Shown one piece after another: positions 1 through 50,009 of a DNA stretch of 50,009 bases. Origin of the DNA: Nitrosopumilales archaeon (GTDB lineage: Archaea > Thermoproteota > Nitrososphaeria > Nitrososphaerales > Nitrosopumilaceae); contig QYQE01000031.1 in the NCBI GenBank assembly GCA_007280335.1, positions 1 through 50,009 on the forward strand. The letters run 5' to 3'. The notes below the pieces were generated by a model, which did no database searches, was not told where the DNA came from, and saw only the letters and a program-made list of their open reading frames with translations. Every line of letters starts with the position of its first letter. The first letter of the stretch is position 1. A program made the position numbers and the translations under genes.

Positions 1-1
1 A

Positions 2-598
2 GGTCATGCTCTTATGGGTCCACTCTTTAGTTTCCCGATACTGTTGGTGGAAGGCGATGATGATTATAGAATTTGGAGCGAAATACCACGATACCATGAA
101 GTAAAAATATCGGTGATTCCATGTAATGGTGACGAAATTCGTCACTATCAAAAAACATTAGAAAGATTGTTTTCTAGTATACTGGACTCATCAACCACTT
201 CAAGTGGATATGCGTTATTAGATGGTGATAAATCTGTACCTGCAACTACTCAGAATCACATAAAATACATTAAACTTGCTTGCCATGAAAGTGAAAATCT
301 CTACCTTTCAGATGAAATACTGTCATCCATAAATGGACTGACTTGGGATGCCGTATGTGAAAAGGTAATCAAGGAGAGTGTGAAGTATGGTAGCAAAGCT
401 ACATCTCTACAACAAATTAGAACATGGGATAGAAAAATTGTTGATTGTAAATCACTCATTAATGAGATTGCAACCATATTGGATGACAAGAAACTGCTTT
501 GGTCTCAACGATTAGGCAAGGAATTAGGTAAAAACAAACCAAAAGGTCAATTAGCTGAATTCTTGGGTGATGAAGTAGTTAATGCAATTTGGAAATAA
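2..598 (+). CDS. TOPRIM/DUF4435-like nuclease domain protein, 5' partial
   Basis: The frame is open to the left edge, so the first in-frame ATG (14) is probably internal and the gene begins outside the window. Counting from that ATG, the order LVEGDDD (Glu13), LLDGD (Asp70, Asp72) and HESEN (91-95) is the acidic pattern of TOPRIM-like domains found at the C-terminus of OLD-type AAA ATPases or in DUF4435 proteins. Such domains bind Mg2+ and cut or sense nucleic acid in defence and repair systems. What is seen is only this domain; an upstream ATPase half is an inference. It sits at the outer edge of the accessory region that ends at tRNA-Arg. Family assignment is moderate; the biological role is unknown. 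Confidence 0.55.
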   Translation, partial: GHALMGPLFSFPILLVEGDDDYRIWSEIPRYHEVKISVIPCNGDEIRHYQKTLERLFSSILDSSTTSSGYALLDGDKSVPATTQNHIKYIKLACHESENLYLSDEILSSINGLTWDAVCEKVIKESVKYGSKATSLQQIRTWDRKIVDCKSLINEIATILDDKKLLWSQRLGKELGKNKPKGQLAEFLGDEVVNAIWK

Positions 599-640
599 AT
601 TATATCAAGTTTGATGAAAGTTCAAATTAGCGGGAATTCA

Positions 641-655
641 GTTTTTTAAAAAAAG
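641..655 (+). terminator. possible T-run terminator after the TOPRIM gene
   Basis: A run of six T followed by seven A lies 43 bases after the stop codon. Archaeal termination often uses T runs, but this one is short and also forms a T/A inverted repeat, so the call is weak. Confidence 0.25.
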
Positions 656-670
656 AGTTAGGAACTCAGT

Positions 671-793
671 CTAATGGAAATGTGTGCATTTACATGGACC
701 CTTTAGAGTTGTTCCTTTGCATACACCATTAGGTGGATGCTGCCATTCATAATGATGGCAATCGGTTTCACTACATTTACCGGAGGCGTCCAT
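671..793 (-). CDS. 40-residue Cys/His-rich microprotein
   Basis: This short open frame runs from an ATG (793) to a TAG. The product has five cysteines (7, 12, 25, 34, 36) and five histidines (13, 14, 19, 38, 40), with patterns C-x4-C-H-H, P-P-N-G-V-C-K-G and C-x-C-x-H-x-H. It starts MDASGKC and ends CKCTHFH. This density suggests a small zinc- or other metal-binding knuckle; no family is recognised. A TATA-like TTAAATCA lies 23 bases before the ATG, which suits a leaderless transcript. It sits between the TOPRIM gene and a winged-helix regulator. The metal-binding role is inferred from composition only. It could be a chance frame, but the promoter spacing and Cys/His content argue against that. 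Confidence 0.6.
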   Translation of the reverse strand: MDASGKCSETDCHHYEWQHPPNGVCKGTTLKGPCKCTHFH

Positions 794-816
794 TAAATTA
801 TAGTAATACGATAGAA

Positions 817-824
817 TGATTTAA
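817..824 (-). promoter_or_regulatory. TATA-like box of the Cys/His microprotein
   Basis: Read leftward the box is TTAAATCA, separated by 23 bases from the ATG at 793. This is the spacing seen repeatedly in the window for leaderless starts. Confidence 0.4.
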
Positions 825-964
825 CATGGATCTTGTGTTGATCACTAATCTAAGATCAATGATCATTTACTAAGCGATCTATTGAAGTCAAAAAAATTGA
901 TTTTACTAGCACAGCATCTTAATCATATACTGATTTTTGGTGCTTTTCGGTGTTTTCTATCGAT

Positions 965-1285
965 CTATTTGGAAAAGATAGATTCAAGTTCTTTTAAATT
1001 CTTGATTATGTAATGACCTGTCTTGCTAACCTGATAACTAGTTCTAATTGGTCTGGTATCAGTAACAGTTCTCTCTAGCAAACCAAGATTTGTTAATCCA
1101 TTGAGTATTATGGTTACAGAAGCCCTGCTATCAACAATCTTTTTGTCAATTACATATCTCAATACCTCGTTGTAATGAACACTCTTTTTCTCATGGATAT
1201 AGTTGAGAACTTCATAGAATCCCTTTTTAGACATCTTCCTGAGAAATACAAGAAAATCATGTCGTGGTATGTGACTCAATAACAT
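965..1285 (-). CDS. winged-helix transcriptional regulator
   Basis: The 106-residue product has the layout of a single winged-helix DNA-binding domain. A helix around FYEVLNYIHEKKSVHYNEVL is followed by a recognition helix with SRASVTIILNGLTNLGLLER and a wing with TRTSYQVSKTG. Similar short MarR/ArsR/HxlR-like regulators are abundant in thaumarchaea. The start at 1285 gives a 17-residue leader; an internal ATG at 1234 (MSKKGFYEV) is an alternative. It is divergent from the cupredoxin-protease gene, with a 114-base shared upstream region carrying repeated GTAAGC, so it may regulate that gene. Ligand and targets are unknown. Confidence 0.7.
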   Translation of the reverse strand: MLLSHIPRHDFLVFLRKMSKKGFYEVLNYIHEKKSVHYNEVLRYVIDKKIVDSRASVTIILNGLTNLGLLERTVTDTRPIRTSYQVSKTGHYIIKNLKELESIFSK

Positions 1286-1311
1286 GATGACGTTAGACTA
1301 GATCAAAAATT

Positions 1312-1332
1312 GTAAGCATAACGTATGTAAGC
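1312..1332. promoter_or_regulatory. candidate operator: GTAAGC direct repeat
   Basis: GTAAGC occurs at 1312-1317 and 1327-1332, 15 bases apart start to start, in the intergenic region between two divergent genes. Partial inverted repeats (GCTAGC at 1331-1336, CTAC...GTAG nearby) are also present. This is only a candidate binding site for the neighbouring regulator. Confidence 0.3.
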
Positions 1333-1399
1333 TAGCACTACATATCGTAGTCTACATCTTGAACAGGTATGTGAGTAAGAAAGCAAGGGATCCGGTGAG

Positions 1400-2731
1400 A
1401 TGAACAAGAAATTAACTACACACTGCTTAGTATTGGGCGGTCTAATCATCATAAGTTTTTTGACGCTAGTTGTTAATGTTACACTTATTCCGTCGGCCTT
1501 TGCTGATACAACCGTTTCAATTACAGTAGGTTCTGGAAGTTCATCTATGTGTTCGACACACCTTACCTGCTATAATCCAGATACTGTTACTATACAACAA
1601 GGAGAAACTGTCACATGGATAAATCAAGATTCTGTAGGTCATATGATAATTAGTGGAAATTCTAATGATAAGCAAACAGGTACTGTTTTTCATAGTACTC
1701 TTATATCAAGTGGGGATAGTTTTGCATTTACTTTTTCACAAGCAGGGACATACAACTATTTTGACGTGCTTTCCTATTGGATGGCAGGTAAGATAATAGT
1801 CATACCATCATCTGTAACACAAACTAATTCAGAACCACAACCTGTTGAAAGTTCTCAAACTCAAACACCTACTCTATATGGGATTCCAAATTGGGTAAGA
1901 AATGTAGCAAAATGGTGGGGTGAAGGTCAGATAGGAGACTCGGACTTTATCAAAGGATTACAATATCTCATAGATCAGAAAATCCTAGTTGTTCAACAAT
2001 CACAAAATCCGATTCAGAATAATGGAAATTTCAAGGTGGTTTTCCAAGATTCACGTAATTCAATGTTTCAAAAAATAGGACGAGGTTTAGAGCAATCAGG
2101 TCAAGGAACTGCTATGGAAAATAGTCTGAACAGCGTTTTCATTTTACCTAGTGACGTAACAGTTTCATTTGCTGACTGTGGGCAAGTAAACTCAATGTAT
2201 AATTCTGATACAAAAACAATTACAATATGCTATGACCTAATTGCCTATTACATTGGTCTTTACAATGTACTCAGTCCTAATAACAGTACTCAAGCTACAA
2301 CATATGCAGTAGATGCAACTCTATTTACTTTCTTTCATGAGTTAGGTCATGCTCTTATTGATGTGAATCATCTCCCAGCTACGGGTAAAGAAGAGGATGC
2401 AGTTGATCAGCTTTCCACCTTGATATTACTGCGAATGCCAGATAATCAGGATGATATTAAAGCAGTTGCAGCGTGGTTCCTCATACAGGGATTGCAACAA
2501 AACAATAATACCGCGATGCCTTTCTGGGATGAACATTCTTTTGATCTACAAAGATTTTACAATATTGCATGTCTTGCATATGGTAAAGACCCAATAAAGT
2601 ACGGGTATTTTATAACTGATAAGATATTGCCTGCTGAGAGAGCAGTGAAATGTAGTTCAGAATATCAAAAAGTGTACTATAGCTGGAGTACATTGTTAAA
2701 ACCATATCTGAAAACATCTCTTACTTCATGA
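1400..2731 (+). CDS. secreted cupredoxin-DUF4344-like metallopeptidase fusion
   Basis: The 443-residue product begins with a signal peptide (about 1-36). A cupredoxin-like fold follows (about 37-136), then a 38-residue PNWVRNVAKWW...GLQYLID module (about 160-198) common in thaumarchaeal exported proteins. A putative zincin peptidase (about 210-443) resembles DUF4344, with HELGH at 313-317 and acidic EED at 331-333. In the cupredoxin domain His81 and Met128 are kept, but the positions of the usual copper Cys and second His are Asp122 and Ser125, so a type 1 copper site is unlikely. Cys pairs (51/57, 260/277) could form disulfides outside the cell. The bases GGTGAG stand just before the ATG. 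Function is inferred as an extracellular or surface peptidase; substrate unknown. Confidence 0.75.
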   Translation: MNKKLTTHCLVLGGLIIISFLTLVVNVTLIPSAFADTTVSITVGSGSSSMCSTHLTCYNPDTVTIQQGETVTWINQDSVGHMIISGNSNDKQTGTVFHSTLISSGDSFAFTFSQAGTYNYFDVLSYWMAGKIIVIPSSVTQTNSEPQPVESSQTQTPTLYGIPNWVRNVAKWWGEGQIGDSDFIKGLQYLIDQKILVVQQSQNPIQNNGNFKVVFQDSRNSMFQKIGRGLEQSGQGTAMENSLNSVFILPSDVTVSFADCGQVNSMYNSDTKTITICYDLIAYYIGLYNVLSPNNSTQATTYAVDATLFTFFHELGHALIDVNHLPATGKEEDAVDQLSTLILLRMPDNQDDIKAVAAWFLIQGLQQNNNTAMPFWDEHSFDLQRFYNIACLAYGKDPIKYGYFITDKILPAERAVKCSSEYQKVYYSWSTLLKPYLKTSLTS

Positions 2732-2812
2732 AATTGATTCTTGTTCATGACCTATATGCTATAAAATTTGTTTGATGCAAACATTTTTAGCTCGATTTGT
2801 TCGTAAAATAAC

Positions 2813-3136
2813 ATGAGGTTATTCTGGAGAAAGGAAAGAGAAAACGAGAGAAATGAAGAAGATTCAAGAACAAATGAGGTTCATTTAACAACAAACGGGG
2901 TTCGTTCAAGGTCAAGTGAGGATATGACGCCATTAAGAGAGGACTCTTTGAGGTCAAAACAAGGTGCTTTGTACTGCGAGGAAGCTATAATGAAGGACAA
3001 AGAAAGGTTTGGCAGAGTTCGAAAGAGTTTGATGAACTATCTAAGGTCAGAATACGGCAACGAAGTGGCAACCAGAGCACTTTGGAGAGTCAACAAAAGA
3101 ATGACTGAAGGGCATCTGGAAGGAATGAATTCCTAG
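2813..3136 (+). CDS. small charged protein of unknown function
   Basis: A 107-residue, very hydrophilic product, rich in Arg, Glu, Ser and Asn in its first half. A more ordinary helical half follows, containing GRVRKSLMNYLRSEYGNE and ALWRVNKRM. The first half includes near-repeated coding units (TNEVHLT / TNGVRSR), suggesting past short tandem duplication. A T-rich stretch (2781-2790) lies about 25 bases upstream of the ATG and could be a weak TATA element. No family is recognised. Its place between a secreted protease and the recombinase module suggests it belongs to the accessory element. It could be a nucleic-acid-binding protein from its charge, but nothing specific shows that. Confidence 0.45.
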   Translation: MRLFWRKERENERNEEDSRTNEVHLTTNGVRSRSSEDMTPLREDSLRSKQGALYCEEAIMKDKERFGRVRKSLMNYLRSEYGNEVATRALWRVNKRMTEGHLEGMNS

Positions 3137-3145
3137 TAATAAAAG

Positions 3146-3165
3146 AAGATGATACAAACCATCTT
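3146..3165 (+). terminator. possible hairpin after the small charged gene
   Basis: A six-base stem (AAGATG / CATCTT) with an eight-base loop lies in the 53-base gap before the converging regulator gene. No long T run follows, so it may be a weak bidirectional 3' end or chance. Confidence 0.2.
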
Positions 3166-3189
3166 AACTTTATGACATGGAACTATTTA

Positions 3190-3660
3190 TCATAGAAAAT
3201 CATATTCACCTAATTGTCGTGGTTTACCAGATATCTCTAAGATTTTAAACATCTGAATTCTAATCTCTGAATATATTTTTGACACATCCAAAAATAGTTG
3301 AACTTTCTTATTTTTTGAAAATTTAGGATATTTCTCCTCCATTTCTTTTAGTTCTTTTGTCATGTCCTTAAGAAGTCCAAAAAAACTATCGAGATTTACT
3401 TTAACTGAACTATCTGGATCTCCTAGAGCGACAGTATAATGATATTGATTTCCAACTTTTTTCAAATATATCGCTCTTCGCTCAACCAACTCTTTCTTAG
3501 TACGTTCAAAAGTTTTCCCAGCCATGTGCTTTGGCACAACAAGTCTCTTCAATGCATTCTGATGAATATTAGGATGCAATTGGATTTCTTTGACAATTGC
3601 CATCTCTCTTTCCTTTGAGCCCTTTATCGCCTTTGCATTTTGTTGGTAGGTCATTTTCAT
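3190..3660 (-). CDS. winged-helix regulator divergent from the recombinase
   Basis: The 156-residue protein has an N-terminal helix-turn-helix segment: EREMAIVKEIQLHPNI, then HQNALKRLVV, a recognition-helix candidate near MAGKTFERTKKELVER, and a wing with YLKKVGNQYHYTV. A C-terminal helical part (about 90-156), rich in Lys and Glu, may dimerise. It is transcribed away from the tyrosine recombinase, with only 53 bases between the two starts. A TATA-like element (TATATATTAAT read leftward) lies 24-34 bases before its ATG. The layout resembles a repressor controlling both itself and the integrase of a mobile element. That role is inferred from context. Confidence 0.65.
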   Translation of the reverse strand: MKMTYQQNAKAIKGSKEREMAIVKEIQLHPNIHQNALKRLVVPKHMAGKTFERTKKELVERRAIYLKKVGNQYHYTVALGDPDSSVKVNLDSFFGLLKDMTKELKEMEEKYPKFSKNKKVQLFLDVSKIYSEIRIQMFKILEISGKPRQLGEYDFL

Positions 3661-3683
3661 AGGTCGTACTACTATTGGTAGGC

Positions 3684-3715
3684 CATTAATATATACGCAA
3701 CATATACGATATCGT
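3684..3715. promoter_or_regulatory. shared divergent promoter/operator of regulator and recombinase
   Basis: One AT-rich element (ATTAATATATA, 3684-3694) stands at TATA distance from both divergent starts, the ATG at 3660 and the GTG at 3714. ATATACG repeats at 3691-3697 and 3702-3708, 11 bases apart, about one helical turn. A perfect 10-base palindrome, ACGATATCGT (3706-3715), overlaps the recombinase start codon. A protein bound here could shut off both genes. This is seen in the sequence; the binding protein is inferred. Confidence 0.5.
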
Positions 3716-5084
3716 GACTAGCGAAAGTGTTGGTGTTAGCGCCAACCTGCAAGAACAATCCTCAGGAAACATGAAAAGGGTAAATACAACAAATTCTCTT
3801 GCTTTTTCAGATGAGGACCGCGAAGCTGTGCGGTCTGATGTGGGAAAAAAATTGACATACAAAGAGACATTCTATACAAAGACACAATCCATTCGAAAGA
3901 AACCGACAAAGAAAGCAAGACTGCTGGCAGAACCCGATGTAAAAAGATGGTACAATAACGTAGCAAGAGGAAGTCCTGTAACAGCTGAAATCAATCTAAG
4001 AAGACTTTCCAAATTCTGTGAGGACAATCAAATTGCACCATTACAGCTTGCAGAATTGGGAATAAAGAACATCAGGACAGTTACGGATCTAATTCAAGAT
4101 CATATATCTTGGATGGAAAAACAAGGAAGAGCTCCGCAATACATCAAGGGAACCATAACTGCAGTAAAATCATGGCTACATCATTTTGATGTCTTCATAA
4201 AAAGGAGAATCAAAATAGCAAACGTAGACTCTACGCCAACACTGGAAAAAGAAAGAGTGCCAGAAGGGCAGGAACTTGCAGAACTTTTCAGCAGGGCAAA
4301 TCTTAGAGCTGGTGCGGTAATGTCGTTGATTGGAAAAGCTGGACTAAGACCTGAAGTGCTGGCAAATCACAACGCAACAGACGGGTTGATGATAAAGGAT
4401 CTACCAGATCTTGTCATCAAAGAAGGTCTAGCCATTTTCATCAGTAAACCGCCAAGAATAGCAGTAAGAAAAACGCTTTCTAAAGCAAACCACGAATACT
4501 TTACCTTCCTGACAGACTTTGGAACAAAGAGGTTGTTAGCCTACCTAAATGACAGGCTAGTTTCGGGAGAATCATTATTGCCTGAATCTCCAGTCATCGC
4601 ACCATTCACAAGGTATGGTAGACATAGAGGAGAGAACATTGGTAAAAAGTTCGTAGAGACACTAACAATTCGCAGGGAAATCCAAAAAACAATGCGACCA
4701 AGATTTTTGTGGAGACCATATGTGCTTAGAGCTTTCTTTGACACGCAACTACTCATAGCAGAATCTCGCGGAAAGATAGCGCATGACTTTCGCGTATTCT
4801 TTATGGGACACAAGGGAAGCATGGAAGCAAAGTACACAACCAACAAGGGAATTCTTCCAGACTCACTCATTAGTGAAATGAAAAATGCATTTAGCAGAAG
4901 TGAAGAATTTCTTGACTTGGAAAAAGGTGAAGTTCAACCACAGGAAAAACAAAAAGAAATACCAACAGAGAAACTCCAGAATTTGACACAAGAAGAACTT
5001 GCACTGTTACAAAAACTGCTTGAAAAAATCAACAACAAAACAAATGCAAGTAACGAATCTCAACAAACAAAACAGAATATGTAG
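3714..5084 (+). CDS. tyrosine recombinase/integrase
   Basis: The 456-residue protein has an N-terminal SAM-like core-binding region (about 75-170) and a catalytic domain (about 185-395). Candidate catalytic residues are Arg212 in GLRPEVL, Arg339 in PYVLRAFF, His366 in GHKG and the nucleophile Tyr374 in EAKYT. This set fits the archaeal/thaumarchaeal integrase branch, in which the box II His-x-x-Arg is altered. The tail (about 400-456) is charged and Gln/Lys-rich, possibly coiled coil. The start is GTG at 3714 with a TATA-like element 20-30 bases before it; the first ATG would be codon 20. Its stop is 75 bases from the tRNA-Arg 3' end, so integration into that tRNA is the likely history. Confidence 0.9.
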   Translation: MTSESVGVSANLQEQSSGNMKRVNTTNSLAFSDEDREAVRSDVGKKLTYKETFYTKTQSIRKKPTKKARLLAEPDVKRWYNNVARGSPVTAEINLRRLSKFCEDNQIAPLQLAELGIKNIRTVTDLIQDHISWMEKQGRAPQYIKGTITAVKSWLHHFDVFIKRRIKIANVDSTPTLEKERVPEGQELAELFSRANLRAGAVMSLIGKAGLRPEVLANHNATDGLMIKDLPDLVIKEGLAIFISKPPRIAVRKTLSKANHEYFTFLTDFGTKRLLAYLNDRLVSGESLLPESPVIAPFTRYGRHRGENIGKKFVETLTIRREIQKTMRPRFLWRPYVLRAFFDTQLLIAESRGKIAHDFRVFFMGHKGSMEAKYTTNKGILPDSLISEMKNAFSRSEEFLDLEKGEVQPQEKQKEIPTEKLQNLTQEELALLQKLLEKINNKTNASNESQQTKQNM

Positions 5085-5159
5085 GACAGAATCAAATTGT
5101 TGTATATTTCGAATGGAAAATAGTTGACAAAATCACAGGACGCGTTAAAACAGATAAAG

Positions 5160-5234
5160 CGGGCCCGAAGGGCTTCGATCCCTTGACCACCGGATTAGAA
5201 GTCCGGTGCTCTGTCCAAGCTGAGCTACGGGCCC
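5160..5234 (-). tRNA. tRNA-Arg (anticodon TCT)
   Basis: Read leftward, the acceptor GGGCCCG pairs with CGGGCCC. The D arm is GCTC/GAGC, the anticodon stem CCGGA/TCCGG holds the loop CTTCTAA (anticodon TCT), and the T stem AAGGG/CCCTT closes loop ATCGAAG. Length is 75 with discriminator G; CCA is not encoded. The gene is intact, so if a mobile element used it as an attachment site the tRNA was restored. No second copy of its 3' part is visible to the left in this window. Confidence 0.95.
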
Positions 5235-5255
5235 AAGGATTGGGCACTGGGCTAC

Positions 5256-5263
5256 CATATTAA
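5256..5263 (-). promoter_or_regulatory. TATA-like box of tRNA-Arg
   Basis: TTAATATG read leftward lies 21 bases before the first tRNA base, a normal archaeal tRNA promoter position. Confidence 0.45.
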
Positions 5264-5270
5264 GGGTTTT

Positions 5271-6137
5271 TCACAGCCAATTTTTTTTGTTTAGGTCTCT
5301 TTCCATTTTGAAAAGAAACTGTTGCGAGTATCCTGCATATGAACCAAAATACTCCATGATTTTTTCATGAATGCTTTCATAATTTTTTTCCGTAAGGGAT
5401 TTTTCTATCAAACCAGAAAATTTCTTTGAATAATATTTCTGGAGAATTCTCTGTGTCCACCTGTCTATTGGAAACGCCTCTAATTTTTCAAGCGAGAATA
5501 AAAGTATGCAATCTGCAACTTTGTTTCCAATCCCGTAGATCTCTTTTAGTTCTTGTTTTGCTGAATTGTAGTCTGTTTTTTTTAAAAAATCAAACTCAAT
5601 TGCGCCAGAATTGACAGTCATTGCCGCCTTCTTTACGTATTTTGCTCTAAATCCAAGACCGCAAGAAAGCAAATCTTTCAGACTAGCTTTTGCAAGCTTA
5701 TCAATATCAGGAAAAGTAAAAAATTCATGACCATCAAAATCTGCTTTCTTACCAAATTTTTGGCAAAGTCGTTTTAACATTTGTTTGATGTTTTGTATAG
5801 ATGAATTTGATGAGCAAATAAAAGAGATATAGCATTGAAATGGATCTTGTCTGAGCAACCTTAGACCTGGAAAGTGTTTTACGGCAGATCTTACAAGACT
5901 ATCTTTACTTATCTCACTTAGAATTTTTTTCATATTGTCATCTTGCCTGAAAAAATTACTAGCCTTTTTTTGTGATGAAGTTATATCAAAAGGATTTTGT
6001 TCTACTCTTAAAATCTCTGAACCATTTACCCCATACCATACTACATCAATTTTGTCCCAGAGAAAAACTTGACCGCTATTGATAGTGCTATCTATGTTTA
6101 TTCTTGAAAATTCTTGCATCTTAAACGGTAATCTCAT
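5271..6137 (-). CDS. ogg: 8-oxoguanine DNA glycosylase, OGG1 type
   Basis: The 288-residue protein removes oxidised guanine from DNA and nicks the backbone. An N-terminal beta domain contains INSGQVFLW, as in OGG1. A helix-hairpin-helix GPD region contains YGIGNKVADCILLF with the catalytic Lys, followed by FPIDRWTQRI with the conserved Asp. Length fits the OGG1 family rather than the shorter archaeal Ogg2 or AGOG enzymes. It is downstream of the beta-CASP nuclease gene. The ATG at 6137 overlaps the end of that gene by 17 bases; an ATG at 6119, just after its stop, is an equally possible start. The two genes are probably cotranscribed. Confidence 0.88.
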   Translation of the reverse strand: MRLPFKMQEFSRINIDSTINSGQVFLWDKIDVVWYGVNGSEILRVEQNPFDITSSQKKASNFFRQDDNMKKILSEISKDSLVRSAVKHFPGLRLLRQDPFQCYISFICSSNSSIQNIKQMLKRLCQKFGKKADFDGHEFFTFPDIDKLAKASLKDLLSCGLGFRAKYVKKAAMTVNSGAIEFDFLKKTDYNSAKQELKEIYGIGNKVADCILLFSLEKLEAFPIDRWTQRILQKYYSKKFSGLIEKSLTEKNYESIHEKIMEYFGSYAGYSQQFLFKMERDLNKKNWL

Positions 6138-7377
6138 CGCCCAATTTTGGCGCTATGGCATCAAACCCAAACTTCTCATGAATCTCTTCTGCAAATTTAG
6201 TACATGAATCACTATCTCCATGAACAGTCAGAACTTTTGGATTTCCTTTAATTCGCTTCATCATATCAAAAAGACCTGTTCTATCTACATGTCCTGAAAA
6301 CTCGAATTGTCTTATTTCAGCTTCAGCTTTTACATCTTTTCCTCTGATGTTTGCTTTTCCAGTTTCCAGTAACTTTCTACCAGGTGTTCCTTCTCCTTGG
6401 TATGATACAAGAGCTATTCCATTTTTTTTGTCAAGTGCAAGCTGTTGTAAATAATAAACTGCAGAACCGCCAACTAACATTCCAGCTGGAGAGATTACTA
6501 CACATGGTTCTTTTAGAGCGCGCTTTCTTTCCTGCTCTCCTCTTATCCATTCCGCATGGTTAATTGAATCTGCAAATACCTTTGAATCGCGTAGATATTC
6601 TGGATACCGAAGCATTATTTCATTAACCTTGACTGCCATTCCATCCATGATCACTTTGTGCTTGAATTTGGCATTTTTTAGGACGCATGCAATTTCTTGT
6701 GATCTTTCTACAGAAAACGAAGGTACAAAAAGAGAACCCTTTCTATCTAAAACTTCGTAAGCAAACTCGATGAGTTTTTCCTCAGCCTGTTCTCGCGGCA
6801 TCTGATCAGTCTGGGAATAGGTACTCTCTGTAATCATTAAATCAATTTCGCCAAAGTCAAGATCAGCTTCTCGTAACATTCTAGATCCTCGTGGATTTAT
6901 GTCGCCAGTATAGAAGAGTCTCTTACCTCCTGATTCCACTATGACTGAACCACCACCAACAACATGTCCTGACTCGTGGAGTTCAAAGGAGGCATTGCCG
7001 CGAGTAATTTTTTGCTTGAACTCTATCTCTTTAGAATGCATAATCATATTGGAAACTTCAGGCATTCCAAATGGGAGTGTATTTTTTCCCAATCTTAACA
7101 TGTCCTCGATCAAAAGTCTAGAGAGATCAAGTGTTGGTGCTGTTAAATAAACATCCATACCACCGTTTACAAAAAGTGACGGTACATTACCGGAGTGGTC
7201 AAGGTGTGCATGTGTGATGACTACCGCATTGATATCTCTGGGCTTTACATGCATTGGATACGCTGGTTCTTTTCCTAATGAAACCCCATAATCCAAAAGA
7301 AAATTAGCGCCGTCACAATTAACTTGAAATGCCGATCTACCTATCTCTTGGGCAGCCCCAAGTACTTTTACTTGCAA
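6121..7377 (-). CDS. beta-CASP metallo-beta-lactamase ribonuclease (aCPSF2-like)
   Basis: The 418-residue product begins with the metallo-beta-lactamase core (LGAAQEIGRSAF). The zinc motif HAHLDHSG gives His-x-His-x-Asp-His, with further ligands in SGHVVGGGS and the FYTGDIN segment. The beta-CASP insert and the C-terminal motifs VISPAGMLVGG, FSGHVD and VHGDSDS follow. There is no KH domain at the N-terminus, so it matches the shorter archaeal CPSF2 group rather than aCPSF1, the termination factor. It should cut or trim RNA in the cytoplasm. It overlaps or abuts ogg. Confidence 0.88.
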   Translation of the reverse strand: MQVKVLGAAQEIGRSAFQVNCDGANFLLDYGVSLGKEPAYPMHVKPRDINAVVITHAHLDHSGNVPSLFVNGGMDVYLTAPTLDLSRLLIEDMLRLGKNTLPFGMPEVSNMIMHSKEIEFKQKITRGNASFELHESGHVVGGGSVIVESGGKRLFYTGDINPRGSRMLREADLDFGEIDLMITESTYSQTDQMPREQAEEKLIEFAYEVLDRKGSLFVPSFSVERSQEIACVLKNAKFKHKVIMDGMAVKVNEIMLRYPEYLRDSKVFADSINHAEWIRGEQERKRALKEPCVVISPAGMLVGGSAVYYLQQLALDKKNGIALVSYQGEGTPGRKLLETGKANIRGKDVKAEAEIRQFEFSGHVDRTGLFDMMKRIKGNPKVLTVHGDSDSCTKFAEEIHEKFGFDAIAPKLGDEITV

Positions 7378-7461
7378 GAATTCAAAGTCTTCTCAAAGGA
7401 CCTTTAAACCTTTAGCGTTTTTCAATCTGTCAATTATAATATCTGTATAATTTACAAAAGA

Positions 7462-7469
7462 CTTAATTA
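7462..7469 (+). promoter_or_regulatory. TATA-like box of the Trp-rich small protein
   Basis: CTTAATTA stands 23 bases before the ATG at 7493, consistent with leaderless transcription. Confidence 0.45.
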
Positions 7470-7492
7470 GATCAAATAAAGATGATCTGACC

Positions 7493-7714
7493 ATGGGTAG
7501 AACCTTTGAACAATGGTGGAATACCATCCCAAAAGACCTTCGAGACAAAGTTCGAAAGGGCGATGAGGGAAACAAACCATTACTAAACCAGATAAATTGG
7601 ATTTGGGTTCATAATATGATGAATCAAAAGGGTGATCTAAATCCTTCTGCCGCTGAATTACTTGATTGGGTAACAAGCGGACAAATAGACGCAATGCGTC
7701 AAACCAAGAAGTAA
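7493..7714 (+). CDS. 73-residue Trp-rich conserved-type protein, unknown function
   Basis: The small acidic-basic mixed protein has five tryptophans (FEQWWNTIP, INWIWVHN, LLDWV) and no signal peptide or membrane segment. The pattern looks like a compact helical domain. The gene has a clear TATA-like box at leaderless spacing and a T-rich 3' end, so it is probably a single-gene transcript. No family with a known role is recognised; small proteins of this kind occur in thaumarchaea. It precedes a ferredoxin gene on the same strand, but the terminator between them suggests separate transcription. Confidence 0.7.
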   Translation: MGRTFEQWWNTIPKDLRDKVRKGDEGNKPLLNQINWIWVHNMMNQKGDLNPSAAELLDWVTSGQIDAMRQTKK

Positions 7715-7727
7715 AATAATCATTATA

Positions 7728-7752
7728 CTTTCTTTTTTGTTTTTTATTTTCT
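7728..7752 (+). terminator. T-rich archaeal terminator
   Basis: Three closely spaced T runs (6, 6 and 4) begin 13 bases after the stop codon at 7714. Such U-rich tracts are the usual archaeal termination signal. Confidence 0.55.
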
Positions 7753-7802
7753 ATATTCCACCATGAAAAATTTCTATAACTCTGTTATGGATTTTGCAGA
7801 TG

Positions 7803-7811
7803 GTTTAAATA
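7803..7811 (+). promoter_or_regulatory. TATA box fixing the ferredoxin start
   Basis: GTTTAAATA ends 25 bases before ATG 7837. An upstream in-frame GTG at 7819 is only 7 bases from the box and so cannot be leaderless; the ATG is preferred. Confidence 0.5.
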
Positions 7812-7836
7812 GCAAACGGTGAAGATCAAAAACAGA

Positions 7837-8139
7837 ATGCCAATAGCAATCATTCCAGACATAGATGAACAAAGATGTATAGGTTGTGCGCTTTGCGTAG
7901 AGATCTGTACTTCTCTTGGTCCAGACGTACTTCGTGTCAAGCCCGTTGAGGGTTGGAAGAGAGGTAAAGCATTTGTCTTTTATCCAGAAAGATGCATCTC
8001 AGACGGTGCATGCATCGGAGTTTGCCCAACAAAAGCAATCTTTTGGATGAGACCAATGAACTACACTGCTGGTCAACCAGTTCCTCTCCACAAGAACGGA
8101 GTATTCGTAAAAGGCTGGGCAGAAGACGCCGCACTATAA
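7837..8139 (+). CDS. two-cluster ferredoxin with one Asp in place of a cluster Cys
   Basis: The 100-residue electron carrier has a first motif Cys14-x2-Cys17-x2-Cys20-x3-Cys24 and a second motif Cys53-x2-Asp56-x2-Cys59-x3-Cys63-Pro. In the usual pairing, the second cluster would be held by Cys53, Asp56, Cys59 and Cys24. An Asp at this position is known from Pyrococcus-type ferredoxin, where it gives a labile cluster. A tail of about 30 residues (from WMRPMNYTAG) has no cluster motif and could be a partner-binding extension. The start at 7837 is chosen from the TATA spacing. The protein is cytoplasmic; the partner enzyme is not in view. Confidence 0.85.
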   Translation: MPIAIIPDIDEQRCIGCALCVEICTSLGPDVLRVKPVEGWKRGKAFVFYPERCISDGACIGVCPTKAIFWMRPMNYTAGQPVPLHKNGVFVKGWAEDAAL

Positions 8140-8160
8140 GCGGAATCTGTTCTCGCACTC

Positions 8161-8175
8161 TTTTTTATTATTTTT
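8161..8175 (+). terminator. T-rich terminator after ferredoxin
   Basis: TTTTTTATTATTTTT follows the ferredoxin stop by about 20 bases and reaches into the 3' end of the converging tgtA gene. Confidence 0.5.
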
Positions 8176-9691
8176 AAACACGATTAAGAAATTTTATTTT
8201 GATCTTTTTTGGAAGCATTTTTGCATAATGTTTTAGAAATTTATCATTTGCAATGTATGCTGTTTTAAAGCCGTTGTTTGTAAAGAATTTCTTCCAACTA
8301 TCTGTAAACTCTGGAAATTCCTCTTCGCTAAATGATGCTCTTGGCATAACATAATGAGCGGCTGGATACATATCCGATATTTCAAGTGGGATTATTCCAA
8401 GGAAAGGATTGAATTGACAGAACTGAATATCTTCGTAATTTTTGGCAAATTTTTTTCTTAGCTTGTTATATTCTTCTGAAAGATAAAATGGTCGCATTGT
8501 TCCATCTGGTATTATTACTATCGTATCCTTGTTTGACTTGAAATTACGAACCGTTTTGTGAAATGCTGCTATTTCTGGGCGGTACTGGTCTTCCTTTGAA
8601 TACAGAAAGATGGCTTTTTCTTTGAATCTTGGAGTCGTATCAGTAAAATACTGATGGTTTTCAGTAAAGACATCTATGGTTTCGAAAAGCTTGGGATGTG
8701 ACCTGGCCTTTTTGAGAACATATTCCCACAGTCTTCCTTCATGGATGGTCTCCTTTACCCTGTCCACTTCAGCTTTTATTGCGTACAGATTGTGCAGTGC
8801 AATCTGGTTTGTTCTTTCTACGTTTTCAAGCGACTGGATCTCTCTTGGAGTATGTTTTGAACATACTTCACAATTACAAGAAAAGTATGCCATGTCCTCT
8901 AGTCTCATGGTGCTATCTTCCATAATGTACCTGCCGTGTTTTGCATAGAGCATATACGATGCAGAATCAAAAGTATCGCATCCTAAAGCAACCGCAAATG
9001 GAATTGTTAATGGATGACCGGCACCAAAAAGATGTAAAGGTATGGAATCAGGCATTTGTTTTTTAGCTGTGATTATCATATTTGCAAGAAGTTTGTACTC
9101 GTATGATTCCATGAATTCAACTGGACTGCCAAGAGCTAACATCTCAAACCCGTATTCTACCAGTGTCTTCGTTGATCTCTTTACCAGATCAAAGTGCTCT
9201 CCACCTTGGATTGGACCTAACCAGATCTGACCATTTTTTTCAGAATTGTCCAGAGTTTCTTTGGAAACTTTGAGTGTATGATCGACATAGAACTTGGCTT
9301 TTTTTTTCGAAAGACCATATCCTGTTGGTCTGTCAAGTGGAATTGCAAAATCGGTTCCTATTTTTTGTTCAAATGATGCCATGTCTTTGGGATTGACATC
9401 AACTTTTCCATACTCTAATACTTGGTAACCACCAGAATCTGTCATTATTGCACCATCATAATTTATGATGTCATGAATGCCGCGTTTTGCTGCTTCATCT
9501 CCGTAGTTGTTCATTGTGATGTAAGCATTTGTTATGACAAGATCAAAACCCATTTCTCTAATTTTTTTAGGGGGAATTGTCTGCTTTACTGGGTGAATCA
9601 CTGGTACATACGCTGGCGTCTCAACTTTACCATGGTTTGTATGTAGTATTCCTATTCTTGCAGCAAGATCGCTCTTTTTAATCTCAAACAT
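8174..9691 (-). CDS. tgtA: archaeosine tRNA-guanine transglycosylase
   Basis: The enzyme swaps guanine 15 in the D loop of tRNA for the archaeosine precursor preQ0. The N-terminal TGT barrel has the Asp of IMTDSGGYQV and substrate motifs GPIQGG and LGSPVEFME. The zinc site is seen as Cys-x-Cys-x2-Cys (SCNCEVC) with a downstream His in LHNLYA. Residues from about 350 form the archaeal C-terminal extension (TTPRFKEKAIFLYS onward). At 505 residues there is no room for the full set of C-terminal domains, including PUA, of the longer ArcTGTs; a separate ArcS-type protein may carry these. Starts with ATG and lies 32 bases after the kinase gene, probably in the same operon. Confidence 0.9.
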   Translation of the reverse strand: MFEIKKSDLAARIGILHTNHGKVETPAYVPVIHPVKQTIPPKKIREMGFDLVITNAYITMNNYGDEAAKRGIHDIINYDGAIMTDSGGYQVLEYGKVDVNPKDMASFEQKIGTDFAIPLDRPTGYGLSKKKAKFYVDHTLKVSKETLDNSEKNGQIWLGPIQGGEHFDLVKRSTKTLVEYGFEMLALGSPVEFMESYEYKLLANMIITAKKQMPDSIPLHLFGAGHPLTIPFAVALGCDTFDSASYMLYAKHGRYIMEDSTMRLEDMAYFSCNCEVCSKHTPREIQSLENVERTNQIALHNLYAIKAEVDRVKETIHEGRLWEYVLKKARSHPKLFETIDVFTENHQYFTDTTPRFKEKAIFLYSKEDQYRPEIAAFHKTVRNFKSNKDTIVIIPDGTMRPFYLSEEYNKLRKKFAKNYEDIQFCQFNPFLGIIPLEISDMYPAAHYVMPRASFSEEEFPEFTDSWKKFFTNNGFKTAYIANDKFLKHYAKMLPKKIKIKFLNRV

Positions 9692-9723
9692 TTCTTATAT
9701 CATCTGTGGAGCATTATTTGAAG

Positions 9724-10278
9724 TTAGTAGGGAAAGAACCGCTTCAAATCTCCTTTTTTTGAAATCAAGCCAAGCCAATCTACTTGGTCTTCTTGAAACT
9801 TGCCTTTTTCAAAAAACATCTCAATTCTTTTAACAACTTTGGAAACTGAACTGAGGCTGGTATCAATTTGATGTATCTTGGATGGACCGAATTTCTTTAA
9901 AGCATCATAGAACGTTATTCCTAAAATCTCACTACCTAAATTTTCTATTGTTTTTTGTTTCGAGTATTTTCTTTTTTTATAAACAGGAATTAACTTGTAC
10001 GGATTTTTTCTTAGAACTATTACCATATTGACTTTATTTCTTGGTATTACATATGGTGCCAAATGTCCTACTATTAGAGAATGGTTTGTAATTTTTTTAT
10101 CTAGAATTTTTTGCAAAGCTTTTGCATCAACATCTAGCGTTTCTTTTCCTCGTACAAATATGCCATTTTCTATAGCTACGTTGTTTATATCGATAAGTCC
10201 CAACTTTAGGTTTTTTGCAATCTGTTTTGCGACAGTGTGTTTTCCTACTCCAGGGTTTCCAGTTATTACTTTAGACAA
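9724..10278 (-). CDS. AK6/Fap7-like adenylate kinase-type NTPase
   Basis: The 184-residue product has the P-loop GNPGVGKHTVAKQIA, with the His characteristic of the AK6/Fap7 family. Further motifs are LIDINNVAIE and IVGHLAPYV, and a LID-like basic segment RKYSKQKTIENLGSE. In archaea and eukaryotes this family has adenylate-kinase or ATPase activity and acts in maturation of the small ribosomal subunit; here that is inferred from family. The start is TTG with a TATA-like TTTAATCC 21 bases upstream, so the transcript is likely leaderless. It is divergent from the YchF-like GTPase and probably cotranscribed with tgtA. Confidence 0.85.
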   Translation of the reverse strand: MSKVITGNPGVGKHTVAKQIAKNLKLGLIDINNVAIENGIFVRGKETLDVDAKALQKILDKKITNHSLIVGHLAPYVIPRNKVNMVIVLRKNPYKLIPVYKKRKYSKQKTIENLGSEILGITFYDALKKFGPSKIHQIDTSLSSVSKVVKRIEMFFEKGKFQEDQVDWLGLISKKGDLKRFFPY

Positions 10279-10351
10279 TACATACCATCAAATCAAATTG
10301 GATTAAACGATTTCTGCAATACTAATAAGAGTAAGCATTAGAAAGGCTGTC

Positions 10352-11545
10352 ATGCAAATAGGATTGCTGGGCAAAACAAATGTTGGTAAATCTACCTTTT
10401 TTTCAGCTGCAACAGAAACTATTGCTCAGATTGGAAATTATCCGTTTACTACAATTGAACCAAACGTAGGAATTGCATATGTAAAGACAGAATGTGCATG
10501 CAAACATTTTGGAATTAATCATACACATCCTCTTTGTGTAGGTGGAACTCGATTCATTCCTGTTAAACTGATTGATGTAGCAGGTCTTGTTCCTGGTGCA
10601 CATGAGGGTAAGGGACTGGGAAACAAATTTTTAGATGATGCAAGACAAGCCGAAGTTTTAATTCATGTGGTTGATGCTTCGGGCTCTACTGATATTCAAG
10701 GTCACTCTGTTCCTGCAGGGACACATGATCCACTTGAGGATGCAAAGTTTGTTGAAGAAGAGTTTGATCAGTGGATGAAACAAATCTTGCAGCGTGAATG
10801 GCAAAAGCTAACACGAGAAATGGAAAGCAAAGGTGCAAAGCTTGTGCAAGGAATTGCACAAAGATTCAGCGGACTTGGCATAAAAGAATACGACATAGAA
10901 GTTTTAATTCAGCATCTAAATCTACAAATGAAAAAACCGGCAGACTGGACTGAAAATGATCTATACACATTTGTAAAAGAATTAAGAAAAAAGACAAGAC
11001 CGATGATAATAGCTGCAAACAAGGCAGATCTGTGTCATGATCTGACTATTGTTGATAAGCTAAAAACACATGGACAAGTAATTGCATGTAGTGCAGAAAC
11101 AGAACTGCTTCTAAAAAAGGCATCAAAGAGTGGCCTTATTGATTATTCTCCAGGAGAAAAAAGTTTCAAAACTAAAGATGGGATTAGTCTAAATCCACAA
11201 CAACAAAAGGCACTTGATCTTGCAAACAAGGTGATTACTAAAATTGGAACAACCGGTGTGCAACAAATCTTAAATGCTGCATGCTTTGACCTTCTCAAAC
11301 TAATTGCTGTATATCCTGTTGAGGATGAAACCAAACTCTCAAACAAAAATGGCGAAGTATTACCAGATGCGCGGCTACTATTTCCAGGTTCTACAGCAAA
11401 AGACTTGGCACAGACAGTGCATGCTGACTTGGCAAGGGGGTTTCTGCACGCAGTAGACGCAAAAACAAAACAAAGGATAGGAGCACAGCATCAATTAAAA
11501 AATGGTGACGTCATAAAAATAGTGTCAACTTTGAGCAGGGGATAA
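10352..11545 (+). CDS. YchF/Obg-type GTP-binding protein with TGS domain
   Basis: The 397-residue protein belongs to the Obg-HflX superfamily, archaeal YchF-like branch, which associates with ribosomes. Visible motifs are G1 GKTNVGKST, the Obg-type NYPFTTIEPNVG, G3 DVAGLVPGAHEGKGLG and G4 NKAD. A C-terminal TGS region follows (about 310-397, VYPVEDETKLSN through NGDVIKIVSTL). Four residues near CACKHFG and HPLCVGG supply a Cys/His group between G1 and G3. It is followed after one base by kae1, so the two are cotranscribed. This keeps translation and tRNA modification functions together. Confidence 0.9.
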   Translation: MQIGLLGKTNVGKSTFFSAATETIAQIGNYPFTTIEPNVGIAYVKTECACKHFGINHTHPLCVGGTRFIPVKLIDVAGLVPGAHEGKGLGNKFLDDARQAEVLIHVVDASGSTDIQGHSVPAGTHDPLEDAKFVEEEFDQWMKQILQREWQKLTREMESKGAKLVQGIAQRFSGLGIKEYDIEVLIQHLNLQMKKPADWTENDLYTFVKELRKKTRPMIIAANKADLCHDLTIVDKLKTHGQVIACSAETELLLKKASKSGLIDYSPGEKSFKTKDGISLNPQQQKALDLANKVITKIGTTGVQQILNAACFDLLKLIAVYPVEDETKLSNKNGEVLPDARLLFPGSTAKDLAQTVHADLARGFLHAVDAKTKQRIGAQHQLKNGDVIKIVSTLSRG

Positions 11546-11546
11546 A

Positions 11547-12530
11547 ATGTTAGGTCTTGGAATTGAAAGCACCGCACATACATTTTCATGTGCAATATTA
11601 GAAAAAAAAGGAAAGAAGGGAAAAATTCTTTCAGACATTAGAAAAATCTATCGACCTCCTGATGGCGAGGGGATTCATCCACGTGAAGCTTCACGTCATC
11701 ATGCTGAAAATTCGCCCGAAGTTCTCTCAGAATGCTTGAAAAAAGCTGGCGTAAAAATGACTGACCTTGATATTATTTCATACGCAGCAGGACCTGGACT
11801 GGGACCTTGTCTGAGAATTGGTGCAGTTGTTGCAAGATCATTGGCATCATATTATAAAATTCCAATATATCCAGTGAACCATGCATTAGGCCATATTGAA
11901 CTTGGAAAAATGTTAACTGGCGCAAAAGATCCTCTAGTGTTACTTGTTTCTGGAGGGCACACCATGATCCTGGCATTTTTATCAAAAAAGTGGAGAGTCT
12001 TTGGAGAAACCTTGGACATTACACTGGGACAGCTCTTAGATCAAATTGGAAGATCAGCTGGATTTGCATCCCCATGTGGCACAAAAATTGAAGAGCTTGC
12101 ATCAAAATCAACCAATTATGTCAACCTTCCATACGTGGTAAAAGGAAATGACGTTTCATTTTCCGGTCTCCTTTCTGCAACAAAGCAAATAATTCCAAAG
12201 GGTTTGGAGGATGCATGTTTTTCATTACAAGAAACTGCATTTGCAATGATTGGCGAAGCTACAGAACGCGCACTTTCATTTACAGGCAAAAAGGAATTAT
12301 TGATAGTAGGCGGTGTTGCTGCAAACAAAAGACTATCAGAAATTCTTCAAAGCGTTTGCAAAAGACACAACTGCAAGTTTTTTGTTTCTCCAAGAGAATA
12401 TGCCGGTGACTGTGGCTCTCAAATTTCTTGGACAGGTTTACTGGAATCTTCTACAAAACAAGGTGTCCCAATAGAGGAAACTTTTGTGAGACAATCTTGG
12501 AGACTGGACACTGTAGAGGTAATGTACTAG
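11547..12530 (+). CDS. kae1: KEOPS subunit Kae1, tRNA threonylcarbamoyladenosine synthase
   Basis: Kae1 transfers the threonylcarbamoyl group to A37 of ANN-decoding tRNAs as the catalytic subunit of KEOPS. The ASKHA fold motifs are clear: GIESTAHTFS at the start, HPREASRHHAE, metal-binding His112 and His116 in NHALGH, VSGGHTM, and the C-terminal DCGSQISW. Its 327 residues match stand-alone Kae1; the Bud32 kinase, fused in some archaea, is a separate gene 0.4 kb downstream. The ATG follows the GTPase stop by one base. Its last four bases overlap the end of a converging gene. Confidence 0.95.
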   Translation: MLGLGIESTAHTFSCAILEKKGKKGKILSDIRKIYRPPDGEGIHPREASRHHAENSPEVLSECLKKAGVKMTDLDIISYAAGPGLGPCLRIGAVVARSLASYYKIPIYPVNHALGHIELGKMLTGAKDPLVLLVSGGHTMILAFLSKKWRVFGETLDITLGQLLDQIGRSAGFASPCGTKIEELASKSTNYVNLPYVVKGNDVSFSGLLSATKQIIPKGLEDACFSLQETAFAMIGEATERALSFTGKKELLIVGGVAANKRLSEILQSVCKRHNCKFFVSPREYAGDCGSQISWTGLLESSTKQGVPIEETFVRQSWRLDTVEVMY

Positions 12531-12850
12531 CTTTTTTGTGCTGATATGGCGTCTTCTATTGTCTTGAGCCATTTGCCTGTGTTGAATACGCCAAATTTGT
12601 ACGTCTTTTCGCCCTGATCTATCTTTACTTTAATTCTGACTTTTTTTATTAGCCAGCCCTCTTTGCCAACCTCAACAATCTGGTTTAGTTTGACATCAAG
12701 AACTGTATCGCCAATCTTTTTTGAAAAATCTGCTATTCTACCTTTTGTCTTATCAAAAGCAATTCGCATATTTGTTAGTGTCAAAACTCCAATACCTAGT
12801 GAATCTTCGGAACAGTCTTCTTGCATTATTCTCTTTTCCGAATCTTCCAT
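12527..12850 (-). CDS. GRAM/PH-like small domain protein, unknown role
   Basis: The 107-residue product has alternating strands typical of a GRAM- or PH-like beta barrel: GIGVLTLTNMRIAFDKTKG, TVLDVKLNQIVEVGKEG, KKVRIKVKIDQGEKTYKFGVF. A final helix is WLKTIEDAISAQ. This resembles domains that read out small ligands or membranes, but no signal or membrane segment is seen. It lies between kae1 and bud32 on the opposite strand, overlapping the end of kae1 by four bases. A TATA-like TTATAACA stands 22 bases before the ATG. The fold call is by pattern only. Confidence 0.6.
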   Translation of the reverse strand: MEDSEKRIMQEDCSEDSLGIGVLTLTNMRIAFDKTKGRIADFSKKIGDTVLDVKLNQIVEVGKEGWLIKKVRIKVKIDQGEKTYKFGVFNTGKWLKTIEDAISAQKS

Positions 12851-12912
12851 GATGGTATGATCTCTATCTACATGTTATAACTCTATTTTCTGCTAAAGAG
12901 AAAGGATTGTCA

Positions 12913-12920
12913 TTTAAATT
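12913..12920 (+). promoter_or_regulatory. TATA box deciding the bud32 start
   Basis: TTTAAATT lies 25 bases before TTG 12946. The upstream TTG at 12907 lies before this box, so it could not be on a leaderless transcript from it. Confidence 0.45.
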
Positions 12921-12945
12921 ACGTTTTAAGTTAGTATACAAGCTA

Positions 12946-13566
12946 TTGAAATTGTTAAAAAAAGGTGCAGAGGCTGACATTTATCTCACATTGTGGGATG
13001 GAAAGAAAGCAATTTTAAAAATTAGACAAAAAAAAGATTACCGCAATGAGATACTTGACAAAAGAATACGGATGCAAAGGACAGTACGCGAATCTGAAAT
13101 AATTTCTGACATTAAATCATTTGGAGTTCGTTCACCGCTTGTATATTTTGTTGACCCAAAAAAATGTGAAATCTACATTCAGTATGTTGATGGAACTTCA
13201 GTTAAAGATCTCTCAAATCCTAAAATAATTAAAACATGTGAAGAAATAGGAAAGATTGTGGGGTTGTTGCACAAAAATGGAATCATGCACGGAGATCTTA
13301 CCACATCAAACTTTATTGTACAAAAAGGCAAAGTCTTTGTCATTGATTTTGGGCTTGCACAAAGAACAGATAAGACGGAAGATCATGCAATAGATCTGAG
13401 ATTGTTCAAAGAAATTCTAAACAGTGCACATGCTCATATTATGGAAAAAGCTTGGATCTCGTTCCTTAAAGGGTATAAAAAAATAGTTGGCATTTCAAGA
13501 CATAATCGTGTTCTAATACAGGTATCTGTCATAGAAAGCCGAGGAAGATACGCTAACGTTGTCTAA
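12946..13566 (+). CDS. bud32: KEOPS kinase/ATPase Bud32
   Basis: Bud32 is the atypical small kinase subunit of KEOPS and supports Kae1 in t6A formation. Seen here: KKGAEADIY (nucleotide-binding loop), AILKIRQKKDYRN with the Lys, the catalytic MHGDLTTSN, IDFGLAQRT for the metal Asp, and the family's EDHAIDLRLFKE. The TTG at 12946 gives 206 residues and has a TATA box at leaderless distance; a TTG at 12907 would add 13 residues. Kae1 is not fused to it. The 3' end overlaps the ITPase gene by eight bases, so those two share a transcript. Confidence 0.92.
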   Translation: MKLLKKGAEADIYLTLWDGKKAILKIRQKKDYRNEILDKRIRMQRTVRESEIISDIKSFGVRSPLVYFVDPKKCEIYIQYVDGTSVKDLSNPKIIKTCEEIGKIVGLLHKNGIMHGDLTTSNFIVQKGKVFVIDFGLAQRTDKTEDHAIDLRLFKEILNSAHAHIMEKAWISFLKGYKKIVGISRHNRVLIQVSVIESRGRYANVV

Positions 13567-14119
13567 TGTTTTATTCGCGTCTTCAAATGAAAACAAGTAC
13601 AAAGAAGCAAAAGCGATCCTATCAAAATTTGACATAAACCTAGACTTTTTCAAGTGTCATCTAGAAGAAATTCAGGCAGATACCTTAGAAGAAATAGCAT
13701 TACACAAAGTAACTCAAGCGTTTTCACAATGCTCAAAGCCAGTAATAGTAGAAGATGATGGGCTTTTTATTGAATCATTAAATGGTTTTCCTGGTCCTTA
13801 CTCGGCTTTTGCGTTTAAGACAATTGGAAACAAGGGAATTTTAAATTTATTAAAAGCAAAAAGAAATGCAAAATTTCAATCTGTCATAGCGTACTGTGAA
13901 AGAAACAATGACGTGATGCTTTTCAAGGCTGCAGTAGACGGAAAGATTTCAAGAAAACTGATGGGTACCAAATGGGGCTATGATCCTATCTTTATTCCAG
14001 CAGGTCAAAACAAAACATATGCCCAATTAAGAGACAAAAATTTGGTTTCACACAGATATCTTGCACTACGAAAATTTGCTATGTGGCATTTGCATGGGCA
14101 GCAATCCAGCGGTCGATGA
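13559..14119 (+). CDS. rdgB: ITP/XTP pyrophosphatase (RdgB/HAM1 family)
   Basis: The 186-residue enzyme cleans the nucleotide pool by hydrolysing deaminated purine triphosphates (ITP, dITP, XTP). Motifs are FASSNENKYKEA at the N-terminus, EDDGLFIESLNGFPGPYSA with catalytic acids, KWGYDPIFIP and SHRYLALRKF. Start is TTG, eight bases inside bud32, with GAGG (13541-13544) upstream as a possible ribosome site. Its 3' end runs 41 bases into the converging taw1 gene, an unusually long overlap of two conserved genes. The last residues (WHLHGQQSSGR) are probably a lineage-specific tail. Confidence 0.92.
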   Translation: MSNVLFASSNENKYKEAKAILSKFDINLDFFKCHLEEIQADTLEEIALHKVTQAFSQCSKPVIVEDDGLFIESLNGFPGPYSAFAFKTIGNKGILNLLKAKRNAKFQSVIAYCERNNDVMLFKAAVDGKISRKLMGTKWGYDPIFIPAGQNKTYAQLRDKNLVSHRYLALRKFAMWHLHGQQSSGR

Positions 14120-15107
14120 TCCTGTTTTGATTCTGTAGTACTACAATTCTGGAAATTGCACTCTCATCCATTACTGAATAAATCTCACTTTGTTTTACAA
14201 CCTCATCTGCGAAATGTCTTACTTCGGACATTTCTAATGAGTTTGAATATTCCAGTCTGTTTGTAGAGCGTCCTACATGCATGTAGGATTTTGCTTCAAT
14301 AAAATGAACATTGGCACACTTGAACATCTGGGAAAACTTTGGAATCAATTCATCACTAGTGTTGTAATCTTTGATCAAAGTGATCCTAAGTACTGTCCTT
14401 GTGTTTAGCTTTGAAAGCATTTCAAGGCTGGTATTCCATCTTTTCCACGCATCACTGTATCTTGGTTTGTTTATTTTTTGGAATGTTTCTTCATCTGGGG
14501 CATTTGTAGAAAGATACAGCTGCGTTGGTAATGCATCTTCATCTTGCAATCTCTGTATCATGTCTGGCTCTTGGCCGTTTGTTACAAGAAAAATTGATTT
14601 AGTTTCAGGAAAAGTCTTTAGATATTTTATCAGCTGGGGAAGCTGTGGATACATTGTTGGCTCTCCAGATAGGGAAATGGCATAGTGATTTGGAAGCAAT
14701 GACTCGTCAAGCTTTTTTCTGTCCTGTCGTGGGTCGCCATAATGGCCCATGATCAACTTTCTTCTCTCTTCCATCAGATTGGTGACAATCTCTTCCGGTG
14801 TTGCTACTTTGTCTGGTGGCATTTGCATAGAACTGTAAAACTCCATTGGTCTCCAGCAGTATACGCATCTGTTCTCACAATACATTCCGGCTGGAGAGAA
14901 CTCCATGCACCTGTGGGTTGTTATTCCATAAAATTTCATTTTGTAACAATCACCCTCACCTTTGAATGATTTTTTTGTCCAATGACACAGCTCTACTGTA
15001 GAATGGTCAGAGACTCCATACTTTGCCTTTTTTAGCTGGCTTGTTATCTTTGGTGTAATCTGTATTATTTCATTATTGGATTCGACAGTCTCGCCAGAGC
15101 AGCTCAT
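14079..15107 (-). CDS. taw1: 4-demethylwyosine synthase Taw1/TYW1
   Basis: This radical SAM enzyme builds the tricyclic base of wyosine at position 37 of tRNA-Phe from N1-methylguanosine and pyruvate. The radical SAM motif is Cys77-x3-Cys81-x2-Cys84. The second iron-sulfur cluster ligands Cys41, Cys54 and Cys67 have exact x12 spacing, as known for archaeal TYW1. Further motifs are the SGEPTMYPQL segment and FIEAKSYMHVG. Length 342 fits. A TATA-like TTTAATTA stands 21 bases before the ATG. The 3' end overlaps the ITPase gene by 41 bases in converging orientation. Confidence 0.94.
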   Translation of the reverse strand: MSCSGETVESNNEIIQITPKITSQLKKAKYGVSDHSTVELCHWTKKSFKGEGDCYKMKFYGITTHRCMEFSPAGMYCENRCVYCWRPMEFYSSMQMPPDKVATPEEIVTNLMEERRKLIMGHYGDPRQDRKKLDESLLPNHYAISLSGEPTMYPQLPQLIKYLKTFPETKSIFLVTNGQEPDMIQRLQDEDALPTQLYLSTNAPDEETFQKINKPRYSDAWKRWNTSLEMLSKLNTRTVLRITLIKDYNTSDELIPKFSQMFKCANVHFIEAKSYMHVGRSTNRLEYSNSLEMSEVRHFADEVVKQSEIYSVMDESAISRIVVLQNQNRIIDRWIAAHANAT

Positions 15108-15177
15108 GGTTTTCCTTCTTCTTAGTTTTAATTAAATCTACAGATAATGCTTGAAATTTTTTAACATGTGTATTGGT

Positions 15178-15297
15178 TTACAGGCACGGATTGTTTGATA
15201 CTGGAATACATAGAATTTTCTGCAAATAAATCATGCCATAAAATACTAGTGCAGCGCTTATTCCCATTGCAACATACCACTTTACACCTTTTAGCAT
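15178..15297 (-). CDS. 39-residue single-pass membrane microprotein
   Basis: In the 394-base gap between taw1 and the alcohol dehydrogenase, an open frame starts at ATG 15297 and ends with TAA. The product has a short basic start (MLKGVKW), a hydrophobic helix of about 18 residues (8-25, with AMGISAALVFYG), and a short polar tail with two cysteines (30 and 38). A strong TATA-like TTTATTTAT is 22 bases before the ATG, the leaderless spacing used by neighbours. This strongly suggests a real small membrane protein, with the basic N-terminus probably inside. No family is recognised. The tail Cys pair could be oxidised outside the cell. Confidence 0.6.
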   Translation of the reverse strand: MLKGVKWYVAMGISAALVFYGMIYLQKILCIPVSNNPCL

Positions 15298-15319
15298 AAT
15301 TTGAAATATTTTTCAAGTC

Positions 15320-15328
15320 ATAAATAAA
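15320..15328 (-). promoter_or_regulatory. TATA-like box of the membrane microprotein
   Basis: TTTATTTAT (read leftward) is 22 bases from the ATG at 15297 and is one of the clearest TATA elements in the window. Confidence 0.5.
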
Positions 15329-15382
15329 CCTACAGCTGATTGTCGAGTTTGATTAGATATCAAAATTCTTACATCAAATTTA

Positions 15383-15418
15383 TAAAATTTTATTGGAATA
15401 TTTTTTAAAATGTTCCAA
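15383..15418. promoter_or_regulatory. adjacent palindromes upstream of the alcohol dehydrogenase
   Basis: TAAAATTTTA is a perfect 10-base palindrome (15383-15392). It is followed by an inverted repeat with 10-base arms TTGGAATATT (15393-15402) and AATGTTCCAA (15409-15418), 9 of 10 matching, six-base spacer. They lie 84-119 bases before the dehydrogenase ATG. They could be an activator or repressor site; nothing else is seen in this part of the 204-base gap except AT-rich sequence. Confidence 0.35.
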
Positions 15419-15501
15419 ATTGATAATTTATAATAAAACAAAATTTCATGAACAGACAATTTGCATAACTATCTTATATTGCAGGTAAAATACCTCTAGA
15501 C

Positions 15502-16554
15502 ATGGAAGCCGCAAGGATAGTTAAGATAAACGAACCCTTGGAAGTTCAAAAACTTGAAACTCCAAAACCAAAAGGCTCTCAAGTTTTAATCAAAGTTCAA
15601 TCTGCAGGTGTTTGTCACAGCGATATTCACCTCTGGGAGGGAGGATATCAGGGCGTTGGGGGTCAATTTATGAAAACAACTGATAGGGGAGTAAAATATC
15701 CATTGACTCCTGGACACGAGATTGCAGGAGTGGTAGATACCATAGGTGAAGATGTAGAGGGATTTGCAAAAAATGACAAAGTTCTAGTTTTTCCTTGGAT
15801 AGGAGAAGGTCTATGTCCTGCCTGTAGAGTAGGAGAAGAAAATTTATGTGATAAACCTAGGTCGCTAGGAGTTTACAATGACGGCGGTTATGCAGAATAC
15901 GTACTTGTACCAAGTTACAAATATCTTGCAAAAATTGGAGACATGGATACTGATACTAGTGCGCCCTTGTCATGCTCCGCACTAACAGCATATGGTGCAG
16001 TAAAGAACGCCTGCATAAAACCATCAGATAATGTTGTTATCGTTGGTGCCGGCGGATTAGGTTTGATGGCAATGCAGCTTTCAAAAGCTGTCACTGGTGC
16101 AAGAATCATTGCTATGGATGTAAATGATGATAAATTACAAGTTGCAAAACAAAGTGGAGCAGATCTTGTTATTAATTCAAAGAAAGAAGATGTGGTAAAA
16201 GCTGTCATGGAATTAACTGGCAATCTTGGTGCTGATGCTGTAATTGATTTTGTCAATGCAACCAACACCGTGGAAATAGATATGCAAATACTTCGACGAA
16301 GAGCTAGAGTAGTCCTTGTAGGACTTTTTGGCGGAGCATTACAGCTAAATTTAGTTACAATGCCAACTAGAGCATACAAGCTGATTGGCTCATACACTGG
16401 TTCCATGACTGATATGATTGAATTAATCTCTCTTGCAAATAGAGGTGTGATTAAACCTCTTGTTTCAAATCGATTCAAGCTTAATCAGGCCACAGAAGCA
16501 TTGACAATGCTAAAAGCAGGCAAGATAATAGGTAGAGGAATAATAAACCCCTGA
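15502..16554 (+). CDS. zinc-dependent alcohol dehydrogenase, Sulfolobus type
   Basis: The 350-residue medium-chain dehydrogenase/reductase has the catalytic zinc motif Cys38-H-S-D and His72-Glu73. Its structural zinc site is Glu102, Cys105, Cys108, Cys116. A Glu instead of the first Cys, with exactly this spacing, is the known arrangement of Sulfolobus solfataricus ADH. The Rossmann motif is VGAGGLGLMAMQLS with MDVND after strand two, favouring NAD(H). In thaumarchaea and Sulfolobales such enzymes can act as semialdehyde or aldehyde reductases; a role in the 3-hydroxypropionate/4-hydroxybutyrate cycle is possible but unproven. A TATA-like CTTATATT is 21 bases before the ATG, with palindromes farther upstream. 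Confidence 0.85.
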   Translation: MEAARIVKINEPLEVQKLETPKPKGSQVLIKVQSAGVCHSDIHLWEGGYQGVGGQFMKTTDRGVKYPLTPGHEIAGVVDTIGEDVEGFAKNDKVLVFPWIGEGLCPACRVGEENLCDKPRSLGVYNDGGYAEYVLVPSYKYLAKIGDMDTDTSAPLSCSALTAYGAVKNACIKPSDNVVIVGAGGLGLMAMQLSKAVTGARIIAMDVNDDKLQVAKQSGADLVINSKKEDVVKAVMELTGNLGADAVIDFVNATNTVEIDMQILRRRARVVLVGLFGGALQLNLVTMPTRAYKLIGSYTGSMTDMIELISLANRGVIKPLVSNRFKLNQATEALTMLKAGKIIGRGIINP

Positions 16555-16645
16555 GTTTTCGTTTTTTGATTTTTACTTACGCAACAGACAAATTCTAACT
16601 GCATCAGTTAAGATTAATACTGGACTGGAAAGGAACGTTCTTTGT

Positions 16646-16718
16646 GGCCCTTGTAGTACAGTGGCCAGTATAGGGGACTGTGGATCCCCGGACAGGGGTT
16701 CGATTCCCCTCAAGGGCC
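16646..16718 (+). tRNA. tRNA-His (anticodon GTG)
   Basis: The acceptor GCCCTTG pairs with CAAGGGC. The extra G at 16646 faces discriminator C at 16718, giving the G-1:C73 pair that marks tRNA-His. Anticodon stem GGGGA/TCCCC holds CTGTGGA (anticodon GTG). T stem AGGGG/CCCCT closes TTCGATT. The G-1 is genomically encoded. A TATA-like ATTAATAC lies 25 bases upstream. Confidence 0.95.
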
Positions 16719-16728
16719 TTTTTATTTT
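16719..16728 (+). terminator. T-rich terminator of tRNA-His
   Basis: A TTTTTATTTT tract directly follows the tRNA 3' end, overlapping the stop region of the converging gene. Confidence 0.5.
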
Positions 16729-17077
16729 AAAATATTCCGAACTTGCTTGATTCCATCTCTTCTTTGATGGCTAGCTTGACCTTCAGGTCCTTCTGAGTGA
16801 CTTTCTCTGTAAGCCAAGTCAAAAATTTCTTCTCAAGGCCGTTTCCCTTGATTCTCTCAAAATCAGAGCCTAGCTGGTCTGAAAGCCTTCTTACTAGTGA
16901 TTTATTGACACAAACCACGTAAAAGTGCCAGCCAAAGGCAAATTCAGAATCAGTGACAATAAACTCATTTTCCCCATGCACCATCTGCTCCAGATTACTC
17001 AACGTAGAAATTATTGCCTTGCTGGTATGATAGTAATCAATTGCAGACACATTGATGTTTATTCTCTCGTCCAACAT
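16727..17077 (-). CDS. conserved-type protein of unknown function, 116 residues
   Basis: A soluble mixed alpha/beta protein without signal peptide or membrane helix. Strand-rich segments (ENEFIVTDSEFAFGWHFYVVCVN) are followed by a basic helical C-terminal half (SLVRRLSDQLG, KVTQKDLKVKLAIKEEMESS). The family is not recognised. It is the last gene of a leftward group after the methyltransferase, 48 bases apart, so it may share that transcript. The ATG at 17077 is the first in frame. Confidence 0.6.
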   Translation of the reverse strand: MLDERININVSAIDYYHTSKAIISTLSNLEQMVHGENEFIVTDSEFAFGWHFYVVCVNKSLVRRLSDQLGSDFERIKGNGLEKKFLTWLTEKVTQKDLKVKLAIKEEMESSKFGIF

Positions 17078-17125
17078 TATCCATACGTCAATTCCAGATA
17101 AAAGCCTGACTGATTATTTGTTCAT

Positions 17126-17893
17126 CTAGTCTTTATTTAACAAATATTCTACATCTATGTTAAAGTACGTCCGTAGCAGACTGATGTAGTTTTTTATGGG
17201 TACAGGTATTTCATGTCCGCACGCAACTCCAAGATTTTTTGCATTTATCCATATGACAAGGGACTGTAGTATGGTAAGAAAGCGATCGTTACCAGCATCT
17301 GGCAAGCCTACTGCTCTGGTATATCTTTCAGCAAACTCCCATGCAACTACAAAATCTATACAGTCTGTTCCAAATACAGAAAGAAGCTGCTCTTGCAGAC
17401 TGGATGCTTTTTTAAAAGGAACCATATTCAAAATGTAAGGAAAATCTACCCTGTCTGGTATAGTACCTGGAAGCGGGCCCCAAATCGTTATTATTCTGCA
17501 CCCTTCTTTCAGATTGGAAAATTTTGGCATCATTTTCTCAATTATGTTTTGATCTGAAAACCAAAAAAGAATTACAGTTGCATCACTAATATCTGATTCT
17601 AAAATATCCTGACATTGTAAAATTCCATTTAAAATTTTCTTTTCTTCTAGCAATTTTTTTGCAAAAGAATTTTTTTCTTTGTCATTGTCTATCCCTACAG
17701 CCTTTTTTACACAAAATTCTTCCAAGGCAATTGCTATTCCCTTTCCATTTCCGCATCCAAGATGATAAAACACATCATCTTTGTTTAATTGAACAAACCG
17801 AAATATCTCTCTGAAAGCATTATCTGGAAGCTGCACATCCTGACCTGAGATGATTGATTGCGGAAGAGACGCTAGATAATCTTCTATTTTCAC
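17126..17893 (-). CDS. class I SAM-dependent methyltransferase, Dot1/aKMT4-like
   Basis: The 255-residue protein shows the order of Dot1-like archaeal lysine methyltransferases. A lead helix, LPDNAFREIFRFVQL, is followed by the SAM-binding motif I FYHLGCGNGKGIAIA, motif II acid in VGIDNDKEK, and VILFWFSDQ in place of motif IV. Residues after about 150 are an extension not typical of the short aKMT enzyme. If the likeness is correct it may methylate chromatin or other proteins; another methyl acceptor cannot be excluded. Start is GTG. It follows the UPF0147 gene by 25 bases, so cotranscription is likely. Confidence 0.65.
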   Translation of the reverse strand: MKIEDYLASLPQSIISGQDVQLPDNAFREIFRFVQLNKDDVFYHLGCGNGKGIAIALEEFCVKKAVGIDNDKEKNSFAKKLLEEKKILNGILQCQDILESDISDATVILFWFSDQNIIEKMMPKFSNLKEGCRIITIWGPLPGTIPDRVDFPYILNMVPFKKASSLQEQLLSVFGTDCIDFVVAWEFAERYTRAVGLPDAGNDRFLTILQSLVIWINAKNLGVACGHEIPVPIKNYISLLRTYFNIDVEYLLNKD

Positions 17894-17918
17894 AAGTAAT
17901 CAAGCTATTTTACTAAAT

Positions 17919-18188
17919 TTATTCCCTTATTCTCTCAAGTGCCGAAACAGATTGCCATAGTGTTACCCGTACAAAGGATGGCATGTTAGGATCCTGTGTT
18001 ATGTCATCAAGCGTACTTATGGCATTTGAAGCCCTTACAGCAACTGCATATTCTTCTTTTTTGAGCTCAATAATCAGCTCGCTTATGGTTTTTTTGATAT
18101 TTTTTGGAGTAGACGGATTTGAAACTATGTCATCAAGCATAGTAATGGCTGCGTTTAGTGTTTCTGTGTTTTGAGCTTTGTCGACCAT
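17919..18188 (-). CDS. UPF0147 family protein
   Basis: The 89-residue helical protein matches the archaeal UPF0147 family: LNAAITMLDDIVSNPSTPKNIKK, then SNAISTLDDITQDPNMPSFVR. The two LDDI...P segments look like an internal repeat of paired helices. Its function is unknown. It heads a leftward group with the Dot1-like methyltransferase and a 116-residue unknown. Confidence 0.85.
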   Translation of the reverse strand: MVDKAQNTETLNAAITMLDDIVSNPSTPKNIKKTISELIIELKKEEYAVAVRASNAISTLDDITQDPNMPSFVRVTLWQSVSALERIRE

Positions 18189-18235
18189 TGTACATCAACG
18201 CTAACCTAATTGAGTTGATTTTATAAAGTTTGCAC

Positions 18236-18544
18236 TTAGAGCTCTAAGAACACATTTTCAGATTCTACTACTACTTTGTATGAATTCAAATCTTTTATTT
18301 TTGCTGGAAATGCGTGAAGCTTGCCTACTTTACAATCAAACTTTGCTCCATGCCAGCCACATGTCAATATAGAGCCTTCCAAAGTTCCTTCTGAAAGACT
18401 TGCACCAGCATGTGTACAGGTATCATCCATGGCGTAAAAATTACCATCTACATTTACTACAAGTATCTCTTTTCCATCTGCAGTAACTTTCTGCATCTTG
18501 CCAGCTGGAATGTCAGATGCCTTGCCAACGATTATTTTTCCCAT
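18236..18544 (-). CDS. Rieske-type [2Fe-2S] ferredoxin
   Basis: The 102-residue soluble protein has Rieske ligands Cys43-x-His45 (CTHAGASL) and Cys62-x2-His65 (CGWHGAKF), with usual spacing. No membrane anchor or signal is present, so it resembles the ferredoxin component of dioxygenases or the small NirD-like subunit rather than the respiratory Rieske protein. It is probably an electron donor in the cytoplasm; its partner oxygenase is not in the window. The FAH-family gene upstream on the same strand could be functionally linked to an aromatic or keto-acid pathway, but this is weak. Confidence 0.85.
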   Translation of the reverse strand: MGKIIVGKASDIPAGKMQKVTADGKEILVVNVDGNFYAMDDTCTHAGASLSEGTLEGSILTCGWHGAKFDCKVGKLHAFPAKIKDLNSYKVVVESENVFLEL

Positions 18545-18596
18545 ACTGGTTTCGAGTTTTCAACTCAATTAATGTTTTTTGTATATTGAGAGAGTT

Positions 18597-19457
18597 CTAA
18601 ACGAATTTTACAGTGTTTTCAAGTTTGCCAAGGCCTTCAATTTCCATTTCTATCTTATCTCCGTCTTTCAAAAATACCGCGTCTGGTTTGTTTAACATGA
18701 CTCCTGCAGGTGTTCCTGTAGATATGATATCGCCTTTTTCCAGAGTCATAACTTTGCTTAGCATGGAAACAACGGAATAAACTCCCAAGAACATGTTTGA
18801 AGTCGAGGAATTTTGTCTTACTATACCGTTTACCTTTGTTACCATTTTCAGATTTTGTGGATTGGGTACCTCATCTGCAGTAGTAATCCATGGCCCGCAT
18901 GGGGCAAATGTGTCAAATCCCTTTGCACGGGTAAATTGTTTATCTTTTGCCTGAATGTCCCGAGCAGAAGCATCATTTAAAATCATGTACCCAAAAATTG
19001 CACTCTTGGCTTGTTCCTCTGTGATATTTTTGTAATCTTTTCCTATGATTAGTGCCAGTTCTATCTCATAATCAAGCTTTGAGACAAATGAGGGGCAGAT
19101 TATTTCAGAAGTAGCTCCATTGAGTGTGGATCTTGGTTTTATTATTATTGCAGGCTCGTCTGGTGGGATGAGGTTTTGTTCCTTGGCATGATCTTTGTAG
19201 TTAAATGCAAGACAAATAATCTTGGAAGGATTTGGTATTGGTGCAAGAAACTTTACATCTGAAATGTTTTCTGTGAAGTTTAATTTTGGAATTTTAGGTT
19301 TTACTTCATCATACCACCCATCAAAAAGAAAGTCCTTGATGTTTTGTGGTATAGGAATTCCTGTCTGAGCTGTAATTCCTTCTTTTGTGATCACACTCTT
19401 ATCATTTACAAAACCGTATGTTTCCATATTGTTTGCTAACAACCTTGCAATTTTCAT
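18597..19457 (-). CDS. fumarylacetoacetate hydrolase family protein
   Basis: The 286-residue protein has the FAH fold with metal acids in LDYEIELALIIGKDYK, the GYMILNDASARDIQ segment, the FDTFAPCGPWI loop and the C-terminal ISTGTPAGV. Family members are hydrolases, decarboxylases or hydratases acting on 2-oxo acids such as fumarylpyruvate or oxaloacetate; the precise substrate cannot be read here. It begins six bases after the GluRS stop, so it is at the end of the IPK-IDI-GGPPS-GluRS transcript. Confidence 0.85.
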   Translation of the reverse strand: MKIARLLANNMETYGFVNDKSVITKEGITAQTGIPIPQNIKDFLFDGWYDEVKPKIPKLNFTENISDVKFLAPIPNPSKIICLAFNYKDHAKEQNLIPPDEPAIIIKPRSTLNGATSEIICPSFVSKLDYEIELALIIGKDYKNITEEQAKSAIFGYMILNDASARDIQAKDKQFTRAKGFDTFAPCGPWITTADEVPNPQNLKMVTKVNGIVRQNSSTSNMFLGVYSVVSMLSKVMTLEKGDIISTGTPAGVMLNKPDAVFLKDGDKIEMEIEGLGKLENTVKFV

Positions 19458-19463
19458 TTTTTT

Positions 19464-21173
19464 TCACTTGTGAGTATAGATTGCTTGCATAGCAGAATCT
19501 TTTCTGCAATAACCAAATCTGACAAATTGAATTTCCGAACCCTCATTTAATTCTAAGTAGTGATTTTCCGTATAAGCTTGTAGAGTTTCAAGACTGTCCT
19601 CGTTGAATTTTTCATTTACAAAGAGAGTTTTTGGTATCAGAATGTTTAGTTTTGTTGCACTTTTTTGTGGAATCCACTGAATCTTTGGCAATTCTGCCTT
19701 GAAATCATCACCCGAATACTCTGCTTCCATTTCTGATCCTGCCTTTGTTATTTTTACATTATAAAGTTCAATCAACCTAACTTGATCTCCCACCTTGAGA
19801 GTTTTTGCATCAGCTCCAGAGATGTAAAAATTACCGTCAATTTCCACATGCCTCTTACCCATCTCGCTTCTTTGCGGATGGTTGGGGAGTTCAACCTGTG
19901 TAATCTTGTTGTTCTTTATTGTGATTTTTACAGGCTCTGTTACCATAAACAGTCTGATGCTTGTTGCATCAATTATTTTTCGGTTAAATGATTCTAGTGT
20001 GTCAAATGGGGCAAGTGTATCTGACTTTGTAAAGCTCAGTGAGAGAACAAATTTTCTGATTGCCTCTGGAACTATTCCCCTTCTGCGCATTGCCTCTAGT
20101 GTAGGCAGTCTTGGATCGTCATATCCTGATACTTTACCTTCTTGAACCAATGGCTTTAGGATTCTTTTTGAGACAGGCATGCCTTCAAACTCTAGTCTTG
20201 AAAATTCAAGCATCTTTGGCTTTCTCATTCCAAGCTTGTCCAAAATAGCATGGTAGAGCTCATTTCGAAGCTCATACTCTTTTGTCCTAAATGCATGAGT
20301 TACTCCGTCTATGCTGTCTTCTATGGCAACTGCAAAGTCATAGTTTGGCCAGACTCTGTATTTGTCAATAAGCAATGGGTGAATTTCATCTATTATCCTA
20401 AACATTGCTGGGTCGCGCATTACTGTATTTTCAGATTGCATGTCACCGCGGAATCTTACAATTGCTTCTCCAGGTTTGTATTTCTCAAACATGTCGTGCC
20501 ATCTTTTGATATTTTGATCATGATCTCCTGCGCGACATTTGCAAGATTTCATCTCTCTTCGGTTCTTGCTTATTGCTTCTTTATCACAGGTGCAAACATA
20601 TGCGTTACCTGCTTCAATCATCTCCAATCCTTTTTTGTAGATTAATTCCATATCGTCTGAAGTATTCTTGATTCGATCATATTTCACTCCAAGCCAGTCA
20701 AGCCCAACTTTTATCGCAGCATAATATTCCAGTCTCTCATTTCCGGGATTCGTATCATCAAATCGCAGTATTAGTTTACCACCATACATCTTTGCATATT
20801 CTTCATCAATGATGGCAGCTTTTGCATGACCAATATGTGGATAACCGTTTGGTTCTGGAGGAAATCTTGTTACCACTTTTCCCTGTTCTGCACCTTCAAG
20901 TGGTGGCAATCCAACTCTTTCCTGTTTTGGTTTTACCACCAGTAATTCTGGAAAACTGCTTTCAAGCTCAGATTTTTGTTCAGCTAACGAAATCTTGTTG
21001 ATGTCTGAAACAATTTCTGAAATTAACGGCATTATCTCCTTTGCCTTGGTTCTCAGATCTGGTCTTGAACCAAGTATTTTTGATATTACTGAATCGTTAC
21101 GAGTTTTTCCCTCATGTTCTGAAGCATTTTGTAAAGCTATTCCCCTGATAGCCTTCTTGACATCATCTTCCAA
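19464..21173 (-). CDS. gltX: archaeal-type glutamyl-tRNA synthetase
   Basis: The 569-residue class I synthetase charges tRNA-Glu (and probably tRNA-Gln, for later amidation). It has PPEPNGYPHIGHAKAA with the HIGH signature, FDDTNP, a Cys-x-Cys...Cys-x-Cys zinc-like group (CTCDK...CKC), and the KMSKS-equivalent PVSKRIL. The N-terminal helical extension (1-90) and beta-barrel anticodon domain are archaeal/eukaryotic-type. Start is TTG at 21173, immediately after the GGPPS stop, supported by a strong GAGGAG seven bases upstream. Confidence 0.95.
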   Translation of the reverse strand: MEDDVKKAIRGIALQNASEHEGKTRNDSVISKILGSRPDLRTKAKEIMPLISEIVSDINKISLAEQKSELESSFPELLVVKPKQERVGLPPLEGAEQGKVVTRFPPEPNGYPHIGHAKAAIIDEEYAKMYGGKLILRFDDTNPGNERLEYYAAIKVGLDWLGVKYDRIKNTSDDMELIYKKGLEMIEAGNAYVCTCDKEAISKNRREMKSCKCRAGDHDQNIKRWHDMFEKYKPGEAIVRFRGDMQSENTVMRDPAMFRIIDEIHPLLIDKYRVWPNYDFAVAIEDSIDGVTHAFRTKEYELRNELYHAILDKLGMRKPKMLEFSRLEFEGMPVSKRILKPLVQEGKVSGYDDPRLPTLEAMRRRGIVPEAIRKFVLSLSFTKSDTLAPFDTLESFNRKIIDATSIRLFMVTEPVKITIKNNKITQVELPNHPQRSEMGKRHVEIDGNFYISGADAKTLKVGDQVRLIELYNVKITKAGSEMEAEYSGDDFKAELPKIQWIPQKSATKLNILIPKTLFVNEKFNEDSLETLQAYTENHYLELNEGSEIQFVRFGYCRKDSAMQAIYTHK

Positions 21174-22154
21174 TTACTGACTCCTCTCTACTACAAAATC
21201 TAAAAGAGACAAGAGCTCACTTTTTGCTGAACCTTTGTAGCTCGATAATGACTTTTTTGCTGCATTAGAATACTGTAGCGCCTTTTTCCTAACTGTATTT
21301 TCTATTCCCATAGACGAAATTATTTTTACTGCATTTTCCAATTCTTTTTTTGATATGGTGGAATTTCCAAATGCATTTAGAATTGCTTGCTTTTTCTGAC
21401 CGCTTGCTTTGTTTATTGCAAGAAGGATGGGAAGTGATTTTTTACCTTCACGCAAATCGTTTCCAACAGGTTTTTTTGTAACTTTTGGATCCCCGATTAT
21501 GCCAATTAAATCATCAACTATTTGAAATGCTACGCCTAGATTTATTCCAAAAGAAGAAAGATTTGCAACGTCCTTGCTTTTCGTATTTGCACTAATTGCT
21601 CCCATGGCGCACGCGGCAGCAAATAGAGCAGATGTCTTTTTTTCTATCATTTCGATGTATTGTTTTTCTGTAGGAATTTTTTTCGACTGTGCCATCATTA
21701 TATCAAGTGCCTGACCTTCACATACTTCGCTGCACGCCTTAGCAAGATTGGAAACTAGTCCAAGACGCACGTCCTTTGGCATCTTGGTATCACGTGAAAT
21801 GGTTTCAAATGCTTTTGAGAACAAGACATCTCCAGCCAAGATGCCAATCGGTATTCCAAACTTAGTGTGTGTTGTGGGCACACCATGTCGCATCTCATCA
21901 TTATCCATGATATCATCATGAATTAGTGTGAAATTGTGAACCATTTCTATTGCCGCGGCTGCAGGCAATGCTTGTTTTATAGTGCCACCAAGAATTTCAC
22001 AGCTCTTTATGACCATGAATGGTCGTAATCTCTTTCCCCCATGTTTTATGAGGTATAAGGCTGCTTCGTAGATCTCTTCTGGATTGCCATGAAGATTTGA
22101 GAGAAGAAACGAATTTACTTTTTTTGCATTTTTTGATATGGAATTAAATGACAT
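21174..22154 (-). CDS. geranylgeranyl diphosphate synthase-type prenyltransferase
   Basis: This all-alpha isoprenyl diphosphate synthase makes the C20 chain for archaeal ether lipids. The first aspartate motif is HDDIMDNDEMRHG, the second QIVDDLIGIIGD, with GGKRLRP and KKTSALF. The ATG at 22154 overlaps the IDI stop codon as TAATG; an ATG at 22172 within IDI is the alternative start. It lies in the operon IPK-IDI-GGPPS-GluRS, downstream of its own substrate-making enzymes. Exact chain length is inferred from archaeal context. Confidence 0.92.
   Translation of the reverse strand: MSFNSISKNAKKVNSFLLSNLHGNPEEIYEAALYLIKHGGKRLRPFMVIKSCEILGGTIKQALPAAAAIEMVHNFTLIHDDIMDNDEMRHGVPTTHTKFGIPIGILAGDVLFSKAFETISRDTKMPKDVRLGLVSNLAKACSEVCEGQALDIMMAQSKKIPTEKQYIEMIEKKTSALFAAACAMGAISANTKSKDVANLSSFGINLGVAFQIVDDLIGIIGDPKVTKKPVGNDLREGKKSLPILLAINKASGQKKQAILNAFGNSTISKKELENAVKIISSMGIENTVRKKALQYSNAAKKSLSSYKGSAKSELLSLLDFVVERSQ
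21181..21186 (-). promoter_or_regulatory. Shine-Dalgarno site deciding the gltX TTG start
   Basis: GAGGAG (read leftward) sits inside the end of the GGPPS gene, seven bases before the TTG. It contrasts with leaderless first genes and shows SD-led initiation for an internal operon gene. Confidence 0.6.
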
Positions 22155-22789
22155 TATTTTTTGAGCTCCCATTTGTTGTCAGGAAAATGATGCTTGAGTG
22201 GTTTTTCAAGAATTTGCTTGACATCATTTCTAACCCACTTGTTCAAAATTGAATTGTGTTGCGGTAGAATGTCTTTTTTGGATTCTGACAAAAAATACAA
22301 TGCAACAATCATCCATGGGCAGTAGATCTGTGGAGATTTTTTAATATCATTTAGAAGATCATCTAACGTATTCCATTTTATATCGTTGATTTCTTCTTTT
22401 ACTAATTTTATTTTTGTAGGATCATCAACTATGCCAATCAAAGTTCCACATACTTCGTTTTCAGAACCAACGTCCTTGTATGGAACATGGTATTCAAATT
22501 TGAACAAGTAATCAAGCTTACAAGATATTCCCAATTCCTCTGGTAGCCTTCTTTCTGCAGACGAAACGTACGTCTCTGATTGTCTTGGGTGACTTGCTAC
22601 AGTTCCATCCCAGTCACCTGGCCATAGCATCTTGTCCATGCTGCGTTGTGTTAGAAGCATCTTTCCTTCTTTGTTAAACAAAAGAATTGTAAAAGCCCGA
22701 TGTAACTTGCCGTTTGGCAAATGGCATTTTACCTTTTCCTCAGTTCCTATTGGTTTGTCATTACTGTCTACCAGAATCAAATATTCCAT
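22154..22789 (-). CDS. idi: type I IDI-like Nudix protein lacking the catalytic Cys
   Basis: Type I isopentenyl-diphosphate isomerase interconverts IPP and DMAPP. The 211-residue product keeps metal ligand histidines His23 and His30 (CHLPNGKLHRAF) and His67 (ASHP), the modified Nudix box ETYVSSAERRLPEELG, and the acidic ENEVC that carries the second proton-handling Glu. At the place of the catalytic Cys (E. coli Cys67 in VCGHP) it has Ala65 (VASHP). Either chemistry is changed, another residue substitutes, or this is not an isomerase. ATG 22789 lies ten bases after the IPK stop; a TTG at 22825 would overlap it. The context among IPK and GGPPS supports the isoprenoid role. Confidence 0.82.
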   Translation of the reverse strand: MEYLILVDSNDKPIGTEEKVKCHLPNGKLHRAFTILLFNKEGKMLLTQRSMDKMLWPGDWDGTVASHPRQSETYVSSAERRLPEELGISCKLDYLFKFEYHVPYKDVGSENEVCGTLIGIVDDPTKIKLVKEEINDIKWNTLDDLLNDIKKSPQIYCPWMIVALYFLSESKKDILPQHNSILNKWVRNDVKQILEKPLKHHFPDNKWELKK

Positions 22790-22799
22790 GTCTGCCCTT

Positions 22800-23540
22800 T
22801 TATCCTCTGAATACAGTTCCTTCAAATTTTTTACCTTTTATAGCGTTTACAATTCTCTCAGGTTTGTTACCGTTTACCAAAAACACCTTAACTCCACCCT
22901 TTGAGATCATAGTGGCCTCTTTTATTTTACGAGCCATGCCTCCAGTCACGTCCATTCCTACCTTTGAAATGGCCGTCTTCTGACCCTTTATCTCGTGTAG
23001 GAGCTTTTTTGTTTTCATGTCAGAATATACCCCATCTACATTTAACACAAAAATTGCCAACCTTGGTTTTAGAACTTTTGCTAAGATTCCCATAATTCTG
23101 TCTCCAGATAAAATATAGAATTTGTTTTGACCATGCCATAATACATCCCCATATGATACCGGAACAAGTCCGTCTTTGGCAATTCTTGAAATTTCTTTTA
23201 CCTTTTTAGTGATAGCTTTATCACCAAACATAAAATCAGTTGGAGGTAGGCAGTAAGGATTTAGTTTATTTTTTAAAAACGAATCCAGGATTATCTTGTT
23301 CAATTCTATCATGGAATTTTTTACTACTGCTACACCCTTTTTACTATATTTTGCAGGTTTTGTGTGCATGTCATACCTTACGGACCAATAGTGACCAAAT
23401 GATCCTCCACCATGCACTATGATTATAGGCTCTCTTACTTTTTTTAATTGAATGGCAATCTTGTTTATTGCCGAAATGTTAGGAGTCAGAGGCTTTTGCT
23501 TATTGGTTATAACAGAACCTCCAAGCTTTATCAAAATCAT
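22800..23540 (-). CDS. ipk: isopentenyl phosphate kinase
   Basis: IPK phosphorylates isopentenyl phosphate to IPP in the archaeal mevalonate pathway. The 246-residue amino-acid-kinase fold begins MILIKLGGSVITNK; the family His lies in VHGGGSFGHYW. Other motifs are LSGDRIMGILA, VFVLNVDGVY equivalent, and DVTGGMARKIKEA near the ATP site. It heads a leftward operon with IDI, GGPPS and GluRS. The TATA box TTTTTAAA is 23 bases before the ATG, so the operon transcript is leaderless. Confidence 0.93.
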   Translation of the reverse strand: MILIKLGGSVITNKQKPLTPNISAINKIAIQLKKVREPIIIVHGGGSFGHYWSVRYDMHTKPAKYSKKGVAVVKNSMIELNKIILDSFLKNKLNPYCLPPTDFMFGDKAITKKVKEISRIAKDGLVPVSYGDVLWHGQNKFYILSGDRIMGILAKVLKPRLAIFVLNVDGVYSDMKTKKLLHEIKGQKTAISKVGMDVTGGMARKIKEATMISKGGVKVFLVNGNKPERIVNAIKGKKFEGTVFRG

Positions 23541-23563
23541 ATTTTTTTCAGCAATTCTCTCGG

Positions 23564-23571
23564 TTTAAAAA
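23564..23571 (-). promoter_or_regulatory. TATA box of the ipk operon
   Basis: TTTTTAAA read leftward, 23 bases from ATG 23540. It splits the lipid genes into two transcripts (rpoN...mevalonate kinase...SRPBCC and ipk...gltX). Confidence 0.5.
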
Positions 23572-23645
23572 GTATCTATCTAAAAGAAAACCAAAATTTC
23601 ATCCCTAGGCACAAGCATGAGCAAAGCAAACCCAAAAAAGATGTT

Positions 23646-24074
23646 TCAAGTTTCTATCGCCTTTACAAAATCGTCAAAATACTCATTAATGATTTTTCTG
23701 ATCTTATTTGTTGAAAAAATACTGGCGAATCTAAGAAGACCTCTTAATTTCAAGTCAATATCAATTGTGATTCTGGTACCTCCTGGCACGCTTTCATATT
23801 TTTTTGTAAAGTGGCTGCCCCTGGCATCTCCGGACAGAACAAAAGTTTCATGAATTTCAGGCGATTTTATCACATTTTTAGTCATGACCGCAAATTCTCT
23901 ACCTGCTATTTTTCCATGAATTTCAACTACAGAAGTAAACTCGCGAACTGAGCGTATTCTGATTAGTTTGAAGTATTGTGGTAGCTTTTGTGTAAAACTT
24001 TCAAAATCAGTTCCTGCTTTGAATGCATTCTCCCTTTCTACATTGATAATCTTTACAAGTTGTATTTTTTGCAA
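23646..24074 (-). CDS. SRPBCC/START-like small ligand-binding protein
   Basis: The 142-residue protein has the pattern of the polyketide cyclase/START-like superfamily. N-terminal strand and helices (FESFTQKLPQYF) precede a curved beta sheet (TSVVEIHGKIAGREFAVMTKN, TFVLSGDARGSHFTKKYE, GTRITIDIDLKL). A long C-terminal helix, IRKIINEYFDDFVKAI, closes a cavity. Ligand unknown; a lipid or other hydrophobic molecule would fit the operon. Start is TTG supported by AGGA six bases upstream, eight bases after the mevalonate kinase stop. Confidence 0.7.
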   Translation of the reverse strand: MQKIQLVKIINVERENAFKAGTDFESFTQKLPQYFKLIRIRSVREFTSVVEIHGKIAGREFAVMTKNVIKSPEIHETFVLSGDARGSHFTKKYESVPGGTRITIDIDLKLRGLLRFASIFSTNKIRKIINEYFDDFVKAIET

Positions 24075-24082
24075 TTTTATTC

Positions 24083-25033
24083 CTAAGTATTTGCAAGTCC
24101 ATTAAAATCGATTTTAGCAGAAAAACATTCGCTATGGGCTTTTAGATTAGATAGAGTTTTTTCAAGATTAGACTTGTCCACAAGTGCAATTATGCATCCT
24201 CCTCCACCAGCACCAGTTATTTTTGCACCAAACGAAGTTTTTTTGGATTCTCTTATCAAAAGTGTAAGCTTTTCAGTAGAGATGTTTATTCTTTCTAGCA
24301 AATCCTGATTCTTTGACATTAGCAAGCCAAGTGATTCCAGATCATTTTTTTCTAAAGACACAAGAGCATTTTGAATTAGGATTGATTCCTGATCACAAAA
24401 TGAAGCAAACAAGTCTTCGTTATTTTCTCGGAATCTTCTTACGTTTTCAACAACCTCACTAGTAAAATGCGCCTGTTTTGAATTTGCAATTACAAGATCA
24501 AAATTGGCTTTTGAATTGATTTTCTTAAAACCGTTTTTCATATCGTATTCCATCAGCCCCCCAAAAGTACAGACAGAACAGTCTGCACCTGACGTATTTT
24601 CAAATATGGTACGTTCCGCTTCTATTGCAATTTTCAAAATTTCCTCTTTTGGCAGCTTTTCAAATAATCCCATAACTGATGCCGCAACTGCAACACAACA
24701 AGCAGATGAGGAGCCAAGACCAATGCCTGCAGGAATCTCAGAGTCTATCTTTATCTCAATTCCTACATTTTTTCCCGATTTTTCTATTGCTTTTTTTGCA
24801 ATATACAAAAATGGTTTCATTACATCCATAGATCTGTCCGGCGTTGATAGTGAATCTGTACTTATTTCCACATTACCAATATTGGATTTTATCTTGATCT
24901 TTTTTTCATCAATTATTTGTGATGTAGCTGTAATTCGCTTATCAATTGAGCAAAGTATCGCTTTTATGCCGTACACCACAAAATGCTCGCCAAATAAAAT
25001 GACCTTTCCAGGTGCTGAAGCAACAGATTTCAT
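24083..25033 (-). CDS. mvk: mevalonate kinase
   Basis: The 316-residue GHMP-family kinase phosphorylates mevalonate in the archaeal isoprenoid pathway. Motifs are SAPGKVILFGEHFVVYG (motif 1, with the substrate His), PAGIGLGSSSACCVAV (ATP-binding motif 2), NTSGADCSVCTFGG with the catalytic Asp, and GAKITGAGGGGCIIAL (motif 3). It begins in an ATGA overlap with the MEMO gene stop. The following SRPBCC gene ends the transcript. Confidence 0.95.
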   Translation of the reverse strand: MKSVASAPGKVILFGEHFVVYGIKAILCSIDKRITATSQIIDEKKIKIKSNIGNVEISTDSLSTPDRSMDVMKPFLYIAKKAIEKSGKNVGIEIKIDSEIPAGIGLGSSSACCVAVAASVMGLFEKLPKEEILKIAIEAERTIFENTSGADCSVCTFGGLMEYDMKNGFKKINSKANFDLVIANSKQAHFTSEVVENVRRFRENNEDLFASFCDQESILIQNALVSLEKNDLESLGLLMSKNQDLLERINISTEKLTLLIRESKKTSFGAKITGAGGGGCIIALVDKSNLEKTLSNLKAHSECFSAKIDFNGLANT

Positions 25034-25866
25034 GAAAACACAATCGATGCATATCCTACCACGGAACTCTTGTCGCCTGTTACATCACCGCTTGTAGCAT
25101 ACTTTAGCAACCTTCCTTCTTTTGCTCCAAGCTCCTTGCAGGCCATCATGGTAGACGCGATCGCTCCATATCCGCATGCGCTAACTTGTTTTTCTTGTAA
25201 AACTCTGTAAAATTCATCTAAATCTAAATTTAAGATTGGTTCGATTAGGGCAGAGTCCTGCTTGTGGGCAAAATTGTTTTCTTCATAATGTGTAAAATCA
25301 GAGGAACCAACAACCATAGTTTTTCGCATCTTTGCAATCTTTGCTATTGCAGAGCCGACCTTTTTAGCAGTTTGGTAGTCTTGATTTATCAAAATTATGG
25401 GAAGTATCTTGAATTTATGAGAATAAATTTCTTGAAGCATTGGTATCTGGACCTCTAAACTATGATCCCTTGTATGGGAAAAAAAATCCAACTCGATGTC
25501 TCTGAAAATTTTGTTTATCTCCACGGCACATTCAGAGTCAACTTCTACTTCGCCAAGAGGGGTTTTCCACATACCTTCCTTCATCACTGCAACATTACAG
25601 CCGATTCCATAATGGTTTGGGCCGGTAATTATGACAAGTTCAGGTCTTTGTGATGATATAGAGTAAAAAGAATTTGTTGCTACTGGACCAGAATATGCGT
25701 AACCTGCATGTGGAGAAATGACGCCAAGAATTTTTTCATTGTCTGATGTTGGAGGGATTTTCCCCGGTCCAAAAGGATGCAAAAAACAATCATGTATAAC
25801 AGTTTTTAACTCGTTTTTTTCTTTTGGATAGAACATGCCAGCAACAGCTGGTGTTCTTACCTGCAT
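25030..25866 (-). CDS. MEMO1 family protein
   Basis: The 278-residue archaeal MEMO protein has PAVAGMFYP at its start, ISPHAGYAYSGPVA, GPNHYGIGCNVAV, RDHSLEVQIPML, SSDFTHY and SACGYGAI. These are the conserved His, Asp and Cys segments of the family, which resembles LigB-type dioxygenases. In archaea the gene is a fixed neighbour of mevalonate kinase and rpS2, and a lipid-related role has been suggested on that basis; activity here is unknown. The start is ATG 25866, four bases after the rpS2 stop; an upstream start inside rpS2 is unlikely. The stop overlaps the mevalonate kinase ATG. Confidence 0.92.
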   Translation of the reverse strand: MQVRTPAVAGMFYPKEKNELKTVIHDCFLHPFGPGKIPPTSDNEKILGVISPHAGYAYSGPVATNSFYSISSQRPELVIITGPNHYGIGCNVAVMKEGMWKTPLGEVEVDSECAVEINKIFRDIELDFFSHTRDHSLEVQIPMLQEIYSHKFKILPIILINQDYQTAKKVGSAIAKIAKMRKTMVVGSSDFTHYEENNFAHKQDSALIEPILNLDLDEFYRVLQEKQVSACGYGAIASTMMACKELGAKEGRLLKYATSGDVTGDKSSVVGYASIVFS

Positions 25867-25870
25867 TACT

Positions 25871-26542
25871 TTATTGCCTCGGAGCTCTACCGAATCTTGG
25901 TGCAGGTTTTTCTGATTCTGCTTCCAGCTCTTCTTCTGTAATTTTGGTCTCAAAGTCATCAATTTCATATTTCATTGATTCATTTGCTTTAAGCTGGCCT
26001 TTTTGCAAAAGTATCTCTCTTGACAAAAGCCAGTATATTGCAGCTAAAGATTTTCTTCCTCTGTTGTTTGCTGGAATAATAAGATCAATCTTGGATGTTA
26101 TATTGTCTGTGTTTGAAATACCGATTACTGGAATTCCTGCATTTGTTGCTTCAAGTATAGCTTGCTCATCAGTTTGCGGATCAGAAATTAACATTAATTG
26201 TGGTTCTATGTAATATGGTAATAGTGGATTTGTCAGAGTTCCTGGCATGAATCTTCCAAGCATTGGCGTAGCGCCAGTTATCTCACAGAATTTTTCTATT
26301 GGAGTTGTTGCATATTCTCTTCCAGAACATACTATCACTCTTGAAATCTCTGCTCTGTTTATGAATTTGGCAGCAGTTTGAATTCTTGCCAGTGTTTTCT
26401 TACTATCAATAATGTAAAGTCCTTCATTAGTAGCCTTTGTAATAAATGGAACCATGAATTTTGTTTTAACTTGAGTTCCTACCCTTATGCCAGTCGATAG
26501 AACGTATTTTTCCATATGTTCAAATTCTTCTTGCTTACTCAT
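25871..26542 (-). CDS. rps2: 30S ribosomal protein S2 (uS2)
   Basis: The 223-residue protein has archaeal uS2 features: VGTQVKTKFMVPFI, YIIDSKKTLARIQTAAKFI, GRFMPGTLTNP, DPQTDEQAILEATNAGIPVIGISNTDN, and NNRGRKSLAAIYWLL. The last 30 residues (TEEELEAESEKPAPRFGRAPRQ region) are acidic then basic and probably flexible. It lies in the archaeal string rpoN-enolase-rpS2-MEMO-mvk with short spacings. Confidence 0.95.
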   Translation of the reverse strand: MSKQEEFEHMEKYVLSTGIRVGTQVKTKFMVPFITKATNEGLYIIDSKKTLARIQTAAKFINRAEISRVIVCSGREYATTPIEKFCEITGATPMLGRFMPGTLTNPLLPYYIEPQLMLISDPQTDEQAILEATNAGIPVIGISNTDNITSKIDLIIPANNRGRKSLAAIYWLLSREILLQKGQLKANESMKYEIDDFETKITEEELEAESEKPAPRFGRAPRQ

Positions 26543-26551
26543 GTTGTGTTT

Positions 26552-27790
26552 TTAAATCTCTGCCATTCCATGTATTAAATCATACTCTGCGATACGAAGC
26601 AATTCATTGAGCTTTGCAACTCTTTCGCCTCCAACTACACCAACTTTTAACATCTTTGATTTTGTTGCAATTCCTATGTGTGTTATATGTGAATCTATAG
26701 ATTCTCCCGATCTATGCGACGTGATCAGTTTAATCTTGTTTTTATGAGCTTCCTTTGCAAATTCAAGTGCATCATAAAGACTTCCCGCCTGATTCACCTT
26801 CAAGATTGCGGCATTACATGCCTTTAATTTTGCAGCTTTTTTGAGAATTTCCGTATTTGTGACAACCAAATCATCACCAGTTATCAAAACTTTAGGAAAC
26901 TTGGAGGTCAGAATTGCCATTTCTTCAAAGGCTTCTTCATGAACTGCATCTTCAGCATAAACAAGTTTGTATTTTTTTATTATTTCTGAGACAAATTCTA
27001 TTTGCTCTTCAGGAGTGTTTTCAAAACCTTCTCTATCATAAACATATTTCTTTTTCTTTTCATTCCATTGAGTAGATGATGCAAAATCTACACCAAGTGC
27101 AACCTCTTTTCCTAAAGTATATCCCAATCTTTCGCAAGTCTTTGCAGAAAGTTCTAGTGCTTTTTGATTGTCTAGTTTAGGTGCCCATCCGCCTTCATCG
27201 CCCCGTCCATTAGTAAATTGAGGATCATTTTTTTGAAGAATTTTCTTTAGTTCTTTGTGTACTGCAAAGTTTACCTCTATTGCATCATTTACCGTCTTTG
27301 AACCCTTGGCACAGATCAAAATCTCTTGAATATCTGGAGTTCCAGGACCAGCATGTGCCCCACCACCTAAAATATTTCCTAGTGGAAAAGGAAATCTCAA
27401 ATCAGTATCCTTTGCTAATAATTTGAATAGTGGTATGCTAAGGGCTTTTGCTGCTGAATCTACAGCTGCAATGGTAACTGCAAAAGCAACAGAACCTCCT
27501 ATCTTAGAATAATTAGTAGAAGAATCGATTTTCGTTATTGTATCGTGAATTGATTTCAAGTTGGAAGGATCAAGCCCTATGAATTTTTTTAAATTTGAAT
27601 TAAGAGCAACCAGACTTTTTTCTGGATTGTTGTCAGGAAAGCTTACTGCCTCATGTTTTCCAACACTAGCACCTGAGGGAGCACAAACTCTACCAAGATA
27701 TGATTTATCAGATACAATATCGACTTCAATTGTTTTACTTCCCCTACTATTGTAGAGTAGTCTTCCTTTTATGGAAGTAATTTTCGGCAT
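26552..27790 (-). CDS. eno: enolase
   Basis: Enolase interconverts 2-phosphoglycerate and phosphoenolpyruvate. The 412-residue protein has the N-terminal GRLLYNSRGSKTIEVDI, catalytic loop PSGASVGKHEA, GNILGGGAHAGPGT, metal site Asp in LGVDFASS, YAEDAVHEE, ITGDDLVVTN, the Lys of AILKVNQAGSL and SHRSGES. It begins one base after the rpoN stop, so the two are cotranscribed. Autotrophic archaea use it mainly in gluconeogenesis. Confidence 0.95.
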   Translation of the reverse strand: MPKITSIKGRLLYNSRGSKTIEVDIVSDKSYLGRVCAPSGASVGKHEAVSFPDNNPEKSLVALNSNLKKFIGLDPSNLKSIHDTITKIDSSTNYSKIGGSVAFAVTIAAVDSAAKALSIPLFKLLAKDTDLRFPFPLGNILGGGAHAGPGTPDIQEILICAKGSKTVNDAIEVNFAVHKELKKILQKNDPQFTNGRGDEGGWAPKLDNQKALELSAKTCERLGYTLGKEVALGVDFASSTQWNEKKKKYVYDREGFENTPEEQIEFVSEIIKKYKLVYAEDAVHEEAFEEMAILTSKFPKVLITGDDLVVTNTEILKKAAKLKACNAAILKVNQAGSLYDALEFAKEAHKNKIKLITSHRSGESIDSHITHIGIATKSKMLKVGVVGGERVAKLNELLRIAEYDLIHGMAEI

Positions 27791-27791
27791 C

Positions 27792-28028
27792 CTATTCTAA
27801 CTCAGATTGCACTTCTTGCTGTCTTCTTCGAATTGCTTCGTAGAATGGAATAACTTGGTGAATTGTTTCAACCGATGTTAACAACATAGCTCTGCAACAA
27901 TATCTTTTGAATCCAAAAGAATCAAGAACTTTTGCTGGATCTTCTCCAGATTTTACTCTTGTTTGATAATCCCTAAACTTGTCAGCTACTAAATTTCCAC
28001 AAGTAAAACATCTGACAGGAATTAACAT
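27792..28028 (-). CDS. rpoN: RNA polymerase subunit N (RpoN/Rpb10)
   Basis: The 78-residue polymerase subunit has the zinc pattern Cys-x2-Cys (RCFTCGN) and Cys-Cys (KRYCCRAMLLT), preceded by VLDSFGFKRY. The C-terminal helix YEAIRRRQQEVQSELE is longer than in many archaeal Rpb10 proteins. It is the first gene of the leftward operon. The TATA element 21 bases before the ATG is apparently also used in the opposite direction by tRNA-Leu. Confidence 0.95.
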   Translation of the reverse strand: MLIPVRCFTCGNLVADKFRDYQTRVKSGEDPAKVLDSFGFKRYCCRAMLLTSVETIHQVIPFYEAIRRRQQEVQSELE

Positions 28029-28049
28029 ATTTTCAAAAAGTAATCAAGG

Positions 28050-28059
28050 CTTATAAAAA
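28050..28059. promoter_or_regulatory. single TATA element serving rpoN and tRNA-Leu
   Basis: CTTATAAAAA reads TTTTTATAAG on the other strand. Its left edge is 21 bases from the rpoN ATG and its right edge 23 bases from the first base of tRNA-Leu. No second TATA-like element is visible in the 54-base gap. Confidence 0.5.
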
Positions 28060-28082
28060 CCATACATGGGTATTTGCATAAT

Positions 28083-28167
28083 GCGGGAGTCGCCCAGCCT
28101 GGCCAAAGGCGCTAGCTTGAGGGGCTAGTATCTTAGGATTTCGAGGGTTCAAATCCCTTCTCCCGCA
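28083..28167 (+). tRNA. tRNA-Leu (anticodon GAG)
   Basis: A class II tRNA with acceptor GCGGGAG/CTCCCGC. Anticodon stem CTAGC/GCTAG encloses TTGAGGG (anticodon GAG), followed by a long variable arm. T stem GAGGG...CCCTT holds TTCAAAT. Discriminator A at 28167; CCA is not encoded and no intron is seen. Confidence 0.93.
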
Positions 28168-28168
28168 C

Positions 28169-28182
28169 TAGAAAATTTTCTA
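28169..28182. repeat. 14-base palindrome behind tRNA-Leu
   Basis: TAGAAAATTTTCTA is a perfect palindrome starting two bases after the tRNA. It contains a T run and may act in 3'-end formation. Confidence 0.3.
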
Positions 28183-28258
28183 AACAAATCAAATTTGACC
28201 TGCTTGATAAAAGCAGTAGATATTGGAGCTTAACAAATGAAATTAAAACGAATTTTTG

Positions 28259-28969
28259 ATGAAAATTATACTTGCTGGAATAATACTTGGTATGCTTTTA
28301 GTATTTTCTAATATTCATGTGTCTGACTCGTATCTGCAGTATAATCTTCTTGTTACAGTAAAACCAGAAAAGACAATGATTAATCCAAATGATTTTCCAG
28401 TCATATTGGGAAAAGTTACAGATGAAGCAAGCAAACCTGTTTCAAATGCACGTGTTATGATCGCATTTGGAAAGGAATATGTAATAACAACAACTGATTT
28501 ATCAGGAAATTTTAGATACCAATCGGCAATCCCTGCATCATCAGGTAATTATATTATAAATGTGGTAGTCACAAAGGACGGATATAATAAAGGATTAGCG
28601 AGTTCAAGTTATTTTGTGAATATGCCACAACAAATTACTTATAGTAAAGGAATAGTTGGTAACCCAATAACTACAGGAAACTATACTGTCTATCTTGGCA
28701 AAGTGACAGAATGGAATCTTGAAACAACATGTTTTGTAAAATTTGGGAATGAATATAAGAGATTTTTGAAAACTTGTGATTTATACAACTTGGCACCCGA
28801 TGATTTTAAAACAGATGCAAAAACAATATCAGTTCTTGCAGTCATGAAGCATAATAATGAATATAGGCTGTTTCCAGTAAGTGGATATTACAATACTTTA
28901 AAACTTAACGACACTGCAAAATCTAACTACATAATCAGTACATGGAATAATTATTCAGTACCAAATTAA
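28259..28969 (+). CDS. secreted protein with carboxypeptidase-regulatory-like domain
   Basis: The product is about 236 residues with an N-terminal hydrophobic signal or anchor (KIILAGIILGMLLVFSN). A beta-sandwich of the CarboxypepD-regulatory-like type follows: VILGKVTDEASKPVSNARVMI, TTTDLSGNFRYQ, VVVTKDGYNKG. The second half (about 130-236) is a separate strand-rich region with two cysteines (CFVKFG and KTCDLY). No catalytic motif is seen. ATG 28259 follows an in-frame TTG at 28256. It probably sits on the cell surface; ligand and role unknown. Confidence 0.65.
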   Translation: MKIILAGIILGMLLVFSNIHVSDSYLQYNLLVTVKPEKTMINPNDFPVILGKVTDEASKPVSNARVMIAFGKEYVITTTDLSGNFRYQSAIPASSGNYIINVVVTKDGYNKGLASSSYFVNMPQQITYSKGIVGNPITTGNYTVYLGKVTEWNLETTCFVKFGNEYKRFLKTCDLYNLAPDDFKTDAKTISVLAVMKHNNEYRLFPVSGYYNTLKLNDTAKSNYIISTWNNYSVPN

Positions 28970-28984
28970 CCATAGATTCTGTTT

Positions 28985-29599
28985 CTATTTTTTAAACTTG
29001 TTAATTGAATCAATGAGTGCAGAACGCCTTATTTCTTCAGTTACAGCCGCTCTTGCATCCTCGATTAGTATTCTGTTTACATCCAGTTTTCTTCGGGTTT
29101 CATTTACTAATTTGTCATATATGGCAAAAGGATACAGGGAAAGATAGAGATTTTCCATTATTTCAAAGAATTTACTTGCATCCTTAGCTTTTCCTGCTCT
29201 TATAGAGTCGTAAACTAGTCTTTTTAGCTCACCAATACAATCAAGTAAACCAAGTATGTATGATTCACCTTTTACTCCAAGGGATTCAGCAGAAGGTATT
29301 TCTAATTTTTGTACTAATGCAAGAAATGCAAATGCTTCAACAAGTTCTTGCTCTGATGTCATGATGTGTCTGTACAATTCAGCGTTTGATTTTTTTCTTA
29401 TTTCATCAAGTAGTTTTTTCGCTTTAGTTGCTTTTTCTTTTCCATCTGCAATGTCTAATTTGTGAACAGAAATTATTGCTTGGCTACATAAAATGATTAC
29501 CTCACGAGTTCTCTTTATGATGTATTCACGTGAGCTCTGAGCATCTTCTAATGACTTTGATATTTTGGATAACGATAATTTGACATTCTTCAATGACAC
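28985..29599 (-). CDS. translin family protein
   Basis: The 204-residue all-helical protein has the translin signature: SREYIIKRTREVIILCSQAI, and later SLGVKGESYILGLLDCIGELKRLVYDSIRAG and ENLYLSLYPFAIYDKL. Translins form octameric shells that bind single-stranded RNA or DNA and can have nuclease activity with partners. Start is GTG with a TATA-like CTTTATCC 21 bases upstream. It is divergent from the NAD(P)HX epimerase gene. Confidence 0.88.
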   Translation of the reverse strand: MSLKNVKLSLSKISKSLEDAQSSREYIIKRTREVIILCSQAIISVHKLDIADGKEKATKAKKLLDEIRKKSNAELYRHIMTSEQELVEAFAFLALVQKLEIPSAESLGVKGESYILGLLDCIGELKRLVYDSIRAGKAKDASKFFEIMENLYLSLYPFAIYDKLVNETRRKLDVNRILIEDARAAVTEEIRRSALIDSINKFKK

Positions 29600-29672
29600 G
29601 TAAGAATAGATAAAAAACTAGGATAAAGTCGTTTGGTAAAGCCCTTATTTGACATTATTTTTGAGTTATCAT

Positions 29673-30323
29673 ATGGATATAACAGTCAAACAAATGATGC
29701 AGATAGAGGAAAACGGTCATCAGATGGGCTTTAAAAGAAATTTCATGATGGAAAATGCGGGAGCATCTGTTGCAAGATATTTATCAGAAAAATTTTCAGA
29801 TATTTCATCAAAAAAAATCCTTGTTTTTGCTGGGCTTGGAAATAATGGAGGTGATGCTCTAGTAGTTGCAAGGCATTTGGCTGGTTTTGGGTCTGATGTC
29901 AAAGTATTACTACTTGGAAATCCAGACAAAATAAAAACCGATGAAGCTAGGACAAACTGGGCTATACTTGAAAAAATGAATTCGATAGATTTGGTAATTG
30001 CGTCTGATATTAGTGATCTTGATCTAAAAGCAGATATTGTTATTGATGGAATTTTGGGAACAGGAATTTCTGGGAAAATTAGAGAACCATATGCATCGGC
30101 AATTGATTCTATAAACAAACTAAATGCATTCAAGATTGCAATAGACATTCCATCAGGTCTTGATCCAGATACTGGAAATACAAACGACAAGTGTGTCAAA
30201 GCTGATGTAACTATAACATTTTATAAAATGAAAGTAGGGATGCCAAAGAGAAAAGATATGTGTGGAACTATTCTGATTGAAAAAATTGGTATACCTCCAG
30301 AGGCCGAGGTTGGTGTACTATGA
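29673..30323 (+). CDS. nnrE: NAD(P)H-hydrate epimerase (YjeF N-domain)
   Basis: The 216-residue protein repairs damaged NAD(P)H by epimerising the hydrate. It has the YjeF-N core: MENAGASVARYL, VFAGLGNNGGDALVVARHL, VIDGILGTGISGKIREPY, AIDIPSGLDPDTGN, TITFYKMKVG. The kinase-like dehydratase domain fused to it in many microbes is absent and must be elsewhere. ATG 29673 is chosen over the upstream in-frame TTG at 29649. It ends in an ATGA overlap with the MBL hydrolase gene. Confidence 0.88.
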   Translation: MDITVKQMMQIEENGHQMGFKRNFMMENAGASVARYLSEKFSDISSKKILVFAGLGNNGGDALVVARHLAGFGSDVKVLLLGNPDKIKTDEARTNWAILEKMNSIDLVIASDISDLDLKADIVIDGILGTGISGKIREPYASAIDSINKLNAFKIAIDIPSGLDPDTGNTNDKCVKADVTITFYKMKVGMPKRKDMCGTILIEKIGIPPEAEVGVL

Positions 30324-30934
30324 AAGTACATCAAATACAAGTTGGAAATATGCAGAACTTTACCTACATTTTAGAGGACGAAGATACCGATACTGCCATA
30401 ATTTTAGATCCTTCATGGGATCTTGAGGAGATCCAAAAGGTGATAGAAAAGAACAACCTGAAGGTAAAATACATTGTAAATACACATCACCATTTTGATC
30501 ATACCATAGGCGATGAATACATGACAAAAATCACAGGGGCAAAAATAATACAACACAGTGCTTCTACATTAAAGAACGATATGATAGTATCAGACGGCGA
30601 TAAAATAAAATTTGGAAATTCTGAGCTTACTGTCTTTCATACTCCGGGTCATTCAAAAGATAGTATCTGTCTTGTTGGTGATGGAAAAATTTTTTCCGCT
30701 GACACACTCTTTGTTGGTAATTGTGGTAGAGTTGATCTTCCAGGCGGAAGTGCAAAGGAACTCTATCATAGTTTGTTTGATATTCTCTATAAAATGGATG
30801 AAAAACTAGTTCTTTATCCCGGTCATGACTATGGAAGCTCATCCATTTCTACATTAGGAAAAGAAAAAAAGACAAATTTTGTTTTACAGCCCAGGACAGA
30901 ACAAGAGTTTCTCGAATTTATGAATAGTGAATAA
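30320..30934 (+). CDS. metallo-beta-lactamase fold hydrolase, glyoxalase II-like
   Basis: The 204-residue protein has the MBL metal motif THHHFDHTIGD (His-x-His-x-Asp-His), FHTPGHSKDSI with the next His, FSADTLFVGNCGR with the bridging Asp, and LYPGHDYG with the last His. This spacing matches glyoxalase II, persulfide dioxygenase and related thioester hydrolases; the substrate is not certain. It is translationally coupled to the NAD(P)HX epimerase gene (ATGA), which suggests a joint metabolite-repair function. Confidence 0.85.
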   Translation: MKVHQIQVGNMQNFTYILEDEDTDTAIILDPSWDLEEIQKVIEKNNLKVKYIVNTHHHFDHTIGDEYMTKITGAKIIQHSASTLKNDMIVSDGDKIKFGNSELTVFHTPGHSKDSICLVGDGKIFSADTLFVGNCGRVDLPGGSAKELYHSLFDILYKMDEKLVLYPGHDYGSSSISTLGKEKKTNFVLQPRTEQEFLEFMNSE

Positions 30935-30937
30935 AAA

Positions 30938-31999
30938 TTGTACGATATTGAAATTTTAGGAAACACACAAAAGGGAATTGATTTTATAAAAAGAGTAGAA
31001 AATAAAAAATTTGTATTTTCATTAGTAATTTCATATACTGCCACTTGCGAGATACCTGGAATCACTGTTGCTGGAGCAAATCCTGATCTGCTAAAGTTTA
31101 CTGCAGCTGCTGATGCCGAGTTTCTTCATTATGGATATTGTAAATCTATTGATGCAATACCCATGACTCCTGATGGAAAACCAACTCCGGCCCTACTTAC
31201 TAAAACTGCGCTAGAGGCTGCAAGCATCCCAAGCTTTGTTATTAATGCTGGAAGTAAGGTCATTCCAAAGCTGCCATGTTTAGAACTTGGTTTAGAGCCA
31301 GGAAAAAACATTGCACAGGAACCAGGCCTTGATCAAGACTCTGTCAAAAAGGCTGTTGAATATGGAAGAATTGTAGGAAGATCTCTTGGTTCTTCAACAG
31401 ACTGTCTGGTAATCGGAGAAAGTATTCCTGGAGGTACTACAACTGCTCTTGCTGTAATGACTGGGTTTGGGATGCAGGCATATGTAAGCAGTAGCATGCC
31501 AGAGAATCCCACACTGTTAAAAAAACAAACGGTACAATCTGCATTAAAAAGACTAGAATCTAAAGATCCTTATGACGTTATTTCACAATTAGGGGATCCC
31601 ATGATTCCTACCGTTGCAGGAATACTTGGTACCGCCTCAGAATCTACAAATGTAATTTTGGCAGGGGGCACACAAATGGCAGCAGTTCTAGCATTTGCAA
31701 AACATATTGGTTTTAACAAAACAAACACTGCGCTTGGAACCACCTCATACATCATAAATGATAAGACGGCAAACCTTGTGGAATCAATAAAACAAATTTC
31801 TGATATTCCAATACTTGTTGCAAAACTAAAACTAGGTGAATCAAAAATTTCTGGACTACGATCTTATGCAGAAGGATTTGTAAAGGAAGGTGCGGGAGCT
31901 GGAGGTGCATCAATTGCATGCATGTTAAAGACTGGAATTGGATCAGAAAAATTACTCTTGCTAACAGAAAGAGAATACAATAGAGTTATTTCACAGTAA
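30938..31999 (+). CDS. cobT: CobT-like nicotinate phosphoribosyltransferase
   Basis: The 353-residue protein belongs to the archaeal nicotinate mononucleotide-dimethylbenzimidazole phosphoribosyltransferase group (UPF0284/TIGR00303). Visible are FTAAADAEFLHYG, TPALLTKTALE, VIGESIPGGTTTALAVM, GDPMIPTVAGI, VILAGGTQMAAVLAFA, TTSYIINDKTAN, and GFVKEGAGAGGASIA. It activates the lower base of cobalamin. Thaumarchaea make vitamin B12, so this is consistent. Start is TTG, three bases after the preceding stop; its 3' end overlaps glmS by 14 bases in converging orientation. Confidence 0.85.
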   Translation: MYDIEILGNTQKGIDFIKRVENKKFVFSLVISYTATCEIPGITVAGANPDLLKFTAAADAEFLHYGYCKSIDAIPMTPDGKPTPALLTKTALEAASIPSFVINAGSKVIPKLPCLELGLEPGKNIAQEPGLDQDSVKKAVEYGRIVGRSLGSSTDCLVIGESIPGGTTTALAVMTGFGMQAYVSSSMPENPTLLKKQTVQSALKRLESKDPYDVISQLGDPMIPTVAGILGTASESTNVILAGGTQMAAVLAFAKHIGFNKTNTALGTTSYIINDKTANLVESIKQISDIPILVAKLKLGESKISGLRSYAEGFVKEGAGAGGASIACMLKTGIGSEKLLLLTEREYNRVISQ

Positions 32000-33746
32000 C
32001 AGACTTTGCTAAATTCCTTGGATAGTCAGGATCTGTATCCTTTTCAAGAGCAGCATAGTATGCCAAGAGTTGAATTGGAATTATCTCAATAAGGGGAAAT
32101 AATGCTTCATTAATTTCCGGTATTTCTATCCAGTAATCGTATACCTCGTTTGGCTTGTCAGAGATTCCAATTATTTTTGCACCACGAGCTTTTATTTGAT
32201 GGGCACTTGCTAAAGTGTCGACATAAGTGGAATCATTAGGATTTATTATTATTACAAAGACGTTAGAATCCATTAGTGCCAAGGGCCCGTGTTTTAATTC
32301 TCCTCCAGGAAGGCCTTCTGCATGGATGTAGGTAAGCTCTTTTAGCTTTAGTGATGCTTCTGATGCAATTGCATAATGAATTCCTCTGCCCAGTACATAA
32401 ATGTCAGAAATAGTTTTGAGATTTCTTGCAATATCCTGAACCTTTGTCTGATCAGAAAGTATCTTTGTTACACATGTAGAAACCTTGTCAAGATCTAATC
32501 CAATACAACCTCCGCATAATTTATCGGCGATTTTGTATAAAATAGAAAGTTGTGCGGTGAAACTCTTAGTTGCAGCAACGCCGATTTCAGGTCCGCAGTT
32601 TAAGCCAATAGAAATAGATGATGATTGTACTAGCGATGAGGTCATTATGTTAACAATAGAGATGATTTTTGCTCCTTCTTTTTGAGCAATTTTCACAGCT
32701 TCTAAGACATCAGCGCTTTCTCCACTTTGAGAAAGTGCAATAAGAATTGACTGCTGATCAAAATTGTTTGGGGAATGTGCTACCTCGCTAGATATTATCG
32801 ACTCTATCTTTATTTTTGCATATTTTGAAAAAATATGTTTTGCCACAAGAGCTGCGTTATAGCTCGTACCGCTTCCTGTCAAGTAAAGATTCTTTGCATG
32901 TTTTACAAACTCTGTTGTCAAATCAAGTTCCATCCTTGTGGATTCTCCTGCTTTTAGTATTGTATCAGGCTGCTCAGAAATTTCCTTGAGAGTAAAGTGC
33001 GCGTAATCTCCCTTGTATACATCTGCAAGTTCTTTTGAAACTTTGGTTATCTGATGTTGTACTGGATTACCATCAAAATCAAAGAATTGAATTCCGTTTA
33101 GATTGATGATGATGAATTCTCGATTATCAGGATAGATCACTTCATCTGTATGTTCTATAAATCCTAAAACATCACTTGAAATGAAATAACCATTTTTTCC
33201 TACACCAATAATTAATGGCTCGTGAAATCTTGCTGCTGTAAGTGTGCCGTCCTCAAATACTGCAACAAAAGCATAGTTTCCTTTCAAGGATGACACGGTC
33301 TGAATCATGGATTTTTTAACGTCTTTTGTTTGATCAAAATTGTGTTGCAAAAGATTTGCAATGACTTCGCTGTCTGTTTCACTTTTAAAGACATATCCTT
33401 TTTGTTGTAACTCTTTTTTTAATTCTTCAAAATTATCGATTATTCCATTATGTACTATGGCAACTTCACCAGAACTTGATGGATGTGGATGTGCATTTGT
33501 TTCAGTTACACCACCATGTGTTGCCCATCTTGTGTGACCTATGCCGACTGAACCCAAGAGCATGTCGAGCTTTATTGCGTTGTTTACTTCAGCAACTTTT
33601 CCAACGCCTTTTCTTAAAGTAATATGATTACCTGAAATTGTGGCAACACCGACACTGTCATACCCTCTGTACTCCATTCGCTTTAGTCCTTTGACTAGTA
33701 TTGGTGCAGCGGAACCATCGCCAAGATAGCCAATAATTGAACACAT
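31986..33746 (-). CDS. glmS: glutamine-fructose-6-phosphate aminotransferase
   Basis: The 586-residue enzyme makes glucosamine-6-phosphate. Cys2 is the glutaminase nucleophile in MCSIIGYLG. The glutaminase region contains GHTRWATHGGVTETNAHPH and FKSETDSEVIANL. The two SIS domains contain TGSGTSYNAAL, ALSQSGESADVLEA, and ELKHGPLALMDSN, ending YPRNLAKSVTVK. It feeds amino-sugar formation for glycans. Located between rpS4 and cobT. Confidence 0.95.
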   Translation of the reverse strand: MCSIIGYLGDGSAAPILVKGLKRMEYRGYDSVGVATISGNHITLRKGVGKVAEVNNAIKLDMLLGSVGIGHTRWATHGGVTETNAHPHPSSSGEVAIVHNGIIDNFEELKKELQQKGYVFKSETDSEVIANLLQHNFDQTKDVKKSMIQTVSSLKGNYAFVAVFEDGTLTAARFHEPLIIGVGKNGYFISSDVLGFIEHTDEVIYPDNREFIIINLNGIQFFDFDGNPVQHQITKVSKELADVYKGDYAHFTLKEISEQPDTILKAGESTRMELDLTTEFVKHAKNLYLTGSGTSYNAALVAKHIFSKYAKIKIESIISSEVAHSPNNFDQQSILIALSQSGESADVLEAVKIAQKEGAKIISIVNIMTSSLVQSSSISIGLNCGPEIGVAATKSFTAQLSILYKIADKLCGGCIGLDLDKVSTCVTKILSDQTKVQDIARNLKTISDIYVLGRGIHYAIASEASLKLKELTYIHAEGLPGGELKHGPLALMDSNVFVIIINPNDSTYVDTLASAHQIKARGAKIIGISDKPNEVYDYWIEIPEINEALFPLIEIIPIQLLAYYAALEKDTDPDYPRNLAKSVTVK

Positions 33747-33794
33747 GATGATTTTTACCTCCTTCTCAATAATAATAATTGCGTGTAAGTTATC

Positions 33795-34331
33795 TTACAC
33801 TTGTGGTTGTTCTGTGGTAACAGCTTCAACTTCCTGTTTTTTTGGCGGTGCATAGTTTACACCTGGAGCCAAATGAATTTCGTTTTCTTCGTCTACTTTA
33901 ACGGTGTATGAAGGAATTGTAACTACCCTGTCTCCTATCATTACATGACCATGAACTACTGCTTGCCTTGCTTGATATGGGCTCTTTATCAAACCCTTTT
34001 TCTGAACCATAGTCTGTAATCTACGTGATAGTAAATCAGTTACTTTCAAATTTAAAACGTCATCAAGTGTAGAGTTTTCTCTTACAAATCCTACTCTAAC
34101 TAGTGATTTCATTAAAGTTGGTTCTTTTTTTTCTCTTAATTCTTGAGTTAGAGCCAAAAGTGATCTTGCTTGTTTTCTTACTCGTGATAGTTCCGTATGT
34201 GCTCTCCAGAGCTCTCTTTTATTTTTCAATCCAAAAGTTCCTAACACATAGAGCTCTTCATTTAGTAAATCATAGTTTAGTGGACGTTTTGGTTTTCTCC
34301 AAATTTTTCGTGGATTTTTAGGATCTCCCAA
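33795..34331 (-). CDS. rps4: 30S ribosomal protein S4 (uS4)
   Basis: The 178-residue archaeal uS4 begins GDPKNPRKIWRKPKRPLN and has ELWRAHTELSRVRKQARSLLAL, and the S4 RNA-binding domain LLSRRLQTMVQKKGL with QARQAVVHGHVMIGDRVVTIPSYTV. It is nine bases downstream of rpS13. The next gene on this strand is glmS, not rpS11, so the usual archaeal S13-S4-S11-RpoD string is interrupted. Confidence 0.95.
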   Translation of the reverse strand: MGDPKNPRKIWRKPKRPLNYDLLNEELYVLGTFGLKNKRELWRAHTELSRVRKQARSLLALTQELREKKEPTLMKSLVRVGFVRENSTLDDVLNLKVTDLLSRRLQTMVQKKGLIKSPYQARQAVVHGHVMIGDRVVTIPSYTVKVDEENEIHLAPGVNYAPPKKQEVEAVTTEQPQV

Positions 34332-34340
34332 TCAAATCAC

Positions 34341-34967
34341 CTATTTTGTCGGTTTCTTCTCCACTGGTTTTGCAGCTGCTGGTTTCGAATCTTTTGCTGG
34401 AGCTGCTGCACCACCCTTTGCTGGAGCTGCTGGAGCTGCTGCACCACCCTTTGCTGGAGCTGCTGCACCTTCTGCTGGAGCTGCACCGCCTTCTGAAACT
34501 GCACCTGGTGGAAGAACTTTACCTCCTTTACGAACTCCAACTGCACCACCCTTTCTTCCGGTTGTACGTGTCCTCTGACCTCTAACCTTTAATCCATAAG
34601 TATGACGAAAGCCTCTCCAACTGTTTGTATTTTTTTCTCGTTCGATATCATTTCTAACATTAAATTCTATATCAGAAGTAATCAAGTGCAAGTTTTCTCC
34701 AGAATCGATATCTTTTCGTCTATTTAGAAACCATGAAGGTACGTTAATTGATGATGGATTTTTCATGACCTTTTCTATTTCTTCTACTTGAGATTCTGTG
34801 AGAAATCCGATATTGCTATTTTGGTCTATCTTAAGAACATCTAAGATTGCTTTGGCAAAGTTATAACCTATTCCTCTTACCTGACTAACTCCTATGATCA
34901 TTTTTTTTGCTCCAGGAACGTCTTTTCCTGCAATCCTGACAATGTGTCTATATTCTTGTGAAGACAA
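34341..34967 (-). CDS. rps13: 30S ribosomal protein S13 (uS13) with Ala/Pro/Lys-rich tail
   Basis: The core (about 1-150) has [60 protein letters not shown]. The final 60 residues are low-complexity, with GGAAAPA-type repeats and a Lys-rich end, not part of the uS13 fold. The start is taken as TTG 34967, because homologues begin just here and TTTTTATC stands 25 bases upstream; a longer frame to 35033 would add a hydrophobic stretch foreign to S13. With rpS4 it forms a two-gene operon. Confidence 0.92.
34393..34487. repeat. imperfect tandem repeat in the rps13 3' end
   Basis: The unit TTTGCTGGAGCTGCTGCACC recurs at 34393, 34417 (with a nine-base expansion) and 34450, with a shorter copy at 34470. 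It encodes the GGAAAPAK-like tail of S13 and creates spurious long frames on both strands. Confidence 0.8.
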
Positions 34968-34992
34968 GTAAACCAAAATTTCCTGTAACCCC

Positions 34993-35000
34993 GATAAAAA
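34993..35000 (-). promoter_or_regulatory. TATA box of rps13
   Basis: TTTTTATC read leftward is 25 bases from TTG 34967, supporting that start. Confidence 0.5.
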
Positions 35001-35048
35001 CCATGCTAAAGCAAACAATACTTTAAATCGCATTTAGGCTAATTTAGT

Positions 35049-36686
35049 ATGTTGACGCAGGAATTTGAAAATCTTGTAAGACGAAGCTATTCTTCAACTC
35101 CAAAATATACTGAAGTAATGGCTGGTCTTCCTGAAGATTATAAACAAATTAAGACTCTAGGTGATCTTTTAGAAATAAACTACAAACTTGTTGGAGCTAA
35201 AGAACAACTTAGGCAAAACCTGATTTCTAAAATGTTGGCAAATGAGACTAAATACCCAGAAATTATTGGATTTGAAGACGATGTAATTCCTGCACTGGAT
35301 AGAGCCATCCTGGCATGTCATGATGTGATGTTAGTAGGGCAAATTGGCCAAGCAAAAACAAAGATCGCTCACACCATTTCAAAGAATCTTTTATCACCAA
35401 TTCCAATTATCAAAGGAAGTATAACAAATGATTCTCCAATGGATCTGCCACAAGACGAGATGATTTCATTATTAGAAGATAAGGAGAGTACTACATCGGT
35501 TCCAAAATTTTACATGGATTCTGAAAGCATGGAAAAAATTTGTAATAACAAACTTGATACTAAAATTGAGTGGGTTGAGGGCAAGGACAGATACAAGTAT
35601 GTACTTGCTACACCTGATATATCCGTCAAAGATCTAGTCGGACAGATAGATGCAATTAAAATTACAAAAAAAGGAACAGAGATGTATAAAATTGAATCCT
35701 ATTCGCCAGGTCAGTTAATGCAAGCAAAACATGGTCTCTTTTGTATAGATGAATTACCTGTGCTTGATACTAGAAAACAAGTTGCGTTACTTTCGGTTCT
35801 TCAGGAAGGCAAATTTACAACTGGTGCTTACCCTGTGATATTTGAGCCAAAAACTGTCTTCTTTGCAACTGCAAACCCGATTGATTATACACATTCTGGT
35901 AAGATAATAGAACCTCTTTATGATCGACTAAAAAGCCACATTCACACTCATTATCCAAAATTGGTAGAAGACGAAATGTTAATTATAATACAAGAAGCAA
36001 AAATCTCCAAATCATTTATTCCAATTTTTATGTTAAAAATTTTAGCAAAAATAATTCACGATGCACGTGTAAGCAATGAAGTAAATCAAGACAAGGGAGT
36101 AAGCGTACGTATGGGTGTACATAGTCTTGAGCTTTTAGTAGGTGAAGCTGAAAGAACACGAGCTATATTGCATAAAACCTTGGCAATCCCAAGACCTTCT
36201 GATATATTTTGTATAAGTCAAGCTACAAAGTTTGAACTTGCAGAAATGGATGATACTATCACAAATAGAGAAAAAGTGCTTAACGATTTAATTGCAATCT
36301 CTCTCAAAGAGACCTCACTTGAATACATAAAAGGAATTGATCTCTTAGTGTTGGAACAGATTAAACAAGAATTTGTTGGCAAGACTTTTCAAGTTTCTCA
36401 AAAGATCTTAGGTGCAAATAGCATGCAAAATTCGTACGAAAATCAACTGAAAAATTTTGAAATTATGAGAACTCTGATTGGAACAATATATGAAAAAATA
36501 TCTGGGGAACAAAAAGAATTTGAGAAAAAAACACAGCAATATAACATAATGTCTGAACATCTCTCTGTATCTGAAAGTGCAAAAAGTGAACTTAGGGCTG
36601 CAATAACAGAATTGGTACTAGAAGGACTATGCTGGATAGAGCCAAAAATCCTTGACAAAAAAGAGGCTGGTTTTGTTGCAGCCTAA
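35049..36686 (+). CDS. MoxR/RavA-type AAA+ ATPase
   Basis: The 545-residue protein has a MoxR/ChlI-like AAA+ core: Walker A GQIGQAKT (97-104), Walker B FCIDE (231-235), sensor-1 ATAN (273-276) and an Arg in YDRLKSH (Arg293). Ala in the P-loop (GxAK) also occurs in RavA and need not mean inactivity. The region 130-220 is an insertion, and the C-terminal 180 residues are helical with a coiled-coil-like part. MoxR ATPases act as chaperones with VWA partners, loading metals or remodelling enzymes. Here a VWA gene follows with overlap, then a winged-helix gene. Divergent from rps13. The target is unknown. Confidence 0.85.
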   Translation: MLTQEFENLVRRSYSSTPKYTEVMAGLPEDYKQIKTLGDLLEINYKLVGAKEQLRQNLISKMLANETKYPEIIGFEDDVIPALDRAILACHDVMLVGQIGQAKTKIAHTISKNLLSPIPIIKGSITNDSPMDLPQDEMISLLEDKESTTSVPKFYMDSESMEKICNNKLDTKIEWVEGKDRYKYVLATPDISVKDLVGQIDAIKITKKGTEMYKIESYSPGQLMQAKHGLFCIDELPVLDTRKQVALLSVLQEGKFTTGAYPVIFEPKTVFFATANPIDYTHSGKIIEPLYDRLKSHIHTHYPKLVEDEMLIIIQEAKISKSFIPIFMLKILAKIIHDARVSNEVNQDKGVSVRMGVHSLELLVGEAERTRAILHKTLAIPRPSDIFCISQATKFELAEMDDTITNREKVLNDLIAISLKETSLEYIKGIDLLVLEQIKQEFVGKTFQVSQKILGANSMQNSYENQLKNFEIMRTLIGTIYEKISGEQKEFEKKTQQYNIMSEHLSVSESAKSELRAAITELVLEGLCWIEPKILDKKEAGFVAA

Positions 36687-38016
36687 TGCAAAAAATTTTG
36701 TTTATTTTTTAAATCAAGAAAATGAAAATAAAAAATCGAACACGGAGATATCAAACAACATGTTGCAAAAAATCCTCCAAACTATGGCAAAGCAAGTTCT
36801 GAAAGAAAAAACACCTAATGTTCAAGAACTTGATCGTATTTTAGAAGGAGTTATTCAACAATCTCATGAAAAGTCAGTAGAGCAAAACCAAGAAGAAAAG
36901 GATACAGACATTCAAGGAATGGGGGAGCCACTCACAAAATATCTGCAAAGAATTGGTTATCTTAAAGATCAAAAAAAGTGGCTAACAAACAAAGCATTTT
37001 TCGAGATTGGCGGAAAACTCCTTCACGATGTAATGAAATCAATAAGTGAAGGAGGGTTTGGATTCCATGAAACAAAAAATGTTGGTACAGGTAGTGTAAT
37101 AATGGATACTACAAAACAACTAGAACTTGGTGATGATATAAAGAATCTTAATGTTCCACAAACCATATTGAATTCAATTCAAAGAATTAAAAAATTTTCA
37201 GAAGTCAAATTTCCGATCCTTCTAAATCTTGATGATTTTGAAGAATTTGATACTATTGAAGAGACAAAAGTTGCTGTTGTATATTGTATTGATCTGAGCT
37301 CTACTATGAAATATTCGATTAGTTCAGGAGAAGGAAGTAGAATAGAAGCTGCAAAAAAAGCGCTTTGGGTTTTGTACGTTTTAAACAAAAAATTTTTCCC
37401 TAATGATTCTATTTACGTGGTAGGTTTTGGATCTCTTGCATCAGAAGTAGATCCTTATGACATTCCATACCTGAAAACATATGATGCAAATGACAATTTT
37501 CTACATTATACCAATTATCAAGCAGCATTTAGACTAGCACTAAAAATTTTAAAACGTGATGGTTCACAAAATAAAAGAATAGTAATGATAACAGATGGTC
37601 AACCAAGTGCTAGTTTTATTGATAATGAATCCCAAAAAAAAGACATACTGTCTGATAAACCATACTCTCACTTTTACAAACCTGATGAAGGTACACTTTT
37701 GAAACTGCAAAATGAGCGAGATATAAGATTAGATGTAGGAGGGGAAATGGTGTATCTTTGTTACAGATATCGACAGGTTGATCCTGTCATAGATGCCAAA
37801 ACTCTCTTTGAAGCGAAAAAATGTAAGCGTGAGGGAATTGAAATTGATACTATTATGGTAAGTGAGGAAGTTGAACTTTTGAGCTATGTAGAAGGATTGG
37901 AAAGGCACCTTAAAGGAAGAGCATACTACATAAATCCAGAGAATATTGATAAGATATTGATTACCGATTTCATTTCAAACAAGAAGAAAATATTGAGCTC
38001 AAAACAGACATGGTAA
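36673..38016 (+). CDS. VWA-domain protein partner of the MoxR-type ATPase
   Basis: The first 190 residues are helical with no recognised domain. The C-terminal VWA domain (about 200-390) has a MIDAS metal site: DLSST (Asp207, Ser209), Thr280 in TNYQAA, and Asp308 in ITDGQPSA. This layout resembles ViaA, the partner of RavA. Several start codons are possible: TTG 36652, TTG 36673 or 36676 (both with GAGG upstream at 36663-36666), or a later ATG. The 36673 start gives 447 residues and overlaps the ATPase gene by 14 bases. It ends in a seven-base overlap with the next gene. The two proteins very probably work as a complex. Confidence 0.82.
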   Translation: MLQPNAKNFVYFLNQENENKKSNTEISNNMLQKILQTMAKQVLKEKTPNVQELDRILEGVIQQSHEKSVEQNQEEKDTDIQGMGEPLTKYLQRIGYLKDQKKWLTNKAFFEIGGKLLHDVMKSISEGGFGFHETKNVGTGSVIMDTTKQLELGDDIKNLNVPQTILNSIQRIKKFSEVKFPILLNLDDFEEFDTIEETKVAVVYCIDLSSTMKYSISSGEGSRIEAAKKALWVLYVLNKKFFPNDSIYVVGFGSLASEVDPYDIPYLKTYDANDNFLHYTNYQAAFRLALKILKRDGSQNKRIVMITDGQPSASFIDNESQKKDILSDKPYSHFYKPDEGTLLKLQNERDIRLDVGGEMVYLCYRYRQVDPVIDAKTLFEAKKCKREGIEIDTIMVSEEVELLSYVEGLERHLKGRAYYINPENIDKILITDFISNKKKILSSKQTW

Positions 38017-38330
38017 AAATGGATGAAAATTATGACAAACAAAAAATGCTAGAAACTTTAGTAGATCCAAATGTCTCTATGATATTATTAGAACTTGAAG
38101 ATGAAAGCAAAGAATCTTCCTATCTTGCAGAAAAATTACAAATATCAGATACGGAGATAAAAGAAAGATTAGCGTATGTAATACAATGCGGTTTTGTTAG
38201 AATAAATCTGGATAAAAATAAAACTATCTTTACTGCTGATAAGGAAAAACTAAATGATATTATGGAAATGGATGAGAATTTTTCAGGCGTTGTTGACGGT
38301 TTAACTGAGCTTGATCAATATCTTAACTAA
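38010..38330 (+). CDS. winged-helix protein, third gene of the ATPase-VWA operon
   Basis: The 106-residue acidic protein has an ArsR-like helix-turn-helix: VSMILLELEDESKESSYLAEKLQ, ISDTEIKERLAYVIQCGFV, and a wing FVRINLDKNKTIFTADKEK. The C-terminal 25 residues are acidic and could bind a partner. It starts at ATG 38010 inside the VWA gene (or ATG 38019). Its position suggests it either reports on the ATPase-VWA complex or controls its operon. It overlaps a converging gene by four bases. Confidence 0.7.
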   Translation: MVKMDENYDKQKMLETLVDPNVSMILLELEDESKESSYLAEKLQISDTEIKERLAYVIQCGFVRINLDKNKTIFTADKEKLNDIMEMDENFSGVVDGLTELDQYLN

Positions 38331-38830
38331 CTAGTCTTTCCACGATTCTTAACAAGATACATAATTCCTATTGCAAGTCCACTTAGTCCTGTTATGAGGA
38401 TGATAAAACCCAAAATGTCTATTAATGATATGTTTTGTGGATAATTTCCTATTACTAACAACACTTGAACTTCGCGGAGTCCTTGATTTTCTATTTGAAT
38501 TTTATATGTGCCGCTAGTAGAAATGAGAAAATTTTCTTGGAGTAGGTTTTTTGTTATTAGTTTTGATGCAATTATCTCATCAGCAGGATTAAAAATGGCC
38601 GCTTTGATATTATCACCTTCTTGAAAATCTATAATTTGAACAGAATAAACACCATTTTGATTCTTCGATGGATCAAGATCTTTTGTTAGTGTCATTGATC
38701 CTCCGGACAAAAGATTTTGTTGCTGATTTATAACGTTCCAATTTATTAGTTGAGATTCATAAAATGTTAGTCCAATTCCTATAATTATCAAAATTGCGCT
38801 GATTATTATGACTAGTTTGAATTTTTTCAC
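38327..38830 (-). CDS. two-helix membrane protein with outer beta domain
   Basis: The 167-residue protein has an N-terminal membrane helix (about 5-23, VIIISAILIIIGIGLTF) and a C-terminal one (about 135-158, IDILGFIILITGLSGLAIGIMY). A strand-rich region of about 110 residues between them contains NGVYSVQIIDF, SGTYKIQIENQGL and VQVLLVIGNYP. It resembles emp24- or jelly-roll-like outer domains, but no specific family is recognised. The loop probably faces outside. Located between the ATPase-VWA-HTH operon and the S-layer-like gene. Confidence 0.65.
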   Translation of the reverse strand: MKKFKLVIIISAILIIIGIGLTFYESQLINWNVINQQQNLLSGGSMTLTKDLDPSKNQNGVYSVQIIDFQEGDNIKAAIFNPADEIIASKLITKNLLQENFLISTSGTYKIQIENQGLREVQVLLVIGNYPQNISLIDILGFIILITGLSGLAIGIMYLVKNRGKTS

Positions 38831-38892
38831 AGCAAAAGTTGAGGATAACCCTAGTTAAAACTTAGGATTGTACATAAACAAATTGAAAATGT

Positions 38893-38904
38893 AAAATATA
38901 TTTC
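38893..38904 (+). promoter_or_regulatory. candidate promoter of the S-layer-like gene
   Basis: AAAATATATTTC is the most TATA-like element in the 164-base gap. It would leave a 5' leader of some 65 bases, unlike the leaderless genes around it. A long leader is plausible for a highly expressed surface protein. Confidence 0.3.
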
Positions 38905-38994
38905 TAAGTTGTAAATCTAGATTATTTCTTCTACCTAAAGTACAAATCATTCGACAGCAATATTTGCAAGTTCTGTAGTTCATGTAAATGTGGA

Positions 38995-41900
38995 ATGAAT
39001 TTGCGCACGATAATGACCTTTACTCTCATCACACTTCTTATGGCTACACCACTTTCAGTCATTAATGCACGTGCTTATTCTGATCATCCTGATCTGTTTG
39101 TATCTGCAGAAAATAGTATCTTTGAGAACCATTTTTCAGGATCAATGGTTATCGAAGTAATTGTAAGAGATAGTAGTATTAGTCCACTTGATCAACAACT
39201 AGGTGAACCAACTGTTACATTAAATGGAAGTCCACTTAGGATGGTACAAGGCTCAAGTGGAGCTTGGTACGCATTTTTTGCTAACGTAGATAAAGCAAAA
39301 CAAGCAGATCAAATTTCCTCAACAGGAACAGCTGGTCAAAACTTAGATTTTGGGGTCTTTTGTGCTAGGAGTACTGATCCATCTGTACTAGGAGTTAGTT
39401 TTTCACAAACCGATGGGGTTGCAATTCCTGATTCTAACGGAATAAGTGGTGCAACTCAAGGTACAACATCCTTTACGGCATGTACAGGTAATCTAGGTGT
39501 TCCTAACAACCAAATGAGTGTGATTAGAAATTCACCCGGTCTTAACATGAACTCTGGCGTAAGAACTGGTCAGATCGGAATAAATTCTAATGCGTGGCCA
39601 CTTATACAACTTTTTACTTTTAGTAATAATGTAACTATAGAATATGTTAAAGCAGGAGGTTCTGAAACTGTAAACCTGACATATGATGACATGACTGACA
39701 TTTCCTTGAAACTTGACAGAAGTGGTTACCCACAAGGATCTGATGTCTTTGCAACAATAAATGATATGCAACTCAACGAAGATCCTACTTCTGTAAATTC
39801 TTGGACATTCAATGTTAATTCACCAGCAGCAACCTTCTATCAGGCATTTCCAGAATCTGGTTCTGCACCTGGAGGTCCAGGACTAGTAAACTTGTATCCA
39901 AATCTTAACAGCTTGGGTTTCAAAGATAATGGACATGTTGAAATGAATTTGGGTTCTGTTGCAGAATTGAAAACAAATCAACTTCAAACTGTTGCATCAA
40001 TCACTAGCGGAGCTACTTATAATAAATTAGTAACATTTGTAGAAACTTCTCCAAATTCAGGAATTTTTCAAAGCTCGTATGCCAGTAAATCTACAATTGG
40101 GATTTTAAGTAACGCACCAAGGTTTCAATCTGCTTCCATATCTTATAATTTAAAATCGGCATCAATACTATCTGGCACTTCTAATGCAGTCTTGTATCTT
40201 GGTACACCTCCAAATACACAATTAAATTCTGATCAAAAACCAGTGCTATCAATTGGTTCGCCAAACGGACAACTTAATCCTGGTCAAAAAGTAACCATAA
40301 CACTTGTAGACAGTAACCAGAACTTAAACTCAGCAATAATTGAACATCTTGATGATTTTAGGAGCGCTGCAATATTACCTGCCTTAAAACTTGGAAATCC
40401 AGTTACACTGAACAGTGCATCGAACGTACAATTTTATCCAAGTTCCACTGGCTTTGCTGGAGGAATATCAGTACCATCTAATGTGCCTGATTCAAATTCT
40501 GCTAGATTGATAATCGATACTACCACTTCACCCAGCAGTTCTTTTAAGAAAATTACATTAAATCTTGGGATCACAGAACAAACTCTGAAAAGTCTGTTTA
40601 TCAATGTGAACCAACCCAACTCAGGTGGAAGCAATTGGATAAATTATGATCTAAGATCATTTCAACAACAGCTCGGGATTAATTCCTTTTCAGATACGAG
40701 CATGACATTATACTTTGGAGCTTTAGGAAATAATCAAGTTACAATCCTGACTCCTGGTAGCATATCCTCTGGAAACGGCCTTGTACAAATAAGCGATGCT
40801 AATGTGGCAGCAATAAACGCAATATCTCCATCATCACAGGTGTTTCTAGAAATTAATTTTAATACTTCTGGTGGTTCATCAAATATAGGTTCCATACCGA
40901 GTGGAACTGAACCAATCGTGTTTGATTTGTTCTCTTTTGGAAATCAAAATAATCAAAAAATAAACAATGCGATATACAGATCTGAACTACAAGAAACATC
41001 AAGTAATTCAGGTATCTTTACGGGATCTATGGAATATGTAATTACAAATCAATTAAATCAATATGATCCGAATTTGATCAAAAGCCTTCGTACATTTAGC
41101 CAGGATATAAAGTTCCTTGTAAATGATCAACTGACCGATAATAATGCAATACATCTTTCAATCTCGGGTGTTTCAGCTAGCGGAGGAAATAAAATTAACA
41201 CTTTACACTCTGATATCCAAACACACACAGGGATAGTTACACTTGATTCGAAAAGCTACGGATTTGGTCAACCTGTTATTATAACTCTAAATGATCCAGA
41301 TCTTAACACAGATCCAAATACAATTCAGACATACACTACAGTAAATGATCCTAATTCTTCTGCAGATGATACGGTAGGAAATTCAAGCGGTAACATACTC
41401 TTAGAAATTTGGATTAAAGGATTCAGATTTCACCACTGCACAATAAGTGGTATGCCACATGGTGGTCTTACTGCAACAGGATTTTCTCTTACTGAAACTG
41501 ATCCTGATACTGGAATTTTCAAAGGAAGCTTTGGCATGCCAACACAAATTTGTAATAAAGATGGAACCGCACTAATTTCTCCAACAGGAGGAAGTGTTGA
41601 AGTATGGTACCATGATTTCAGAGACGCTTTGGGACGATCAGTGATTGTAGGTCTGTCTCCTTCATACTCTACACAATCTTCCACAACTCACCAGTTAACT
41701 GGAACTATAGCACATAAAATTAGCATAACTCCAAAGATAACCGATACTCTTGACAGACCACTATTAGAAAAACCTACAGTAGGAATAAATCTTAATTTTG
41801 TCACTGAGATTTCAAACAATGATCAAATTACACAAAGTTATTCCTATATCGTACAAGTAAAAGATACAGATGACAAAGTTGTGTATATCAACTTGGTAGA

Positions 41901-42060
41901 TGGAAGTATTTATCCAATCAGCAAAAAAACAGCGGAAATTTCTTGGACTCCTGAATCTGCAGGTAAATATAGTATAGAAATTTTTGTATGGGACAAAAGT
42001 GGAGTTGCATTACCTCTTACACAAAAGACAGAGTATGACATAGAAGTTGTTTCAAAATAA
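38995..42060 (+). CDS. thaumarchaeal S-layer-like secreted protein
   Basis: The 1021-residue protein has a signal peptide (about 1-27, ending NARA) followed by SDHPDLFVSAENSIFENHFSG, a beginning typical of the main Nitrosopumilus surface-layer protein. It consists of beta-sandwich-like segments rich in Ser, Thr, Asn and Gly. A motif E-T-x3-S/T-G-I-F-x-G/S-S occurs at residues 350, 667 and 834. Two acidic DPDLNTDPN-type loops could bind Ca2+. Five cysteines are scattered. No C-terminal membrane anchor is seen (ends IEVVSK), so assembly is probably by protein-protein contacts. It appears shorter than the main S-layer protein known from Nitrosopumilus, so it may be a paralogue. Confidence 0.78.
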   Translation: MNLRTIMTFTLITLLMATPLSVINARAYSDHPDLFVSAENSIFENHFSGSMVIEVIVRDSSISPLDQQLGEPTVTLNGSPLRMVQGSSGAWYAFFANVDKAKQADQISSTGTAGQNLDFGVFCARSTDPSVLGVSFSQTDGVAIPDSNGISGATQGTTSFTACTGNLGVPNNQMSVIRNSPGLNMNSGVRTGQIGINSNAWPLIQLFTFSNNVTIEYVKAGGSETVNLTYDDMTDISLKLDRSGYPQGSDVFATINDMQLNEDPTSVNSWTFNVNSPAATFYQAFPESGSAPGGPGLVNLYPNLNSLGFKDNGHVEMNLGSVAELKTNQLQTVASITSGATYNKLVTFVETSPNSGIFQSSYASKSTIGILSNAPRFQSASISYNLKSASILSGTSNAVLYLGTPPNTQLNSDQKPVLSIGSPNGQLNPGQKVTITLVDSNQNLNSAIIEHLDDFRSAAILPALKLGNPVTLNSASNVQFYPSSTGFAGGISVPSNVPDSNSARLIIDTTTSPSSSFKKITLNLGITEQTLKSLFINVNQPNSGGSNWINYDLRSFQQQLGINSFSDTSMTLYFGALGNNQVTILTPGSISSGNGLVQISDANVAAINAISPSSQVFLEINFNTSGGSSNIGSIPSGTEPIVFDLFSFGNQNNQKINNAIYRSELQETSSNSGIFTGSMEYVITNQLNQYDPNLIKSLRTFSQDIKFLVNDQLTDNNAIHLSISGVSASGGNKINTLHSDIQTHTGIVTLDSKSYGFGQPVIITLNDPDLNTDPNTIQTYTTVNDPNSSADDTVGNSSGNILLEIWIKGFRFHHCTISGMPHGGLTATGFSLTETDPDTGIFKGSFGMPTQICNKDGTALISPTGGSVEVWYHDFRDALGRSVIVGLSPSYSTQSSTTHQLTGTIAHKISITPKITDTLDRPLLEKPTVGINLNFVTEISNNDQITQSYSYIVQVKDTDDKVVYINLVDGSIYPISKKTAEISWTPESAGKYSIEIFVWDKSGVALPLTQKTEYDIEVVSK

Positions 42061-42081
42061 ACAATCTGTTGTTTAAACTAA

Positions 42082-42093
42082 AATATTTTTTCT
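42082..42093 (+). terminator. T-rich terminator of the S-layer-like gene
   Basis: A run of seven T (ATTTTTTT context) lies about 25 bases after the stop, in the 40-base gap between converging genes. Confidence 0.4.
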
Positions 42094-42100
42094 GTCATAA

Positions 42101-43258
42101 CTAAAAATTATATTTTTCTTTGTATGGTGAAACTGCACGTAATTCTTTTACCACTTTTTTTAAGACCTGCACAGTTTCATTAATCTCTTCTTCCGTGTTT
42201 GTTATTCCAATAGTTAAACGCAGAGATCCTGTTATTTGCTCATGAGAAAATCCTATGGCTCTAAGTACGTGTGATGCTTTTTGTACTTTCACAGAACAAG
42301 CAGAACCAGTTGATGCAGCAACTTTATTTTCGTCAAGCTTGATTATCAGATCCTCACCATTTACACCAAGGAATGTAAAATGAATGTTATTCGGTATTCT
42401 TTTTTCAGGATGGCCATTAAGTTTGGTATGTGGGATTTCTTTTAGAACATCAGTGATAAGCTTCATACCTAATTTTCTAAAATGTTCTTGATTTTGTACA
42501 ATGTTATCATTTGCAAGTTGGCACGCCATGCCAAAACCTACGATGCTTGCCACATTTTCAGTTCCTGATCGAAGGCCATTTTCTTGACCACCACCCAAAA
42601 TGAGAGGATCTATTTTGACTCCTTTTCTGATGTATAACGCACCAACCCCTTTTGGTCCGTTTATTTTATGAGATGATATGGATAACAAGTCTATACCAAG
42701 TTCCTTTACATTAATTGGAGTTTTTCCTACTGCTTGTATTGCATCTGTATGAAATACGATTTTTTTCTCCTGAGTGATTTTTCCAATCTCTGCAATTGGT
42801 TGTATTGTACCAACTTCATTGTTGGCAAACATTATGCTGACAAGACATGTGTCAGAAGCGATTTCTTTTTCAACATCTTCTGGGTTTACAAGACCATATC
42901 TGTCTACAGGGAGATATGTTATCTGAAAACCTTCTTCCTCAAGACGTTTACATGGTTCTAGTATTGCATCGTGTTCTATGGATGATGTTATGATATGTTT
43001 ACCCTTGTTATGGTGCGCAATTCCATAAAGTGCAGTATTATTTGATTCTGTTCCCCCAGATGTTATGAGAATCTCACTGCTTTCTGCATTTATCAATGAC
43101 GCAATTCTTTTTCTTGCATTTTGAATTGCAATGTTGGCAAGACGACCGTACTTGTGAATAGATGAGGGATTTCCGTACTGTTCTTTGAAATATGGAATCA
43201 TCTCTTCAATTACTTTTTCGTGTACTGGAGTTGATGCAGCGTTATCTAGATATATCAA
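42101..43258 (-). CDS. cysteine desulfurase (NifS/IscS-like)
   Basis: The 385-residue PLP enzyme removes sulfur from cysteine. Motifs: MIYLDNAASTPVHE, GNPSSIHKYGR, TSGGTESNNTA, ANNEVGTIQP, the PLP Lys in SISSHKINGPKGVGALY, and the active Cys in TGSACSVKV. Start is TTG in a TTGA overlap with the larE stop, so translation is coupled. In this operon it could supply sulfur for the nickel-pincer cofactor (through LarE) or iron-sulfur clusters. The tight coupling makes the first attractive, but this is inference. Confidence 0.92.
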   Translation of the reverse strand: MIYLDNAASTPVHEKVIEEMIPYFKEQYGNPSSIHKYGRLANIAIQNARKRIASLINAESSEILITSGGTESNNTALYGIAHHNKGKHIITSSIEHDAILEPCKRLEEEGFQITYLPVDRYGLVNPEDVEKEIASDTCLVSIMFANNEVGTIQPIAEIGKITQEKKIVFHTDAIQAVGKTPINVKELGIDLLSISSHKINGPKGVGALYIRKGVKIDPLILGGGQENGLRSGTENVASIVGFGMACQLANDNIVQNQEHFRKLGMKLITDVLKEIPHTKLNGHPEKRIPNNIHFTFLGVNGEDLIIKLDENKVAASTGSACSVKVQKASHVLRAIGFSHEQITGSLRLTIGITNTEEEINETVQVLKKVVKELRAVSPYKEKYNF

Positions 43259-44055
43259 TCTACTATCACATTGAGCTTTCCAGGTCTATATCCTTCCGGG
43301 TCTACAAAAACTGATGTGAATCCAATCTGTTTTAATCTCTCAACGAGTTTTGATAATTTTGTTTGATCAGAAAGTAGACTCATTTCTTTCTGCTCTACTT
43401 CAATTTTTGCAACACCATTAAAATCACGTACACGAACTTGTCGTACTCCAAAAAACTGCTTGACCAAAATTTCGCCCATTTCAATTCTTACAAGTCTTTC
43501 TGCTGTTACTTCTTGTCCCCATGGAATACGAGATGCAAGACAAGAGTTTGATGGTCTGTCGTATACTGATAAACCAACTTTTTGTGCGTATTCTCTAACA
43601 TCCTCTTTTGTAAACCCCGTCTCTACAAGTGGACTTTTCACACCATTTTCTTTTAGAGCCTTTATTCCAGGTCTGTATTCTCTTAGATCATCAAGATTGG
43701 TACCGTCCACGATGGTACTGATATTCTCTTTTTTAGAGATTTCATTAAGATATTCTGAAAGTTCTGTTCTACAATGAAAGCATCTAGTGTTATCATTTTT
43801 TACAAATTCAGGGTTTTCAAGTTCATTATATTGAATTACAATATGTTTGATTCCAATTTCTGAGCAAATTTTTTCAGCAGATTCTAGTTCTTCTTGTGCA
43901 AGTGTCTTGTAATCAGCTGTTACCGCAACTGCTGAATTTCCAAGTGATTTGTGTGCTGCATACGCAACAAGTGCACTATCTACTCCACCAGATAATGCAA
44001 CAAGCACTTTAGATTGTCCACTAAACCAATTAATTAATTCATCAATCTTTGTCAT
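43255..44055 (-). CDS. larE: LarE-type sulfur transferase of nickel-pincer cofactor synthesis
   Basis: The 266-residue PP-loop enzyme activates the pyridinium carboxylates with ATP and inserts sulfur. The PP-loop is LSGGVDSALVA (21-31); the family segment RCFHCRTELS has Cys92 and Cys95; and the sulfur-donor region DRPSNSCLASRIPWG has Cys172, matching the sacrificial Cys of LarE. It is joined by four-base overlaps to larC upstream and the cysteine desulfurase downstream. The desulfurase raises the possibility that sulfur is supplied catalytically and not by loss of the LarE Cys. Confidence 0.88.
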   Translation of the reverse strand: MTKIDELINWFSGQSKVLVALSGGVDSALVAYAAHKSLGNSAVAVTADYKTLAQEELESAEKICSEIGIKHIVIQYNELENPEFVKNDNTRCFHCRTELSEYLNEISKKENISTIVDGTNLDDLREYRPGIKALKENGVKSPLVETGFTKEDVREYAQKVGLSVYDRPSNSCLASRIPWGQEVTAERLVRIEMGEILVKQFFGVRQVRVRDFNGVAKIEVEQKEMSLLSDQTKLSKLVERLKQIGFTSVFVDPEGYRPGKLNVIVD

Positions 44056-45284
44056 TTCAAACTCAACTTTTGCTTAATCTCAGTTCTAATAAACTCGGTT
44101 GCATCTTTAAATGATATTGAAAGTGAATCTGCAACTAATTTGACATCTAATGCTTCCACTTTGAAGTGCTTTACAACATCTTGATTTTTTACCATTTTGC
44201 ATCTTACTGTAAAACTTTTTCCATGTATTATTACAGGTACCGAAATAATTACTCTTGGTACAACAAATCTGGCAGATGATCTAATTCTTATTCCCAATGT
44301 ACCTGTTTCAGAGATCAAAGTTTCAAGAACAGTATTCACAGAACTAGAATCGCATATTACAGAAACTAGATTTGTTGGTCTGCCTTTTTTCGTTATAGCA
44401 GGAGCCACTGTAACGTCTTTTGCTCCATTTGCAATTATTTTATCAATCATATGACCTAAAACTTCACCAGAAATATCGTCAATATTTGTCTCAAGTATTT
44501 GTACTGCATCTTGTTGAAATTGTTCTGTTTTGTCAGCCTTTACAATTTTAAGCACGTTAGGAAATCCATCAAAGTTTTTCTTTCCAGCTCCATATCCTAT
44601 AGATTTTACTCTGATTGCAGGATAAAATTCTGAACAACTATCTGCCAGATTGACAAGAAGACTTGCTCCGGTAGGCGTAGTGAGTTCTTCTTTAATTTGT
44701 CCACCTGATATTATAATATCTGAATTTCGGAAAATTTCTAAAATTGCACTAGCAGGATTTGATACAGTTCCATGTGAAAAAGTAAGTGTACCTCCACCCA
44801 CTGTTACTGGCATAGATATTATCTCCTCTGAAAAAAAATTCAAATCATCTAAAGCAATTGCAGTTCCAATTATATCAACTACAGTATCCATGCTTGAAGC
44901 TTCGTGAAAGTGTACTGATTCCATTGGCTCTCCATGAATTTTTGATTCTGCCTTTATCAAAGATCTAATGCTTTCCTTGGCAAACACTTTGGCTTGTTCA
45001 GAAAGACCGATTTTATCTGATGTTAATAGTATGCATTCCTGAATATCCGTGCCTCTGCGTTCATGAGTATTTTCTTTTATGTCAAGTAAAAGGTGAGTTG
45101 CTTCCGTTCCATGATTGACAATTTTATCAAAATCAATCTTTTGGATTTTAGATCCTGAAAGATAATTCTCTGAAGTATGAATTCCATCAATTACTTTTGA
45201 TTTATTTGCACCTATGTTTATGAGAGCCGAAAGTAACATGTCACCTGAAATACCAGCTACTTGTGGATCTATTATTAACACCAT
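44052..45284 (-). CDS. larC: LarC nickel insertase of nickel-pincer cofactor synthesis
   Basis: LarC inserts nickel into the sulfurated pincer precursor using CTP. The 410-residue product has the N-terminal LIIDPQVAGISGDMLLSALI, VHFHEASSMDTVVDIIGTAIALDDL, SHGTVSNPASA, PTGASLLVNL, and the C-terminal LETNIDDISGEVLGHMIDKIIANGAKDV and KKGRPTNLVSVIC. Both LarC1 and LarC2 halves are in one uninterrupted frame, unlike Lactobacillus plantarum where frameshifting joins them. ATG 45284 has TTTATATG 23 bases upstream; the transcript is leaderless and continues into larE. Confidence 0.9.
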   Translation of the reverse strand: MVLIIDPQVAGISGDMLLSALINIGANKSKVIDGIHTSENYLSGSKIQKIDFDKIVNHGTEATHLLLDIKENTHERRGTDIQECILLTSDKIGLSEQAKVFAKESIRSLIKAESKIHGEPMESVHFHEASSMDTVVDIIGTAIALDDLNFFSEEIISMPVTVGGGTLTFSHGTVSNPASAILEIFRNSDIIISGGQIKEELTTPTGASLLVNLADSCSEFYPAIRVKSIGYGAGKKNFDGFPNVLKIVKADKTEQFQQDAVQILETNIDDISGEVLGHMIDKIIANGAKDVTVAPAITKKGRPTNLVSVICDSSSVNTVLETLISETGTLGIRIRSSARFVVPRVIISVPVIIHGKSFTVRCKMVKNQDVVKHFKVEALDVKLVADSLSISFKDATEFIRTEIKQKLSLK

Positions 45285-45307
45285 GGAATTGTAAACTCAT
45301 GAGAATG

Positions 45308-45315
45308 CATATAAA
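45308..45315 (-). promoter_or_regulatory. TATA box of larC-larE-desulfurase operon
   Basis: TTTATATG read leftward, 23 bases from ATG 45284. Confidence 0.5.
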
Positions 45316-45411
45316 TTGTAATTTTAATTCACGAGCAGTTTCAAGTAATTTTTACCAAATTTAGAGAAATTACTGCATACGCAACTTTATTCTATATTAC
45401 TAATAGTGAAG

Positions 45412-45419
45412 TTTAATTA
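45412..45419 (+). promoter_or_regulatory. TATA box of the malate dehydrogenase gene
   Basis: TTTAATTA, 22 bases before ATG 45442, in the 157-base divergent region shared with larC. The two promoters are about 100 bases apart, so one regulator could cover both. Confidence 0.45.
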
Positions 45420-45441
45420 GCGATTAAAATCACGCCTGTTT

Positions 45442-46356
45442 ATGATTACTATTGTTGGTTCTGGTAAGGTAGGCGGAGAAGCTGCACTTTTTACTGCTCT
45501 ACGAAAACTTTCTGATGAAATTCTTCTTTTGGATGTTGTACAAGGTCTTCCACAAGGAGAAGCAATGGATCTTAACCATATGTTGTCAGAAAAAGGAATT
45601 GATGTGAATATACGCGGTTCAAACGATTATTCTGAAATGAAAAACTCTGACATTGTTGTTGTCGTAGCAGGTTCTGGACGAAAACCAGGGATGACAAGAA
45701 TGGATCTTTTAAAAATAAATGCGTCTATTGTTAAAGGTGTTGTAGAGAACATAAAAAAATATGCAAAAGATTCTATGATAATCCCTGTTACAAATCCACT
45801 TGATCCAATGACATATCTTACTTACAAAGTATCTGGGTTTCAAAAGAACAGAGTATTTGGAATGGGCGGAATGCTTGATTTATCCAGATTTGTACAATTC
45901 ATACATCAAGCAACTGGTTTTTCTCGTGATTCTATACGTGCATTGGTTATAGGAGAGCATGGTGAGAACATGTTGCCTCTGGCAAGATATTCGACTGTAT
46001 CAGGAATTCCACTTACGTCACTTTTATCAAAACCAAAACTCGATGAGATTGTACAAGACACAAAACAAGTAGCGGCCAAAGTCATAGAACTAAAGGGCGC
46101 TACTGTACATGCGCCTGGAAATGCGATTTCAGCTATAATTGAAGCGGTAGTTAGAGATACAAAACAAGTAATTCCAGTTGCAACATATCTTGATGGAGAA
46201 TATAGTTATTCTGATGTTACTATTGGTGTACCTGCAGTTATTGGTAAAAACGGTGTAGAAAAGATTATTGAACTAGATCTTGATTCTAATGAAAAAGAAT
46301 TGTTCAAAAAAGGAATTGAAAGCGTCAAGACAGCTATTTCTGGTCTGGAATTCTGA
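45442..46356 (+). CDS. mdh: malate dehydrogenase (LDH/MDH superfamily)
   Basis: The 304-residue NAD-dependent enzyme interconverts malate and oxaloacetate. The Rossmann start is [11 protein letters not shown], with Asp31 after strand two favouring NAD. The substrate loop [11 protein letters not shown] carries Arg80 and Arg86 in the MDH-type arrangement (Lys/Pro in place of the LDH Gln). Other motifs are [21 protein letters not shown] with the Asp, and IGEHGEN with the catalytic His. It lies between larC and larB, divergent from one and followed by the other, raising a link to a nickel-pincer enzyme acting on malate or another 2-hydroxy acid. Confidence 0.92.
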
Positions 46357-46361
46357 TTAGA

Positions 46362-46368
46362 TTTTTAA
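46362..46368 (+). promoter_or_regulatory. TATA-like box of larB
   Basis: TTTTTAA, 25 bases before the TTG at 46394; it suggests that larB has its own start as well as possible readthrough from mdh. Confidence 0.4.
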
Positions 46369-46393
46369 CTACAATAAGGATTTACAGTTATCA

Positions 46394-47176
46394 TTGAATC
46401 TCATAGAAATTCTGGAATCACTCAAGCTAGGAAAGATCTCTGTAACTAAAGCAAAAAAACTACTTTCCTTATACTCTGTAGAAAAAATTGAAGATATCGC
46501 TAAATTTGACGTTGGTAGGAAATTTAGGCGTGGTATTCCTGAAGTAATCTTTGCAGAAAAAAAACAACTAGTAGATCTAAAAAAAATATTACTTGGAGCT
46601 ATTTCAAGATCTGATCCACTACTTGTGTCAAGAATTAATAAAAATGATTTTAAAAAAATCATTTCTTTTTCAAATAAAAATAAAATCAAAACCAAACTTG
46701 GAAAAAATACTACATCCATTCTTTTTTTTAAAAAAATGATAAAGCCTTCTGGCGGTCGTGTTGGCATACTAACTGCAGGAACTTCGGATATTGGTATAGC
46801 TGAAGATGCAAGATTGATTGCAGAGGCTATGGGTTGTATGTGTACATGTAGCTATGATGTAGGTATTGCTGGATTGCATAGAGTATTTCCTATAATAAAG
46901 AAAATGATACGAGCAGATGTAGATGCGATTGTAGTTGTTGCTGGAATGGAAGGAGCTCTACCATCCATAGTTTCTTCACTCGTAGATATTCCTGTAATAG
47001 GTGTGCCATCATCAGTTGGATATGGTTATGGCGAAAAAGGAGTTGCAGCGCTTGCTTCGATGTTACAAAGTTGTACACTTGGACTTTCAGTGGTAAATAT
47101 TGATAATGGTATAGGAGCAGGCGCTATTGCAGCTAATATCGCAAACAGAAGTGTCAGAAAAAAGGCTAGAGTTTGA
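46394..47176 (+). CDS. larB: LarB carboxylase/hydrolase of nickel-pincer cofactor synthesis
   Basis: LarB carboxylates nicotinic acid adenine dinucleotide, the first step of nickel-pincer nucleotide synthesis. The 260-residue protein has an N-terminal helical part (KFRRGIPEVIFAEKK) and a PurE-like domain: GRVGILTAGTSDIGIAEDARLIAEAMG, CSYDVGIAGLHRVF, AIVVVAGMEGALPSIVSSLVDIPVIGVPSSVGYG, VVNIDNGIGAGAIAANI. Start is TTG with a TATA-like box at leaderless distance, 37 bases after mdh. Its end overlaps the converging transporter gene by 11 bases. Confidence 0.92.
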   Translation: MNLIEILESLKLGKISVTKAKKLLSLYSVEKIEDIAKFDVGRKFRRGIPEVIFAEKKQLVDLKKILLGAISRSDPLLVSRINKNDFKKIISFSNKNKIKTKLGKNTTSILFFKKMIKPSGGRVGILTAGTSDIGIAEDARLIAEAMGCMCTCSYDVGIAGLHRVFPIIKKMIRADVDAIVVVAGMEGALPSIVSSLVDIPVIGVPSSVGYGYGEKGVAALASMLQSCTLGLSVVNIDNGIGAGAIAANIANRSVRKKARV

Positions 47177-47885
47177 GTATTCCGATATTTGCTAATTCTG
47201 AACCTATTCCAAATCCTAATAATGCAATACCGGTACCAAGTCCTGCCATTTCTAATCCACCGCGTATGATGCTAAGATTGGCAAGTCTTGATTTGACTGC
47301 TCCTATTACAAATGATGCAGATAAGCTAGTTGCTATTGCAACAAGTAATGGTACATAACCATGTGCAAAGAAATATGGAATGATTGGCAATATTCCTCCT
47401 ACCAGAAAAGATCCAAACATACGAAACGCACTTTTTAATGGACTGCCAATAATTTCCAAGTTTAACTTTAATTCTTCAGTAAGCATGGTGTCCAACCAAA
47501 CTTTTTTATCGGAAGTTATCTTGTTTACGATTCCTTCAAGTTCATTTCCAGAAAATCCTTTTGCTCTATAAACATCTTCGATTTCTTGTCTTTCAGCTTC
47601 GGGAACATTTTCCATCTCCCATTTTTCTCGTTCTATCTCTGAATGTAATAACTGTGTTTGTGCTTTTACGGCAAGATAATTTTGTACAGCCATGGCTTTT
47701 GCCCCTGTAAACATTGCTACAATGGCAGCAAGTATGATTATGTTTGAAGAAACATCTGCACCGCCTACTCCTGCAACAATACCAAGAGAGGTGTTGATTC
47801 CATCACCAAAACCAAACACAAAGTCCCTAATCGAACTGATTTCTTTCTGATGTCTTTCTACATGTCTTGGTTCTGATATGCCCAT
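47166..47885 (-). CDS. VIT1/CCC1-type metal transporter
   Basis: The 239-residue membrane protein belongs to the vacuolar iron transporter family, which moves Fe2+, Mn2+ or related metals. It has RDFVFGFGDGINTSLGIVAGVGGA (first helix with the conserved DG), a cytosolic metal-binding helical segment rich in Glu (SEIEREKWEMENVPEAERQEIEDVY), and three further helices. ATG 47885 has ATATAAAT 23 bases upstream and is preferred to a TTG at 47921. It sits beside the nickel-cofactor genes, but transport of nickel is only a guess. Confidence 0.85.
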   Translation of the reverse strand: MGISEPRHVERHQKEISSIRDFVFGFGDGINTSLGIVAGVGGADVSSNIIILAAIVAMFTGAKAMAVQNYLAVKAQTQLLHSEIEREKWEMENVPEAERQEIEDVYRAKGFSGNELEGIVNKITSDKKVWLDTMLTEELKLNLEIIGSPLKSAFRMFGSFLVGGILPIIPYFFAHGYVPLLVAIATSLSASFVIGAVKSRLANLSIIRGGLEMAGLGTGIALLGFGIGSELANIGILKL

Positions 47886-47908
47886 TAACAATATACAAAG
47901 TTGTCCCG

Positions 47909-47916
47909 ATTTATAT
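47909..47916 (-). promoter_or_regulatory. TATA box of the VIT1-type transporter
   Basis: ATATAAAT read leftward, 23 bases from ATG 47885. Confidence 0.5.
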
Positions 47917-47960
47917 GTCAAAATATAAGTCTGTTAAAAGAAGATCGACCTACTAAACGA

Positions 47961-47970
47961 TTTATATCAT
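47961..47970 (+). promoter_or_regulatory. TATA box of the radical SAM gene
   Basis: TTTATATCAT ends 21 bases before ATG 47992, in the divergent region shared with the transporter. Confidence 0.45.
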
Positions 47971-47991
47971 AGTATAAAGAATAAGACAGAA

Positions 47992-49557
47992 ATGGCTGGT
48001 AAGAGGATAGTCTTAACTGCAGACCGTAGCCTGATGACTAATTACCGAGGTAACTTCCTTTATGGTTTTATTGCCTGCGGTCCTTACGAGGTACTCCCTG
48101 AATGGGTATTTGATAAAGTATTTTGTCCGAGTGTGGAAACCGATCCAGTAACTGGTGAAGCAAAAGTAGCCCAAGTCGGTTTACGAAGAGTAGAATCTGC
48201 ACTCTTGCAAGGATACAAAAGAGATGAAGTCTTTGTAGCTCAACCAGAACATCTTGAAAAATGTATAGGTCCTGACACAAAAGTTGTTGGGATAAATGTC
48301 ATGGATCCCCTTGGTATGGCCCCTGTTACTACAACAATGTCTCCAGAGAAACTTTCCTATGTTGCAATGAAATTCAAAAGAATGTGTGCTAGTATAATAC
48401 AATTAAAGAAAAAATATAATTTTCATGTTGTTGTTGGTGGAAATGGTGCGTGGGAACTTGCAAAAACTGATAGAATGAAAATTCATGGTATTGATACTGT
48501 AGTTGTAGGTGAAGCAGATGAGCTTGCACTTGATCTATTTCATGATTTAGAAAAAGGCGATGCTCCAGAACTAATGCATTGTTTTGTTAAAAATATTCAA
48601 AATATTCCAATTATCCAAGGTCCTACCGTAAACTCATTGATTGAAGCAATGCGTGGATGTGGACGAGGCTGTGACTTTTGTGATGTTAATAAGAGATCAA
48701 AAAAAGATTTACCTTTAGACAGATTGCAGCATGAGGCAAAGATCAATCTTAATTACGGATTTGATTCGATCTGGTTACACTCTGATGAAATGCTGCTCTA
48801 TGGTTGTGACAATCGAAACTTTCAACCAAACTATGATGCAATAACTGAACTGTGGAGGGGACTAAAATCACTAGGTGCAAGGTTTGTTGGTACAACCCAC
48901 ATGACATTTTCTGCTGTTTGTGCTGATCCAAAATTGTTACATGATATGTCGGAAATTAATGACATGAGTAATGAAAAATGGCTTGCAACAAATCTGGGAA
49001 TAGAAACAGTTGCACCAAGAATGGTCAAAAAACACCTTGGAGTAAAAGCTAAACCATTCTCTACTGATGAATGGGGTTGGGTTGTCCGAGAGGGTGCAAA
49101 GATATTAAATCAGAATCACTGGTTCCCAGCAGCGACTCTGATAATAGGATGGCCAGATGAAACTCCAGATGAAACAAAATACACCATAGATCTAGTAGAA
49201 GATTTCAAACAAACACGAATGCGTGGTCTTGTAGCACCTCTGCTTTATCAAGACTTTAATGAGAAAAACTCTATGCACTTTGGTAACCTAAACGAGGCCC
49301 AGTTTACATTATTCTGGAAGTGTTGGGAACATAACTTACGTGTCATAAATGACATCATCCCAATAATTATTAGAAACAAATCGTTTGGACCCCCTATGAA
49401 AGTGCTTATGTATGGTATGATAAAGGCTGGAACTTGGGCAATTATGCGATATTTGAGAGGCTTGAGTAAAGAACTATTCAATGGAAGGCTTCCTGACGAA
49501 ATAATGGAACACTATGCTAGAAGTAGATCCGTTAATGCTCCTGCATATACTAGGTAG
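47992..49557 (+). CDS. radical SAM protein with N-terminal Rossmann-like domain
   Basis: The 521-residue protein has an N-terminal domain (about 1-200) with the arrangement of B12-binding folds (VVGINVMDPLGMAP, FHVVVGGNGAW, IDTVVVGEADELA), but the cobalamin His motif DxHxxG is not seen. The radical SAM cluster is Cys223-x3-Cys227-x2-Cys230, followed by WLHSDEMLLYG and ATNLGIETVAPRM. The C-terminal third contains WFPAATLIIGWPDETPDE. Size and layout recall BchE-like enzymes, including archaeal lipid-modifying ones (GDGT ring or tetraether synthases), but assignment to any of these is open. Divergent from the transporter gene. Confidence 0.78.
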   Translation: MAGKRIVLTADRSLMTNYRGNFLYGFIACGPYEVLPEWVFDKVFCPSVETDPVTGEAKVAQVGLRRVESALLQGYKRDEVFVAQPEHLEKCIGPDTKVVGINVMDPLGMAPVTTTMSPEKLSYVAMKFKRMCASIIQLKKKYNFHVVVGGNGAWELAKTDRMKIHGIDTVVVGEADELALDLFHDLEKGDAPELMHCFVKNIQNIPIIQGPTVNSLIEAMRGCGRGCDFCDVNKRSKKDLPLDRLQHEAKINLNYGFDSIWLHSDEMLLYGCDNRNFQPNYDAITELWRGLKSLGARFVGTTHMTFSAVCADPKLLHDMSEINDMSNEKWLATNLGIETVAPRMVKKHLGVKAKPFSTDEWGWVVREGAKILNQNHWFPAATLIIGWPDETPDETKYTIDLVEDFKQTRMRGLVAPLLYQDFNEKNSMHFGNLNEAQFTLFWKCWEHNLRVINDIIPIIIRNKSFGPPMKVLMYGMIKAGTWAIMRYLRGLSKELFNGRLPDEIMEHYARSRSVNAPAYTR

Positions 49558-49888
49558 GATTTTTTTCTAGTTCTTTTATTGCTGCATCTGCAATAGTATT
49601 TCTTTTTGGCGTTAGTACCACAAAATAATTTTTATCTGTCCTTTCAGCTGCTTCTACAGATTTGTATTTTTTTGTATTCATGTCAAACTCCAGCATTTTT
49701 CCATCAAGTTTTCCTTTTGTGTATATAACAAGATACATGTCCCCTGTCGTTGGATTGAGCGGAATTAGTGAAAATATATAACCTTTGTAAGAATTAATTG
49801 GCAGCATGTTTTTCATGGGTGGTGCCATGGTTGACATATATACAAAAATATCTTCTGGAGAATTAAATTCCTCGAACTCAAAATTCAT
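49550..49888 (-). CDS. 112-residue protein of unknown function
   Basis: A soluble, strand-rich product: YKGYIFSLIPLNPTTGDMYLVIYTKGK, GKMLEFDMNTKKYKSVE, TDKNYFVVLTPKRN. A final helix is DAAIKELEKNP. No signal peptide or membrane helix and no recognised family. A TATA-like TTATTATT lies about 22 bases before the ATG. Its 3' end overlaps the radical SAM gene by eight bases in converging orientation. Confidence 0.6.
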   Translation of the reverse strand: MNFEFEEFNSPEDIFVYMSTMAPPMKNMLPINSYKGYIFSLIPLNPTTGDMYLVIYTKGKLDGKMLEFDMNTKKYKSVEAAERTDKNYFVVLTPKRNTIADAAIKELEKNPT

Positions 49889-49960
49889 TATGTGACGTTG
49901 GTTGTTGTATAATAATAAGTTTAACTAAAAATGAAAAAATTGAATGTTTAGTATTTTGGC

Positions 49961-50009
49961 ATGAATCTTAGCCCAGTCTTTGCAGAAACAGCAATTATGG
50001 ATATAATTG
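49961..50009 (+). CDS. start of a gene running off the right edge
   Basis: From ATG 49961 a frame stays open to the window end (MNLSPVFAETAIMDII). The A/T-rich sequence 22-35 bases upstream could hold a promoter. Sixteen codons are too few to identify a product. Confidence 0.4.
   Translation, partial: MNLSPVFAETAIMDII

Follow-up and report, generated by a model that had tools for sequence, protein, structure and literature searches.

The window, a stretch of 50,009 nucleotides from a Nitrosopumilales archaeon, carries on its minus strand a gene string that includes mevalonate kinase (mvk, 24083..25033; TIGR00549, 219.6 bits against a cut-off of 163), isopentenyl phosphate kinase (ipk, 22800..23540; NF040647, 210.5 bits, cut-off 120), a homolog of type I (Nudix) isopentenyl diphosphate isomerase (IDI) that lacks the catalytic cysteine (22154..22789), and a prenyl synthase of the geranylgeranyl diphosphate (GGPP) synthase type (ggpps, 21174..22172; PF00348, 247 bits), the top NCBIfam match of which is GGPP synthase, under that model's cut-off. 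The IDI-like frame opens with an ATG at 22789, closes with a stop codon at 22154-22156, and encodes 211 residues. As the initial annotation had it, the gene sits between ipk and the prenyl synthase: it starts 11 nt past the end of the ipk frame immediately upstream, and its final 19 nt overlap the start of the prenyl synthase. Neither NCBIfam nor Pfam yields a match for the gene of 142 aa between mvk and ipk (23646-24074).

The assignment to type I IDI rests on curated models and on matches in the PDB by both sequence and predicted fold. The protein scores 115.8 bits with TIGR02150 (cut-off 105.8) and 134.6 bits with NF002995 (cut-off 127), both of them equivalog models of type I IDI, and its matches in NCBIfam and Pfam are confined to Nudix and type I IDI models, with none to type II IDI. 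A phmmer search of the PDB aligns residues 2-163 to the IDIs of Salmonella and E. coli, and human IDI is matched as well. The AlphaFold2 model (mean pLDDT 87.8) finds type I IDIs throughout its best 15 PDB fold matches, ahead of every Nudix hydrolase, with TM-scores of 0.84-0.85 to the top E. coli IDI chains when normalized to the E. coli chain. The box of Nudix pyrophosphohydrolases reads GX5EX7REUXEEXGU (PMC5389931); that of the window protein, S66-x5-E72-x7-RR-L-P-E-E-L-G, has the RR typical of IDIs and departs from the hydrolase consensus. Beyond the common fold, the protein has a family-specific C-terminal extension (residues 165-211; 22157..22297, minus strand), which is longer than in sampled bacterial IDIs, has conserved W185, H201, and W207, and is predicted by AlphaFold2 to form two helices and one strand at high confidence.

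Type I IDI is the textbook case of a Cys/Glu pair acting as acid and base on an unactivated alkene, and alanine mutants of its cysteine (Cys67 in E. coli, Cys139 in yeast) are inactive or nearly so. In these enzymes, a glutamate donates a proton to the double bond of isopentenyl diphosphate (IPP), and the conserved cysteine withdraws the one at C2 (PMC3509576); in yeast IDI, Cys139, the equivalent of Cys67, and Glu207 form the catalytic pair, with Cys139 as the base for the C2 proton (PMC5925831). Alignment to the E. coli enzyme puts Ala65 of the window protein (codon 22595..22597, minus strand) in the Cys67 column, within the motif WDGTVASHP (22587-22612, minus strand) that corresponds to E. 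coli WTNSVCGHP, as had been claimed from the VASHP sequence. The earlier statement that the metal-binding histidines and the ENE residues are kept is likewise borne out: His23, His30, His67, Glu110, and Glu112 match E. coli H25, H32, H69, E114, and E116, respectively, with Glu110-Asn-Glu112 at 22454..22462. Tyr100 (22490..22492) corresponds to Y104, Trp159 (22313..22315) to the active-site W161, and Glu85 to E87, all on the minus strand, and the diphosphate-binding residues Lys19, Arg49, Lys53, and Arg81 to K21, R51, K55, and R83. The metal ligands, the E87 match, Glu112, Tyr100, and Trp159 are invariant in 121 aligned family sequences. The glutamate half of the acid-base pair is intact and the cysteine half missing. 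Compared with E. coli Idi (PDB 1nfs), the window protein has the fold, the metal ligands, Tyr104, Glu116, Trp161, and the diphosphate-binding residues in common, but Cys67, T63, N64, and S159 are replaced by Ala, Asp, Gly, and Cys, and its C-terminus is longer. The same Cys-to-Ala state exists in an engineered C67A chain of the E. coli enzyme (PDB 1ow2, NSVAGHP). Among natural proteins, human IDI2 (PDB 2pny) has the type I IDI fold with the catalytic Cys replaced by Ser, unlike the Ala here, and its paralog IDI1 keeps the Cys.

The alanine is a property of the whole family, taken here as GTDB Nitrosopumilaceae. Across 136 family genomes, each at least 90% complete, the exact coding pattern WDGTxASHP occurs in 131, and two more have Ala in the variant motifs WDGSVASHP and WDATFASHP. 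No gene was found in the remaining three of the 136, in which ipk is truncated (two genomes) or was not found (one) and the only prenyl synthases are 32% identical, with no close ggpps; the missing gene is therefore likely to reflect an assembly gap over the locus. Site 65 is Ala in all 121 aligned sequences and in seven further divergent members (L140, L163-L168). Given that 128 of 128 family sequences from many assemblies read Ala and that the exact pattern recurs in 131 of 136 genomes, a sequencing error is excluded, and a real Cys obscured by any error of sequencing, assembly, or alignment, the last being ungapped around the site, has a negligible probability. The initial annotation had named relatives with Cys and a misread base here as grounds for refuting the observation, a condition contradicted by every family sequence read. 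Across 122 distinct copies, every GCN codon is used for Ala65 (GCA 83, GCT 26, GCC 7, and GCG 6). In five usable pairs, dN/dS of about 0.04-0.10 indicates strong purifying selection on the gene, and Ala65 itself is under selection.

The type II IDI, an FMN-dependent enzyme (TIGR02151) unrelated to type I in protein and cofactor, is the isomerase that the initial annotation expected elsewhere in the genome if the type I-like protein had changed function. No protein exceeds the TIGR02151 cut-off in the window's genome, where the model weakly matches IMP dehydrogenase, dihydroorotate dehydrogenase, and triosephosphate isomerase, or in any of the 136 genomes of the family, many of which are 99% complete; this speaks against that expectation. 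In a phylum sample, by comparison, 243 of 300 genomes have a type II IDI over the cut-off. Its 44 family genomes all have the type I homolog and no strong type II match, and the reciprocal pattern, with type II IDI present and type I absent, is seen in six genomes of the same order that belong to other families. The assembly behind the window is a draft in 84 contigs with 95% completeness, so that a type II enzyme could have been missed and the type I homolog could be redundant; against the family-wide count and with the syntenic slot filled by the type I homolog, this is very improbable. No second type I IDI was found among the Nudix proteins of the window's genome, where only the window gene matches a type I model, and a motif scan of viral contigs returned no match.

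Three loci were examined from two sister families within the same order, and in each of them type II IDI is flanked by ipk and ggpps; two of the genomes have the full string eno-rpsB-memo-mvk-ipk-[IDI-2]-ggpps-gltX and the third has ipk-[IDI-2]-ggpps-gltX. The window repeats this string, except that the type II slot is filled by the type I protein without the Cys. In records of named relatives (Nitrosopumilus, Nitrosotalea, Nitrosotenuis, and Nitrosarchaeum), the gene next upstream is ipk in 78 of 78 uncut loci and the gene next downstream is ggpps in 79 of 79. In the genus of genome G082 (L157:9098-10763) and in G388, the isomerase gene adjoins ggpps, but ipk has shifted to another contig; in G082, the gene next upstream of the isomerase is mvk. 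The shared slot argues that the Cys-less protein has replaced type II IDI in place, the two having gene position and presumed reaction in common, and this replacement is the strongest evidence for the probable isomerase role.

It is thus probable, with roughly three chances in four, that the protein is a genuine IPP:DMAPP isomerase, probably the only one of the organism and the family, which has occupied the slot of an ancestral type II IDI and does without a counterpart of Cys67. The curated models, the PDB fold, the gene slot, the retention of the gene, the selection on it, the invariant residues, and the tree support a type I IDI. The proposal that isomerization runs with a different acid or base is favored indirectly, by the slot replacement and the universal retention, from which we infer the isomerase role. 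The objections are that Cys67 is held to be the C2 base and that Asp61 and Ala65 resemble loops of some Nudix hydrolases, such as YDTSSAGH in L177. With the catalytic Cys lost, these features could also befit a Nudix pyrophosphohydrolase, or a regulator, that has isoprenoid diphosphates as its targets, with an unrecognized third class of isomerase making DMAPP, and Nudix hydrolases can indeed retain the His/Glu metal ligands (L124-L131). Such YfcD-like hydrolases (PDB 2fkb; L124, L125, L127-L131) resemble the window protein in fold and metal ligands, but they have an RE Nudix box, lack Tyr100 and Trp159, and occur in genomes that also have type II IDI, whereas the window protein retains the RR, Tyr100, and Trp159 of IDIs, occupies the type II slot between ipk and ggpps, and is the only protein with a type I signature found in its genome. 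In a tree built from a small sample, the family forms the sister group of the sampled IDIs that have the Cys, and the two unite with 100% support, away from Nudix hydrolases. A hydrolase or regulator is therefore unlikely on these grounds.

If the protein is the isomerase, its reaction would largely follow that of the E. coli enzyme. By homology, His23, His30, His67, Glu110, and Glu112 would hold the Mg/Zn, and the basic Lys19, Arg49, Lys53, and Arg81 would bind the diphosphate. Glu112, helped by Tyr100, would then protonate C4 of IPP, and Trp159 would stabilize the tertiary cation. Because residue 65 is Ala, the C2 proton would have to be taken by another group, provided that the enzyme is active. 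The candidates can be ranked as Cys157, then metal-bound water or the diphosphate of the substrate, and then Asp61 or His101, both of which are lineage-specific and invariant in the family. Cys157 (22319..22321, minus strand; E. coli Ser159), two positions ahead of the active-site Trp159, is the leading candidate base and a potential substitute thiol. All 121 aligned sequences have it, as do the divergent genera read in addition, whereas in IDIs with Cys67 its column is occupied by Ser, Thr, or other residues. Its presence touches in part on the nearby Cys at the same active-site location that the initial annotation had listed as grounds for refutation. A thiol moved to this position could do the work of Cys67 with the chemistry unchanged, a special case of the isomerase reading rather than an exclusive alternative to it. 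The pattern of conservation makes this attractive, yet a second group of Cys-less proteins, in family f47, has no Cys at position 157, so that Cys157 is not a general solution; on balance, a moved thiol is a tentative proposal, with perhaps a third of the weight on its side.

Family f47 (genomes G218 and G393) lacks type II IDI, which its sister family f43 has, and its ipk and ggpps adjoin with no gene between them. The only IDI candidates found in f47 are Nudix proteins with WEFPASH at the Cys site (L156:8581-9096 in G218 and L179:1471-2019 in G393), and their best NCBIfam match is IDI, at 103.9 bits, below the cut-off, for the G218 copy. With very few genomes, f47 is suggestive of a second Cys-less case. 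It could be that Cys-less proteins form a sister subfamily within the type I IDIs that carries out allylic isomerization with no thiol at the canonical position, another group abstracting the proton, and that such enzymes displaced type II IDI on at least two occasions within the phylum, once in this family and separately in f47; the odds of this broader scenario fall a little short of even. Lombard and colleagues have already reported that Thaumarchaeota and Haloarchaea have a type I IDI transferred from bacteria (PMC3533463). As for the loss of the Cys in this lineage, no report was found in the literature searched, most subscription journals lying outside its reach. The top-scoring plasmid match, a type I IDI-like protein of Neorhizobium plasmid pNCHU2750a (L144), is 39% identical to the window protein and shares RR.PEELG and GSENE with it, but has the Cys (NSCCSHPR) and is without the C-terminal extension.

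Should a major family of ammonia-oxidizing archaea rely on a sole isomerase that works without the Cys, the role assigned to this residue is not universal, and the site would offer a direct natural test of C2 proton removal. The isomerase step is required for the membrane lipids of these archaea, including those behind ocean temperature reconstruction. Caution is also warranted in annotation, as reliance on catalytic residues would mislabel the gene as dead. Elsewhere, the genome of Haloferax volcanii, included as a control, matches the type I IDI model and has no type II IDI at E ≤ 1e-10. In another family of the phylum, a 62%-complete genome contains a canonical type I IDI with CCSHP (L006; G234:C59:3045-3515), which originated from either transfer or contamination.
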